The position numbers were made by a program, and so were the translations under genes. A stretch of 50,120 nt of DNA from an uncultured Arenicella sp. (GTDB lineage: Bacteria > Pseudomonadota > Gammaproteobacteria > Arenicellales > Arenicellaceae): contig CALAKU010000018.1 in assembly GCA_937922925.1 (NCBI GenBank), positions 1-50,120 of the forward strand, in the 5' to 3' direction. This document shows positions 1-50,120 of the stretch, in pieces. The notes under the pieces were generated by a model that ran no database searches, was not told the DNA's origin, and saw nothing but the letters and a program-made list of their open reading frames with translations. Each line of letters opens with the position of its first letter. Within the stretch, counting starts at the first letter, position 1.

Positions 1-109
1 TTAGTCGAGTCGGCTGATTAGTCTGAGCAATGCTTGGTTCGATTTGCAGCAAGCAACAAATCGTTGGGATAACCAAAAAAGAGCGCGAGTAAGTATTACG
101 GGATTTCAT
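1..109 (-). CDS. N-terminus of a secreted protein, truncated by the window edge
   Basis: An ATG at 109 on the minus strand opens a frame that stays open to base 1, giving 36 codons. The N-terminus has the look of a signal peptide: basic start (MKSRNTYSR), hydrophobic stretch (SFLVIPTICCLL), then a polar region with a plausible cleavage site near SIAQ. Nothing of the mature domain is visible, so no function can be given. The start lacks a well-placed Shine-Dalgarno sequence. This is inference from composition only and it could be a chance frame. Confidence 0.45.
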   Translation of the reverse strand, partial: MKSRNTYSRSFLVIPTICCLLQIEPSIAQTNQPTRL

Positions 110-171
110 ACTTGAAGGCAATCCTATCCTTGGAGGGATAACGTAAGCGCGGCGGCACCGCGCCGCTTAAA

Positions 172-221
172 CAAAAATATATGTCTCAATTATAAGCACA
201 AATGGCCTTGCATTGAGACAT
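172..221 (-). terminator. Terminator-like hairpin downstream of yicC
   Basis: ATGTCTCAAT (181-190) and ATTGAGACAT (212-221) form a perfect 10-bp stem around a 21-nt loop. On the minus strand the stem is followed by a T-rich run (the complement of 172-180), as expected for intrinsic termination of yicC. T residues also follow on the plus side (221-225), so it may work in both directions. A second GC-rich hairpin lies at 145-168, without a T-run. Confidence 0.6.
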
Positions 222-255
222 TTTTAAAAATCACCCTCGGTTTTCATTAAAGCAT

Positions 256-1116
256 TTACTCGATATTCTGCACCTGCTCACGCATTTGCTCGATATAGAC
301 CTTGAGATCAACGCTGGCTTTGGTGAGCCTTGGGTCGTTAGCTTTGGAGCCTAGTGTATTGGCTTCGCGATTAAGCTCTTGCATTAAAAAATCGAGGCGA
401 CGGCCGGCGGGTTCATTTTTTCTTAATACGCTACTGACTTCGCCGATGTGCACGTTCAAACGATCTAATTCTTCGGCGACGTCGGTTTTCTGAAGATAAA
501 TTACCATCTCTTGTTCTAGGCGGCTTGGGTCGAGCTGATCTTTTATGTCAGCGAGCTTCTCTTCCAAGCGTGTACGATATTGTTGTGCGATTTCAGGTAG
601 AACTTGCTCGACTTCGCCGATGACTGTTTGCATGCCCGTCAAGCGTTGTTCGATCAACTCAGCCATTTTTTCACCCTCTTTCGCGCGCGCTTTGCTCAGC
701 CCGTTTAAAGCTTGCTCTACCACATTAAGTAAATGGGCTTTCATAAGCTCGGGCGCGACTTTCTTTGCTTGCAAAACACCGGGCCAGCGCAATACGTCAA
801 TAGCTCGAATGGCCTGCATTGATGGAACGGCGGCGTGCATTTGTTGCAGTAGGCTTTCTAATTTCTCGGCGGCTTCTGGGTTAGGCTCTGTGTCGGTATG
901 ATCCGATTCTTTCAAGCGCACAAAACAATCGATTCGCCCTCTCGCCAATTTTGTGCCAATCAACTCCCGCATGGCACTCTCATGTGTGCGAAGCTCTTCG
1001 GGCATACGCGGCGCAATTTCAAGATATCGGTGATTTACGCTGCGTAATTCGCAGCTTAATTCGCCAAGTTCGGTGTCGATTGCGGCTTGCGCGTACGCAG
1101 TCATGCTGAAAGTCAT
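256..1116 (-). CDS. yicC: YicC family endoribonuclease
   Basis: YicC-family protein of 286 residues, matching the usual length of about 290. The N-terminus MTFSMTAYAQ matches the family's characteristic SMTAY start, so the ATG at 1116 is preferred to one four codons upstream. The conserved C-terminal region with RRLDFLMQELNREANT and NTLGSKAND is intact. YicC proteins are reported to be endoribonucleases that act on small RNAs. Here the gene is divergent from a kinase-phosphatase pair and close to rph, another ribonuclease gene; yicC near rph is a common proteobacterial arrangement. The divergent start codons are only about 54 bases apart, so the promoters overlap. Confidence 0.93.
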   Translation of the reverse strand: MTFSMTAYAQAAIDTELGELSCELRSVNHRYLEIAPRMPEELRTHESAMRELIGTKLARGRIDCFVRLKESDHTDTEPNPEAAEKLESLLQQMHAAVPSMQAIRAIDVLRWPGVLQAKKVAPELMKAHLLNVVEQALNGLSKARAKEGEKMAELIEQRLTGMQTVIGEVEQVLPEIAQQYRTRLEEKLADIKDQLDPSRLEQEMVIYLQKTDVAEELDRLNVHIGEVSSVLRKNEPAGRRLDFLMQELNREANTLGSKANDPRLTKASVDLKVYIEQMREQVQNIE

Positions 1117-1133
1117 AGTATGTAACAACCTGG

Positions 1134-1164
1134 TTGATGATTTTTTGTGGCCAGGGTCTATAAT
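1134..1164 (+). promoter_or_regulatory. Candidate sigma-70 promoter of the kinase gene
   Basis: A perfect -10 hexamer TATAAT lies at 1159-1164. The best -35 match is TTGATG at 1134-1139, with a long 19-bp spacer. A start of transcription 6-7 bases after the -10 would fall on or next to the ATG at 1171, so the kinase mRNA may be leaderless. No Shine-Dalgarno sequence precedes that ATG. Confidence 0.45.
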
Positions 1165-1170
1165 AAACCA

Positions 1171-2061
1171 ATGAGCATCTTAAAAACCAAACCGAAAACC
1201 ATTCCAGCTTTACCCCTGCGGCCGGATACCATGGTTGAGCACTATAAAATCGGCAAAGTCATTGGCGTTGGCGGTTTTAGCGTGGTTTACAGCGCCCTTG
1301 ATACCCAAACCAACACCATTGTTGCCGTAAAAGAATTTTATGCCACCAATTGTATGCGCCGGGTTCGTGACGGTTCTTTGCATGTTTACCCTAAAGAACA
1401 AGAACACAAATACCATATTGGCTTGAAGCGTTTTTTTGACGAAGGCCTAACCCTGTCGCAAATTGATCATCCGAATATCGTAAACGTATCGAATTTTTTT
1501 CGGTGTAATAACACGGCCTATTTAGTGATGCGCTTCGAGCATGGCAAAGATCTGCGTTGGTTCATTAAAAATACCGATTACGTGCCTGATGAAGAATTCA
1601 TGCTGAGCGTCTTTTCGATGGTTTTAGCTGGCCTAAAAGAAGTGCACAAAAATAACTTTCTGCACTTGGACATCAAGCCCAGCAATATTTTGCTGCGTGC
1701 CAGCGGTGTGCCACTGATTTTGGATTTAGGTGCCGCGTATAAGTTTCCCGCCAAGGAGCGCCACAAGGTACACACCTTGACGCACGGCTATTCAGCCCCT
1801 GAACAACACGAGAAAACCGAGTTAGGCTTAACCTCGGATTTGTATGCAGTTGCCATGACAATGCGGGCCTGTATTACTCATAAATCGCCCCCTTCGGCGG
1901 TCAAGCGGTTAAAAAAAGATACCTTACGGCCTTTAAAAGAAACACACGCGCGGTATTATCGCGGGAATATTATCAAAGCCATCGACATGGCTAGCAGTCT
2001 CGATGTGAAGGAACGCCCGCAAACTGTGGACGAATTCATTGAAATAATGACAACTCGATAA
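1171..2061 (+). CDS. Cytosolic Hanks-type Ser/Thr protein kinase
   Basis: A 296-residue protein consisting essentially of one kinase domain with no membrane segment. Visible motifs are the glycine loop IGVGGFSVVYSA (residues 31-42), the ATP-anchoring lysine of VAVKEF (K54), the catalytic loop HLDIKPSN (H165, D167, K169, N172), a DLG in place of the canonical DFG (D185) and the activation-segment end YSAPEQ. All catalytic residues are present, so it should be active. The ATG at 1171 was chosen over a GTG at 1147 because the kinase fold starts shortly after it. It is followed in the same frame by a PP2C phosphatase, which probably reverses its phosphorylations. Substrates are unknown; flanking RNA-processing genes are only a hint. 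Confidence 0.88.
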   Translation: MSILKTKPKTIPALPLRPDTMVEHYKIGKVIGVGGFSVVYSALDTQTNTIVAVKEFYATNCMRRVRDGSLHVYPKEQEHKYHIGLKRFFDEGLTLSQIDHPNIVNVSNFFRCNNTAYLVMRFEHGKDLRWFIKNTDYVPDEEFMLSVFSMVLAGLKEVHKNNFLHLDIKPSNILLRASGVPLILDLGAAYKFPAKERHKVHTLTHGYSAPEQHEKTELGLTSDLYAVAMTMRACITHKSPPSAVKRLKKDTLRPLKETHARYYRGNIIKAIDMASSLDVKERPQTVDEFIEIMTTR

Positions 2062-2067
2062 ATCAAC

Positions 2068-2946
2068 TTGGATTACTCACTTACCCAACAAAGCAATCAA
2101 GGCGGGCGCGATTACAATGAGGATCGCACCGCGATCTATGAGCGCGATGGTACTATTTTATTAGTGGTTGCCGATGGCCTGGGCGGTCACGATGGTGGCG
2201 ATGTGGCCTCACAAGCCTTTGTCGACGCGATGGGCAAATCCTTCGCTCAGGCTACCCCAGCACAACTCGCCAAGGCCGACAGCTTTTTGACCTTGTCGAT
2301 TAACTATGCGCACCACACCATTCATCGGCGCGCCGTGAGTCAAGGCTTTGATGTGGCTTCACCAAAAACCACCTGTGTGGTGTGCTTGATTCACAAAAAT
2401 GTCGCCACATGGGCACATTCTGGAGACAGCCGCTTGTACCACATGCACAAGCGCAAAATCGAGTTCGTCACCAACGATCATGTGTCTAAGAAATTGGGGA
2501 CGCAAAACAACCCCATTAACCGTTGCGTTGGAGGCCTAGAAAACCCTCGCCCGGAAATTGGCGGCCCCCATAAAATGGAAGAAGGCGACGTATTGATGCT
2601 GGCCAGTGATGGAGCATGGCACTCGTTTAAGCCAGAAGACCTAAGCGATTACCTTGATCCAGAGCATCCAAGCTTGGGCTTAGACAATCTCTTGCAAGAA
2701 CTTGAAAACCGCAACAAAGCGCCGAGCGATAATTTGTCGATTGTGGTGTTATTTTGGGGCGTTAAACAACTCGACAAACCTGAGCTTAACGACATTAGCC
2801 AGCTGGATACGATCCAACTCTTGGGCACATCCATAGACGAATCAAACAAGATAGAAGCCGCGGCCGCTAAGTTCGACATGGAAACATTAGACAGCGCCAT
2901 TTATGAGATCGAAAGCTTTATTTCCGAACTCGACGAAAAACTTTAA
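2068..2946 (+). CDS. PP2C-family Ser/Thr protein phosphatase
   Basis: A 292-residue metal-dependent phosphatase. PP2C motifs are visible in order: NED near the N-terminus (N17-D19), ADGLGGH (D36, metal ligand), SGDSRLY, ASDGAW and the C-terminal DNLSIVVL. The start must be the TTG at 2068: the fold begins immediately after it and the frame upstream is closed by the kinase stop codon. The kinase and phosphatase frames are identical and separated only by TAA ATC AAC before this TTG, so expression depends on coupled re-initiation or stop-codon readthrough. A roughly 50-residue acidic tail of unknown role follows the phosphatase fold. It most likely opposes the upstream kinase. Confidence 0.88.
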
Positions 2947-2960
2947 CCCCTCAGATTTAT

Positions 2961-3698
2961 ATGCCTGATAACACGTCGCGACCCAGTGGCCGCAAGCCTA
3001 ACGAACTTCGCCCAATGAAAATTGAACGAAACTATACGGCCCATGCCGAGGGCTCAGTTTTGATCAGCTGCGGCAACACCAAAGTATTGTGTACCGCTAG
3101 CGTGGAAGCACGAGTGCCGCACTTTTTAAAGGGCAAAGGCCAAGGCTGGGTTACTGCCGAATACGGGATGTTACCGCGCTCGACTAATACACGCATGGGT
3201 CGAGAAGCCGCACGCGGAAAGCAATCTGGCCGAACCCAAGAAATACAACGCCTGATAGGCCGATCATTACGGGCGGCACTGGATTTGCAAAAATTGGGCG
3301 AACACTCAATTACTCTCGATTGCGATGTTATTCAAGCCGACGGCGGCACTCGCACCGCGTCGATTACTGGCGCTTACGTCGCTCTGGTGGATGCCGTGCG
3401 TTTCATGCTGGCCGAAAAAATGATCAAAGAGTCTCCGCTGATTCGGCAAATTGCGTCGGTCTCGGTGGGTATCTACAATGGCTTTGCAGTATTGGATTTA
3501 GATTATCCAGAAGACAGTAAAGCCGAAACCGACATGAATGTGATTATGGATGACTCGGGGAATTTCATTGAAGTTCAAGGTACCGCGGAGGGCGCGCCGT
3601 TCAGCGCTGACGAGTTGAACTCAATGCTGGCTTTGGCTGGCTCTGGTATTGGCGAGCTTATTAGCGCACAAAGCAAGGCTCTAGAAACGCTCGACTAG
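2961..3698 (+). CDS. rph: Ribonuclease PH
   Basis: RNase PH, 245 residues (usual about 238). It trims the 3' ends of tRNA precursors with inorganic phosphate. The N-terminal [12 protein letters not shown], the phosphate-binding region around [17 protein letters not shown], and [18 protein letters not shown] are all intact. The C-terminal region [19 protein letters not shown] is also canonical. It begins 14 bases after the phosphatase and is followed by rdgB, a widespread rph-rdgB order, so the run from kinase to Nudix hydrolase probably forms one transcription unit. Confidence 0.96.
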
Positions 3699-3721
3699 AT
3701 TTTTAAGCACGGTTGATCAGC

Positions 3722-4309
3722 ATGACAAGTCGAGAAGTGGTACTGGCCACCGGCAACCAAGGCAAAGTCGCCGAAATGCAAACCACCCTGGCTGAGTTTG
3801 GCTTTGAAGTCATTCCGCAAAACCAATTTGGCTTTGAGGACGCTGTTGAAGATGGCCTAAGCTTTGTCGAAAACGCCATCAAAAAGGCGCGCCACGCCTG
3901 CCAACAGACAGGCTTGGCGGCGATCGCCGACGATTCAGGTATTGAAGTTGACGCTCTTGATGGCGCACCCGGTATCTATTCGGCCCGGTATGCCGATGGC
4001 CAAGGCGACGCAGCCAATAATCAAAAACTATTAGCCGCACTTGATGGCGTTGAACAACGCAGCGCTCGCTATCAGTGCGTATTGGTATATATGCTGCACG
4101 CCAATGACCCAACACCTCTGATTTGCCAAGGCAGTTGGGAAGGGTCGATCGCATATCAAGCAAAAGGCCAGCATGGTTTTGGATACGACCCCATCTTTTA
4201 TTGCATTGCACATCAATGCCATGCTGCGGAACTCGACCCTTGGCAGAAGAAGTCTGTAAGCCATCGAGCAAAAGCCTTGGCGCAACTCAAATCTCAGTTC
4301 GAACTATGA
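3722..4309 (+). CDS. rdgB: dITP/XTP pyrophosphatase (RdgB/HAM1)
   Basis: A 195-residue HAM1/RdgB-type pyrophosphatase that removes deaminated purine nucleotides (ITP, dITP, XTP) from the pool. Visible motifs: VVLATGNQGKVAEM at the N-terminus, SFVENAIKKARHA, AIADDSGIEVDALDGAPGIYSARYA and the terminal GFGYDPIF with SHRAKAL. The ATG at 3722 was preferred to an upstream TTG because the VLATGN strand normally follows within a few residues. Its stop codon overlaps the start of the phosphoglycerate mutase gene by four bases (ATGA), indicating translational coupling. Confidence 0.95.
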   Translation: MTSREVVLATGNQGKVAEMQTTLAEFGFEVIPQNQFGFEDAVEDGLSFVENAIKKARHACQQTGLAAIADDSGIEVDALDGAPGIYSARYADGQGDAANNQKLLAALDGVEQRSARYQCVLVYMLHANDPTPLICQGSWEGSIAYQAKGQHGFGYDPIFYCIAHQCHAAELDPWQKKSVSHRAKALAQLKSQFEL

Positions 4310-5940
4310 CACTCTCACTTAAAAAACACGCTCAGTTCAGTGGCCGCCCGGGGCCAGTAGTTATTCTTGTTGCCGACGGAGTTGGCGTAGCGCCAACCGG
4401 CCCAGCCAATGCGGTAACGCTGGCAAACACGCCCAATATAGATGCGCTGCAAGCGCAATCTTTGTATTGCGAATTAGCCGCCCACGGTGTGGCCGTCGGC
4501 TTGCCTAGCGATGGAGACATGGGCAACAGTGAAGTGGGTCACAACGCCCTTGGCGCAGGCCGTATTTTTGCCCAGGGCGCAAAACTCGTAAACCAAGCAA
4601 TCGACAGTGGCGCAGCGTTTGAATCTGAGGTTTGGCAAACCGCGATTGAGCATGGGCGCAATAGCACTTTGCATTTACTCGGCTTGCACTCCGACGGTAA
4701 TGTTCACTCTCACAACAAGCACCTCTATGCCTTGCTCAACAAGGCCTCTGAGGCTGGCGTTAAACGAGCGCGCTTGCATATTTTATTAGATGGCCGAGAC
4801 GTCGCCGCACGCTCAGCCCTAGGCTTCATTGAGCAAACCGAAGCCCTGTTAGCGGATATTAATTCGCGCCATGATGCCGACTACTGCATCGCCAGCGGCG
4901 GCGGACGTATGCAGATCACAATGGATCGCTACGAAGCCGATTGGGAGATGGTCAAACGAGGTTACGATTGCCATACCCATGGAGTTGGTCAGCGCTTTGC
5001 AAGCGCCGCACAGGCGGTCGCAACGCTGTATGAGAGCACCGGCAAAGACGATCAATATCTTCCTCAATTTGTGATTGAGCGCGATGGCGAAGCGCTGGGT
5101 CGGATGCACGATGGCGATGCGCTGGTGTTCTTCAATTTCAGAGGTGATCGTGCCATCGAAATTTCGATGGCCTATGAGCAGGAACATTTTTCAGAGTTCG
5201 ATCGCAACGAATATGGGCCGCACCCCAAGGTATTTTATGCGGGCATGTTGCAATACGATGGCGACGAGTTTATCCCCACGCATTATTTGGTCAACCCGCC
5301 CGACATTGATCGCACCATGGGCGAATTTTTGTGCGCCCAGGGCGTTAAGTCATTTGCAATCAGCGAAACGCAGAAGTACGGGCACGTTACCTTTTTTTGG
5401 AATGGCAATCGTTCTGGTTATTTGGACGAGAGCCTCGAAACGTATATAGAAATTCCCTCAGATAACATCGAATTCAATCAAGCGCCTGCGATGAAAGCCT
5501 ATGAGATTACCGACAAGACAATTGAGTTAATCGAGTCTGGCGAATATCGTTTTGGCCGCCTCAACTTAGCGAATGGAGATATGGTGGGGCACACCGGGGA
5601 TCTTGATGCGGCGATTAAAGCCATGGAAGTAGTCGACGAGTGTTTAGGTAAGCTGATCGATTGCATAAAGCGACATAACGGCGTGCTGTTATTTACCGCC
5701 GACCATGGTAATGCCGACATCATGTACACCGAAAAGAATGGCATTCGCTCTCCCAAAACCAGCCACACCCTAAACCCGGTGCCTTTTGCGATCGTCGATG
5801 CGGCTTATGACAACGAATATCAGCTGACACCGCCGAATGATGCTGGCTTGACTCACATTGCGGCCACTGCGCTCAATCTATTGGGGTTTGAGGCCCCAGA
5901 TGATTACCAACCTAGCTTGCTGGCGTTCGAGCGGTCGTGA
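4306..5940 (+). CDS. gpmI: Cofactor-independent phosphoglycerate mutase, long plant-like type
   Basis: A 544-residue metalloenzyme interconverting 3- and 2-phosphoglycerate in glycolysis. It carries the catalytic serine motif MGNSEVGH, the metal-binding VADGVG and ADHGNAD, and DGRD. The protein is longer than the usual bacterial form (about 510-515). Several segments, such as ASGGGRMQITMDRYE, FFWNGNRSGY and MLQYDGD, resemble the roughly 550-residue plant-type enzyme rather than E. coli or Bacillus GpmI; this is from memory of the families, not an alignment. The start is the ATG overlapping the rdgB stop; an open frame further upstream only shadows rdgB. The stop overlaps the next gene's GTG. 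Confidence 0.93.
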   Translation: MTLSLKKHAQFSGRPGPVVILVADGVGVAPTGPANAVTLANTPNIDALQAQSLYCELAAHGVAVGLPSDGDMGNSEVGHNALGAGRIFAQGAKLVNQAIDSGAAFESEVWQTAIEHGRNSTLHLLGLHSDGNVHSHNKHLYALLNKASEAGVKRARLHILLDGRDVAARSALGFIEQTEALLADINSRHDADYCIASGGGRMQITMDRYEADWEMVKRGYDCHTHGVGQRFASAAQAVATLYESTGKDDQYLPQFVIERDGEALGRMHDGDALVFFNFRGDRAIEISMAYEQEHFSEFDRNEYGPHPKVFYAGMLQYDGDEFIPTHYLVNPPDIDRTMGEFLCAQGVKSFAISETQKYGHVTFFWNGNRSGYLDESLETYIEIPSDNIEFNQAPAMKAYEITDKTIELIESGEYRFGRLNLANGDMVGHTGDLDAAIKAMEVVDECLGKLIDCIKRHNGVLLFTADHGNADIMYTEKNGIRSPKTSHTLNPVPFAIVDAAYDNEYQLTPPNDAGLTHIAATALNLLGFEAPDDYQPSLLAFERS

Positions 5941-6464
5941 GCGAGAAAAACAAACTTATTCATCAAGGCAAGTTAATCGCCTTGCACAAAGAAGAAGTAC
6001 CACTCGCGAATGGCAAACACACTTTTTTTGATATTGTTAAACACCCCGGCGGCGCAGTAATCGCAGCGCTAAACGATCAAAATGAGATTTGCCTGTTAAA
6101 GCAGTGGCGTCACGCCGTGCAAGAATCGATCTGGGAATTACCGGCCGGATGCCTAGAGCCGAACGAAGAGCCGATGGTAACCGCGCAACGCGAGCTCGAA
6201 GAAGAAGCTGGCGTTACTGCAAGCGACTGGGTTGACCTCGGGCGGATCATTCCCAGCCCAGGTTTTAGCAATGAGGTTCTGTATTTGTTTGCGGCCTCAG
6301 ACTTACAGCAAGGGCAAACAAACCTTGATGAGGCCGAGCAACTCGAAGCCCATTGGCTGCCACTTGAGAACGCATTTGAAATGCTGCACACCGGCGAAAT
6401 TGATGACGCCAAAACCTTGGCCTGCATGTTGCGCTTACAAGGCTTTTTAGCCAATAAAAATTAG
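5937..6464 (+). CDS. Nudix hydrolase, ADP-ribose pyrophosphatase type
   Basis: A 175-residue Nudix protein with a complete Nudix box: G-x5-E-x7-REL-x-EE-x-G, read as GCLEPNEEP followed by RELEEEAGV. The upstream FDIVKHPGGAVIAAL segment and the ISPGFSNE-like IPSPGFSNEVLYLF segment are typical of ADP-ribose pyrophosphatases of the NudF kind. It presumably hydrolyses ADP-ribose or a related nucleotide-sugar. The GTG start overlaps the gpmI stop by four bases (GTGA), so it is probably translationally coupled as last gene of the operon. Its stop codon overlaps that of the convergent waaA. Confidence 0.88.
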   Translation: MSEKNKLIHQGKLIALHKEEVPLANGKHTFFDIVKHPGGAVIAALNDQNEICLLKQWRHAVQESIWELPAGCLEPNEEPMVTAQRELEEEAGVTASDWVDLGRIIPSPGFSNEVLYLFAASDLQQGQTNLDEAEQLEAHWLPLENAFEMLHTGEIDDAKTLACMLRLQGFLANKN

Positions 6465-7759
6465 TGCACTCCCCAGCGCTTAAGTAGAGCTAAACTGGCC
6501 TTCAGCGCACCTCGATGAGCGTGAACGAAACGCAAGCCGTTGCGACCCATTTTCTCACGCTTACTTCGGTTGCCGAGCAGGTCGGCTAGTTCTTGAAAAA
6601 GCCTCGCTTCGTTTTCCACCATGACTCCTGCGCCTTCTTGAATCGTCCAACGACTGATATCAGGGAAATTAAACATGTGCGGGCCAAAGACTACCGGCAC
6701 GCCCAAAGCGCAGGGTTCCAATATATTTTGGCCACCCAACGGTTCTAAGCTACCACCAACAAAAGCCACATCGGCTGCGGCATACAATAAACTGAGTTCG
6801 CCCATCGTATCGCCTAAATACACATCGGTGTTAAAATCCAGTCCAGCTAGATCAGTCTGTTGGCTGCGACGCACACAATCAAGACCGAGGCGTTGTACTT
6901 GGCGAGCGACACTGTCGAAGCGCTCGGGATGGCGCGGAACTAAAACCAATAACAAACTCGGCATTGATTCTTTAAGTTGTTTGTAAACCGCCAAGACCTT
7001 GCTTTCTTCGTTTTCGCGGGTACTACCCGCTATCCAAATCAAGCGTTCCGGGCCAAACCAGCGGCGCACTACTTCAGCCGATTCCAGCAAACTAGGTGCG
7101 ACCTCGATATCGAATTTGATGCTGCCCGTTTGGCTAATTCTCGCAGGAGCCACGCCCAACTTAATTAAGTGCTGTCTATCCTGGTCGCCTTGTACCGAAA
7201 AATGGTCGACAAGATTAAGTGTCGCACTTGCCCACTTTTTAACCCGTGCGTACTTTGCGTAAGAGCGCTCGGACAAACGCACATTGATGTATAGCAGGGT
7301 GCCACCCTGATTCTTGACCGCTTGAATCATATTGGGCCAGATTTCGGTCTCCATCACTAAAACCGTTTTCGCCGACACCGTTTTTACGAAGCGGTTCATT
7401 GCCCAAGCTAAGTCGTAGGGAAAGTAACAATGCGAAACTTGTTCCTTAACAACCTGGTCCTTAAGTTGCATCTTAACCATGGCCGAGCCGGTTGGCGTTG
7501 TCGTGGTCACGAGAACCTTAGCGTGCGGGTTTTGCTCTAAGACCTTTAGCACCAAGGGCGTTGCCGCTCTGGCCTCACCGACCGAGACCGCATGTATCCA
7601 TAAATCAAACGGACCAGCATCGACTACGTTACGCGGGGGAAACCCAAACCGTTCAGACCATCGACGCCAATAATCGGGGTTCTTAAAACCCCGCAAAAAT
7701 AGGCCGAGCAAACCAAACGGAATCGCCAGATTCAGCAGTACGCGATAAAGCCAAATCAT
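6461..7759 (-). CDS. waaA: 3-deoxy-D-manno-octulosonic acid (Kdo) transferase
   Basis: A 432-residue GT30 glycosyltransferase that attaches Kdo to lipid IVA at the inner membrane, the step joining lipid A to the LPS core. The N-terminus [19 protein letters not shown] is the single membrane anchor. Diagnostic segments include [35 protein letters not shown] and the C-terminal [17 protein letters not shown]. The ATG at 7759 overlaps the hemF stop (ATGA), which decides the start over a TTG nine bases upstream. The other LPS core genes lie about 23 kb away. Whether it adds one or two Kdo units cannot be told. Confidence 0.95.
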
Positions 7760-8652
7760 GCCAACCAATCGCGCGGCTGAATAAAGTCGGTTAATAGTCG
7801 GGCTTCATCACTGCCGTCTTCGGGTTCTGCTCTGTATTCCCATGCCACTTTAGGCGGCAGAGACATCAAGATAGATTCGGTGCGCCCGCCAGACTGTAAG
7901 CCGAACAGAGTGCCGCGATCCTGCACCAAATTAAACTCAACATAGCGGCCTCGCCTTAGCAGCTGCCATTGCCGATGCTGTTCGGTAAAGCTTTGTGCTG
8001 AGCGCTGTTCTATGATGGGTAGATACGCAGGTAAATAGTGATCGCCCACACTTTGTGTGAAGGCAAAGCTGCGGTCGAAACCTAGCTCATTAAAGTCGTC
8101 AAAGAAGAGCCCGCCAACCCCTCGCTGTTCTTGTCGATGCGGCAAATAAAAGTAGTCATCGCACGCCGCTTTGGCTTTGTCATACAAGTGTTTGCCAAAA
8201 GGTTCGCAGGCGGCGGCGGCGGTTTTATGCCAATGAATGGCATCTTCTTCAAAGCCATAGTAGGGCGTTAAATCGAAGCCTCCGCCAAACCACCAAATTG
8301 GTGTTTCGCTGCCTGCACCGGCAATGAAAAAACGAACATTCATGTGCGAGGTAGGCGCGAACGGATTACGTGGATGAATGACTAAAGATACGCCCATGGC
8401 CTCAAATGGCTTGCCGGCCAACTCGGGCCGCTTCAGGCTAGCCGCAGGCGGTAACTCACTGCCTTTGACGTGCGAAAAATTAACCCCGCCTTTTTCAATC
8501 AATACGCCGTCGCTAAGTACTCGAGTTCGACCACCGCCACCACTGTGGTGTGCCCACTCATCTTGCTCGAAGGCACGGCCGTCTAACGTGCTCAAAGCAT
8601 CGCAAATACGGTCTTGTAAATCTAACAAATAGGTCGAAACTTGGTCGAGCAT
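7756..8652 (-). CDS. hemF: Oxygen-dependent coproporphyrinogen III oxidase
   Basis: A 298-residue HemF that converts coproporphyrinogen III to protoporphyrinogen IX with O2, a late step of haem synthesis. Family hallmarks are [11 protein letters not shown] near the N-terminus, [43 protein letters not shown] and [16 protein letters not shown]. The length is normal for the family. It overlaps waaA by four bases and the two are probably co-transcribed. Its presence points to aerobic haem synthesis. Confidence 0.97.
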
Positions 8653-8706
8653 TTTATCTGACTACCTGAGTCTTTGAGACTTGTCTGAGGGTATTATCTG
8701 GTGGCC

Positions 8707-9315
8707 TTATCTTAGGACTTTACCGGTCATCGCATCCCGAATTGTGGAGGCTTTTGTGGCGCCCCCAACATTCAAGGACACAATGAAATCTAGATCATCT
8801 CCTAATTCCTGCTCTACTTGTTGCGCACTTAGTAAACTTGCTTGACCATGACGATTGGCGCTGGTGGAAACAATGGGATGCCCGAACTGATTACATAATG
8901 CTAAACAAAAATTATGCTCTGGTATACGCATTGCTATCCCGCTGTGCAGACCCTTCACCCAGAACGATACATCATCGTGAGCAGGCAGTATCCACGTATT
9001 TGGCCCGGGCCAAGACGCCCGAATTTCGGGCTCTCGAGTTAAGCCCGAAAGCATTGCATATTGGTTGACTTGATCGGTATCGGCGGCGATTAAAATCACA
9101 CCCTGTTCCGCTTTACGATTTTTAATGGCAAGCAATCGCTTGAGCGCGTCAATGTTCTTAGGGTTGCATCCAAGGCCGAAGCAATACTCAGTTGGATACG
9201 CGACAATGCCGCCGTTCTTTAGAACTGAGGTGGCTTGATCAAGCTGCGCTTGGACGCCGCTGTTTATGTCGGCCCCAGCATCAAGAGTGTTTTTTTCTAA
9301 GGAAGATTTGGACAC
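8707..9315 (-). CDS. tsaC: Threonylcarbamoyl-AMP synthase (TsaC/YrdC type)
   Basis: A 202-residue YrdC-fold protein that makes threonylcarbamoyl-AMP for the t6A37 modification of ANN-decoding tRNAs. The motifs GGIVAYPTEYCFGLGCNP, KRLLAIKNRKAEQG and STSANRHGQ match the RNA- and nucleotide-binding region of the family. The only usable start is the GTG at 9315, which gives an N-terminus about 15 residues longer than E. coli TsaC. The C-terminus ends with STIRDAMTGKVLR, the conserved SUA5/YrdC ending. It precedes hemF on the same strand. Confidence 0.9.
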   Translation of the reverse strand: MSKSSLEKNTLDAGADINSGVQAQLDQATSVLKNGGIVAYPTEYCFGLGCNPKNIDALKRLLAIKNRKAEQGVILIAADTDQVNQYAMLSGLTREPEIRASWPGPNTWILPAHDDVSFWVKGLHSGIAMRIPEHNFCLALCNQFGHPIVSTSANRHGQASLLSAQQVEQELGDDLDFIVSLNVGGATKASTIRDAMTGKVLR

Positions 9316-9585
9316 GTTGGCAACTTATTTCACGTGGCGCGATATGGCGCAGAGCTTACATCGCTAGCTTGGGCTCAAGGCTGCCAAGCTTTGTTTTAAA
9401 GCACATAGTGTACTGCACTTGGCTCAATCAAGGCCACTTACAAAACGACTTACCAAAGCCACTTAGATAAGCCTTGGAGAAACGCTAAGGCAGTAGCCTA
9501 TAAACGCAAATTGATCCATTTCTTCGGCCGCTGATCTAGCCATCGTGCCGCCATTGTTACTCAATAAAGCTTTAAGGAATGCGGC

Positions 9586-10470
9586 TTAAGGTTTATTCAG
9601 GTCCCAATCAAATCGGTAGCGAATGTCGCTGGCGCTAATACCACGAATCGCTACGCCTAATTCTGGATCGACCCGATCTGCGATGAAGTCGCGCACCCGC
9701 GCTTCGCTATTACCGAAATCAGTGGCGTACCAACGAAAAATTCGCGCCAATATGAGTTGCCCATCTTCTATTCTCACGGCCCTTTCATGATTTAGATAAT
9801 TTTTTTCGGCGTCAGCAAGTTGCGATTCGATGTCGCTACCTCGGTAAGCTTGAGGGAGTATGTTAGGGCAGCTCATGCAGGCCGCCGACATGGCAAAATG
9901 CACTCGTGGATCCGCATAAATCGGTCTTAAAATCCCATGTTCGATGTCATCAAAACTGACGCGTTGGCCTGCGATCTCGAGGATATTTCGGCGCCAGGGC
10001 CCTGCCGAAAAAGCACCGCTGCGCAAATCTCGCACCGATTCGATATCGTTATCTTGAACGCCCTCAATTAGCATTCGAACTAGACTGGCGTTAAAGGCAT
10101 TAAGCCAATATGCCATTGCTTCCTTGCGATTAAGTTGCCGTGGGTCTAAATCTTGTAAAAAAACCAAGTAGCCATCAAGTTTAGCGAGGTCAGACTCGGT
10201 GACGCCTTCGTAATTAAATCGATAAATCCCTGATTCGTGATCGTCATCGAGGTAGGTATCGAGTATCTCTTGCCAAGCTTGATTATTGACCACCAAGATG
10301 CTGGCAGGTTCGAAGTCATTCCAATAGTCAATCAACTTGGCTTCCGGCGCGGCTTTTGCCGACATCGAGATTCCAATTAACATAACCATCACGGACATTG
10401 AAAAGAAACGGAATAGGTATTTTTCTTTGTCGCAGAACGAGACAAAGAAATTGCGTAGTAGTGTGCTCAT
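9586..10470 (-). CDS. DUF547 domain secreted protein (copy 1)
   Basis: A DUF547-family protein of 294 residues of unknown function. The chosen ATG (10470) gives a 40-residue N-terminus whose hydrophobic part MSVMVMLIGISMSAKA looks like a signal peptide; an ATG at 10398 is an alternative that starts right at that signal. The DUF547 core includes MAYWLNAFNASLVRMLIE, DDIEHGILRPIYADPRVHFAMS and CMSCPNILPQAY. Its neighbour on the same strand is a paralogue with the same layout. It is probably an envelope protein. Confidence 0.82.
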   Translation of the reverse strand: MSTLLRNFFVSFCDKEKYLFRFFSMSVMVMLIGISMSAKAAPEAKLIDYWNDFEPASILVVNNQAWQEILDTYLDDDHESGIYRFNYEGVTESDLAKLDGYLVFLQDLDPRQLNRKEAMAYWLNAFNASLVRMLIEGVQDNDIESVRDLRSGAFSAGPWRRNILEIAGQRVSFDDIEHGILRPIYADPRVHFAMSAACMSCPNILPQAYRGSDIESQLADAEKNYLNHERAVRIEDGQLILARIFRWYATDFGNSEARVRDFIADRVDPELGVAIRGISASDIRYRFDWDLNKP

Positions 10471-10768
10471 AAGAAACCAGACCTTAAAGTGATTCTCGTT
10501 TTTTAAAAGCTTTAGGTAACACCAAACATCGAGCCCAACCACGTGTTTAGCTTACCTACAGCCCCCAGGTTTATATTGCCTCGGGTCTTCAACGCAAAGG
10601 TAGACGGTTTGCATAAATCCACGTCACTGCAAGCATACATAGATCGAACGACTCACTCATCCTTCGATCGTTACGCGGGGGCTCACTACGGCTTTGAATA
10701 CCGCTTGTTAGGTATGAGGCGTCCCGATCCAGACCCGAACAACAATAATAGACATTTACGTCTTTAAA

Positions 10769-10791
10769 GTAAAATAACTCAGCGAGAGTTA
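10769..10791 (-). terminator. Intrinsic terminator after DUF547 copy 2
   Basis: TAACTC (10775-10780) and GAGTTA (10786-10791) pair around a 5-nt loop. On the minus strand the stem is followed by TTTTACTTT. It lies four bases past the stop of the upstream DUF547 gene and separates the two paralogues. Confidence 0.55.
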
Positions 10792-10794
10792 CCT

Positions 10795-11616
10795 CTATTC
10801 ATCCTTTTTTGGCTCATTAAGTGACCAATTGTAGTCAAACTCGACCGAGTAATCGGCCTCTGGATCGAACTCCACGTCGTCAGCAACGTAGCCACTTAAA
10901 TAGTCATTGATCTCCAGCTGGTTACTGCCGAAATCACCACCATACCAATCAAATATGCTTGAAAGCTTCAACGTATTGCCATCCAACTCCATGCCACGCG
11001 AATGACCGATAAAGGCAAAGGCGGCGGCTTCCATCAATTCTTCTGAATTGCTTGAAGTGAACGCGTTTGGCATCAAATTCGGACAGCCGATGCTGGCACA
11101 ATTAACCGCGAAATGAATTCTTGGGTCTTGCCAAATTGGCCGTAAAATTCGATGCTCGATGTCGTTCAGACTTAATTTTTGGCCGGCAATTTCAACAAAG
11201 TTTTTATCCCATGGGCCAAACGGCGAGGTAAGAAACCGGATCTTTCGAATACTGCTTACCGGGTACTCATCCAACACCACTTCGATGGTCAACGCGTTAT
11301 ACATATTCACCCAATAGGCAAATTGTTCAGCCTTGTTAAGCTTACGAGGATCGGTGTTTTGCAAGTCTTGTAAATAGCTTTGCAAGGTTTTGCGATCAGC
11401 CGCAGACACCTCACCATACTTAAACAAGTTCACTCCATCTGGCGTATCGCTCACCAGATAGTTATCCAAAATGGTCTGCCATTTAGCGTGTGACACAACT
11501 TGCTCGTTGGTCTCATCGCTGGCATCCCAAAATGTAAGCAGATTAGACGATGGCGCAGCCGACGCTGATAAACTAATCGAAGCAGCCATGACAAAATAAA
11601 TAAAACGGATAAACAT
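10795..11616 (-). CDS. DUF547 domain secreted protein (copy 2)
   Basis: A 273-residue DUF547 protein with a clear signal peptide (MFIRFIYFVMAASISLSASA, cleavage after ASA). Shared core segments with the downstream copy are FAYWVNMYNALTIEVVL, LNDIEHRILRPIWQDPRIHFAVN and ASIGCPNLMPNAF. The gene is preceded by GAGAG as a weak ribosome-binding site. The pair looks like an old tandem duplication, since the copies are clearly related but well diverged. The function of the family is not known. Confidence 0.88.
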   Translation of the reverse strand: MFIRFIYFVMAASISLSASAAPSSNLLTFWDASDETNEQVVSHAKWQTILDNYLVSDTPDGVNLFKYGEVSAADRKTLQSYLQDLQNTDPRKLNKAEQFAYWVNMYNALTIEVVLDEYPVSSIRKIRFLTSPFGPWDKNFVEIAGQKLSLNDIEHRILRPIWQDPRIHFAVNCASIGCPNLMPNAFTSSNSEELMEAAAFAFIGHSRGMELDGNTLKLSSIFDWYGGDFGSNQLEINDYLSGYVADDVEFDPEADYSVEFDYNWSLNEPKKDE

Positions 11617-11639
11617 AATAATCTCTCACAGTTTGAGTT

Positions 11640-13079
11640 TTAACCCCGGCGCCAGGTGTGGAACTTCTCCACCCAGCGCAGTAGCCCATGCGGTTGGTTC
11701 GCACGCTTCCAGTTACCGGCCACGAATTTATTAGCTTCCGCCAAACTTGGGTACAAATGAATGGTGCCTAGAATTTTATTCAAGCCTAGGTTGTACTTCA
11801 TTGCCAAAACATACTCGGCAATAAGGTCTCCCGCATGATGGCCAACAATCGTTACTCCGAGAACCTTGTCTTTGCCTTTTGGCGTAATCACTTTGACAAA
11901 GCCATGCGCTTCACCATCGGCAATGGCGCGATCTAAATCATCGATACCATAGCGAGTCACCTCGTAATCAAGGCCTTTTTCTTTGGCCTCACTCTCATTA
12001 ATGCCAACACGAGCAACTTCCGGCATGGTGAACGTTGCCCATGGAATCACTCGATAATCTACTTTGAACTTTTTAGCAAAACCAAATAAGGCATTTACAG
12101 TGGCAAACCAAGCTTGATGCGATGCGGTATGCGTAAATTGATATGGCCCAGCAATGTCTCCGCACGCAAATATATTCGGCACCGCCGTGCGCAAATATTC
12201 GTCGGTCTCGATCGTGCCGTTCGGCCGCAACTTAATGCCATGTCGCTCTAGGTTCATGCCATCGCTGTTGGCTTTACGACCCACGGCAATCAAGATGGCA
12301 TCGAAAGGAATCTCTACAGCGCCTTCAGCGGTTTCACAATGAAGCACTTTGTTGCCGCCTTCTTGTGTGACTTTAACTGCTTTGTGATTCAAACGAACAT
12401 CTATGCCGTCTTTGATAAAGGTCTCTTTAATTACCTCGGCAACGTCGCCGTCTTCGCGCCCCATTAGTTGGCCCATCATTTCGACTTGGGTTACTTGGGA
12501 GCCAAGTTTGGCAAATGACTGACTCAGCTCACAACCGATTGGCCCGCCGCCCAACACGACCAATCGCTTGGGTTGCTCGCGCAAATCCCAAATATTGTCT
12601 GAGGTTAAGTAATCGACTTTGTCTAAGCCTTCAATTGGTGGCACAAACGGGCGTGCTCCAGCAGCGATGATAATGCTTTTGGTGGTGATATTACGATCGC
12701 CCACCTTCACCGTATGCGGGTCAACAATTTGGGCTTCGCCCATCACACATTCAACACCAAGACCCGTAAACCGCTCAACTGAATCGTGTGGCTCGATGGT
12801 TTTGACGATGTTTTGTACCCGATCCATGATTTTACTGAACACCGGGGTAACGGGGACTTCTTCTAAGCCGAATTCATCCGCGCGCTTCATGTAATTGGCC
12901 ATTTTTGCCGAACGCAATAGAGCCTTACTTGGCACACAGCCAGTGTTCAAACAATCACCACCCATTTTGTGGCGCTCAATGAGAATGACTTTAGATTTCA
13001 CCGCAGCGGCGATCAAGGATGCGACCAAGCCACCAGAACCGGCGCCGATAACAACCAGATTTGCTTCGTATTTAGCCAT
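11640..13079 (-). CDS. Mercuric-reductase-like / dihydrolipoamide-dehydrogenase-like flavoprotein
   Basis: A 479-residue class I pyridine nucleotide-disulfide oxidoreductase. It has the FAD-binding VVIGAGSGGLVAS, the redox-active disulfide GGDCLNTGCVPSKALL, a second dinucleotide motif VVLGGGPIGCELSQSF for NAD(P)H, FACGDIAGPYQFTH for FAD, and a C-terminal HLYPSLAEANK replacing the usual HPT-type ending. It has no N-terminal HMA domain and no C-terminal Cys pair, so it is not a true mercuric reductase. It overlaps a TVP38-type membrane protein by one base (TAATG); this pairing, even as fusions, is common in bacteria. The substrate is unknown. Confidence 0.9.
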   Translation of the reverse strand: MAKYEANLVVIGAGSGGLVASLIAAAVKSKVILIERHKMGGDCLNTGCVPSKALLRSAKMANYMKRADEFGLEEVPVTPVFSKIMDRVQNIVKTIEPHDSVERFTGLGVECVMGEAQIVDPHTVKVGDRNITTKSIIIAAGARPFVPPIEGLDKVDYLTSDNIWDLREQPKRLVVLGGGPIGCELSQSFAKLGSQVTQVEMMGQLMGREDGDVAEVIKETFIKDGIDVRLNHKAVKVTQEGGNKVLHCETAEGAVEIPFDAILIAVGRKANSDGMNLERHGIKLRPNGTIETDEYLRTAVPNIFACGDIAGPYQFTHTASHQAWFATVNALFGFAKKFKVDYRVIPWATFTMPEVARVGINESEAKEKGLDYEVTRYGIDDLDRAIADGEAHGFVKVITPKGKDKVLGVTIVGHHAGDLIAEYVLAMKYNLGLNKILGTIHLYPSLAEANKFVAGNWKRANQPHGLLRWVEKFHTWRRG

Positions 13080-13771
13080 TATGCATTCTCCTCAACTTGT
13101 TTGCGTGAGCGTAGGAAGTTCAATATAAATTTCGAGGCAATGGGCAAAATACCCAAAGCAATAAACGAGGCGAGCAAGGTTGGCGAGGCGATATCACCGA
13201 TTGAATTGATGTTGGCCAATTCTTTTCCCGCATTCACGTACACAATGGTACCAAGCAACATACCCAATTGACTGGCCCAGAAAAACGTAAAGGTCTTAAT
13301 CTTGGTCAAGCCCAACAAAGAGTTAAGCACCACAAATGGGAATAACGGCACTAAGCGTAAGCCAAATACGTAGAATGCGCCTTCTCGCTCGATCCCATCT
13401 TGCAGCTTAGCGAGCCGATCACCGAATTTGGATTCAACCGCGTCTTGAAATAAAAAACGCGACACCAAAAATGCGATGGTTGCGCCGATGGTGCTGGCAA
13501 AAGAAACAACTATAGAGCCGACAAACGTGCCAAAAATCGCGCCCGCTAGGACGGTTAAAGGCGTCGCGAAAGGCAGAGATGCGCCTGTCATGACAATATA
13601 TGTGGCCGCAAAAATCAAAATAACGATCAGCGGATTTTGCTGGTAGTACTCGTTGAAGGTGCTTTGCTGTTCTTTAAAAAATTCAAGCGAGACGTATTGA
13701 CCAAGATCAAACACGAAGAATGCAGCGACCAGCGCAAGCACCACCGCGGCTATAATAAGTTTTAAATTCAT
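13079..13771 (-). CDS. TVP38/TMEM64 (VTT/DedA-like) family membrane protein
   Basis: A 230-residue integral membrane protein. The N-terminus is one hydrophobic helix, followed by the VTT core with MTGASLPFATPLTVLAGAIFG, a glycine-rich re-entrant region and FGLRLVPLFPFVVLNSLLG, the family's best conserved motif. VTT proteins are thought to act in lipid or small-molecule transport across membranes. The stop codon overlaps the flavoprotein start, so the two are translated together and probably work in one process. Confidence 0.9.
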   Translation of the reverse strand: MNLKLIIAAVVLALVAAFFVFDLGQYVSLEFFKEQQSTFNEYYQQNPLIVILIFAATYIVMTGASLPFATPLTVLAGAIFGTFVGSIVVSFASTIGATIAFLVSRFLFQDAVESKFGDRLAKLQDGIEREGAFYVFGLRLVPLFPFVVLNSLLGLTKIKTFTFFWASQLGMLLGTIVYVNAGKELANINSIGDIASPTLLASFIALGILPIASKFILNFLRSRKQVEENA

Positions 13772-13893
13772 ACTAGACTCTAACTGGGTTTTGGGTATTG
13801 GGTATTTAGGTAGTTAATTAATTCTCTGTGTTACTCACTAAAGACCTTACTGCTGAACAAACTATTCCGTCAAAAACGATAAATAAGGCTTAA

Positions 13894-14724
13894 ATGATAG
13901 ACGAATTCGCCAATCATGATTTGGGTTTGGAACTACAAAAGAACATTGTTTCGCTAGAGACCTTACCAAGTTTGCAAAAAAATCAGGTGCACTTATGGTG
14001 TCTACCCTTGGATTTATCGGCGAATCAAACGGCGTCAGCGCTCGCAATCTTGAGCGACCATCAGCGAGACAAGTACCAAAGGCGCAACTCCGATGCACTT
14101 AGAACCGCTTATTTGGCTAGCCGGTTTTACCTCAACACACTGTTAGAGGTTTATGCAAAACAAACTGTCACCAAACAAAAAACGAGCAGCCCGGCTAGCC
14201 CAGATACGCGCAGCGCGAACAATGCTAACGACCTAAGCAACCCATTACGGCTCGCTTATACGCGACTTAATAAACCGTATTTAATTGAGGTACCGGAGTT
14301 ACAATTCAACTTCACCGATACTTTTTTGCAATCGGGTAAAGCCATTGGCTTGTATGCTTTTTCAATAGAACAGTCAGTTGGGGTTGATGTCGAAAGTATT
14401 TACCGAGAAGGACAATTTGAAAAAATAGTGGCGCGGCGATTCGCGCCCGCCGAAGTCGCCCAAATCGAAGACCAAGGCCAAGTGAATCGCGCGCATTTAT
14501 TAAAATATTGGACTCGCAAGGAGGCCTTTGGCAAAGCGAAAGGCTTGGGAATTAATTTTTCAATGCGTGAGCATGATTTTTCAAGCCTCGACTCTGAATT
14601 TAGCTTTCAATGCCCAGATCATCGGCAATGGCAATTCCAACAATTCTTTTTAGAAAACGAACTAATCGCGTGCGTTGCAAGAGAATCGAATCAGGCTTTC
14701 GAAAGCCAACTTTTTGGGTTTTAA
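13894..14724 (+). CDS. 4'-phosphopantetheinyl transferase, Sfp type
   Basis: A 276-residue PPTase that moves phosphopantetheine from CoA onto a carrier-protein serine. The motif SVGVDVESI carries the Mg2+-binding acidic residues and KYWTRKEAFGKAKG is the second family signature (WxxKEA). The two-domain Sfp-like length argues for activity on fatty-acid or secondary-metabolite carrier proteins rather than an AcpS-like enzyme. No carrier protein or polyketide gene lies in the window, so the target is unknown. The low-complexity insert around residues 90-112, rich in S, T, N and K, is unusual. Confidence 0.88.
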   Translation: MIDEFANHDLGLELQKNIVSLETLPSLQKNQVHLWCLPLDLSANQTASALAILSDHQRDKYQRRNSDALRTAYLASRFYLNTLLEVYAKQTVTKQKTSSPASPDTRSANNANDLSNPLRLAYTRLNKPYLIEVPELQFNFTDTFLQSGKAIGLYAFSIEQSVGVDVESIYREGQFEKIVARRFAPAEVAQIEDQGQVNRAHLLKYWTRKEAFGKAKGLGINFSMREHDFSSLDSEFSFQCPDHRQWQFQQFFLENELIACVARESNQAFESQLFGF

Positions 14725-14780
14725 TTGAGAAACTGTTTTTGTTGAGAAACTGTGTTAGTCGAGAAAATGATAGTCGAGCG

Positions 14781-15572
14781 CTAAGCGGCGCGCCACCAAG
14801 TTCTGACCCGATAAAACGCCATTCCATAGTATTCATGCAAGGCTAAGGTACTTAAGTGCAAGGCCTGTACACTAGGCACCCAGTGCTTCCATAGAGGATG
14901 CTCTTGCCGTCGAACAATCAGGTCAGTCGGCGCTGGCGTAATGCGCATTGGCAAAGACTGAAACAAGGTATACGAGCGGGGCATATGAATCGCCGAAGTC
15001 ACAAGAAGAGCTGAGCGAATTTGCCGTCGCTCGAGCAATGCGCCGACATTACTTTTATTCTGCTCGGTAGTGCGGCTTTGCGCCTCAGTAATGATCGCAG
15101 ACTCGGGGACGCCCCACTCCATCAACAACGCTTTGGCGTAGACCGCCTCGCCTGATAAACCGGGTTGCGCAAACACATTGCCGCCCGCGATTAAAATATG
15201 GGCCGCTTTGCCGGCTCGAAACAATTGCGTGGCATACCAATAGCGATCACTGGCCCTCGCCAATTGCGCGGTAAGCGCAGGCGCGCTCGGAACCCTCAGC
15301 CCACCGCCCAAGACAATAATAGCGTCGTGCTTAGAAAAACGGGCCATCGGCACTTGCGGATATTGACTCTCGAGGCTTCTGACCATTTGATTTGCCCACC
15401 ACGGATTCGAGAACACTAAGAACACCGCACAAAAACAAAAACCAAATACGCTTCTGAGACGCGGCCGCTCAAAAAAGGCGCAAAAGGTGAACAACAGTCC
15501 AAACACCGCCATTAATCCAACCGGATACATCAGAGCTGAAACGAGTTTAATAAAACTGACGGTATCCATCAT
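14781..15572 (-). CDS. YdcF/ElyC-type DUF218 membrane protein
   Basis: A 263-residue protein with two N-terminal membrane helices (residues about 8-30 and 37-58) and a DUF218 domain. The conserved AIIVLGGGLR, RYWYATQLFRAGKAAHILIAGGN, ITEAQSRTTEQNKSN and LLVTSAIHMPRS follow the family pattern. E. coli ElyC and YdcF have this layout; ElyC affects envelope and peptidoglycan precursor metabolism. The exact orthologue cannot be told. It is convergent with the PPTase gene, with about 56 bases between stop codons. Confidence 0.87.
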   Translation of the reverse strand: MMDTVSFIKLVSALMYPVGLMAVFGLLFTFCAFFERPRLRSVFGFCFCAVFLVFSNPWWANQMVRSLESQYPQVPMARFSKHDAIIVLGGGLRVPSAPALTAQLARASDRYWYATQLFRAGKAAHILIAGGNVFAQPGLSGEAVYAKALLMEWGVPESAIITEAQSRTTEQNKSNVGALLERRQIRSALLVTSAIHMPRSYTLFQSLPMRITPAPTDLIVRRQEHPLWKHWVPSVQALHLSTLALHEYYGMAFYRVRTWWRAA

Positions 15573-15791
15573 ATAGTTGCGCTATTGGTTGCGCCATTTG
15601 CGCTTTAGTAAAGTTGGGCTGCTTGGCGTTGGGAAAGTGTGTGATTTTAGTCCCTAAACACCTGCTTCACGCAAATAATCTTGAGCCGCAAACATAAAGG
15701 GGCAATTTGCCGCTAAAGCTCAGTGATTTTGACTGTTTGCACACCGAGCCAAATGTTACGATACCCCGGATCACAATTGCACTCATTTACC

Positions 15792-17045
15792 ATGGATTTA
15801 TTCGACTTCGCCGATGGCCGAGAAGGTTATTACGGCGACTATGGCGGCACATTTTTGCCGGAAATTTTACACAGCACCATTGAGGCGCTGAAGGCCGAGT
15901 TTCGCGCAGCGAAAGAAGACCCCAGCTTTTGGCAAGACTTTGTGGAGTTGATGCAATCGTATTCTGGTCGCCCTACGCCGGTCACGCATTTGTCGAACTT
16001 GTCACAAATCCTTGGCGGCGCGCAAATTTATATCAAACGCGAAGACTTAAACCACACCGGCTCGCACAAGATTAACAATGTAATGGGCCAAGGTCTGTTA
16101 GTTAAGCGTATGGGCAAAGACCGCGTGATCGCTGAAACCGGGGCAGGCCAACATGGTTATGCTACGGCAACCATGGCGGCACGGTTTGGCTTTCACAGCA
16201 AGATTTACATGGGCGCGCTCGACGTGGCTCGGCAACGACCTAATGTCTTCTGGATGGAAAACATGGGCTCAGAGGTGATCGCGGTTACCGACGGCCAACA
16301 AACCTTAAAAGACGCAATCAATGAATGTTTACGTGATTGGGTTACTAACATGGATACGACACATTACGTGCTCGGCACCGCCTGTGGCCCGCATCCGTTT
16401 CCTGAAATGGTGAGTTGGTTTCAATCGATCATTGGCAAAGAAGCGCGCGCCCAAATGATTGAAACAGCCGGAGGCTTACCCGATCGCATTTTTGCCTGCG
16501 TTGGTGGGGGCTCAAATGCCATCGGTTTGTTTCAAGGTTTTATGGACGACAGCGAAGTGCAATTAGTGGGTTGCGAAGCTGGTGGCTTTGGCCCCGGCAA
16601 AGGCAATCATGCCGCCCGCTTGGCCTACAAAGACGCCTCGGTCGGTGTTGCCCAAGGCATGAAGACTTACTTTTTACAAAACGACGATGGCAATATGCTG
16701 GAAACCCACTCGGTAGCGGCGGGCTTAGACTACATTGGTGTTAATCCAATATTGGTGCATTTATGGGAACAAGATCGGGTTCGCTTTGAAGCCGTCACCG
16801 ACCAAGAAGTGACCGAGGCCTTAAAAATTTCTATGCGTACCGAAGGCGTCATTCCCGCCTTGGAAAGTGCGCATGGCTTTGCCCAGGCCATCAAAGAAGC
16901 AGAAAAAATGCGCCCAGACGAGCGCATTCTAATTAATATGTCGGGCCGCGGTGATAAAGACATTTTCACGATCGCCGACGCACTCGACGACTCTCATTGG
17001 AAGCAGTTTATTCAAACAAAGGCCGAGCAATATGGCGCTGAATAG
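15792..17045 (+). CDS. trpB: Tryptophan synthase beta chain
   Basis: A 417-residue PLP enzyme joining indole and serine into tryptophan. The PLP lysine lies in HTGSHKINNVMGQ, the catalytic glutamate in ETGAGQHG, the phosphate-binding glycines in CVGGGSNAIG, and the C-terminal serine in MSGRGDKD. The start ATG at 15792 places the conserved GYYGDYGGTFLPEIL near the N-terminus. The protein is slightly longer than usual and departs from the ordinary gammaproteobacterial sequence in places, for example GSHKIN instead of GAHKTN and HGYATATMA. It overlaps trpA by 14 bases; trpF is not adjacent. Confidence 0.93.
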   Translation: MDLFDFADGREGYYGDYGGTFLPEILHSTIEALKAEFRAAKEDPSFWQDFVELMQSYSGRPTPVTHLSNLSQILGGAQIYIKREDLNHTGSHKINNVMGQGLLVKRMGKDRVIAETGAGQHGYATATMAARFGFHSKIYMGALDVARQRPNVFWMENMGSEVIAVTDGQQTLKDAINECLRDWVTNMDTTHYVLGTACGPHPFPEMVSWFQSIIGKEARAQMIETAGGLPDRIFACVGGGSNAIGLFQGFMDDSEVQLVGCEAGGFGPGKGNHAARLAYKDASVGVAQGMKTYFLQNDDGNMLETHSVAAGLDYIGVNPILVHLWEQDRVRFEAVTDQEVTEALKISMRTEGVIPALESAHGFAQAIKEAEKMRPDERILINMSGRGDKDIFTIADALDDSHWKQFIQTKAEQYGAE

Positions 17046-17829
17046 TTACCTGGCGGATCGCCGCCAACATCCGGCAAATCAAAGCCGCAACGCAATGATC
17101 ATGACGCACGTAGTGTGCGGCTACCCCTCGTTTGAAGCAAATTGGCAAGCGCTGGAGGTGATGCAAGAGTTCAATGTCGATTTGGTTGAACTGCAATTTC
17201 CGTTTTCCGAACCATCGGCCGACGGCCCGTTGTTTGTCAAAGCCAATCAACAAGCGATTGAAAATGGCGTGCATGTGCAAGACTGTTTTGATTTCATGCG
17301 CAAAGTCACCGAGCACTTTGATTTTAAAGTGGTGATGATGGGTTACTACAATACGGTTTTCAAAACCGGGCATCGCGCATTTTTAGAGCAGCTTAAAGAC
17401 GCCGGCGCACACGGATTTATTTTGCCCGATTTACCGGTTGACGAGGCTCAAGAACTCCATTCAATCGCCAGTGAGCTAGAGTTATCGCCCATTGTATTGA
17501 TGACCCCAACCAACAGCGATGAGCGCTTAGCCCAATTAGCTAATGCTGCTGATGGTTTTATCTATGCCGTCGCGCGCAAAGGCGTCACCGGCAGTGAAAC
17601 GCAAATGAATCAAGAGGTCGCCGAATTTATTCAGCGGTGTCGACACCTTACCGATCTTCCATTGGCGATTGGATTCGGTGTGTCCAGCGCCAATGACATC
17701 GACTTTATCGGCCAGCATGCAGACATCGCTGTGATTGGCACGGCGGCTCTAAAAGCCTGGGAAGAACAAGGCGCTCAAGGTTTACGGCTTTTTTTCACGC
17801 AACTATTAGATCAAATAGATCAAAAATAG
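17032..17829 (+). CDS. trpA: Tryptophan synthase alpha chain
   Basis: A 265-residue TIM-barrel protein that splits indole-3-glycerol phosphate and passes indole to TrpB. The catalytic glutamate (VELQFPF) and aspartate (PSADGP) are present, as are GFILPDLP, FIYAVARKGVTG and IGFGVSS. The usual PFSDP is PFSEP here, and the N-terminus with THVVCGYPS differs from the common FVTLGDP form. The start at 17032 lies inside trpB, which is usual for this tightly coupled pair. Because catalytic residues are intact it should be active. Confidence 0.93.
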   Translation: MALNSYLADRRQHPANQSRNAMIMTHVVCGYPSFEANWQALEVMQEFNVDLVELQFPFSEPSADGPLFVKANQQAIENGVHVQDCFDFMRKVTEHFDFKVVMMGYYNTVFKTGHRAFLEQLKDAGAHGFILPDLPVDEAQELHSIASELELSPIVLMTPTNSDERLAQLANAADGFIYAVARKGVTGSETQMNQEVAEFIQRCRHLTDLPLAIGFGVSSANDIDFIGQHADIAVIGTAALKAWEEQGAQGLRLFFTQLLDQIDQK

Positions 17830-17946
17830 AGGAACAAGCTGGATCAAAAATAGAAAAATAGGCCCCGCTAACAAAAAAAGGAGTTTTTTAAAGATTTTTA
17901 GCAATGAGCTTCGACTGAGTCGGTTCTTTATAAAGGAACAATCACA

Positions 17947-17968
17947 AAAAAGAGGGCTTCCTCCTTTT
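17947..17968. terminator. Terminator-like hairpin after trpBA
   Basis: AAAAGAGG, a GCTT loop and CCTCCTTTT form an imperfect stem with one bulged base. T residues follow on both strands (T4 plus, T6 minus). It lies about 120 bases past trpA and could end trpBA transcription. The surrounding 17830-18060 holds other short palindromes and no credible gene. Confidence 0.4.
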
Positions 17969-18012
17969 GAAAGACTATTAGATCCAGCGCATACCCCCGC
18001 ATATCCCCGTTT

Positions 18013-18029
18013 TTCAGGCTTTGCCTGAA
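18013..18029. other. Short perfect hairpin
   Basis: TTCAGGC (18013-18019), loop TTT, GCCTGAA (18023-18029) is a perfect 7-bp stem without a T-run on either strand. It is followed by another inverted pair, TTCCCT (18033-18038) with AGGGAA (18054-18059). Both sit just before the strong terminator at 18063. Confidence 0.5.
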
Positions 18030-18062
18030 GTGTTCCCTGAGCTGGGTTTAAATAGGGAAAAG

Positions 18063-18102
18063 AGCCAGAATCCACACTAATAGTGTGCTCTGGCTTTTTT
18101 TT
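18063..18102 (+). terminator. Strong rho-independent terminator
   Basis: AGCCAGA (18063-18069) pairs with TCTGGCT (18089-18095), and inside it CACACTA pairs with TAGTGTG. Eight T residues follow (18095-18102). This is the best intrinsic terminator in the region and lies 234 bases downstream of trpA. Either trpBA has a long 3' untranslated region or a separate small transcript ends here. Confidence 0.75.
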
Positions 18103-18103
18103 C

Positions 18104-18127
18104 GCCCAAATTTATGCAAATTTGGGC
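18104..18127. other. Perfect 10-bp hairpin, function unknown
   Basis: GCCCAAATTT, loop ATGC, AAATTTGGGC form a flawless 10-bp stem directly after the T-run of the preceding terminator. No T-run follows on either strand, so it is not a classical terminator. It could protect an RNA end or be a protein-binding palindrome. Confidence 0.5.
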
Positions 18128-18199
18128 CTCAGATATTTAAATAGTGTTAAACGCGGCGAAACAAGTAGCCACGAAGCGGTGCTATTGACATACTGATTT

Positions 18200-18399
18200 T
18201 GGGGGTTGAGATTTTTATTCAGCCTACCGATTGTGCTGGTTAACACCGGCTGAGATAAGGCTATTACCTTGTTAAAGGTGAATAGCCAAGAGCCAACTTA
18301 AGTTGGTCTTACGGGGTAGCAAAAGGGATATAACATCGCTTTACTGTTATCTATTCAATGCACGTCGTTAGTCGACGGCATGCGATATGCGGAGGTTAA
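18200..18399 (+). promoter_or_regulatory. Hairpin-rich 5' leader of the BON/OmpA gene
   Basis: About 200 non-coding bases hold six successive stem-loops on the plus strand: 18204-18224 (GGTTGA/TCAGCC with one G-U), 18235-18250 (GCTGGT, loop TAAC, ACCGGC), 18259-18287 (GGCTATT with ACCTT inside, closed by AAGGT and AATAGCC), the palindrome CCAACTTAAGTTGG at 18293-18306, 18330-18350 (ATAACA/TGTTAT) and 18363-18377 (CGTCG/CGACG). They end in a strong ribosome-binding site GGAGG (18391-18395). TTGACA at 18185-18190 is a possible -35 element. I do not recognise a known riboswitch class. Confidence 0.5.
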
Positions 18400-19461
18400 A
18401 TGAAACATTGTTCGTTCTTCTGTGCCGGATGGTGGCCGTTTTTGGTCTTTCCACTCATTTTATTGGCACTCACACTATTTTTCTGTCAGCGCACGATTGA
18501 GAGTCGCGTTGCGGATAATGCCCGCGGCGCTTTAAGCGAAATTGGCGCGGATTGGGCACAAATCGAAACCCATAACAGAGGCCGAGACGTCTTATTGAGT
18601 GGCACTCCGCCAAATGAAAGCGTTATCGCTCAAGCAAAAGAAGCCGCTATTCAAGCAGCTGGTGTAAGAATCGTAGACGTGACGACAGACGTCGCTCCAT
18701 TGGCTCCACCCGCCAGCCCCGCTGACGTAAAAGCGAGCATAGTAGGTGATGTCATCACTTTGTCAGGCACAGTAGCTGACCAAGGCACTATTGACACACT
18801 GCTGGCTCAAGCACAATCGACTTACGGTGTTGATAATGTGGTCAATCAATTAAGCATTGGCGACAATGTCGCATCAATGCCGGCCATGGATGCCATCCTA
18901 GCAACCATCAAGGGTCGCGCTCCTGAACTGAGCCTAGCTCTACAAGACAACCAACTCACCTTAAGCGGCGAGATGCCAGATGACCCAAGCAAATTGAGTC
19001 TGCTGACCTCGGTTCGAGGGTTTTTCAGTGGGCAAGTTATCGATCAATTGAGCGTTACGCCCCCCCCAGCGATTGAAGCCGCTCCGGTGGTAGAAAAAGA
19101 CGTCTGTGAGACCTTGATCGCCGATTTGTTAAGCGAATCAAAAATTAATTTTCAGACCGGTAAAGCGTCCATCAGTGAAAACAGTTTTGACCTACTCAAA
19201 GAGATCGCGGGCATTGCCAATCGCTGCGAAGGCGCGTCATTTGAAGTCGCGGGTCACACCGACAGCACTGGTAGCGCCGCAGGGAATCAACGCCTAAGCC
19301 AAGCCAGAGCACAAGCGGTGGTCAATTACTTGGTCGAGCTAGGTATGTCTTCAGATCGCTTTACGCCAGTAGGTTATGGACCTTCACAACCAATTGGTGA
19401 CAACACAACTAACGCCGGGCGCGCGCAAAATCGTCGCATTGAGTTCCGGCTCAAGAACTAA
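18400..19461 (+). CDS. OmpA-family envelope protein with BON-like domains
   Basis: A 353-residue protein with an N-terminal hydrophobic helix (WWPFLVFPLILLALTLFF) acting as signal anchor. BON-like repeats follow over residues about 30-225, each with a DVLLSGT-, VITLSGTV- or LTLSGEM-like strand. A C-terminal OmpA peptidoglycan-binding domain has INFQTGKASI, FEVAGHTDSTGS, NQRLSQARAQAVVNYL and AQNRRIEFRL. The order helix-BON-OmpA resembles mycobacterial ArfA. It probably links the inner membrane to peptidoglycan or acts in stress at the envelope. A strong GGAGG site precedes the start. It lies 17 bases before a small membrane protein with a helix-hairpin-helix domain. Confidence 0.88.
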   Translation: MKHCSFFCAGWWPFLVFPLILLALTLFFCQRTIESRVADNARGALSEIGADWAQIETHNRGRDVLLSGTPPNESVIAQAKEAAIQAAGVRIVDVTTDVAPLAPPASPADVKASIVGDVITLSGTVADQGTIDTLLAQAQSTYGVDNVVNQLSIGDNVASMPAMDAILATIKGRAPELSLALQDNQLTLSGEMPDDPSKLSLLTSVRGFFSGQVIDQLSVTPPPAIEAAPVVEKDVCETLIADLLSESKINFQTGKASISENSFDLLKEIAGIANRCEGASFEVAGHTDSTGSAAGNQRLSQARAQAVVNYLVELGMSSDRFTPVGYGPSQPIGDNTTNAGRAQNRRIEFRLKN

Positions 19462-19478
19462 TAAACGGGAGATAGATA

Positions 19479-19955
19479 ATGATTTGGTTAATTTTTCAAA
19501 TTTGGGTTTTGCTTTTAATAGCATTTGTACTTGGCTGGTTTGCGCATTGGTTCTTATGTTGCCGTAATAAAAATCAAGAAGCGGTGGTTGATATGTCATC
19601 AGAGACAACAGCTAGCGCAGCAGCGGTAACTACAGCAGCCAGCGCAGCCCCTCAGGTGACCATAGACGACAGCTGGAAGCCCATGGGCTTTGCCAGCCGC
19701 CCAGATCAGGTCGACGACCTAAAGCGCATCAAAGGCATCGGTGCAGTGATCGAGGAAACCCTACATGGCTTGGGTATATACCAATTTAGCCAGATTGGGG
19801 ATTGGGATTCGGACAACACGGCTTGGGTTGAGAACTTTTTATCTTTCCCGGGGCGCATAAATCGCGAAGACTGGATCAATCAAGCCAAAACCTTGTCGGC
19901 TGGTGGCACTACCGATTTTGCTAAACGCGTCGATAAAGGCGATGTTGAGTATTAA
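19479..19955 (+). CDS. Small membrane protein with a helix-hairpin-helix domain
   Basis: A 158-residue protein: one N-terminal membrane helix (residues 1-28), a low-complexity Ala/Thr/Ser linker (about 40-60), and a C-terminal domain with DDLKRIKGIGAVIEETLHGLGI, FSQIGDWD and FPGRINREDWINQAK. This domain matches a module found at the end of some NuoE subunits and in other small proteins, classed among helix-hairpin-helix folds. Such folds often bind nucleic acids, but a membrane-tethered form may have another role. It follows the BON/OmpA gene closely, with a GGAGAT ribosome-binding site, and the pair probably forms an operon ended by the hairpin at 19971. Confidence 0.75.
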   Translation: MIWLIFQIWVLLLIAFVLGWFAHWFLCCRNKNQEAVVDMSSETTASAAAVTTAASAAPQVTIDDSWKPMGFASRPDQVDDLKRIKGIGAVIEETLHGLGIYQFSQIGDWDSDNTAWVENFLSFPGRINREDWINQAKTLSAGGTTDFAKRVDKGDVEY

Positions 19956-19970
19956 TCCTGGCTAAGCGCA

Positions 19971-20036
19971 TTAAGCGGCTGGCCGGTTTGATTAATCGAT
20001 CAAACTGAAAGGTCGCTTAAATTTAATTGTTTTATT
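19971..20036 (+). terminator. Likely terminator of the BON/OmpA operon
   Basis: TTAAGCG (19971-19977) pairs with CGCTTAA (20014-20020), enclosing a second stem GTTTGAT (19986-19992) with ATCAAAC (19999-20005). A T-rich stretch follows (20021-20039). It lies 16 bases after the stop codon. Confidence 0.55.
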
Positions 20037-20456
20037 ATTGATTGTTAGAGCTTTATTCAGTTAGACTAAAGTCTGAACATTGAGGTCGCACAGTATCCTT
20101 GGCCCCTACCCAACCCAATAACCCAACCATGGTTATTGCGCGACTTCCTTGTTCAACCCTTCATGAGATACCTAAAGGATTAGGGTAAAGATTAAATCCA
20201 TTTTTAAGTCTGCTTTTTCGCCAATGCTTACACAGCACACGCTGTTTACGTATAAATTATTGTTTTTATTGACTATTTTCCAATTTCGACGCAACTTCCA
20301 ACACATTCTTTGCTGTTCACCACATTACTGGCGCGGCGTATTATTGCTTCCCGAAGACTAATTGCCGATCATTACATTTTTCGATCAACACAATAAGCCA
20401 GCATTCGAACCTCCAAAAATCCAATCAGACTTTAGTCTGATAAATCTAAAATCAGA
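20037..20456. other. Non-coding stretch between two convergent units
   Basis: No credible gene is visible in these 420 bases. The sequence AGACTAAAGTCTGA occurs at 20063-20076 and its reverse complement at 20425-20438, so a 14-base inverted repeat brackets most of the region. The rest is AT-rich and carries no clear promoter. Confidence 0.4.
20424..20441 (-). terminator. Hairpin downstream of galE
   Basis: ATCAGACT and AGTCTGAT form an 8-bp palindrome with only two bases between. On the minus strand, TGGATTTTTGG follows, a weak T-run. It lies 16 bases past the galE stop and may terminate galE. Confidence 0.4.
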
Positions 20457-21473
20457 TTAGGCTTCGTATCCCTGCGGGTTTCGCTGTTGCCAACACCAAT
20501 GATCGCGCATCATGGCCGCCAAATCGTACCGCGCTCGCCAACCCAATTTGCTTGCTGTGTTCTCTGGGCTTGCGTACGAGGCTCGAATGTCCCCTGCTCG
20601 ACGCTCAACAATTTTGTACGGAATCTCAACTCCGCTAGCCTGTTCAAACGCTTTTATTACCTCAAGCACTGAGTAACCTTGGCCAGTACCCAAATTGTAG
20701 GCTTGGCAACCGTGTTCTGGCGCCAGCGCTGATAAAGCTTTGACGTGCGCTTCGACCAAATCGACAACATGAATATAATCTCGCACGCCGGTGCCATCAA
20801 CGGTTTGGTAGTCGCCGCCAAAAACAGACAAACACTCAAGCTTACCCACCGCAACCTGCGCAATATAGGGTAACAAATTGTTCGGAATGCCATTTGGGTC
20901 TTCGCCAATTAGGCCGCTCTCATGCGCACCGACAGGGTTGAAGTATCTTAATAAAGCGATGCGCCAGTTCTCATTAGAAACTGCAAGATCACTCAGAATT
21001 TGCTCGACCATCAGCTTAGAGCGCCCATACGGATTGGTCGCTGACAATGGCATATCTTCGGTAATGGGCACCGTCTCTGGATCTCCATAAACGGTCGCCG
21101 ATGAGCTAAACACCAAGGAATAACAATCAGCCGCTGCCATGACTTGCGTTAAAGCCAAGGTGCCCGCCACGTTATTTGCATAGTAGCGCTGAGCCTCTCT
21201 GACCGATTCGCCCACCGCTTTTAATCCCGCAAAATGAATCACACTGTCGATCTTGAATTCGGCAAAGACAGATTCTAAAAGGCCAATATTGCTTAAGTCA
21301 CCTTCAACAAAACGGGGCCGCACTCCAGTGATAGCCTCGATTCGATCAACCACAAGCGATTTGCTATTACTCAGATTGTCGAACAGCACCGGAGTAAAAC
21401 CTTGTTCGATTAAGGTGACAACAGCATGGCTAGCAATGTAGCCAGTGCCACCTGTGACCAATACGGTAGACAT
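20457..21473 (-). CDS. galE: UDP-glucose 4-epimerase
   Basis: A 338-residue short-chain dehydrogenase family epimerase that interconverts UDP-glucose and UDP-galactose. The NAD-binding motif VTGGTGYIASHAV is at the N-terminus; FSSSATVYG carries the catalytic serine/threonine region and NPYGRSKLMVEQ the catalytic Tyr-x3-Lys. RYFNPVGAHESGLIGEDP and GTGVRDYIHV are typical of GalE. The length equals that of E. coli GalE. It likely supplies galactose donors for surface polysaccharide, although no galactosyltransferase is adjacent. Confidence 0.96.
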   Translation of the reverse strand: MSTVLVTGGTGYIASHAVVTLIEQGFTPVLFDNLSNSKSLVVDRIEAITGVRPRFVEGDLSNIGLLESVFAEFKIDSVIHFAGLKAVGESVREAQRYYANNVAGTLALTQVMAAADCYSLVFSSSATVYGDPETVPITEDMPLSATNPYGRSKLMVEQILSDLAVSNENWRIALLRYFNPVGAHESGLIGEDPNGIPNNLLPYIAQVAVGKLECLSVFGGDYQTVDGTGVRDYIHVVDLVEAHVKALSALAPEHGCQAYNLGTGQGYSVLEVIKAFEQASGVEIPYKIVERRAGDIRASYASPENTASKLGWRARYDLAAMMRDHWCWQQRNPQGYEA

Positions 21474-21849
21474 AATTTAGTATCTCGCGATTACATGTTT
21501 TGTTGGTGGTAAAAACGCCTTAAAACCAAGACTGTGATAACATCTGCGCATAGCGAAGGGCCTCGGCCGCTGGGCTAATGATACTGATAAATACTCTCAA
21601 GGGAATCGATTTGCACAAAAACCTAGAGCTCTTTTTCTTAGCTCTCATGCCATTTCGTTTTTTGCTTTTCGTGGTTAGTTGGTTTGCTAAATTGGCAACA
21701 CTTTTTTGGCAACACTTTGAGCTTATGTCTTTCGATAAAAAAACAATACGGCGCTCTTAGCATCAACCGTTTGCGACCGAGTTTGAACCACAACTTTCAA
21801 TTGACTGCTTTCAACAACTAACTGCTTTCGACCGCTGAGCTACTCATCA
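21474..21849. other. Divergent intergenic region, galE and membrane protein promoters
   Basis: These 376 bases between divergent starts must hold both promoters, but I see no convincing -35/-10 pair or operator. A short direct repeat ACTGCTTTC occurs twice just before the membrane-protein gene. A 60-codon frame at 21578 is not convincing as a gene. Confidence 0.3.
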
Positions 21850-23364
21850 ATGTACCAATTGTTTCGCGAACAACCGCTGCTTGTTTTATTGATCTTTGTG
21901 GCCAATGCAGCACTTTCCGCTTGGGCAATTTGGCTAGACCCGGTCATCAACAATGACGGAGTTACCTTTTTGGCTTTGGCCGAATGGATGCTAAACGGTG
22001 AATGGCAGCGCGCCTTCGACTACTATAATTGGCCATTCTACTCTCTGTTTATCGCGGCTGTCGCTAGCCTTACTCCGTTGAATGTGGAGCAGTCGGCTCA
22101 CCTCCTCAATAGCTTATTTATTATTTCTCTGTGTTGGGCTTTTGTCAGTATTGTCGGGGTACTGTCTAACAACAATCGGCGGATTATATTAATTGCGATC
22201 GTTGTCGTTCTGTTTTTTCCAAGCATCACCAAGTACCGCGCTTTCATTATTCGCGATTTTGCCTATTTAGGCTGTTACTTATGGTCTTTATTTTTCTTGT
22301 TTCGCTTTTGCCGAACGCCAAGTAAATCGCTTCTGTTCTTGTGGTTGTTCTTCGCTGCGCTTAGCTGTTTGTTTCGCTTTGAAGGCATTGCCTTTCTATT
22401 GTTAGCACCGTATTTCCTATTTTTATTTACTTCGCCCAAACTGGCCAAACGACGAGGGCAAATATGGCTGGTTTCGCTGGCGCTTATCGGCACATCTATT
22501 GGTTTGCTAATTTGGTACATCAATGACAAGTACGCCCCGATGATCAATCGTGCGCAATTACAGGGCGACGACATCAATAGTATTTTTGAACTGTTCTTAG
22601 CCAATACTCAGGAAAAGCTGGGCGGCAAAGACATGAGCTTTATGAATTATCTGGGCGTAGTGATTAGCAATGCAGCCAATATCGGCTATGAGCTATTACG
22701 CCGTATGGGCGTTTTTTACTTGCTGTTCGCAGTCTACGCCTACTACAAGCAATGGGGCCTCACAGATCAACTCACTCGCCGCATATGGCTGGTTTACGTG
22801 CTCACCAATGTCGCCATGTTGTTTGTTTTTGGGCTCTACAATACGTTTTTGGCGAGCCGCTACACCATGGCCTCGGCACTCACCTTATTGCTGCTCGCTC
22901 CGTTTGTGATTGATTCGATACTGGGCGCGTATAAAACCATTTCATGGCCAAAACGCATCGCCAGCACCATTGCCGTGCTGGTCTTGGTATCGGTATCAAT
23001 TGAAGGCTTGGATGTGAGAACCAACAAACGCCATTTACGCGATGCGTCTGACTGGATGTCTCAAAATTTACCCCTCGACGCAACGATCTACAGCAATAAC
23101 CGCGTATTGATCCACTACACAGACCAAACCACCGACAAAAAGCTTGATCACGCCTATAACAATTTGCAGCTCTACTATTATCTTAATCATGGTGTTCTCA
23201 GAGACTTTAATTACATGGCCTTAAGCTATAACGAGAAGAGTCGTGGTGAAGATGTATTCCGTCAAACATTGGGCTTTAAATTCGGCATGCCAATTCACAT
23301 TCAAAGCGGCGAAAAAGGCCAACATGTTTTGGTGTTTGAAATTCCTGAAAGAAAAACACCTTAA
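21850..23364 (+). CDS. Polytopic membrane protein, GT-C glycosyltransferase-like
   Basis: A 504-residue protein with roughly nine to eleven hydrophobic segments in residues 1-380 and a soluble C-terminal part of about 120 residues. Near the N-terminus DPVINNDGVTFLALAEWML followed by YNWPFYSLFIA resembles the first periplasmic loop of GT-C glycosyltransferases of the ArnT/PMT type, where an acidic pair is catalytic. It would move sugars from polyprenyl carriers, but acceptor and sugar are unknown. It is followed by a Tat-exported phosphoesterase on the same strand, 47 bases away. The family assignment is moderate; the membrane topology is clear. Confidence 0.65.
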   Translation: MYQLFREQPLLVLLIFVANAALSAWAIWLDPVINNDGVTFLALAEWMLNGEWQRAFDYYNWPFYSLFIAAVASLTPLNVEQSAHLLNSLFIISLCWAFVSIVGVLSNNNRRIILIAIVVVLFFPSITKYRAFIIRDFAYLGCYLWSLFFLFRFCRTPSKSLLFLWLFFAALSCLFRFEGIAFLLLAPYFLFLFTSPKLAKRRGQIWLVSLALIGTSIGLLIWYINDKYAPMINRAQLQGDDINSIFELFLANTQEKLGGKDMSFMNYLGVVISNAANIGYELLRRMGVFYLLFAVYAYYKQWGLTDQLTRRIWLVYVLTNVAMLFVFGLYNTFLASRYTMASALTLLLLAPFVIDSILGAYKTISWPKRIASTIAVLVLVSVSIEGLDVRTNKRHLRDASDWMSQNLPLDATIYSNNRVLIHYTDQTTDKKLDHAYNNLQLYYYLNHGVLRDFNYMALSYNEKSRGEDVFRQTLGFKFGMPIHIQSGEKGQHVLVFEIPERKTP

Positions 23365-23411
23365 TGCGCCCCCATTGACGCGCATAAAGATCGAATCGGC
23401 TAAAATACGGT

Positions 23412-24635
23412 ATGTCGATAAATCGCCGTACATTTATATTGGGAGGCCTAACCGCGGGCATGGCCGCTGGTGCATACACCTTTCACCGGGGCTTGCGGAT
23501 TCCACCATTTCAATTAGAACCTAGCAATCCAGTAGCCAACTCTCTGCGTTTGGATGATCTTGTTATCCATAGCGATCAATTTTTACTGCGCTCCGGCAAC
23601 AGCCTACATTCGGGTAACGACTCCAACATAAGCCATTGGCGCGCACTGGCGCCTCAGGGAAGCTTGGCGATTTACAGCCCCAGAAAAACCGAGATCGCTC
23701 TGACACTGAGCAATCTCTCTAAAAGAGCTCAGCTAAGCGTGCAAAATGCCGACTATCAGCAGTTCGGGCAAGCGTCTCAGCAAGTGGTTAAACTTGCAAT
23801 CGAGGCACAACAAACCGCGCGACTTGAGTGGCGGTGGCCGGCACAACCCGCGTACAAGTTCGCGGCCATCGGCGACAGTGGCGGCGACCAAGAGCTGGCG
23901 TGGTGTATTGAGCGAGCGGTACAGCTCGAAGCCGATTTTTTATTGCATCTGGGCGATTTCAACTACCAAGCTGGCGACTATCAGCGTGCCGTAGAGCTGT
24001 TTAACAATGCACCTTTGCCCGTTTATGTGAGCATTGGCAATCATGACTTTCACGACCAAGGTGCTGTTTATCAACCATTTCTTGATGAGATTGGGCCTTT
24101 AAATTCTTTTTTTGATCTGGGCGACTGTCGTTTTCTCAATGTCGATACTGCCGCAGGGTTTTGGCCATTGAGCGGCGGGCAACGAGGGCAACTGTTCGCC
24201 GATGTATCCGCGATGCCAGCGAAGAAAACCATTGCCTATACGCACTGCCCCTTGATTGATCCAGACCCGCAATCAGATCACGATGTTGGTTCAGAAAGAG
24301 AACGCCGTTGGTTGGCCGACCAACTAAATGCGGTAGGCGCCGACATGTTACTCAGCGGTCATATCCATATTAAAGATCGGCGCTCAGTGATGGGTTTAGA
24401 ACAAATAATCGTCGGCCAAGGGCTAGGCCATCAAGATCTGATCGTGGGCCAAGACCACTCGAAAATGCTGATTGGTGAAGTGTCTTCCGATGGCGAGCTA
24501 ACGACTGAGTTAGCCGATTTGGCAATGCCAATGGAATTGCATTGCCATCCGCGAACAAACCCAGTCAAACAGAGCCTCAAAGGCGGCGAACGCGAAGCGC
24601 TACTGCAACGCGTCGATCAAGCATGTAAGGCGTAA
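23412..24635 (+). CDS. Tat-exported calcineurin-like metallophosphoesterase
   Basis: A 407-residue protein. The N-terminus has the twin-arginine signal NRRTFILGGL followed by a hydrophobic Ala/Gly stretch, so it is exported folded. The phosphoesterase core has the metal-binding motifs in order: AAIGDSGGD (GDxG), LHLGDFNY (GDxx), SIGNHDFHD (GNHD), YTHCPL and LSGHIHIKDR (GHxH). The substrate is unknown; a periplasmic phosphodiester or phosphomonoester is likely. It is convergent with rho, with only nine bases between the stop codons. Confidence 0.88.
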   Translation: MSINRRTFILGGLTAGMAAGAYTFHRGLRIPPFQLEPSNPVANSLRLDDLVIHSDQFLLRSGNSLHSGNDSNISHWRALAPQGSLAIYSPRKTEIALTLSNLSKRAQLSVQNADYQQFGQASQQVVKLAIEAQQTARLEWRWPAQPAYKFAAIGDSGGDQELAWCIERAVQLEADFLLHLGDFNYQAGDYQRAVELFNNAPLPVYVSIGNHDFHDQGAVYQPFLDEIGPLNSFFDLGDCRFLNVDTAAGFWPLSGGQRGQLFADVSAMPAKKTIAYTHCPLIDPDPQSDHDVGSERERRWLADQLNAVGADMLLSGHIHIKDRRSVMGLEQIIVGQGLGHQDLIVGQDHSKMLIGEVSSDGELTTELADLAMPMELHCHPRTNPVKQSLKGGEREALLQRVDQACKA

Positions 24636-24644
24636 GCGAAACGC

Positions 24645-25907
24645 TTAACGTTTCATTGAGCCAAAAAATTCCGAATTGGCTTTGGTCGCTTTGAGCTTAT
24701 CCAGCAAAAACTCAATCGCTTCGATTTCGTTCATGGGATGGAGCAATTTACGCAAAATCCATACTTTTTGAAGTTCTTCTGGGTCCATCAATAGTTCTTC
24801 GCGACGAGTTGAAGATTTGTTCACAATAATCGAAGGGTAAACGCGTTTCTCAGCAATGCGGCGATCCAGGTGTACTTCCATGTTGCCGGTGCCTTTAAAT
24901 TCTTCGTAGATAACCTCGTCCATTTTAGACCCGGTTTCAATCAAGGCGGTAGCGAGGATCGTTAAGCTGCCGCCCTCTTCTATGTTGCGCGCGGCGCCAA
25001 AAAAGCGTTTAGGCCGTTGTAAGGCATTAGCATCGACACCACCAGTTAACACTTTGCCCGACGCAGGCGCTACCGTATTGTAAGCGCGAGCTAGACGAGT
25101 AATCGAATCGAGCAAGATCACCACGTCTTTTTTGTGTTCGACCAAGCGCTTGGCTTTTTCGATCACCATTTCCGCGACCTGAACATGGCGAGCCGCTGGT
25201 TCGTCAAAAGTAGATGAAATCACTTCGCCGCGCACACTGCGCTGCATTTCAGTTACTTCTTCAGGGCGTTCATCCATCAACAACACCATGAGCTCAACGT
25301 CTGGGTTATTGGTGGTAATCGCCTGTGCGATTTGCTGCAACATTACCGTCTTGCCGCTTTTGGGCGAAGACACAATCAAACCACGCTGGCCTTTCCCCAG
25401 CGGTGAAATCAAATCAATAACACGGCCGGTTAAGTCTTCAGATGTACCATTTTCTTGCTCAAGCTTCATCCGCTTGTTGGGATGCAACGGCGTTAGATTT
25501 TCAAACAAAATCTTATTACGAGCTTCTTCTGGTGAAGAACCGTTAATGGTCTCAACCTTGAGCAAAGCAAAGTAACGCTCTGAGTCTTTAGGAGGCCTAA
25601 CCAAACCGGCGATGGTGTCACCGGTGCGTAAATTAAAACGGCGAATCTGGCTGGGCGACACATAAATATCGTCTGGGCCGGCCAGATAAGAGCTGTCTGC
25701 GGAGCGCAAAAAACCAAATCCGTCTTGTAGGATTTCAACCACGCCCTCGCCTTCGATATCTTCGCCTTTTTTTGCTAGTGACTTCAGGATGGTGAAGATT
25801 TGATCTTGCTTACGCATACGGCCGAGGCCGTCTAAATCCATTGAGCGCCCGATCTCGGTTAGTTCGGTCGCGGTTTTCTTTTTTAAATCGGTGAGTGAAG
25901 CTGGCAT
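24645..25907 (-). CDS. rho: Transcription termination factor Rho
   Basis: A 420-residue Rho hexameric RNA helicase, the standard length. It has the N-terminal [14 protein letters not shown] helical domain, the RNA-binding DGFGFLRS region, Walker [12 protein letters not shown], Walker [17 protein letters not shown], the Q-loop [22 protein letters not shown] and the C-terminal [12 protein letters not shown]. The ATG at 25907 is preferred to an upstream start at 25934 because [11 protein letters not shown] is the usual N-terminus. trxA lies upstream on the same strand as in E. coli, with a long leader between them; rho leaders commonly mediate autoregulation. Confidence 0.97.
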
Positions 25908-26670
25908 GATTGGATGGTTTGGTTGGCTCCGCAATTAGCGGCAACAAACGGATAGTTGAGTTTGTTAGTTAATTGAATTTGATATTCCATAAGACCTTAA
26001 GTGATAACGGCTCTAGTGGAAAATTAAACATGGGGAATCCGCGAAGCGGAAATTTAGCTCTGTGTGTTTACGTCTTCGTTCTGTTTCTTTTTATTTCGTC
26101 TTGTCTCGCGTTTTTTGCGCGACACTTTAAACTATGTGCTTTGCTCGACGTTCTTAACGCTAAAGCCGAGCTTAAGGTTTATCCCTACATTGAACATTCG
26201 GTATTCGGTTTGTCCCAAAGCCGGATTACAACAGAATCATTCAAAACAACGGCCTTTTCTACTGCACCCGCTCAGATAATGACTGCTTGGGCGTTGTTTA
26301 CTACTGAGGGATGAATCGCGTCTAAGAGTAAAAACAGAATTGGGTCAGACCAAATGGTCGAAAGACAGCACGTAAGTGCATTGGAATCTGTTGGGAGTTA
26401 CGACTCGACGACTGCGAATCGATTACGAAGATATCATGCGGTTACAGCGTCTGTCTAGTGAAATCGCTGCCCGAAATTCGGCTTTATTTCACTTATGACC
26501 TGACCGCTCAATGAAAGCTGATATTAGGGCTGCTAAGCACAGCTGCGATGACGCTGATCGACTTGAAAGAGCTGAGGCTTATCGATTCTATTACTTCAGT
26601 TTTGAAAATCAGTACGGCGTATTGCCAAGCAAGAAACCGTACTCTTGATAGAACTTTGAACCTCGCAGCC
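25908..26670. other. Long trxA-rho intergenic region with hairpins
   Basis: No firm gene is seen in 763 bases. It must include the rho leader; a small CCGC/GCGG hairpin sits at 25929-25941, 22 bases before the rho start. A nested hairpin is visible at 26458-26492 (GTGAAAT/ATTTCAC around CCGAAATTCGG), and a near-palindrome TTGGGTCAGACCAA lies near 26340. A 45-codon frame at 26511 is listed separately. The mixture looks like degraded inserted DNA, but no transposase is recognisable. Confidence 0.35.
26511..26648 (+). CDS. Possible 45-residue protein or gene remnant
   Basis: An ATG at 26511 opens a 45-codon frame ending in TGA at 26648. The product is charged at the start (MKADIRAAKHS, DDADRLERAEA) and aromatic at the end (YRFYYFSFENQYG), a protein-like pattern rather than random. 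No ribosome-binding site is evident and an in-frame stop lies just upstream. It may be a small gene or the tail of a lost gene. I do not recognise it. Confidence 0.25.
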   Translation: MKADIRAAKHSCDDADRLERAEAYRFYYFSFENQYGVLPSKKPYS

Positions 26671-26997
26671 CTAAATATTTTCGTCGATAAACGCCATTAG
26701 TTGTGATTTGGACATGGCGCCAACTTTAGTCGCTGCAACATCACCTTCTTTGAACAACATCAACGTGGGGATACCTCGGATACCAAACTTCGGTGGTGTT
26801 GTCGGATTGTTGTCGATATCAAGCTTAGCCACGGTCAATTTGTCGCCGTATTCAGCGGCAACTTCATCGAGAATCGGAGCCAGCATTTTGCATGGGCCAC
26901 ACCATTCGGCCCAATAGTCAACCAATACGGGCCTATCGGCTTGCAATACATCGCTTTCAAAGCTTGAGTCGGTGATTTCTACGGTGTTTTGAGACAT
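26671..26997 (-). CDS. trxA: Thioredoxin 1
   Basis: A 108-residue thioredoxin, the standard length. The redox-active WCGPC is present within [16 protein letters not shown], the buried aspartate region near the N-terminus ([20 protein letters not shown]) is kept, and the cis-proline motif RGIPTLML follows. It reduces cytosolic disulfides such as those of ribonucleotide reductase. It lies upstream of rho and divergent from rhlB, as in E. coli. It is preceded by AAGGCGA as a ribosome-binding site. Confidence 0.97.
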
Positions 26998-27299
26998 AAG
27001 TAATTCGCCTTTTTCTTCTTGAATTACGGTATAGTGTGCGGATTATTTTTCATAATGCAAGCAGAAAAATCTTGGGGCCTTAAGATCGTCGGCCGCAGTA
27101 AAGCGAGTTTGATCTCAGTTTAAATAAGAGCCAAAAGAGGCCATTTATCTTTGATCATAAAATGCAGTGAAGGCCACAGTTGATGCGATGGCCGAAATGA
27201 TTAATACCCTTTCTATCCAACTTCTTAGAAACACGAGCCCAGCAAGTATTTTTCAAAAGTGTCTTGCAAGCAAAACTTGAGCCTCTAATAGCGAAGCAC
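26998..27299. other. trxA-rhlB divergent promoter region
   Basis: These 302 bases separate the divergent trxA and rhlB starts and must carry both promoters. A TATAGT hexamer at 27030-27035 is a possible -10 on the plus strand, without a matching -35. No operator or stable hairpin stands out. Confidence 0.3.
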
Positions 27300-28823
27300 A
27301 TGACCCAAACACATTTAAGCGAAACCCGTTTTAGCGAACTGGACATCCACACTAAGGTTCAAGCTGGGATCGAGAAAACAGGATTCGAATTCTGCACACC
27401 GATTCAAGCAATGACACTACCTTTAGCCCTGCAAGGCAAAGACATCAGTGGCCAAGCGCAAACCGGTACCGGCAAGACAGCGGCTTTTTTAATCGCTTGT
27501 TTTCATCACTTATTAAATCAAGAGCGCAAAGAGTCTAAAAAGAAGAATCCAATCCGAGCGATGGTGCTAGCGCCAACTCGTGAGCTAGCGATTCAGATTA
27601 TGGAAGACGGCAAGCCGCTAATCTCGGAAACTGGCTTGAAAATAGGCTTGGCTTACGGCGGCACCGACTACGATAAACAGCGCCAACAAATCGAAGAGGG
27701 TATCGACGTCTTGGTCGGCACACCGGGACGTATTATTGATTACTTCAAACAAGGCGTGTTCGCATTGGATGCCCTTGAAGTCATCGTGTTAGATGAGGCC
27801 GATCGCATGTTCGATTTAGGTTTTATTGCCGACATCCGGTATTTGTTCAGAGCGATGCCAGACCCAAATGAACGCTTGAACATGTTGTACTCGGCAACCT
27901 TATCACACCGAGTCGGCGAACTTGCTTATGAACACATGAGCGAACCCGAGATTGTCAAAATTGAATCGGAGATCACGGCTGATCGAATTGAAGAAATCGG
28001 TTTCATGCCGTCCAATGATGAAAAAATACCTCTACTACTAGGCATTATAAAAAAGGCCGGCGACGACAAAGGCGTGGTGTTTTTGAACACCAAGCACATG
28101 GCGGAAAAAGTCGAGGCGTGGCTGCTGGCAAACGATTTTAAGTGCGCACTCTTATCTGGTGACGTGCCGCAGAAAAAACGCGAGCGCCTGCTTAATGACT
28201 TCAAAGATGGTAAGCGCAATATATTGATCGCGACCGATGTGGCTGCTCGAGGTTTGCACATCCCAGACGTGAATTACGTGATTAATTTTGACCTTCCTAA
28301 TGACGCCGAAGACTATGTGCATCGAATAGGTAGAACCGCAAGAGCCGGCGCCAGTGGCACAGCGATCAGTTTAGTGTGCGAAACCTTTGCCATGAATCTC
28401 ATGGATATCGAAGAATTTATTGAGCACTCACTGCCTATTCAGAAGGAGTACAACGAACTATTACTGACCGACGCCGAAAAACCTGATTTATCAAATTTGC
28501 GATCAAATCGTAAAAAAGAGGGTCGTAGTAAAAGAGACGTAAAACCAAAAGGCAAAAAAGACGGTGCTCGATTCAGCAATGATACGCGCGGTGACGACAA
28601 GCAAGATGGCGGCAACCGTGAAAGGCGAGAAAAAGGCAACCCCAATCGGGTTCCTAAAAACCGACGCGGCAAGCGGCGCGACGATCAAGAACAAGCGATG
28701 TCACCAGAGCAACGAGAGGCAGCGAAAGTGGCCGCTATGGAGAAACGCCAACAATCGCCTGTCAAAAGCACTCGCATTCCATTGCGAGGCCGCCGCCCGT
28801 ATGAGGTTCCAGCCGTCGGCTAA
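27300..28823 (+). CDS. rhlB: DEAD-box ATP-dependent RNA helicase RhlB
   Basis: A 507-residue DEAD-box helicase; in E. coli RhlB unwinds RNA for the RNase E degradosome. Motifs in order: the Q-motif FCTPIQAMTLPLAL, Walker A AQTGTGKT, PTRELAIQ, DEADRMFDLGF, SATLS, and HRIGRTARAGA. The start at 27300 gives MTQTHLSETRFSEL, close to E. coli RhlB; a frame extending 12 codons upstream is unneeded. The C-terminal tail of about 100 residues is longer than in E. coli and very basic (R, K, N, D-rich), suited to RNA binding. The neighbourhood with trxA and rho supports the orthology. Confidence 0.93.
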   Translation: MTQTHLSETRFSELDIHTKVQAGIEKTGFEFCTPIQAMTLPLALQGKDISGQAQTGTGKTAAFLIACFHHLLNQERKESKKKNPIRAMVLAPTRELAIQIMEDGKPLISETGLKIGLAYGGTDYDKQRQQIEEGIDVLVGTPGRIIDYFKQGVFALDALEVIVLDEADRMFDLGFIADIRYLFRAMPDPNERLNMLYSATLSHRVGELAYEHMSEPEIVKIESEITADRIEEIGFMPSNDEKIPLLLGIIKKAGDDKGVVFLNTKHMAEKVEAWLLANDFKCALLSGDVPQKKRERLLNDFKDGKRNILIATDVAARGLHIPDVNYVINFDLPNDAEDYVHRIGRTARAGASGTAISLVCETFAMNLMDIEEFIEHSLPIQKEYNELLLTDAEKPDLSNLRSNRKKEGRSKRDVKPKGKKDGARFSNDTRGDDKQDGGNRERREKGNPNRVPKNRRGKRRDDQEQAMSPEQREAAKVAAMEKRQQSPVKSTRIPLRGRRPYEVPAVG

Positions 28824-28847
28824 AAGGCAAGGTCCGGGACGAGAACA

Positions 28848-30017
28848 TTGGCTAAAACATTGCTAAGTAACAGCGAATCAACATCTGCGTCGACTTGTTT
28901 TGGTTCCGCTTTAATCCTTGGCGGAGGCGGAGCCAGAGCTGCATATCAAGTTGGCGTACTGAAAGCCATTGCCGAGATTCTGCCAGACGACTGCGACAAC
29001 CCGTTTCCAATTATCTGCGGCACCTCGGCCGGATCCATCAATACCGCGGCCTTGGCATCGAATGCCGACAACTTTAAGTTAGGCGTCCAAAAAATTTCTC
29101 ATGTTTGGTCGAACTTTGAGTTAGAACATGTCTTTTACGCCGATCGCAAAAACCTGTTCCGCCGTATTATGCGCTGGGCTTGGACGAATCTTGGCTTAGG
29201 CGACAGGCACAATGGCCCCAGCTCGCTACTTGATAATCAACCATTAAGGGAATTACTCGACGCCAACATCCAGTTTGACAAGATTGACCATCTTATTGAA
29301 CAAGGCGACCTTCAAGCCTATTGCATCACCGCATGCAGCTATACCTCGGGCGAGTCCACCACATTCTTTGACGGCCAAGCCAGCATTCAAAATTGGAAGC
29401 GCACACACCGAGAAGGCGTTCGTGAAAAGATCAATTTGGACCATTTGATGGCCTCTTCCGCCATTCCGGTGGTATTTCCATCGGTGAAAATCGATCACGA
29501 ATTTTACGGCGACGGCTCCATGCGCCAGATATCGCCGATTAGCCCGGCCTTACATTTAGGCGCCGAGAAAATCTTAATCATCGGCCTGCGTATGGAAAAA
29601 GACCAGCCCGAGCCTGATCGCCGAGAACGACAGCGCCCTTCGCTTGGGCAGATTTCAGGTTATGTGCTAGACACGCTTTTCTTGAACAGCTTGCATTCGG
29701 ATATAGAGCGAATGGAACGCATGAACCGTACCTTGCGCGAGGGCAATAAGAACAGTTCCGAAAACTTGAAAGTGATTGAACACTTGGTAATCAGCCCCTC
29801 GCAAGACATTGCCAATATCGCAATGAAACACTATTTAGAATTACCAAAGAGTTTTCGCACCGCGCTTAAGTTCCTTGGTATGTCCAAAGCGAATAGCCGA
29901 CGCTTTATTTCATACTTGATGTTTACCAAGACGTTTTGTCAGGAATTGATTGAACTTGGTTATCAAGACGCGCTTAATCAATCCGATGAGTTGCGCGCAT
30001 TTTTAAAACAGACTTAA
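28848..30017 (+). CDS. Patatin-like phospholipase
   Basis: A 389-residue patatin-family serine hydrolase. It has the oxyanion-hole motif GGGGARAAYQVGVL, the nucleophile elbow ICGTSAGSIN and the catalytic aspartate in YGDGSM, so the Ser-Asp dyad is complete. It probably hydrolyses phospholipids or other acyl esters. No signal peptide is seen, so it is likely cytosolic or at the inner face of the membrane. The start must be TTG at 28848, as the fold begins about 18 residues later and no ATG is available; GGGACGAG upstream can serve as a ribosome-binding site. The stop overlaps that of the convergent kinase gene. Confidence 0.88.
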   Translation: MAKTLLSNSESTSASTCFGSALILGGGGARAAYQVGVLKAIAEILPDDCDNPFPIICGTSAGSINTAALASNADNFKLGVQKISHVWSNFELEHVFYADRKNLFRRIMRWAWTNLGLGDRHNGPSSLLDNQPLRELLDANIQFDKIDHLIEQGDLQAYCITACSYTSGESTTFFDGQASIQNWKRTHREGVREKINLDHLMASSAIPVVFPSVKIDHEFYGDGSMRQISPISPALHLGAEKILIIGLRMEKDQPEPDRRERQRPSLGQISGYVLDTLFLNSLHSDIERMERMNRTLREGNKNSSENLKVIEHLVISPSQDIANIAMKHYLELPKSFRTALKFLGMSKANSRRFISYLMFTKTFCQELIELGYQDALNQSDELRAFLKQT

Positions 30018-30766
30018 TCTAATTCTAAAGCCTCAAACACGCTCAGAAGCTCTTGATCACCCTGCCAATTTTTCAAAAATCTGGCGCGATCTTTCGCGTG
30101 AGCCATTCGCCAGCTTAGTTGATTTTTGTGTTGTTGGGCGGCGTCCAGATCGATAAAAAATAGCCGACCTTCGTTCCAAATCAAATTACTGGCTTTAAGA
30201 TCGCCATGGCTTAACTTAGCATCACTCATTTGTTGAAACGCTACTTTGAGGGTCGCAGCCAAATCCGCTTGCTGGCTCGTCGCCAAGCTCGGCAACAATT
30301 CGATTACTTCGTCACCAGGCAAGAACTCACTAACAAAGTAAGCGGTACGGCGCAGCAAACTGGCTCGCTGCTCAAGCATAATAAGCGGCTGTGCGACATT
30401 CAAACCTGCCTTAGCGAATTTATAACTCAGCCGCCAGCTGCGGCTTGCACGCGAGCGCCGGACGCTGCGATTAAGGCGATGCCATTGATTCCGTGCGTTA
30501 TAGCGCTTAACAATCACAGCGCGTCCTTCAAGGCTTGCTTTGGCTACGGTAGTGGTACGGTCATGCTTAAGAACATCACCAGCATCGATTAAGGCATCCA
30601 ATGTGCTGGCATTTAAGTGTTCGCCCTGAACCTCATCGCTTGCCCACCAACAACGAGTCGAAAATTGTTGGTGATGCCCGAGCGCTTGCTCACACCATTG
30701 CGGTTGTATTTTACTTTCCAATGATGGCTCGAGCTTTGGAGTCTTGCGGCAAAGCGTCGTTGACAT
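30014..30766 (-). CDS. Lipopolysaccharide core kinase, Kdo/WaaP family
   Basis: A 250-residue member of the small LPS kinase family. It has the ATP-lysine region AVIVKRYN, a basic stretch (RLNRSVRRSRASRSWRLS), FVSEFLPGDEV and the catalytic loop LSHGDLKASNLIWN followed by FFIDLDAAQ as the DFG equivalent. In Pseudomonas, genes of this type follow waaP in the core cluster and are thought to phosphorylate core sugars; Kdo kinases share the fold. The start overlaps the end of the WaaG::WaaP gene by 56 bases, so they are co-transcribed. The exact acceptor sugar is uncertain. Confidence 0.82.
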   Translation of the reverse strand: MSTTLCRKTPKLEPSLESKIQPQWCEQALGHHQQFSTRCWWASDEVQGEHLNASTLDALIDAGDVLKHDRTTTVAKASLEGRAVIVKRYNARNQWHRLNRSVRRSRASRSWRLSYKFAKAGLNVAQPLIMLEQRASLLRRTAYFVSEFLPGDEVIELLPSLATSQQADLAATLKVAFQQMSDAKLSHGDLKASNLIWNEGRLFFIDLDAAQQHKNQLSWRMAHAKDRARFLKNWQGDQELLSVFEALELD

Positions 30767-32783
30767 CGTCTTTGTCTTGAATACGGCGCAATTTTTCTAT
30801 CGCCAATGCTTTGCGTTTTTGCGACTCATAAAGCTTGTTACCTCGGCTTTCCACTTTGCGCCAGAACGAGGCTTCGTCGCGAAGAATTTCTCTTAAAGGT
30901 CGACCACGATACAAGCTCATAAAACGCAAAAGGTCACGTTTAGTTAAGCCGATTTCTTTGCTGGAGTAATACAAACCTGCGATGTCCTTAACTGCCCAAC
31001 GTTCAGGCGTCTTACGGCGCATCTGCAAGCGATGCAAATCAATTAAGTACAACTTACTTGCTTGAGAAACTTGATCGTCGGCCTCAAAATGCGCATCGAG
31101 CAGAAAATGACATAGGTAGAAGTCGCGGTGATTGGCTCCATTTTCATGAATAACGCGCGCGGTTTCGACTACCTTTTTCAGTATCCAACGCTTTAAACGA
31201 ATCTGCTTTAGCGTTCTCGGCGGGTTGTCTTTCCAGTCGGTACAGAAATCTTCCAAACTGGTTTCGGTTGGCAACGCTTCGGTAATAATAAACGAATGCT
31301 TAGTCGCTGGATTTCGCCCGCGAATACCATAGGCAGCGACGGTCATGGTATCGATCTCTAAATCTTTGAGTCGATGCACACCATGCCATTCATTCAAAGC
31401 CCCAACGACCGGCGCTCTTAGATAAACAATATTTTTAAAAATTTCAGCCCAGCCAACCCCAGTATGAATCTTCAAGAAGTAATCTTTGTTGCCCCGCGTG
31501 AATCGCAAGGTACGTCGCCCCAACGCTTCTCGATAGACATTGCCTTCGATGTTCATAACCTGATAGAAAGAGTCTTCACCTTTGAGCGCTTGACGCAATT
31601 CATTGTTGATATACAAAGACTCGTCGCGCTTTTGGCGCTGCTCTTGCGGCAAATACAAGCGGCGTTGAGCGCAGGTCTGCTCAATAAAATCTACCGCTCG
31701 TTGAGGCATCACATAAAGACTGGGGTTCTTGCCATAACGTAAGCCGTTTTCTCGCCAGCTTACTTTTTCTTCCGACAAGAGCATTTGATGAAGCTTTTCG
31801 TTGAGCTCGTCTTGTGAAAACCGTTTGCGTAAAACATGGCCAGCTTGAGCGATTTTAATATGCGGCGCATAACCGCAAACCGGCGTTGCCAGTACCGGCA
31901 AGCCGGACACAATGGCCTCAAGCAGCACACCACCAGTGGTTTCAGCATAAGCCGGATGCAAAAGCATGTCGCCAGCCTTCATCAAGGCTGGTACATCTCG
32001 CCTGCCGCCCAAAAAGTGAACGTGCTTAGCAACATTTAATTTTTTTGAGATGCGCTGATAAAAGTCGATCTTATCTTGCCCAACAACAAATAATTTTGTT
32101 TTGTTAAGCAGCGCAGGCGGCAACGAGGACATTGCCGTAATCGCTCGATCTAAGCCTTTGGTTGCAAAACCAGAACCAATTAAGAGCACCAAATTTTCAT
32201 CTTCCTTGATCCCCAAAGACGCTCTTAAAGTAGCGCGATCGGGTAAGTTTTCTAAATTGCCCCAACGGGCTTTTTCAAGCGTTGGCGGGAGGTTTAAAAA
32301 GCGCGAATCTTGGGTTAGATAGTACTGCTGATAGATCAGTTTTTCGCGATTCGACAGCGACAGAATATTGGTTTTAGACGAAGCCTCAAAAACGCCTCGT
32401 TCAAAACTCGAGTAGTACAAAAAGCGGGGCGTAAAACGATAGAAGAATGAGTGCCGCAAGAAGGAGCGGCCCACGTAGCAATAATCACCGCAATAGTAAA
32501 TGTCCATGCCCGGGATTTTGTTAAAGCCGACCACCACGTCAAAGGAATGGTCGCTCAAAGCTTTGCGTACCTTGCGGTTAAAACTGTGCGCACGGGTATG
32601 GTTAGTCAAAGCAAAGTGTTTAATCACAACCACTTCGACGCCATCGGGCACCTCGCCCTCCCAACTGCCGGTAAAGACCGTCGCCTTGTGGCCGCGCTCT
32701 ACACACTCGTTAGCAATCCTCAGCATATCTAAGGACAAGCCGCTGTAGGGAAAGTGTTTATATAAACAAAAGGCGAAGTGCAT
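30711..32783 (-). CDS. waaG-waaP: Fused LPS core glucosyltransferase and heptose kinase (WaaG::WaaP)
   Basis: A single 690-residue reading frame. Residues 1 to about 375 match WaaG, the GT4 glucosyltransferase that adds glucose to heptose II-linked core: FAFCLYKHFPYSGLSLDMLRIA at the N-terminus, LIGSGFATKGLDRAI and the donor-binding HPAYAETTGGVLLEAIVSGLPV. Residues about 400-670 match WaaP, the kinase that phosphorylates heptose I: RRTLRFTRGNKDYFLKIH, ITEALPTETSLEDFC, the catalytic loop ANHRDFYLCHFLL and YLIDLHRLQMRRKTP. A short charged linker joins them. The two are separate adjacent genes in Pseudomonas and E. coli, so this is a gene fusion. Both active sites appear intact. Confidence 0.92.
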   Translation of the reverse strand: MHFAFCLYKHFPYSGLSLDMLRIANECVERGHKATVFTGSWEGEVPDGVEVVVIKHFALTNHTRAHSFNRKVRKALSDHSFDVVVGFNKIPGMDIYYCGDYCYVGRSFLRHSFFYRFTPRFLYYSSFERGVFEASSKTNILSLSNREKLIYQQYYLTQDSRFLNLPPTLEKARWGNLENLPDRATLRASLGIKEDENLVLLIGSGFATKGLDRAITAMSSLPPALLNKTKLFVVGQDKIDFYQRISKKLNVAKHVHFLGGRRDVPALMKAGDMLLHPAYAETTGGVLLEAIVSGLPVLATPVCGYAPHIKIAQAGHVLRKRFSQDELNEKLHQMLLSEEKVSWRENGLRYGKNPSLYVMPQRAVDFIEQTCAQRRLYLPQEQRQKRDESLYINNELRQALKGEDSFYQVMNIEGNVYREALGRRTLRFTRGNKDYFLKIHTGVGWAEIFKNIVYLRAPVVGALNEWHGVHRLKDLEIDTMTVAAYGIRGRNPATKHSFIITEALPTETSLEDFCTDWKDNPPRTLKQIRLKRWILKKVVETARVIHENGANHRDFYLCHFLLDAHFEADDQVSQASKLYLIDLHRLQMRRKTPERWAVKDIAGLYYSSKEIGLTKRDLLRFMSLYRGRPLREILRDEASFWRKVESRGNKLYESQKRKALAIEKLRRIQDKDDVNDALPQDSKARAIIGK

Positions 32784-32945
32784 AGGATGAGTTCACGTGC
32801 TCCAGAGACCTAATTATACGCTGTATTGACGATAAATTAACTGACAAAGGGGTTAACAAGTCGCCACCTAAGATTTCAAATGAGTAACCTTGCTTACCTC
32901 TGCGCTTAGAACCTCTGCGCTGACAAGCGGTGTTGGCTTGGAATG

Positions 32946-33986
32946 CTAGACTATTTTCTGATAAAGCATGTCCCAAATGCGCTCTGCGGTTAAGCCCCCG
33001 TTTTTGCTGTCATTGGTATAGCACGGCGGCTCACTGTGCTCAGAGCCTAACAAAGAACAATCTTTGAGTAGGCAGGGCGAGCAAGGATATTGGCTTTGCA
33101 GTATCAGCTGGTTGTCGCCTAATGCGCCGGTTAAGCTGGCGTCGGTGCTCCCGTAAATTGAGACGCAGGGAGTTTTTAAAGCCGCCGCCATATGCCCAAG
33201 GCCCGTGTCGACAGAAACCGCACCTGCAACCTTTGAAATACGCTCTTTGAGTTGGCTTAGTGTTTGTTTTTCTAGCACGGTGACATGCGCGGCGTTTTTG
33301 GCCAATCGTAATGCGCGTTCATATTCCACTTGATTGCCCCAGGCCAATTCCACTTTGTAACCATCGCTTCTGGCTAGCTCAATAAGCGTAAGCCATAGTG
33401 ATTCGGGCAAATGCTTGCTGGCCCAAGTTGTGCCGTGAAAAAACATCACCGTTGTGTAGTCGCGTGCAGGCTCGCTGCCTCTCGAGGCTACACCGTAGTC
33501 GACTGTCTTTTGGTCAACAGTGTACCCAAACCCATCAGCGAACAATTGGCGTACACGAGTAATCGCATGTTCGGTTCGAGGGGCATCAATTTTTTTATGG
33601 TAAAGCCAAGCGGCGGGGGATTCTTTGATTGACTCTCCACTATAACCAATGCGTACACCGCCTCTTGCGAGTTTTGCGAATCGTGAAAAAACCGCACTTT
33701 TCATCAGACCCTGCGCGTCGATGATCGCGTCATAAGGCGTGCTGCGCAACTCTCGAGTAAAACCAAAAAACTCAACGACGGTGCTGAGCTTGAATCGACG
33801 CCAGCGCCTTGTGGCTACTGGGATTACTCGATGAACGCCCTGATGCCAAGCCGGTATTTCGGCAAAATTTTCTTCTACCATCCAATCAATTTGTGCCTCA
33901 GGATAAGTTTGCAGAAAGTCGCCTAGAGCCGGCATTACATGCAAGACATCGCCCATAGACGTAAGCTTTACAACTAATATCTTCAT
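32946..33986 (-). CDS. waaC: ADP-heptose:LPS heptosyltransferase I
   Basis: A 346-residue GT9 enzyme that adds the first heptose to Kdo2-lipid A. The N-terminus MKILVVKLTSMGDVLHVMPAL is diagnostic for WaaC, and the donor-binding region includes SVDTGLGHMAAAL and SIYGSTDASLTGALG. The ATG at 33986 overlaps the waaF stop (ATGA) and gives the usual N-terminus; an upstream extension only shadows waaF. A 162-base gap separates it from waaG::waaP, which holds no gene and a CCTCTGCGCT direct repeat. Confidence 0.95.
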   Translation of the reverse strand: MKILVVKLTSMGDVLHVMPALGDFLQTYPEAQIDWMVEENFAEIPAWHQGVHRVIPVATRRWRRFKLSTVVEFFGFTRELRSTPYDAIIDAQGLMKSAVFSRFAKLARGGVRIGYSGESIKESPAAWLYHKKIDAPRTEHAITRVRQLFADGFGYTVDQKTVDYGVASRGSEPARDYTTVMFFHGTTWASKHLPESLWLTLIELARSDGYKVELAWGNQVEYERALRLAKNAAHVTVLEKQTLSQLKERISKVAGAVSVDTGLGHMAAALKTPCVSIYGSTDASLTGALGDNQLILQSQYPCSPCLLKDCSLLGSEHSEPPCYTNDSKNGGLTAERIWDMLYQKIV

Positions 33987-35020
33987 GCCAGCGACTCGCA
34001 CAATGCCAGAACTTGTGGCGGCTCTAGCTCTTGCATGCAGCGATGATGTTGCAAAGGGCAATCGCGTTCAAAACACGGGCTGCACTCAATCGTTCTTTGA
34101 GCAATAACATGATTCGGGCTTAGCGGCGGCGTGTGACCGGGGTCGGTAGAACCATAGATGGCAATTAATGGAATCTGCAAGGCCGCGGCGATGTGCATCA
34201 ATCCTGAGTCATTGGCGATCACGCGCTGCGCGACCGACATGAGATCAACCGCTTCCGGCAACTGGGTTAAACCGGCCAAACTGGTCAACTGACCTTGGCA
34301 CTCGGTATTAATTTGCTCGCAAACCACGCGATCTTTGTTCGAGCCTAATAACCACACTTGCCAGCCCGATTCCAAATGCTGGGCCGCGACGGCAGCGTAA
34401 TAGTGCGCTGGCCATTGTTTGGATGGGCCAAATTCAGCGCCGGGGCACAAGACTAAAATCGGCTTATCTCGATTTAGGTCAAACTTATCCAGCACTGAAT
34501 CGACTTGCTGATCATCGACTGCCAATTGAGGTATTGGGATAGACGCCTTCTCTGTCGGCGCCGACTCAGGGTTCAGACCCAATGCCAAAAACCGTTGAAC
34601 TGTCATTGGTAGTACGTGCTTTGACAGCCTGCGAATATCGTTAAGCAAACCCCAGCGTTGCTCGCCAACAAAGCCGGTGCGCTTAGGGATTCTGGCAAGC
34701 GCTGGCACTAATGCGGCCTTGAGAGAATTTGGCAATACAATGGCGTGATCGTATGGAGTTTGCCGCAATTGCCTTGCTAACTGCCACCGTTTTAGCAAAC
34801 TGAGTTTGCCATGCTCGAACGGCGCGAAAACTAATTGATTGACCTGCGGCATACGATCAATCAGAGCCGCTGTCCAAGCCGGGGCGAGCACATCAATCAG
34901 CGCCTGAGGATTTTGTTCTTTGAGCGCAATAAACAAACTTTGCGCCATCACCATATCGCCAACCCATGACGGGCCAATCACTAAAATTCGCTGAACTGTT
35001 GCTCGCTTAGCAGTAGGCAT
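33983..35020 (-). CDS. waaF: ADP-heptose:LPS heptosyltransferase II
   Basis: A 345-residue GT9 enzyme that adds the second heptose of the inner core. RILVIGPSWVGDMVMAQSLF is the WaaF N-terminus; LCPGAEFGPSKQWPAHYYA and VIANDSGLMHIAAALQIPLIAIYGSTDPGH carry the ADP-heptose site. The C-terminal cysteines CSPCFERDCP are typical of WaaF. It lies between ilvE and waaC as in Pseudomonas and is translationally coupled to waaC. Confidence 0.96.
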   Translation of the reverse strand: MPTAKRATVQRILVIGPSWVGDMVMAQSLFIALKEQNPQALIDVLAPAWTAALIDRMPQVNQLVFAPFEHGKLSLLKRWQLARQLRQTPYDHAIVLPNSLKAALVPALARIPKRTGFVGEQRWGLLNDIRRLSKHVLPMTVQRFLALGLNPESAPTEKASIPIPQLAVDDQQVDSVLDKFDLNRDKPILVLCPGAEFGPSKQWPAHYYAAVAAQHLESGWQVWLLGSNKDRVVCEQINTECQGQLTSLAGLTQLPEAVDLMSVAQRVIANDSGLMHIAAALQIPLIAIYGSTDPGHTPPLSPNHVIAQRTIECSPCFERDCPLQHHRCMQELEPPQVLALCESLA

Positions 35021-35058
35021 TGCTGTGGATTCTTGATTGCATCTGAGAGCGTTGTTAA

Positions 35059-35103
35059 GCAGGCTTGCCGCGTGGTTTAGATTTTAAAAACCACGCCTGC
35101 TTT
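35059..35103. other. Large stem-loop between ilvE and waaF
   Basis: GCGTGGTTT (35071-35079) pairs with AAACCACGC (35089-35097). The outer AAGCAGGC and GCCTGCTT can extend it once a 7-base insertion is bulged out. No T-run follows on the minus strand, so it is more likely an RNA-processing or attenuating structure between ilvE and the LPS genes than a clean terminator. Confidence 0.45.
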
Positions 35104-35116
35104 ACCCGCCACCGCT

Positions 35117-36040
35117 TTATACGTAGCTCAACCAATCCTTGCGTGCGGCATCGCGACCAAACACCACATCGAAGTAGCGCTCTTGAATTTCTTTGGTCAA
35201 GGGGCCGCGCCCGCCATCACCTAAGACGCGATCATCTAAAGATTGGATTGGCGTTACTTCGGCAGCCGTCCCCGTGAAAAACGCTTCGTCTGCCGTATAT
35301 ATCTCATCCCGCGTAATCTGTTTTTCTATTAACTCAAGGCTCATGTCTTTAGTCAGAATATCGGCGATGGTGTCGCGAGTAATGCCTTCTAAGGCTGAGG
35401 TTAGGCTAGGCGTATACACCTTGCCACGTCGAATAATAAAAATATTTTCACCACTGCCTTCAGCGACGTAGCCATACGAATCCAACATCAGCGCTTCGTC
35501 GTAACCAGCGGCATCGGCCTCTTGCAATGCCATCATCGAGTTTGTGTAGTGCCCATTAGTTTTGGCTTTGGCCATGTTGCTATTCACATGATGGCGACTA
35601 AACGAAGATGTTTTAACTCGAATCCCTTTTTCAAGGCCATCTTCACCGAGATAGGCGCCCCACTCCCAAGCGGCGATCATCATATGAACCTTCAAGCCTT
35701 TGGCATGCAACCCCATGGCCTCGGAACCGTAATACGCCATTGGGCGCAGATAAGCTGATTTGAGTTCATTTTTCTTAACAATTTCCAACTGCGCTTTATT
35801 TAACTCTTCGGCCGAAAAGGGAATCTTCATGCCCATGATTTTGGCCGACTGAAACAAGCGCTCGGTATGACGATCTAGCCGAAAAATCGCCGGGCCATCC
35901 GCGGTTTCATACGCCCGCACACCCTCAAAGACTCCCATTCCATAGTGTAATGTGTGAGTAAGTACGTGGATTTTAGCGTCGCGCCAATCAACGTATTCGC
36001 CATCCATCCAAATGAAACCATCACGGTCTGCAAAAGACAT
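35117..36040 (-). CDS. ilvE: Branched-chain amino acid aminotransferase
   Basis: A 307-residue class IV PLP aminotransferase that makes leucine, isoleucine and valine from their keto acids. The N-terminal FIWMDGEYVDWRDAKIHVLTHTLHYGMGVFEG block is typical, the PLP lysine lies in MAKAKTNGHYTNSM, and EGSGENIFII and FFTGTAAEVTPI are conserved. Length matches E. coli IlvE (309). GGAGA precedes the start. Its position just upstream of waaF is the order seen in Pseudomonas. Confidence 0.95.
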   Translation of the reverse strand: MSFADRDGFIWMDGEYVDWRDAKIHVLTHTLHYGMGVFEGVRAYETADGPAIFRLDRHTERLFQSAKIMGMKIPFSAEELNKAQLEIVKKNELKSAYLRPMAYYGSEAMGLHAKGLKVHMMIAAWEWGAYLGEDGLEKGIRVKTSSFSRHHVNSNMAKAKTNGHYTNSMMALQEADAAGYDEALMLDSYGYVAEGSGENIFIIRRGKVYTPSLTSALEGITRDTIADILTKDMSLELIEKQITRDEIYTADEAFFTGTAAEVTPIQSLDDRVLGDGGRGPLTKEIQERYFDVVFGRDAARKDWLSYV

Positions 36041-36189
36041 TTTATTCTCCGAAATTGTAAAGGGCGGCCGTATTATTTGCCGGGCATTCTATTGGCCAGA
36101 GTATATCGCGAAGTGATCAAAAAAGAAGATATCTGCGAGCGAGTTTCTGAATCCTTAGAGACCTTTAATTAAGGAGCGCGGATTCTAAA

Positions 36190-37020
36190 TCACCAGTGGT
36201 TTCGCAGCTCACGGAGTTTTAGAAATACCGCTTCTTCATCGGGCGCCTCGTCTAAATCTGAAAACTTGGTTTTCAGACCCGCAATAATTTCCGAATTTTG
36301 TAAGCGAAAGAAAGTGTTGATCAACTTTTCCATGGCGATATTGGAAATAAAGTGTTGGTCGCCCGCCCATTGCTCTAAGGCAATGAGTAGGCTTTTAGCC
36401 GCTTCGTTACCGGGCTCTCGGTCTAAAGTGAACTGCAAATTATTCACGATGTAATCATGGCCGGGGTAAATGCGCGTGGTGTCGGGCAACTTGAATAATT
36501 GCTCGGCAAAGGTCTGATACATCGTTTGCGGGTTGCCGCCATTGTGGCAATTGCCAACGCCGGCATTGAACAAAGTGTCGCCACAAAATAGCGCTGGGGC
36601 TTGGTCAGCCTCTTCCATCACGTAAAAGCAGGTGTGGCAAAACGTGTGGCCTGGTGTATCCAACGCGATCAGCTCCACTGAGGTACCAACTTGCACCACG
36701 TCGCCCGCTCGTAAACCGACATCCACATTGGGAATCTTGTCGGTGGCGGCTTCGTGGGCGTATAAAGTAGCGCCAGTGGCTGCAATCACTTCTTCATTGC
36801 CGCCAATATGGTCATGATGTTCGTGCGTATTCACCACACCCCGAATTGTCCAGCCTAGGTCTTTCGCGCGCTGCAACGCGCTTGCATGATCGAGAGGATC
36901 AACCGCCACCGCTTCGCGCGTTTCTGAGCAAGCGATCAAATACATATAGTTTCGCAGGCTATTATTGACGGGGATTTGTTCTACTAACATGTTTATGGGC
37001 ATCGTTTTCGCATCGGCCAC
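36190..37020 (-). CDS. gloB: Hydroxyacylglutathione hydrolase-like metallo-beta-lactamase protein
   Basis: A 276-residue metallo-beta-lactamase fold protein related to glyoxalase II, which hydrolyses S-lactoylglutathione to lactate and glutathione. The dinuclear metal motif THEHHDHIGG is intact, with LDTPGHTFCHTCF, FCGDTLFNAGVGNCHNG and IYPGHDYIVNNL following. The C-terminal helical domain is present, so it is full length. The N-terminus up to the first strand (VEQIPVNNSLRNYMY) allows several in-frame ATGs; the first is given. It is divergent from uup. Confidence 0.88.
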   Translation of the reverse strand: MADAKTMPINMLVEQIPVNNSLRNYMYLIACSETREAVAVDPLDHASALQRAKDLGWTIRGVVNTHEHHDHIGGNEEVIAATGATLYAHEAATDKIPNVDVGLRAGDVVQVGTSVELIALDTPGHTFCHTCFYVMEEADQAPALFCGDTLFNAGVGNCHNGGNPQTMYQTFAEQLFKLPDTTRIYPGHDYIVNNLQFTLDREPGNEAAKSLLIALEQWAGDQHFISNIAMEKLINTFFRLQNSEIIAGLKTKFSDLDEAPDEEAVFLKLRELRNHW

Positions 37021-37137
37021 ATTGTGCGGCGCTAAAGTCTTTTATTAAACAGCACTCAGCATTGTAAATCAGCTCTGCTACACTCTGCGCCAGTTTACAC
37101 AGAGCTTATAGATAAGGCCAAGCACAACAACACTTCA

Positions 37138-38994
37138 ATGGCGCTGATTTCATTCAAACAAGTTTCAATTGCATTTGGCGCAGACGCCATTCTAGACCAA
37201 GCCAAGCTGGTGATTGAACCCGGCGAAAGAATTGCCCTGATTGGCCGCAATGGTGCTGGCAAGTCAACCATGCTTAAGCTTATTGATGGTAGCCTCAGCC
37301 CAGACGATGGCGACATCATTAGAACTCAACACTTGGTGTGCGGGCGGCTAATTCAAGAAGTACCAAATACGTTAGATCAAGACGTTCGGGCGGTTATCGC
37401 TGCAGGCAATGCTGAATTTGGCGGCGCATTGGCTCAATATTATTTGTCTAGTATTGAAAACGACAATGCCTCGTTACCCGATCAAGCTGAGGTTTGGGCG
37501 CTGGATCGCCAAGTGCAAACCCTGTGCTCTAAATTCGATTTACAAGGAGACCTGCCTTTTGATCAACTCTCTGGCGGGATGAAGCGGCGCGTGCTGCTGG
37601 CGCGATCATTGATCAACGAACCAACTTTGTTATTACTTGATGAGCCAACCAACCATTTGGATATTGATACTATTTTATGGCTCGAAAAGGTGCTCAAGAA
37701 CTTGCACATTGCCATGATTATCGTATCCCATGATCGAGCCTTTATCGACAAACTGGCCACGCGCATCATCGAACTCGACCGTGGCCTGTTGACGTCTTAC
37801 CCAGGGAACTATCAGCGTTATTTAAATGACAAAGCCAAAGCGCTCGAAGAAGAAGAGCGCCACAACGCCAAGTTCGACAAACAGCTTGCCCAAGAAGAAG
37901 TCTGGATTCGCAAAGGCATACAAGCTCGACGCACTCGCAATGAAGGTCGAGTTCGGGCCTTAAAAAAAATGCGCTCAGAGAGACGCGAACGGCGCGAGCG
38001 ACAATCAACCGCTTCCATCAAACTCAATACTGCGAACAAGTCAGGCAAAATCGTTATGGAGGCGAAGGATATTCGCATTCAATTTGGTGATGACGTTTTA
38101 GTGGAGCAGTTTTCGTGTCGTATTTTACGCGGTGACAAAGTTGGCTTTATTGGGCCCAATGGATGCGGCAAGAGTTCGCTGATTAAAGTGCTCACCGGTG
38201 AAGCTCAACCGAGCGACGGTTCGATTGCTCTTGGCACCAACCTGCAAGTTGCCTATTTAGATCAACACCGCAGCGCCATTCGCGACGATTTGAGTGTGCA
38301 AGACAATGTGTCTGGCGAAACCGAAATCGCCATCAATGGCCAGCGCAAACACATAATGGGCTACTTACAAGACTTTTTGTTTACGCCGGCGCGCGCGCGA
38401 GCGCCGGCGGCAAAACTCTCAGGCGGTGAACGCAATCGGCTGATGCTGGCCAAGCTGTTTACCCAGCCATTTAATGTATTAGTGCTTGATGAACCAACCA
38501 ACGATTTAGATTATGAAACGCTCGAATTGCTCGAACAGCTGCTAATGGATTTTGATGGCACTTTGTTACTGGTAAGCCATGACCGTGCGTTTCTGGATAA
38601 CGTGGTGACCTCGACCATTGCATTTGAAGGCCAAGGCCGAGTGTTTGAATACGTTGGCGGCTATCAAGATTGGCTTGAACAACGACGTGACACAAACAGC
38701 GAGTCAGGCACCAAAAAAGAAGACAGCGCCACCTTAGAAAATGACGCCAGCAAACCAAAACAGAAATCAAACAAAACTAAGCTAAGCTATAAATTGCAAC
38801 GCGAACTTGATGCCTTACCACAAAAGATTGACGACCTCGAAATTAAGATCGCCAAGATAACGGAGCGAATGAGTGCCGCTGATTTTTATCAGCAAGATGC
38901 CAGCAAGATTACCCAAGTCAGTGGTGAACTAAAGCAGCTGCAAGACGAACTCGATGGCTGTTTTGCGCGCTGGGAAGAGCTTGAAGATCAATAA
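37138..38994 (+). CDS. uup: ABC-F ATPase Uup
   Basis: A 618-residue ABC-F protein with two ATPase domains and no membrane part. Domain 1 has Walker A GRNGAGKST, signature LSGGMKRR and Walker B LLLDEPTNHLD; domain 2 has GPNGCGKSS, LSGGERNR and LVLDEPTNDLD. Between them lies the charged linker arm, and residues about 545-618 form the coiled coil with DALPQKIDDLEIKIAKI typical of Uup, which binds DNA and ribosomes. Uup acts on ribosomes and limits precise transposon excision in E. coli. Its stop codon lies within the bidirectional terminator shared with cfa. Confidence 0.92.
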   Translation: MALISFKQVSIAFGADAILDQAKLVIEPGERIALIGRNGAGKSTMLKLIDGSLSPDDGDIIRTQHLVCGRLIQEVPNTLDQDVRAVIAAGNAEFGGALAQYYLSSIENDNASLPDQAEVWALDRQVQTLCSKFDLQGDLPFDQLSGGMKRRVLLARSLINEPTLLLLDEPTNHLDIDTILWLEKVLKNLHIAMIIVSHDRAFIDKLATRIIELDRGLLTSYPGNYQRYLNDKAKALEEEERHNAKFDKQLAQEEVWIRKGIQARRTRNEGRVRALKKMRSERRERRERQSTASIKLNTANKSGKIVMEAKDIRIQFGDDVLVEQFSCRILRGDKVGFIGPNGCGKSSLIKVLTGEAQPSDGSIALGTNLQVAYLDQHRSAIRDDLSVQDNVSGETEIAINGQRKHIMGYLQDFLFTPARARAPAAKLSGGERNRLMLAKLFTQPFNVLVLDEPTNDLDYETLELLEQLLMDFDGTLLLVSHDRAFLDNVVTSTIAFEGQGRVFEYVGGYQDWLEQRRDTNSESGTKKEDSATLENDASKPKQKSNKTKLSYKLQRELDALPQKIDDLEIKIAKITERMSAADFYQQDASKITQVSGELKQLQDELDGCFARWEELEDQ

Positions 38995-39014
38995 AGGCAG
39001 GCTAAGCTGCCTTT
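38993..39014. terminator. Bidirectional terminator between uup and cfa
   Basis: AAAGGCAG (38993-39000), loop GCTAAG, CTGCCTTT (39007-39014) form an 8-bp stem with A/T ends on both sides. It overlaps the uup stop codon and lies four bases before the cfa stop, so it likely ends both genes. Confidence 0.65.
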
Positions 39015-39017
39015 CGA

Positions 39018-40145
39018 TCAATCAACTGCCGAGCGTACCGCTTGATAGGGCTCTGTACGTTCACCTTTGGTAAATACGATTTGCCATAAGTGATTGTTAT
39101 ACGCCATAAAAGAGCCGGTGCAGCACATCAGATAATAGTGCCACATGCGGCGAAACTCTTGGTCGTAGTTTGGCAGCTCATCCCACGCGGCTTCGATGTT
39201 GGTACTCCAAGCTCGTAGAGTTTTAATGTAGTCGGCACCGAAGTTATGCCAGTCTTCGAGTTTAAGAAATGGCCCACTCGCTTTACTGATCAATTCTGCC
39301 GATGGCAAGATGGAGTTTGGGAAAATGTAGCGCTCAATCCAAGGGTCAACCTTTTCCGACGTGTATTGAAAGCCGATCGTGTGCAAAACAAACAAACCAC
39401 CGTCTTTTAAGCAACGGTTGACCACTTCGAAATACGAGTCGTAATTTTTATAGCCAACGTGCTCGAACATACCGATTGAAAAAATACGATCAAATTGCTC
39501 ATCAAGATCGCGATAGTCTTCAAAGCGATAACTCACGTTTAAGTCACCGGCGCGTTCATTCGCAAGATTCACCTGCTCTTGAGATACACTCACACCGACC
39601 ACTTCCACATCGTAATGCTCGGCCACATAGCGAGCCGCGCCGCCCCAACCGCAGCCAATGTCCAAGACGCGCATGCCTGGCTCTAACTTGAGTTTGCGAC
39701 ACACTAATTCAAGTTTGTGCTCTTGCGCTTCGTCTAGCGATTTCGCATCCTGCCAATACCCGCAGCTGTAGATCATGCGTTTATCGAGCATGCGCTCGTA
39801 CAAGTCATTTCCTGCATCGTAATGCTGGCTGCCAACTTCAAATGCCTTTTTACCCGTTTGACGATTGATCAGATGCGCATAAACATAAAACAGCTTATCG
39901 CGCATCGTTGTCACTTTGGACTGCAAGCGCGCTCGCAAAACACGATAGAAGAACTCATCGAGTTGGTCGCAATCCCACCAACCATCCATGTAGGCTTCAC
40001 CTAGCCCTAGTGAGCCTTGGCCGATGACGCGCTTGTATAAATCGGGATTATTGATTTGGATGTCCCAAGGTTGATCGCCATTGGGAGTTATGTTCGCATA
40101 CGCGAGTAATTGCCCTACTTTGTTTTCGTATGAAGTCTGTTGCAT
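39018..40145 (-). CDS. cfa: Cyclopropane-fatty-acyl-phospholipid synthase
   Basis: A 375-residue SAM-dependent methyltransferase that converts unsaturated acyl chains of membrane phospholipids into cyclopropane chains. The N-terminal substrate domain includes GSLGLGEAYMDGWWDC; the methyltransferase part has YDAGNDLYERMLDKRMIYSCGYW, the SAM motif LDIGCGWGGAARY and FDRIFSIGMFEHVG. The start ATG at 40145 was chosen over one four codons upstream. The gene lies downstream of a BLUF photoreceptor on the same strand, separated by 158 bases, which suggests but does not prove a link between light and membrane modification. Confidence 0.95.
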   Translation of the reverse strand: MQQTSYENKVGQLLAYANITPNGDQPWDIQINNPDLYKRVIGQGSLGLGEAYMDGWWDCDQLDEFFYRVLRARLQSKVTTMRDKLFYVYAHLINRQTGKKAFEVGSQHYDAGNDLYERMLDKRMIYSCGYWQDAKSLDEAQEHKLELVCRKLKLEPGMRVLDIGCGWGGAARYVAEHYDVEVVGVSVSQEQVNLANERAGDLNVSYRFEDYRDLDEQFDRIFSIGMFEHVGYKNYDSYFEVVNRCLKDGGLFVLHTIGFQYTSEKVDPWIERYIFPNSILPSAELISKASGPFLKLEDWHNFGADYIKTLRAWSTNIEAAWDELPNYDQEFRRMWHYYLMCCTGSFMAYNNHLWQIVFTKGERTEPYQAVRSAVD

Positions 40146-40303
40146 GCGGCCTCTCAATTATTATTTGTATTGCGCACGGTTTGAAAATTACTTTAGGCCG
40201 CACTTCATACTGAAAGCGAGGCCCGATAAAGCAATTTTTTTTACAAACGTTTTTGATTTTTATGTCTTATCTGACCCGTTCTGCTCGAATATGCTTACAC
40301 GGA

Positions 40304-40837
40304 TTAGAGAGACCAAAAGGACGGTAAGGTCGAACGCGGAAACAATCGCTCCATCAACCTTCTTTTTAGGCGGCTTGCATTATTGAGTTCAGGGTTTCGC
40401 AGGGAAGGATCGTCCATGCGGCTAAAAAGATCAATCACGCTATTAATATCAGACTCATCAAAAGTGACCGGTGTGAAATTGCTGTATCCTCGTGACTTAA
40501 TAAGGTCGATAACGTCTTCACCTACAGGAACGTACTTCATTGACCAATCATTAAATCGGCGCCGACGGGCTCGTCGAAAATATGAAATTTTAAAGTCGTC
40601 GTGACGCTTATCCTTTTGCAAGCGTTGAACCAAGCTCAAGACATGTGGGCGCTTGCCTTCAAGACATTGAAAAAAGTAACCATCAGCGAAGTACAAAACG
40701 CCACCGATGTTAGCTTGCCGATTGTTCTCTCGAGATTGTTTCAATATCTCAGCGACTTCTGGCTCCATGCCACTGCCGCCATCGGCGTAATTGAACTGCG
40801 CTCGGCTCGTATAAATAAGACGCACTAAATCAAACAT
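40304..40837 (-). CDS. BLUF-domain blue-light sensor
   Basis: A 177-residue protein with an N-terminal BLUF domain (residues about 1-95) that binds FAD. The flavin-contacting residues seen in AppA and PixD are all there: Y9 in LIYTSRA, N39 in SRENN, Q57 in FFQCLEG, W98 and M100 in DWSMKY. The C-terminal 70 residues are charged and have no recognised output domain, so it is a short, single-domain BLUF protein that should signal through partner binding. It lies upstream of cfa in the same direction. Its partner is unknown. Confidence 0.9.
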   Translation of the reverse strand: MFDLVRLIYTSRAQFNYADGGSGMEPEVAEILKQSRENNRQANIGGVLYFADGYFFQCLEGKRPHVLSLVQRLQKDKRHDDFKISYFRRARRRRFNDWSMKYVPVGEDVIDLIKSRGYSNFTPVTFDESDINSVIDLFSRMDDPSLRNPELNNASRLKRRLMERLFPRSTLPSFWSL

Positions 40838-40974
40838 ACAATTCCTCTGGCTTAAATCTCAACGATATAGTTTGTATGGGGGTAGGGTTATCGTGGAGCC
40901 GGTGCCATCATTTATTATACACAGGCTGAGCTTCCTGTCAGCGCTGCTTTCTCTTATCCGCTCTGCGTAAAGAG

Positions 40975-41700
40975 TTACTGCCGATAAGTGGGGTCAGTTT
41001 GATCTAGCCAGGACTTTAAATAATCAAAATGCTTGTCAGCAGCGCCAGCGAATTCTTGCCAACTTTGGGCTGTTTGCTCGGCCAATTCGGGCGACAAAAT
41101 ACTGAGTGGCTGCCCGGTTGAATAAGCCAACACCATTGTCTTGCACGCTTTTTCTAAATAATAAAGTTGATCAAACGCTTCGGCGACGGTGTCGCCAATC
41201 ACACTAACGCCGTGATTACCCATCATTACCGCACGCATGCCCTTAAAGGTATTGGCAATTCGCTCGCCCTCTTGTTCGTTGACAGCGATGCCACCAAAAT
41301 CCAAATCGTAGGCAATGCGCTTATAAAAACGACAAGTGTTGTTGTCAATAGGATAAATAGTGGGGTCTTTGAGTGTCGCCAAGGCGGTGGCATAACTTGG
41401 ATGAGCATGCAAAATCACCTTAGCCTCAGGCACCGCGCCATGCACTTGACCATGTATCGCCCATGCGCTCGGGTCAGGCGCCTCACGAGTGTGCATTATG
41501 CTGTCATCGTCGCTATTAAGTACTTGTAAATTGCTGGCCGTCACGTCGGCGAAATGCATCCAACGACGGTTCATCAAAAAGGTTTTGCCATCGTCAGAGA
41601 TCGTCGCGCTCAAATGATTGGCAACCGCCTCGTGCATGTCCATGTGCGCAATCAAGCGAAAAGCCGCCGCTAGGTCAATTCGGATTTGTTGTTCGTTCAT
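40975..41700 (-). CDS. Class II aldolase/adducin family protein
   Basis: A 241-residue protein with the aldolase II fold used for zinc-dependent sugar-phosphate aldolases and decarboxylases. The conserved histidine pair lies in ILHAHPSYATAL, another in MMGNHGVSVIG; FRLIAHMDMHEAVANHLSA is the typical N-terminal region. The substrate cannot be read; many family members cleave fuculose- or ribulose-phosphates, but others act on hydroxy-keto acids. It is 40 bases downstream of the GBBH-like gene on the same strand, so the two probably share a transcript. The nearby dgoD hints at sugar acid use. Confidence 0.85.
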   Translation of the reverse strand: MNEQQIRIDLAAAFRLIAHMDMHEAVANHLSATISDDGKTFLMNRRWMHFADVTASNLQVLNSDDDSIMHTREAPDPSAWAIHGQVHGAVPEAKVILHAHPSYATALATLKDPTIYPIDNNTCRFYKRIAYDLDFGGIAVNEQEGERIANTFKGMRAVMMGNHGVSVIGDTVAEAFDQLYYLEKACKTMVLAYSTGQPLSILSPELAEQTAQSWQEFAGAADKHFDYLKSWLDQTDPTYRQ

Positions 41701-41740
41701 TTACGTTCTTCCGCTGGTTGAACTAAATACTGTTTAAATA

Positions 41741-42853
41741 CTAGGCCACAGGATGCAGGCGACGCAAGACACGATATTTGCTGCGCAGCTCACCGCGATC
41801 AACGTAGCAGCCGCGCAGAAATCGATCGCCACTGCCCTCATCGAAAGCCGCCCGACCATGTGCGATTCGATGGTTATCAAACACCACACATTCGCCGGCA
41901 TTTAGTCGAAAACGCATCAAGTATTTCGGCTCTTGCATCATTTGCCCAAACTTGCGAAACGCGGGATAAAAATCATCCATTTGTTCTTGGCTAAAATCAA
42001 AGGTGTCAGCCAAATGTTGGCTGAATGAAATGCCACTAACCTCGCCGTTGTTTGGGTCTAGCTCGATAATATGTTGGCGCGCGCGCACATCATGATCAAC
42101 GGTGGTGTATCGAAATGGCGTTTTAAATTCGCATAGAATCTTAAAGTACTCTGGATAGCGTTGTTTAAATTCAGTGGCAACGGCGACCGCATCGACAAAC
42201 AGACTGTCGCCGCCAGTAGCATCATTGATGCGACAGTGTAAGAACTGAACGCCCGGTGCTAATTCTTCTGGGGGCAAGTCCGTATGCAACTCTAAAGCCT
42301 TAGCCGTATACGCCAAGTTCTCGGGGTTCTTTTTAGAAAACACATCGAAGCTGTAACCCGAAAACGACGCGCGCACCGTACCAATCAACTCACACAAGGA
42401 TTGCAAACCGTCATTGGAGTTTGGCATGCGGGTAACCAGAGCGATCCCCTCATCAAGAAGTGCTTCGGCCCAATCGGCAACAAAACTGGGCTGAGCGATC
42501 AAATCCGTATACGAAAAACGCCCTATCTTGGAGTAGTGATCGCCATACCACGCTTTCCTTGAGCGCACGGCAATGTCGCCGTGATTCTCACCTCGATGCC
42601 AACGTGCCAGCCAAGCCAACTCATAGACACTTTGATGACCATCAGGCCACATCAGGCTTAGGCTCGTATCACTTGTCTCGGCACTAATTGGCTTTAGATC
42701 ATCTGGCTCTTCTAAGATGTCAAAACTGCGCTCTTGAGTATCGGGGTCCCACGCACTGGGGCAGTTGTCACGCAACCAGAAATAATTAAAATAGGCGACA
42801 TAGCCACCTAGTGGGACATGTAACCCTTTTTCTGATAATTCAAGCTGAGTCAT
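41741..42853 (-). CDS. Gamma-butyrobetaine-hydroxylase-like Fe(II)/2-oxoglutarate dioxygenase
   Basis: A 370-residue protein with the two-part layout of gamma-butyrobetaine hydroxylase: a small N-terminal domain (FNYFWLRDNCPSA near residues 22-34) and a TauD-like oxygenase domain. The iron-binding HxD is H190-D192 in LELHTDLP, and the distal histidine is H332 in IAHGRAAF. In true BBOX the N-terminal domain binds zinc through three cysteines; here only C31 survives in NCPSAWDPD, so that zinc site is lost. Relatives include gamma-butyrobetaine hydroxylase, trimethyllysine hydroxylase and TmpA, which acts on 2-trimethylaminoethylphosphonate. The substrate here is unknown. It is co-directional with a class II aldolase. 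Confidence 0.84.
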   Translation of the reverse strand: MTQLELSEKGLHVPLGGYVAYFNYFWLRDNCPSAWDPDTQERSFDILEEPDDLKPISAETSDTSLSLMWPDGHQSVYELAWLARWHRGENHGDIAVRSRKAWYGDHYSKIGRFSYTDLIAQPSFVADWAEALLDEGIALVTRMPNSNDGLQSLCELIGTVRASFSGYSFDVFSKKNPENLAYTAKALELHTDLPPEELAPGVQFLHCRINDATGGDSLFVDAVAVATEFKQRYPEYFKILCEFKTPFRYTTVDHDVRARQHIIELDPNNGEVSGISFSQHLADTFDFSQEQMDDFYPAFRKFGQMMQEPKYLMRFRLNAGECVVFDNHRIAHGRAAFDEGSGDRFLRGCYVDRGELRSKYRVLRRLHPVA

Positions 42854-43048
42854 GGCGCAAAGCAGCAGGATTTCTATTGCTCTACGCTACCAGCAAATCT
42901 GTGCTTCAGATAAGTCTCAAATGGACTCTTTTTTTCGTTTACGCGCCCTGCTAGTTTTAGCTGCAAACGACTCCATTACTTGGCTAAACGGGCTAAGATT
43001 CCCATTCACAAAGGCTATCTTCAAGTGCAAATAAACACTTGTGAGGTC

Positions 43049-44197
43049 TTACCACTCAGCAATCGTACCGTCTTCATGCCGCCAAACTGGGCTTTTCCAA
43101 TCGCATCCCAGCGCCGCCATTTCTTTGACTTTCGCTTCGTCTACCTCAACACCTAGGCCCGGCTTTGGTAAAGGCTTGATATAGCCATCGTTGATCGCAA
43201 AGTCCTCTTTATTGACCACATAGTCAAGTAAATCGGCTTCTTGGTTGTAGTGTATGCCCATAGACTGCTCTTGAATAATGGCATTGTATGAAACAAAGTC
43301 GACCGCCAAACACGCCGCCAACGCGATTGGCCCGAGAGGGCAATGCGGCGCTAAAGATACGTCGTAAGCTTCGGCCATGGACGCGATTTTAAGACACTCA
43401 GTAATGCCGCCGGCATGCGACAAGTCTGGCTGCACAATACCTAGGCCGCCTGCTTCAAAAACCCGCTTGAATTCGAACCGACTGTACATTCTTTCGCCCG
43501 CCGCCAACACAATACTGGTTTGCTCGCCCAGAGTTTTGTATTGCTCAGCGTGTTCAGCTAGAACTGGCTCTTCGACAAAAAGCGGCCGAAAAGGCTCTAG
43601 CTCACGTAACAACACCTTGGCCATAGGCACGGAAACTCGACCATGAAAATCAAGACCAAAGTCGACTGAGCTGCCGAGCTTTTCACGAATGGTGGCGACC
43701 CGCTCAATTACCTTATCTACCGCGGCATGGCCATCAACCATCTTGAGTCGGCCACAGCCGTTGAGCTTGAAAGTATCCCAACCCTGTTGCATCAGAGACT
43801 GCATGTGTTCGACTTCCTCGGAAGGGTCATCACCACCCACCCAAGAATAGGTTTTCATTTTATCGCGAACTAATCCGCCTAAAAGCTCGTAGACCGGCTG
43901 ATTAAGAACTTTGCCCTTGATGTCCCATAAAGCTTGATCAATACCGGCGATGGCCGACATCAAGATGGGGCCACCCCGATAGAATCCGCCACGATAAAGC
44001 GTCTGCCAGTGGTCGTTAATGTGTCTTGGATCTTTACCGATTAAATATCCCGATAATTCTTTGACTGCGGCTGCGACTGTGTCAGCTCGCCCTTCAATCA
44101 CTGGCTCGCCCCAGCCCGTAACGCCTTCGTCCGTGTCAATTGCCAAGAAAAGCCAGCGTGGCTTGACTGCATACAATCTAAAATCAGTAATTTTCAT
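43049..44197 (-). CDS. dgoD: D-galactonate dehydratase
   Basis: A 382-residue enolase-superfamily enzyme (mandelate racemase subgroup), the same length as E. coli DgoD and very similar. It dehydrates D-galactonate to 2-keto-3-deoxy-D-galactonate. Landmarks are [22 protein letters not shown]-like [33 protein letters not shown] (metal aspartate and catalytic histidine), [20 protein letters not shown] and the terminal [10 protein letters not shown]. The ATG at 44197 was chosen, not an upstream frame. No dgoK, dgoA or dgoT is adjacent, which is unusual for a complete galactonate pathway. Confidence 0.93.
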
Positions 44198-44203
44198 GTC
44201 GAT

Positions 44204-44229
44204 TCTCGCTGAGACCTCTCGCTGAGACC
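44204..44229. repeat. Tandem 13-bp repeat before dgoD
   Basis: The 13-mer TCTCGCTGAGACC occurs twice head to tail, ending six bases from the dgoD start on its upstream side. It could be an operator or a local slippage duplication. On the coding strand it reads GGTCTCAGCGAGA. Confidence 0.6.
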
Positions 44230-44357
44230 TATCATTGTCGCCAAGGCCCAATTGTAAGCCCTTAACGTTTTGGGCAGCAGCAAAGATGAGGTCTGCAGCA
44301 AGCTAGCAACCTGATTTTGCTTAATTCTGTCCTTCTTTGGCCAAGATAGGCCCTTGT

Positions 44358-44380
44358 GTTTTCGTCGAAAACTTTTATTT
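44358..44380 (+). terminator. Orphan terminator-like hairpin
   Basis: GTTTTC, loop GTC, GAAAAC (44358-44372) followed by TTTTATTT resembles a plus-strand intrinsic terminator. No plus-strand gene lies upstream of it, because dgoD is divergent. A small transcript ending here is possible. Confidence 0.35.
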
Positions 44381-44511
44381 ATATGATAAATAGTACAAAA
44401 AAACGGGTTCTAAAGTCAAAGTTCGCTGACAAAAATGAATCTTTAAATTTTGTAAACCGGCCCTATAACTAAAGCACAGTTTGTTATACGAATAGTTAAA
44501 TGGAGAAGTTT

Positions 44512-44799
44512 ATGAGCTCACAATATGAAGGCAATGCCGGATGGCAGCGAGTTTTATTCACTGCGATTTTTTGGGTCGTTTTCTATATTTCGCAATTTGT
44601 ACTCGCGGCAATTGTGGTCGCCCAGTGCGTGTTTACGTTAGTTGGCGGATCACCTAATGATCAACTCCTGCGCTTTGGTGACAGCATGAGTCGCTACGTA
44701 CACGAAATATTAAGATATGTGACCTTTAATAGCGATCAGCGCCCGTTTCCTTTTTCAGACTTCCCGAAGTCGGATTTGGTCATTACGGCTGAAGGCTAA
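44512..44799 (+). CDS. DUF4389 family small membrane protein
   Basis: A 95-residue protein with one or two membrane segments (about residues 14-45, FTAIFWVVFYISQFVLAAIVVAQ) followed by a soluble tail with GDSMSRYVHEILRYVTFNSDQRPFPFSD, characteristic of DUF4389. Function is unknown. The ATG at 44512 is chosen because GGAG lies seven bases upstream; a frame extending to 44500 would place its own start inside that ribosome-binding site. A strong terminator follows, so it is probably a single-gene unit. Confidence 0.82.
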   Translation: MSSQYEGNAGWQRVLFTAIFWVVFYISQFVLAAIVVAQCVFTLVGGSPNDQLLRFGDSMSRYVHEILRYVTFNSDQRPFPFSDFPKSDLVITAEG

Positions 44800-44815
44800 G
44801 CCGGCCAGCCACAAG

Positions 44816-44848
44816 GCGATGCGTTGATGAGCGACGCATCGCTTTTTT
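44816..44848 (+). terminator. Rho-independent terminator of the DUF4389 gene
   Basis: GCGATGCG (44816-44823), an 11-nt loop and CGCATCGC (44835-44842) are followed by six T residues. It lies 16 bases after the stop codon. Confidence 0.85.
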
Positions 44849-44900
44849 ATTCGTTAGCCTAAACGGATGTTGCCAAGGACGCGTGTAAATCTTCTTGATT

Positions 44901-45377
44901 TCAAATTTTGTTCGATCCCGGTTGAAATTCCGTTGGCTTGTCCCCCAGTAGGTATCGGGCGCCTGTTCCAAATTCGGCGGCCGCATCACCAGGGTTGTAG
45001 AGCTGACAGCTTTTCAGCGACAAACAACCGCACCCAATGCATCCATTGAGTTTTTTCTTAAGCAGTTCAAGTCGGCTGATACGCTGATCTAATTCACTGA
45101 CAAAACCTCTACTTAACTTTTCCCAATCAAGCTTGGTTGGCGTTCTTTGCTCAGGTAAAGATTGCATAATCGTTTTAATTTCTTTTAGTCGATACCCCAA
45201 AGATTGGGCCACCAGAATAAAGGAAACCCGCCGAATAACCGAACGGTGGAAACTACGATGTCCGCTATTGGAACGCAGCGCCGGAATCAAACCTTTATCG
45301 GCGTAAAACCGAATTGCAGAGACCTGAGTACCCGTTCTTTTGGCAATCTCTCCAATGCTAACAATATTGGTTTTCAT
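44901..45377 (-). CDS. soxR: Redox-sensing MerR-family regulator SoxR
   Basis: A 158-residue MerR-family activator. The N-terminal helix-turn-helix reads SIGEIAKRTGTQVSAIRFYADKGL; a dimerisation helix follows, and the [2Fe-2S] cluster motif is CIGCGCLSLKSC (C113, C116, C118, C124) with the same spacing as E. coli SoxR. It senses redox-cycling agents and superoxide stress through oxidation of the cluster. No soxS is nearby; in most bacteria outside the enterics SoxR controls its targets directly. The divergent VOC gene has the expected palindromic operator between its promoter elements and is the probable target. Confidence 0.95.
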   Translation of the reverse strand: MKTNIVSIGEIAKRTGTQVSAIRFYADKGLIPALRSNSGHRSFHRSVIRRVSFILVAQSLGYRLKEIKTIMQSLPEQRTPTKLDWEKLSRGFVSELDQRISRLELLKKKLNGCIGCGCLSLKSCQLYNPGDAAAEFGTGARYLLGDKPTEFQPGSNKI

Positions 45378-45384
45378 AAAATCC

Positions 45385-45415
45385 TTGATCTCAACTTAAG
45401 TTGAGATATTAAACT
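45385..45415 (+). promoter_or_regulatory. SoxR operator within a MerR-type promoter
   Basis: A perfect 20-bp palindrome, ATCTCAACTTAAGTTGAGAT (45388-45407), lies between a -35-like TTGATC (45385-45390) and a -10-like TAAACT (45410-45415), with a 19-bp spacer typical of MerR-family promoters. It has the same CTCAA...TTGAG frame as the E. coli SoxR box but with the central C and G exchanged. It directs transcription of the VOC gene and lies 10 bases from the soxR start. Confidence 0.7.
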
Positions 45416-45448
45416 CGAATTTCTTAAAAACTTCTACCGGCTAGTCTT

Positions 45449-45856
45449 ATGTCGACACTTGAACACTGTAATATTAACGTTAGCAACCCAGATCGAACGG
45501 CACAGCTTTTATCAGAATTATTTGATTGGAAAGTGCGTTGGGCTGGCGACTCAATGAACAGAGGCTATACCGTGCACATAGGCTCAAATGAAAGCTACTT
45601 GGCTCTCTACACCAATGAAAACTTGCTTGGCGTGCGCGCCAATGAGCCTGATTCAGACCAAGGCTTGCTTGGCGGTCTAAATCATATTGGCATCGAAGTA
45701 GACGACCTTGATCGGGTAAAAAATCGCGCGATCAAGCTTGGGTATGAACCTTACAACTTCGGATCGTATGAACCAGGTGACCGGTTTTATATCAATCTCC
45801 ACTCTTACCTTGAGGTGGAGGTGATTTCTTATCGCGAGCGCCGCCCGCTAAGGTAA
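45449..45856 (+). CDS. VOC-superfamily protein, probable SoxR target
   Basis: A 135-residue protein of the vicinal oxygen chelate (glyoxalase/bleomycin resistance) fold. It shows the paired beta-alpha motifs: EHCNINVSNPDRTAQLLSELF at the N-terminus and LNHIGIEVDDLDRVKNRAIKLGY in the second half, ending in YLEVEVISY. The metal-site residues H6 and the histidine of LNHIG plus the glutamate in EVEV are plausible ligands. It may detoxify a redox-active compound. It is controlled by the divergent SoxR operator. Its 3' end overlaps the convergent PepSY gene by 28 bases. Confidence 0.86.
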   Translation: MSTLEHCNINVSNPDRTAQLLSELFDWKVRWAGDSMNRGYTVHIGSNESYLALYTNENLLGVRANEPDSDQGLLGGLNHIGIEVDDLDRVKNRAIKLGYEPYNFGSYEPGDRFYINLHSYLEVEVISYRERRPLR

Positions 45857-46866
45857 GAACGCAGGCCTAGCACGCACAGCCAAGAGAGACCTAAACCGAC
45901 AAGTACCATCAACATTCGGTAGGCTAGGTGTAAGTCGCCAGTGTGTAAACTGTAACTGAAGTCAACTGCTCTAACGCTGGCAGTTTGGCGTCGAGCATCT
46001 TTAATGACGGCCAAATTAGTATCGGCGAATCGAATCGATGTTTTGCCCGTGGCATCCCATGCGCCGCGCTGAGCTAGCCCAATAACTCGCTCTGACGACG
46101 TCTCAGATGCGGGCTGTACCCACTTTAATTGCGCTTGAGGGAATTGTTCAAGTGCGTAGCCAATCTGTTCGGCCCAAGTGTTGTTCCACTTAGGAGAATC
46201 GATAGCTTGCCTACTCACGCTGAGCGCTGGCGGCGTTGATGAGAAGCCATTTTGTAATACAAAACGGGATTCACTGGGATACACAAGAATGACGCCCGTA
46301 ATTGCCAGCAGCATCAGCGGCACAATGATAGTGGCCCCTAAGTTAGAATGAGTACGCAGGTACTCGGCTCTCTCACCATATTTTATTTTCAAACCAAGCC
46401 GCCAAGCGCGCCGGCGTGGCCACCATAAATAAAAGCCAGCAAGCATGACAAATACGATCAATAGCCCACTGAAACCCGCCATATTCAAACCCACGGTATT
46501 GCCCAATAGAAAGCGATGATGAAAATCCAATATCCAATCTTCCACGCGTTCGTTGCCGCTCCATAGTTGCAACTGCTTACCGTATTGATCATGCCAAGCA
46601 TACCGCCGCTCGCTCAGAAATATTTTGTGTATGCCCAGCGCATGGCTGTTCAATTGAACAAATCTAAGTTCATCTTCGGCGTAACTCGCCTCCACTGCGT
46701 CTAACATTGATGGAATAAGCGCGGTTTGTAGAGGGGCACGCGCTGCAGGTATGGTGAGCCATAGGTATTCGCGCTTGAGCAGCAACAAAGTGCCACTCAC
46801 GCTGATGCAAAACATCAGAGCGCAAAGGCCCAAGCCAAAATATCGATGAAATTGCTTTAGAGTCAC
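45829..46866 (-). CDS. PepSY-associated transmembrane protein
   Basis: A 345-residue membrane protein with the PepSY_TM layout: an N-terminal helix (GLGLCALMFCISVSGTLLLL), a long periplasmic part including DWILDFHHRFLLG, two central helices (FSGLLIVFVMLAGFYLWW and ATIIVPLMLLAITGVILVY) and a last helix near the C-terminus (MLMVLVGLGLSWLCVLGL). Conserved histidines (FHRYFGLGL, DFHHRFLLGN, THSNLG, LHTGDLH) resemble those of membrane ferric reductases. Related genes often sit with iron uptake receptors, but none is here. The start is GTG. Confidence 0.83.
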   Translation of the reverse strand: MTLKQFHRYFGLGLCALMFCISVSGTLLLLKREYLWLTIPAARAPLQTALIPSMLDAVEASYAEDELRFVQLNSHALGIHKIFLSERRYAWHDQYGKQLQLWSGNERVEDWILDFHHRFLLGNTVGLNMAGFSGLLIVFVMLAGFYLWWPRRRAWRLGLKIKYGERAEYLRTHSNLGATIIVPLMLLAITGVILVYPSESRFVLQNGFSSTPPALSVSRQAIDSPKWNNTWAEQIGYALEQFPQAQLKWVQPASETSSERVIGLAQRGAWDATGKTSIRFADTNLAVIKDARRQTASVRAVDFSYSLHTGDLHLAYRMLMVLVGLGLSWLCVLGLRSYLSGRRSR

Positions 46867-47017
46867 GGTGATTTACGAGTCCGTCGTGTTTCGGTTGGTT
46901 AGAATAATCGGCGATAAAATTACGGTTTGACGCTCTCGCTAGCAGCTTGACAGCCTCGTGCAAAAAGCTCAATCATTGGCCCCGAAAACTAAAACAAATC
47001 TCATATAAGGAGCAGCT

Positions 47018-47518
47018 ATGTTCGCTTTCTCAAAAAAACCGATGCTTTTAATAGCTCTACTTGGCTTAATAGCCGCCGCGTTAAGCTTACCAGCAATCGC
47101 CCATGAAGCCGCGCATGGTAATGGGGCTTTGGAGATTTTCGACCAAGAGGGAATGGATAACTCGCCGCAGTGGGTTCGAAGCTGGATTTTATTTATGATG
47201 CTTAGCTTCGCAGGCAGCTTACTCTTTGCGTGGAAGCACGTCGTTGCTCGCTGGGTTCTAGGCGGGTTTTTATTGGGGGCCGCGGCCATGCTAACCATCG
47301 GTAAACTGTTTGGCGTACCGCCGTATTCCGGCTACATCGCGATCTTTCATCTCGTTTTTTGGTCGCCCGCTTTGTACCAACTGCTCACTAAGCGACCCTT
47401 TATGGGCCCGCTCTCGCCCTACTCAGTATGGGCGGGCATTATGACGTTTGTCATTATCTTCTCGTTTGTCTTCGATATCCGTGATGCGTTTATCTATCTG
47501 CGTCATTTGTTGGGCTGA
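47018..47518 (+). CDS. Membrane protein of unknown function
   Basis: A 166-residue protein with a clear signal peptide or first helix (PMLLIALLGLIAAALSLPAIAHEA), then four likely helices in residues 50-160 (WILFMMLSFAGSLLFAW, VLGGFLLGAAAMLTIGKLFG, IAIFHLVFWSPALYQLL, GIMTFVIIFSFVFDIRD). A perfectly spaced AAGGAG precedes the ATG. I do not recognise the family. It is the divergent neighbour of the PepSY gene, and the histidine cluster HEAAHGNG after the signal is notable as a possible metal site. Confidence 0.78.
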   Translation: MFAFSKKPMLLIALLGLIAAALSLPAIAHEAAHGNGALEIFDQEGMDNSPQWVRSWILFMMLSFAGSLLFAWKHVVARWVLGGFLLGAAAMLTIGKLFGVPPYSGYIAIFHLVFWSPALYQLLTKRPFMGPLSPYSVWAGIMTFVIIFSFVFDIRDAFIYLRHLLG

Positions 47519-47527
47519 TTGAAAAAT

Positions 47528-47554
47528 AACGGCCTACGTAAGCGGGCCGTTTTC
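47528..47554 (+). terminator. Rho-independent terminator
   Basis: AACGGCC (47528-47534) and GGCCGTT (47545-47551) pair across a 10-nt loop, followed by TTTC. It lies ten bases after the membrane-protein stop codon and could also face the GST gene. Confidence 0.7.
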
Positions 47555-47582
47555 TGAGAGACTATTGTTCTAGCGAGCCGCC

Positions 47583-48197
47583 TTACTCTACCGCCTTGTT
47601 TATGGCTTGGATAAACGCAGGCCGCGCGCGACAGCGATCAAGATACGCTTGTAAACTCGGATATGGCTCAAGTTGCCCTAGCCGCTCAGCCATCGATACC
47701 ATATAAGCCATGCCAAAATCGGCTCCACTTAAGGTGTCGCCTAAAATGTAGTCTTTATCGCCCAGCTGATTGGTGATGTGCGTGAAATGCAGGGCGATTT
47801 CTGCATCGCTAAACGGCGTGATTACCGGATGATCAGTAGAGCGAAGCGTCAGCATTTTTAATAACAACGGGGCAAACACTGAGCCCTCGGCGTAGGTAAC
47901 CCATTGGTGGTATCGCGCCCATGTTTTTAAATCGTCTCGACGCGGATGAAAGCGATGCTCACTATCATACTTATCCAAAACATACGCAGTAATTGTGCCT
48001 GATTCAGTCAACATCAAATCGTCGTCTTCGATGACCGGGCTTTTACCAAGCGGATGCACCGCTTTGAGGTCATCCTGAGCCCGCATGGTTTCGGGGTTAC
48101 GCAAGTATTCTTTGAGCTGATACTCGCAACCCACTTCTTCAAGTAACCAAACCGTGAAAATTGAACGCCCAATGCGCAGATGATGCAGAGTTAGCAT
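47583..48197 (-). CDS. Glutathione S-transferase family protein
   Basis: A 204-residue protein with an N-terminal thioredoxin-like domain and a C-terminal helical domain. LHHLRIGRSIFTVWLLEE is the typical start; HPLGKSPVIED carries the cis-proline, and LTESGTITAYVLDKY the glutathione-binding Glu-Ser. The C-terminal half ends in LQAYLDRCRARPAFIQAI. It probably conjugates glutathione to electrophiles. The specific class cannot be given. Confidence 0.92.
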   Translation of the reverse strand: MLTLHHLRIGRSIFTVWLLEEVGCEYQLKEYLRNPETMRAQDDLKAVHPLGKSPVIEDDDLMLTESGTITAYVLDKYDSEHRFHPRRDDLKTWARYHQWVTYAEGSVFAPLLLKMLTLRSTDHPVITPFSDAEIALHFTHITNQLGDKDYILGDTLSGADFGMAYMVSMAERLGQLEPYPSLQAYLDRCRARPAFIQAINKAVE

Positions 48198-48339
48198 AAG
48201 TGCTCCGATAAGTTTGCTAAATTTTGGTCATTGGCGTTGCAAGCCGTTATTTCGACCATTTGTAGACGGAGTTTAACGTCAAGATGAGCTAAACTGAATG
48301 AAGGTTATAAAATAACGTCACCGAGGCGATCAAAGGCTT

Positions 48340-48906
48340 ATGGCAACTACCTTTAAGAAAATGTCTGACAGTACCGCTGAGGATTGGCAAGAGATCATCG
48401 GTGAACAAGTGCAGTTTATGGGCGGCTTGGCAGATCGTCTACTCAGCCATATGAGCCTATTAAATGGCGACTACGGCGGCTTTCCAATCGATCGTCTGCA
48501 ACATTGTTTGCAAACTGCGGAACTGGCCGCCGAGGCCGGAGAAGACACGCAATACGTGGTGTGCGCTCTTTTACACGACATCGGTGACACCTTGGGGAGC
48601 ACCAACCATGCCGATGTAAGTGCAGCGATCTTGCAGCCCTTTGTCAGCGAAGAAAATCATTGGATGATTAAAAACCATGCCGTGGTGCAGGGTTATAACT
48701 TTTTTCATTACATAGGCCTAGATCGTAATCTGCGTGACACGCTCAGTGAGCATCCTTTCTACGAGCGTACATTACGATTTGTAGACCACTATGACGACCT
48801 TGCGTTTGATGCAAGCAAACCTAAACTGACCATAGACTTATTTGAACCCATGGTTAAAGAAGTGTTTGCGAAACCGATAAACAGTGTCTACCAAAACGCA
48901 TTGTAG
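48340..48906 (+). CDS. HD-domain protein, PhnZ-type mixed-valent diiron oxygenase candidate
   Basis: A 188-residue HD-fold protein. The full set of diiron ligands of PhnZ can be matched: H55 (RLQHCLQTA), H79 and D80 (LLHDIGD), H90 (NHADVSAA), H113 (KNHAVVQGY) and D149 (FVDHYDD), with the same spacing H55 to H79. Y45 takes the place of the PhnZ lid tyrosine. PhnZ's substrate lysine (four after the last histidine) is Gln117 here, and its lid glutamate is replaced, so the substrate differs from 2-amino-1-hydroxyethylphosphonate. PhnZ and TmpB of this family cleave carbon-phosphorus bonds. The assignment is inferred from residues, not from a search. Confidence 0.7.
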   Translation: MATTFKKMSDSTAEDWQEIIGEQVQFMGGLADRLLSHMSLLNGDYGGFPIDRLQHCLQTAELAAEAGEDTQYVVCALLHDIGDTLGSTNHADVSAAILQPFVSEENHWMIKNHAVVQGYNFFHYIGLDRNLRDTLSEHPFYERTLRFVDHYDDLAFDASKPKLTIDLFEPMVKEVFAKPINSVYQNAL

Positions 48907-48983
48907 ACTGCCAAACGCTAGGGCAAGTAACCAGTTAACGAAGTAAACCAAGCTGACAAAGACAAAGTAAGCTAGGAATCAGT

Positions 48984-49595
48984 ATGTACAAAGGCGAATT
49001 TTATAACAGCATTAGCCACCTAGTCGGCGCGGCAATGGCGCTCATCGGTGCCACCGTGATGATTACCGTCGCTTCAATACAAGGAGATGTCGAGAAAATT
49101 CTGAGCGTCACCATTTACGGCATCACTCTGGTTTTGCTGTACTTAGCGTCAACGCTCTATCATAGCTTTAAAGGCCAAGCGAAACTGGTGTTTCAAAAGC
49201 TCGACCATTTAGCCATTTATTTATTGATCGCCGGCACCTATACACCATTCGCCTTGCTCGCCGTAGACGGCGCCACAGGCTGGTGGCTCTTTGGCGTAGT
49301 GTGGGCCTTAGCCATAGCCGGCATAGTGATCGAAAATTTACCAATTAAGGGCCCACGCATTCTGCCAATTGTGATTTATTTGGTGATGGGTTGGGCGTGT
49401 GTATTCACCATGGACGCGATCATTGCTGGCACCAGCGACACCGTTTTTGGGCTGTTAATGGGCGGGGGAATTATCTACACCGTCGGCGTTGTCTTTTACA
49501 TTCTCGACAATTGGCTTCCCTGGTGCCATGGCGTATGGCACACCTTCGTGATCGCCGGCAGTGTTTGCCACTACTTCGCGATTTTTATGCTGTAG
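48984..49595 (+). CDS. Haemolysin III family (PAQR-like) membrane protein
   Basis: A 203-residue protein of seven membrane helices, the usual size for the family. The conserved residues are SISHLVGAAMAL near the N-terminus, LYLASTLYHSF, FQKLDHLAIYLLIAGTYTPF and the C-terminal HGVWHTFVIAGSVCHYFAIF, whose histidines, with that of TLYHS, match the zinc site of PAQR receptors. TrhA in E. coli affects membrane lipid homeostasis; haemolytic activity is not generally shown. AGGA lies ahead of the start. The stop is followed by a repeat array. Confidence 0.93.
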   Translation: MYKGEFYNSISHLVGAAMALIGATVMITVASIQGDVEKILSVTIYGITLVLLYLASTLYHSFKGQAKLVFQKLDHLAIYLLIAGTYTPFALLAVDGATGWWLFGVVWALAIAGIVIENLPIKGPRILPIVIYLVMGWACVFTMDAIIAGTSDTVFGLLMGGGIIYTVGVVFYILDNWLPWCHGVWHTFVIAGSVCHYFAIFML

Positions 49596-49612
49596 TTAGA
49601 AGGGACTTGATC

Positions 49613-49732
49613 CTGAATCAAGTTCAGGATGACTGGCTGAATCAAGTTCAGGATGACTGGCTGAATCAAGTTCAGGATGACTGGCTGAATCAAGTTCAGG
49701 ATGACTGGCTGAATCAAGTTCAGGATGACTGG
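49613..49732. repeat. Five perfect tandem copies of a 24-bp palindromic unit
   Basis: The unit starts with CTGAATCAAGTTCAG and ends with GATGACTGG, and it is repeated without change five times. Within each unit CTGAA and TTCAG pair around TCAAG, so each copy can form a small hairpin. Because 24 is a multiple of three, the array gives a spurious open frame. The hairpin is of the REP-like dispersed kind seen in many genomes; no spacers occur, so it is not a CRISPR. Confidence 0.92.
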
Positions 49733-49932
49733 CGTTTTATTCACCTTAGTCATTCTGACGAAAGTCAGAATCTTTTCCCCTTAGATCCTGAATCAAGTTA
49801 AGGATGACTAGCGTTTTATTCAACTTGGTCATTCTGACGAAAGTCAGAATCTTTTCCCCTTGGATCCTGAATCAAGTTCAGGATGACTGGCGTTTTATTC
49901 AACTTGGTCATCCTGAACTTGATTCAGGATCC
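49727..49932. repeat. 79-bp direct repeat with two alternating hairpins
   Basis: A 79-bp unit (49727-49805 and 49806-49884, with a few differences) is followed by a partial third copy. Each full unit carries GCGTTTTATTCA, a hairpin CATTCTGAC-GAAA-GTCAGAATC and then the same CCTGAA...TTCAGGA hairpin as the adjacent 24-bp array. The last copy ends with the inverted hairpin TCCTGAACTTGATTCAGGA. This is a composite repeat island. Confidence 0.88.
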
Positions 49933-49959
49933 AATCGATCACCATCAAAACGACAAACC

Positions 49960-50120
49960 TCACCCTGCTCGCACAAGCTTCCCTGGCCTCGCATCTTGAA
50001 CCTCGTCGTTGGCGATTACGACTTTGCCGCTCACGATAACGGCGCTATAACCGGTGACGGGTTGTAATAGCCGTTGCCCACCGGCAGGTAAATCTTGCAC
50101 CATACGCGGTACTCCTAGCG
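49960..50120 (-). CDS. C-terminus of an N-acyl-D-amino-acid deacylase-like amidohydrolase
   Basis: A minus-strand frame open from the window edge to a TGA at 49960-49962 encodes the last 53 residues. The sequence contains DLPAGGQRLLQPVTGYSAVIV and VVIANDE, then DARPGKLVRAG. This matches the tail of amidohydrolase-family D-aminoacylases, which usually ends ...GARPGRLVR. The catalytic part is outside the window. It lies next to the repeat island. Homology is inferred from memory of family tails. Confidence 0.7.
   Translation of the reverse strand, partial: LGVPRMVQDLPAGGQRLLQPVTGYSAVIVSGKVVIANDEVQDARPGKLVRAG

Follow-up and report, generated by a model that had tools for sequence, protein, structure and literature searches.

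Several enzymes of lipopolysaccharide (LPS) assembly are bifunctional: HldE combines a kinase and an adenylyltransferase for ADP-heptose synthesis, and WbdD a kinase and a methyltransferase. Like the protein described here, both carry two LPS-assembly steps on one chain, but their domains and steps are different. The closest described systems are the separate waaG and waaP genes. Pseudomonas (PA5010/PA5009) and the Enterobacteriaceae have this pair too, arranged in the same order, and the Pseudomonas pair also adjoins waaC and waaF. When separate, the two genes are two open frames which overlap in different frames or, in Endozoicomonas, share one frame interrupted by a stop. According to PMC4942254 and PMC8510554, E. 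coli WaaP prefers as its substrate the inner core that bears the first outer-core sugar, and the phosphate on heptose I (HepI) is down by about 60% without waaG (citing Yethon 2000). P. aeruginosa WaaG (PaWaaG), whose donor site is formed by Y97/T208/N282/T283/T285, hydrolyses UDP-GalNAc and not UDP-glucose, glucose-using WaaG enzymes carry Arg208/Ala283/Ile285, and E. coli waaG is not complemented by the P. aeruginosa enzyme (PMC10579960). P. aeruginosa WaaP (PaWaaP) has the kinase motifs K51, E78, HRD161-163, H168 and D188-L-H and holds acyl-ACP by seven basic residues (PMC6147952).

We analysed a window of 50,120 nucleotides from an uncultured Arenicella sp. (contig CALAKU010000018.1, assembly GCA_937922925.1), in which waaG and waaP form a single gene (Table 1). 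The frame runs from an ATG at 32783 to a TAA at 30713-30711, with 690 codons and no internal stop; the original prediction had given this uninterrupted frame correctly, without its strand, which is minus. The gene lies after waaF and waaC, as does waaG in Pseudomonas. The proposed order ilvE-waaF-waaC-fusion-kinase, an otherwise conserved operon, is borne out by the profile matches of the neighbours. The ATG of waaC (33983) corresponds to residue 27 of the listed open reading frame and overlaps the waaF stop, and ilvE is a conserved neighbour in many relatives. The second kinase gene, named K2 here, is located outside the fusion and overlaps its end; it is found downstream of the fusion in most relatives. 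The waaF-waaC-fusion-K2 context is conserved. The K2 frame overlaps the fusion end by at most 56 bases (window 30721-30766), and a possible alternative TTG start at 30721 would overlap the last codons of the fusion. K2 also resembles part of a frame of about 480-500 aa located 3' of waaP in other genomes. A scan for promoters and terminators returned sites no more numerous than in shuffled sequences.

Table 1. Features of the fusion locus (window coordinates)
Feature	Position	Strand	Basis
waaG-waaP fusion gene	30711..32783	minus	one open frame, 690 aa
WaaG-like GT4 (GT-B fold) domain, residues 1-367	31683..32783	minus	homology, catalytic residues, structure match 8b5s
linker, ~residues 368-393	31605..31682	minus	loop 377-389 of low model confidence
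WaaP/RfaP heptose-I-kinase-like domain, residues 394-659	30807..31604	minus	RfaP and Kdo profiles, motifs, 6dfl
variable C-terminal tail, residues 660-690, and stop	30711..30806	minus	alignment, model, pN/pS
K2, second Kdo/WaaP-superfamily kinase	30014..30766	minus	Pfam Kdo 41.4 bits; 250 aa from ATG
waaC, heptosyltransferase I	32946..33983	minus	TIGR02193 300 bits vs cutoff 185
waaF, heptosyltransferase II	33983..35020	minus	TIGR02195 451 bits vs cutoff 135
ilvE, branched-chain amino acid transaminase	35117..36040	minus	TIGR01122 441 bits vs cutoff 246

The N-terminal half is homologous to WaaG over the full WaaG length (residues 3-367) and 44% identical to solved WaaG structures, with E = 1.7e-99 against E. 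coli RfaG (2iv7) and E ~1e-95 against P. aeruginosa WaaG (8b5q/8b5s). Fold, length and catalytic residues are common to these enzymes and to the fusion, in which, unlike in E. coli and P. aeruginosa, WaaG is the N-terminal half of a longer chain. The catalytic and nucleotide-binding residues D19, K209, E281 and E289 are all present, as is D100, and these five positions are invariant in the WaaG half of 11 aligned fusions. The donor site (Y97, T208, T282, T283 and G285) differs, in contrast, from that of the E. coli enzyme, since T208/T282/T283/G285 replace the set Arg208/Ala282/Ala283/Ile285. Three of the five residues of the P. aeruginosa type (Tyr97/Thr208/Asn282/Thr283/Thr285) are conserved, namely Y97, T208 and T283, whereas the genus of the window departs from the PaWaaG motif at the two other positions (T282 for Asn and G285 for Thr); the full Pseudomonas set (5/5) is present in many other fusions of the order. 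Because the donor-site residues follow UDP-GalNAc-specific PaWaaG and the E. coli glucose residues are absent, the donor is more likely an N-acetylhexosamine, e.g. GalNAc, than glucose, and the label "glucosyltransferase" of the original prediction is doubtful. As PaWaaG fails to complement E. coli waaG, acceptor specificity is not readable from homology.

The C-terminal half matches the NCBIfam RfaP equivalog profile over residues 390-659 (346.4 bits for a curated cutoff of 170), the Pfam Kdo/WaaP domain over residues 409-625 (E = 2.6e-44) and the sequence of PaWaaP (6dfl, E = 2.2e-71). The PaWaaP motifs align to K438, E465, H552-R553-D554, H559 and D582-L583-H584, which are invariant across 11 fusions (nearly so for L583). 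The kinase fold, the K/E/HRD/DLH motifs, the second-metal His and most of the acyl-ACP docking residues are common to WaaP and to the fusion, but WaaP (6dfl) is a separate gene product whereas the fusion kinase is preceded by a WaaG domain. By alignment, six of the seven positions that contact acyl-ACP in PaWaaP are basic (K531, R532, K615, R616, R620 and R631) and the seventh (PaWaaP 229) is Ser623; judging from these residues, the WaaP half probably binds acyl-ACP as P. aeruginosa WaaP does. With all catalytic residues in place, the view that the frame joins a WaaG to a WaaP half, each with its active site whole, was upheld. The own genome, a draft in 104 contigs that is 87.6% complete (a second copy could be missing), gave no other match to the fusion query. 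Since no other WaaG or WaaP was found there, both activities are expected to reside in the fusion. Beyond the fusion, PF06293 matches K2 and one further, weak candidate (G000:C70:4805-5236, 23.3 bits, inside a 930-aa frame).

An AlphaFold2 model built on an alignment of 24 fusions (mean pLDDT 88.5, pTM 0.82) shows two complete domains and a short, weakly modelled linker, pLDDT falling below 50 solely at residues 380-383 and 677-690 (segments of at least three residues). The model matches PaWaaG 8b5s with Z 41.0 and an rmsd of 1.6 Å over 360 residues, and PaWaaP 6dfl with a Foldseek E of 2.7e-22 and a TM of 0.88 on target length; the VIA-align matches listed are all of the glycosyltransferase fold (WaaG half), and the WaaP fold is drawn from the Foldseek match. 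The pTM value suggests that the relative placement of the two domains is predicted too, not proven fixed. Both halves are clearly under strong purifying selection. Within the genus, pN/pS is 0.13 for the WaaG half, 0.11 for the WaaP half, 0.36 for the linker and 0.68 for the C-terminal tail, these values being rough because synonymous sites are saturated within the genus. Nearly every catalytic residue of the two halves shows little or no variation across 24 diverse fusions. The linker can be aligned within the genus, varies in sequence and differs in length between families (13-49 aa from the WaaG end to the Kdo start). In most of the genus the last three residues are [IV]GK, and the tail is otherwise variable.

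The order-wide search covered 109 genomes: 70 have a strong match and 58 have, among the matches listed, an open frame that includes both halves. The frame also stays open across the junction (~residues 368-393, window 31605-31682) in 12 other genomes of the genus, with 79-86% identity. In several genomes of the order that have no full-span frame, the match is located at a contig end. The only split copy in the genus (G011, L014/L031) is broken by a frame change at about residue 205-209, within WaaG and away from the junction. Two other genomes of the order (G024 and G034) have a WaaG-K2 fusion in place of WaaG-WaaP, and in two genomes of family f9, genus g23 (G060 and G062), waaG comes from a different branch and is unjoined to waaP. 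Among 276 genomes sampled across the class, G154 and G206, both outside the own genus, carry an intact fusion and G364 a broken one, and in a phylum-wide sample of 397 genomes the fusion was shown only by the window's own genome. Two genomes of this last sample with odd frame lengths (G507 and G555) were considered as possible fusions and rejected, each having two separate frames. The plasmid search gave no fusion; five records labelled E. coli match separate pieces that together make up most of the query, annotated in one record (H3) as separate glycosyltransferase and rfaP genes, and the remaining plasmid matches listed are distant and partial. The original prediction would have fallen if full-length homologues were widely known and already described. 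Homologues are indeed many, but no description of a WaaG-WaaP fusion was found in the open literature searched, and an annotation-level record (e.g. UniProt) may exist. The components, the operon, the gene order and the pathway are well known; the fused architecture is what is new.

In a tree of both halves, the 23 Arenicellales-type fusions form one clade (100/98). The fusions L052, L057 and L104 fall among unfused pairs, and four changes are required on the tree. One common origin for all WaaG-WaaP fusions was rejected, as one clade for all of them gave p = 0.0003 in the AU test, for a group that was chosen after seeing the tree and in which L052 and L104 sit on long branches and are less secure. 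The cleanest second origin is L057, which comes from one MAG and has an unfused sister, L067 (support 100/99). One Arenicellales-type clade, extending down to about 40-50% identity, has the fusion as its ancestral state, and no clear reversion to separate genes was found within the order-wide fusion clade. The fusion had been called "recent or lineage-specific": the identity range and the tree contradict the first term, and the second is fair for this large order-level clade. The same pair was fused independently in other lineages; the join is genuine and old, and it has more than one origin. It is both convergent and widespread in one mostly marine, mostly uncultured order. In Endozoicomonas and others (L047, L048, L049, L051, L054 and L083), the waaP frame continues that of waaG immediately behind a stop codon, the only one separating the two, so that one substitution (stop loss) is an easy route to fusion. 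The Arenicellales fusion may have arisen in this way, by loss of the waaG stop. Stop-codon readthrough in the bacteria carrying these six loci would yield a WaaG-WaaP fusion protein.

We infer both activities, as well as the donor, the reaction order and any gain from co-localisation: the gene very probably encodes a bifunctional LPS inner-core enzyme, which would transfer a sugar to heptose II (HepII) and then phosphorylate HepI. The N-terminal GT-B domain would use a UDP-sugar to add the first outer-core residue onto HepII, and the C-terminal protein-kinase-like domain would then act on HepI, probably with acyl-ACP bound. An artefact of assembly or a frameshift joining two genes is a thought that the fragmented state of the draft (104 contigs, 87.6% complete) invites, but it deserves practically no weight, given that the same frame is open in the 12 further genomes of the genus and in 58 genomes of the order in all (among the matches listed), and that the linker is alignable within the genus. 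These full-span frames exclude a chance open frame as well as an assembly error, and the junction, where a frameshift or an assembly error would have undone the original prediction, is free of both. It is also very unlikely that one half has become inactive, with a scaffolding or regulatory role towards the other. The genus-specific donor-site changes T282/G285, and the loss of Asp19 from the WaaG that L058/L066 join to another kinase, could be read in this way; the window protein, however, keeps all catalytic residues, nearly all of them (near-)invariant across the 24 diverse fusions, and pN/pS is equally low in both halves.

For the bifunctional enzyme, joining the waaG-waaP operon pair would fix the enzyme ratio and, at the inner face of the inner membrane, would keep the two active sites close to one and the same lipid A-core molecule. 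As WaaP of E. coli prefers the WaaG product as its substrate, the fusion would join consecutive steps, arranged from N- to C-terminus in reaction order, and the channelling idea of the original prediction is sensible. A stricter form of it, in which a coupled enzyme with a fixed inter-domain arrangement hands the lipid A-core directly from one site to the other, is doubtful. If coupling were true, acyl-ACP on the kinase half may link core completion to the fatty acyl supply, and selection for coupling would be what fused waaG or waaP to neighbouring core kinases several times independently. This part of the explanation, and not the presence of two activities, is opposed by a neutral loss of the waaG stop, which would leave two independent enzymes on one chain, without channelling or fixed geometry. 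We consider such a loss a serious possibility, if short of an even chance: one substitution could fuse the pair in Endozoicomonas and others, and the linker varies in sequence and length. Drift, however, only weakly predicts a fusion kept order-wide with no clear reversion and gained repeatedly elsewhere, and the pTM of the two-domain chain hints at a defined arrangement.

Fusions that arose independently and were long kept are "Rosetta stone" evidence that the separate WaaG and WaaP proteins may act next to, or in contact with, each other. This concerns bacteria such as Pseudomonas and E. coli, in which WaaP depends on the WaaG product and is itself either essential or required for an intact outer membrane. 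The single chain could also be a tool to study a WaaP-type kinase together with the glycosyltransferase linked to it; such a kinase has been reported to be insoluble when acyl-ACP is absent.

Other genes of the cluster are fused too. In L058:5968-7884 and L066:170-2089, from Arenicellales-related genomes, WaaG is joined to a K2-type kinase and not to WaaP, and the otherwise nearly invariant Asp19 of this WaaG is replaced by Val; no separate WaaP was found at E 1e-30 in G024 and G034, the genomes matching these two loci. A 741-aa frame in L116/L123:2402-4624 is composed of WaaP and further kinase-like sequence, the last part being K2-like, and is followed by a separate waaG. Finally, tandem WaaG-like domains in one open frame, followed by waaP, are found in L079:782-3043, L090:5464-8229 and L092:5668-8229, the second WaaG copy being much diverged in L090 and L092.
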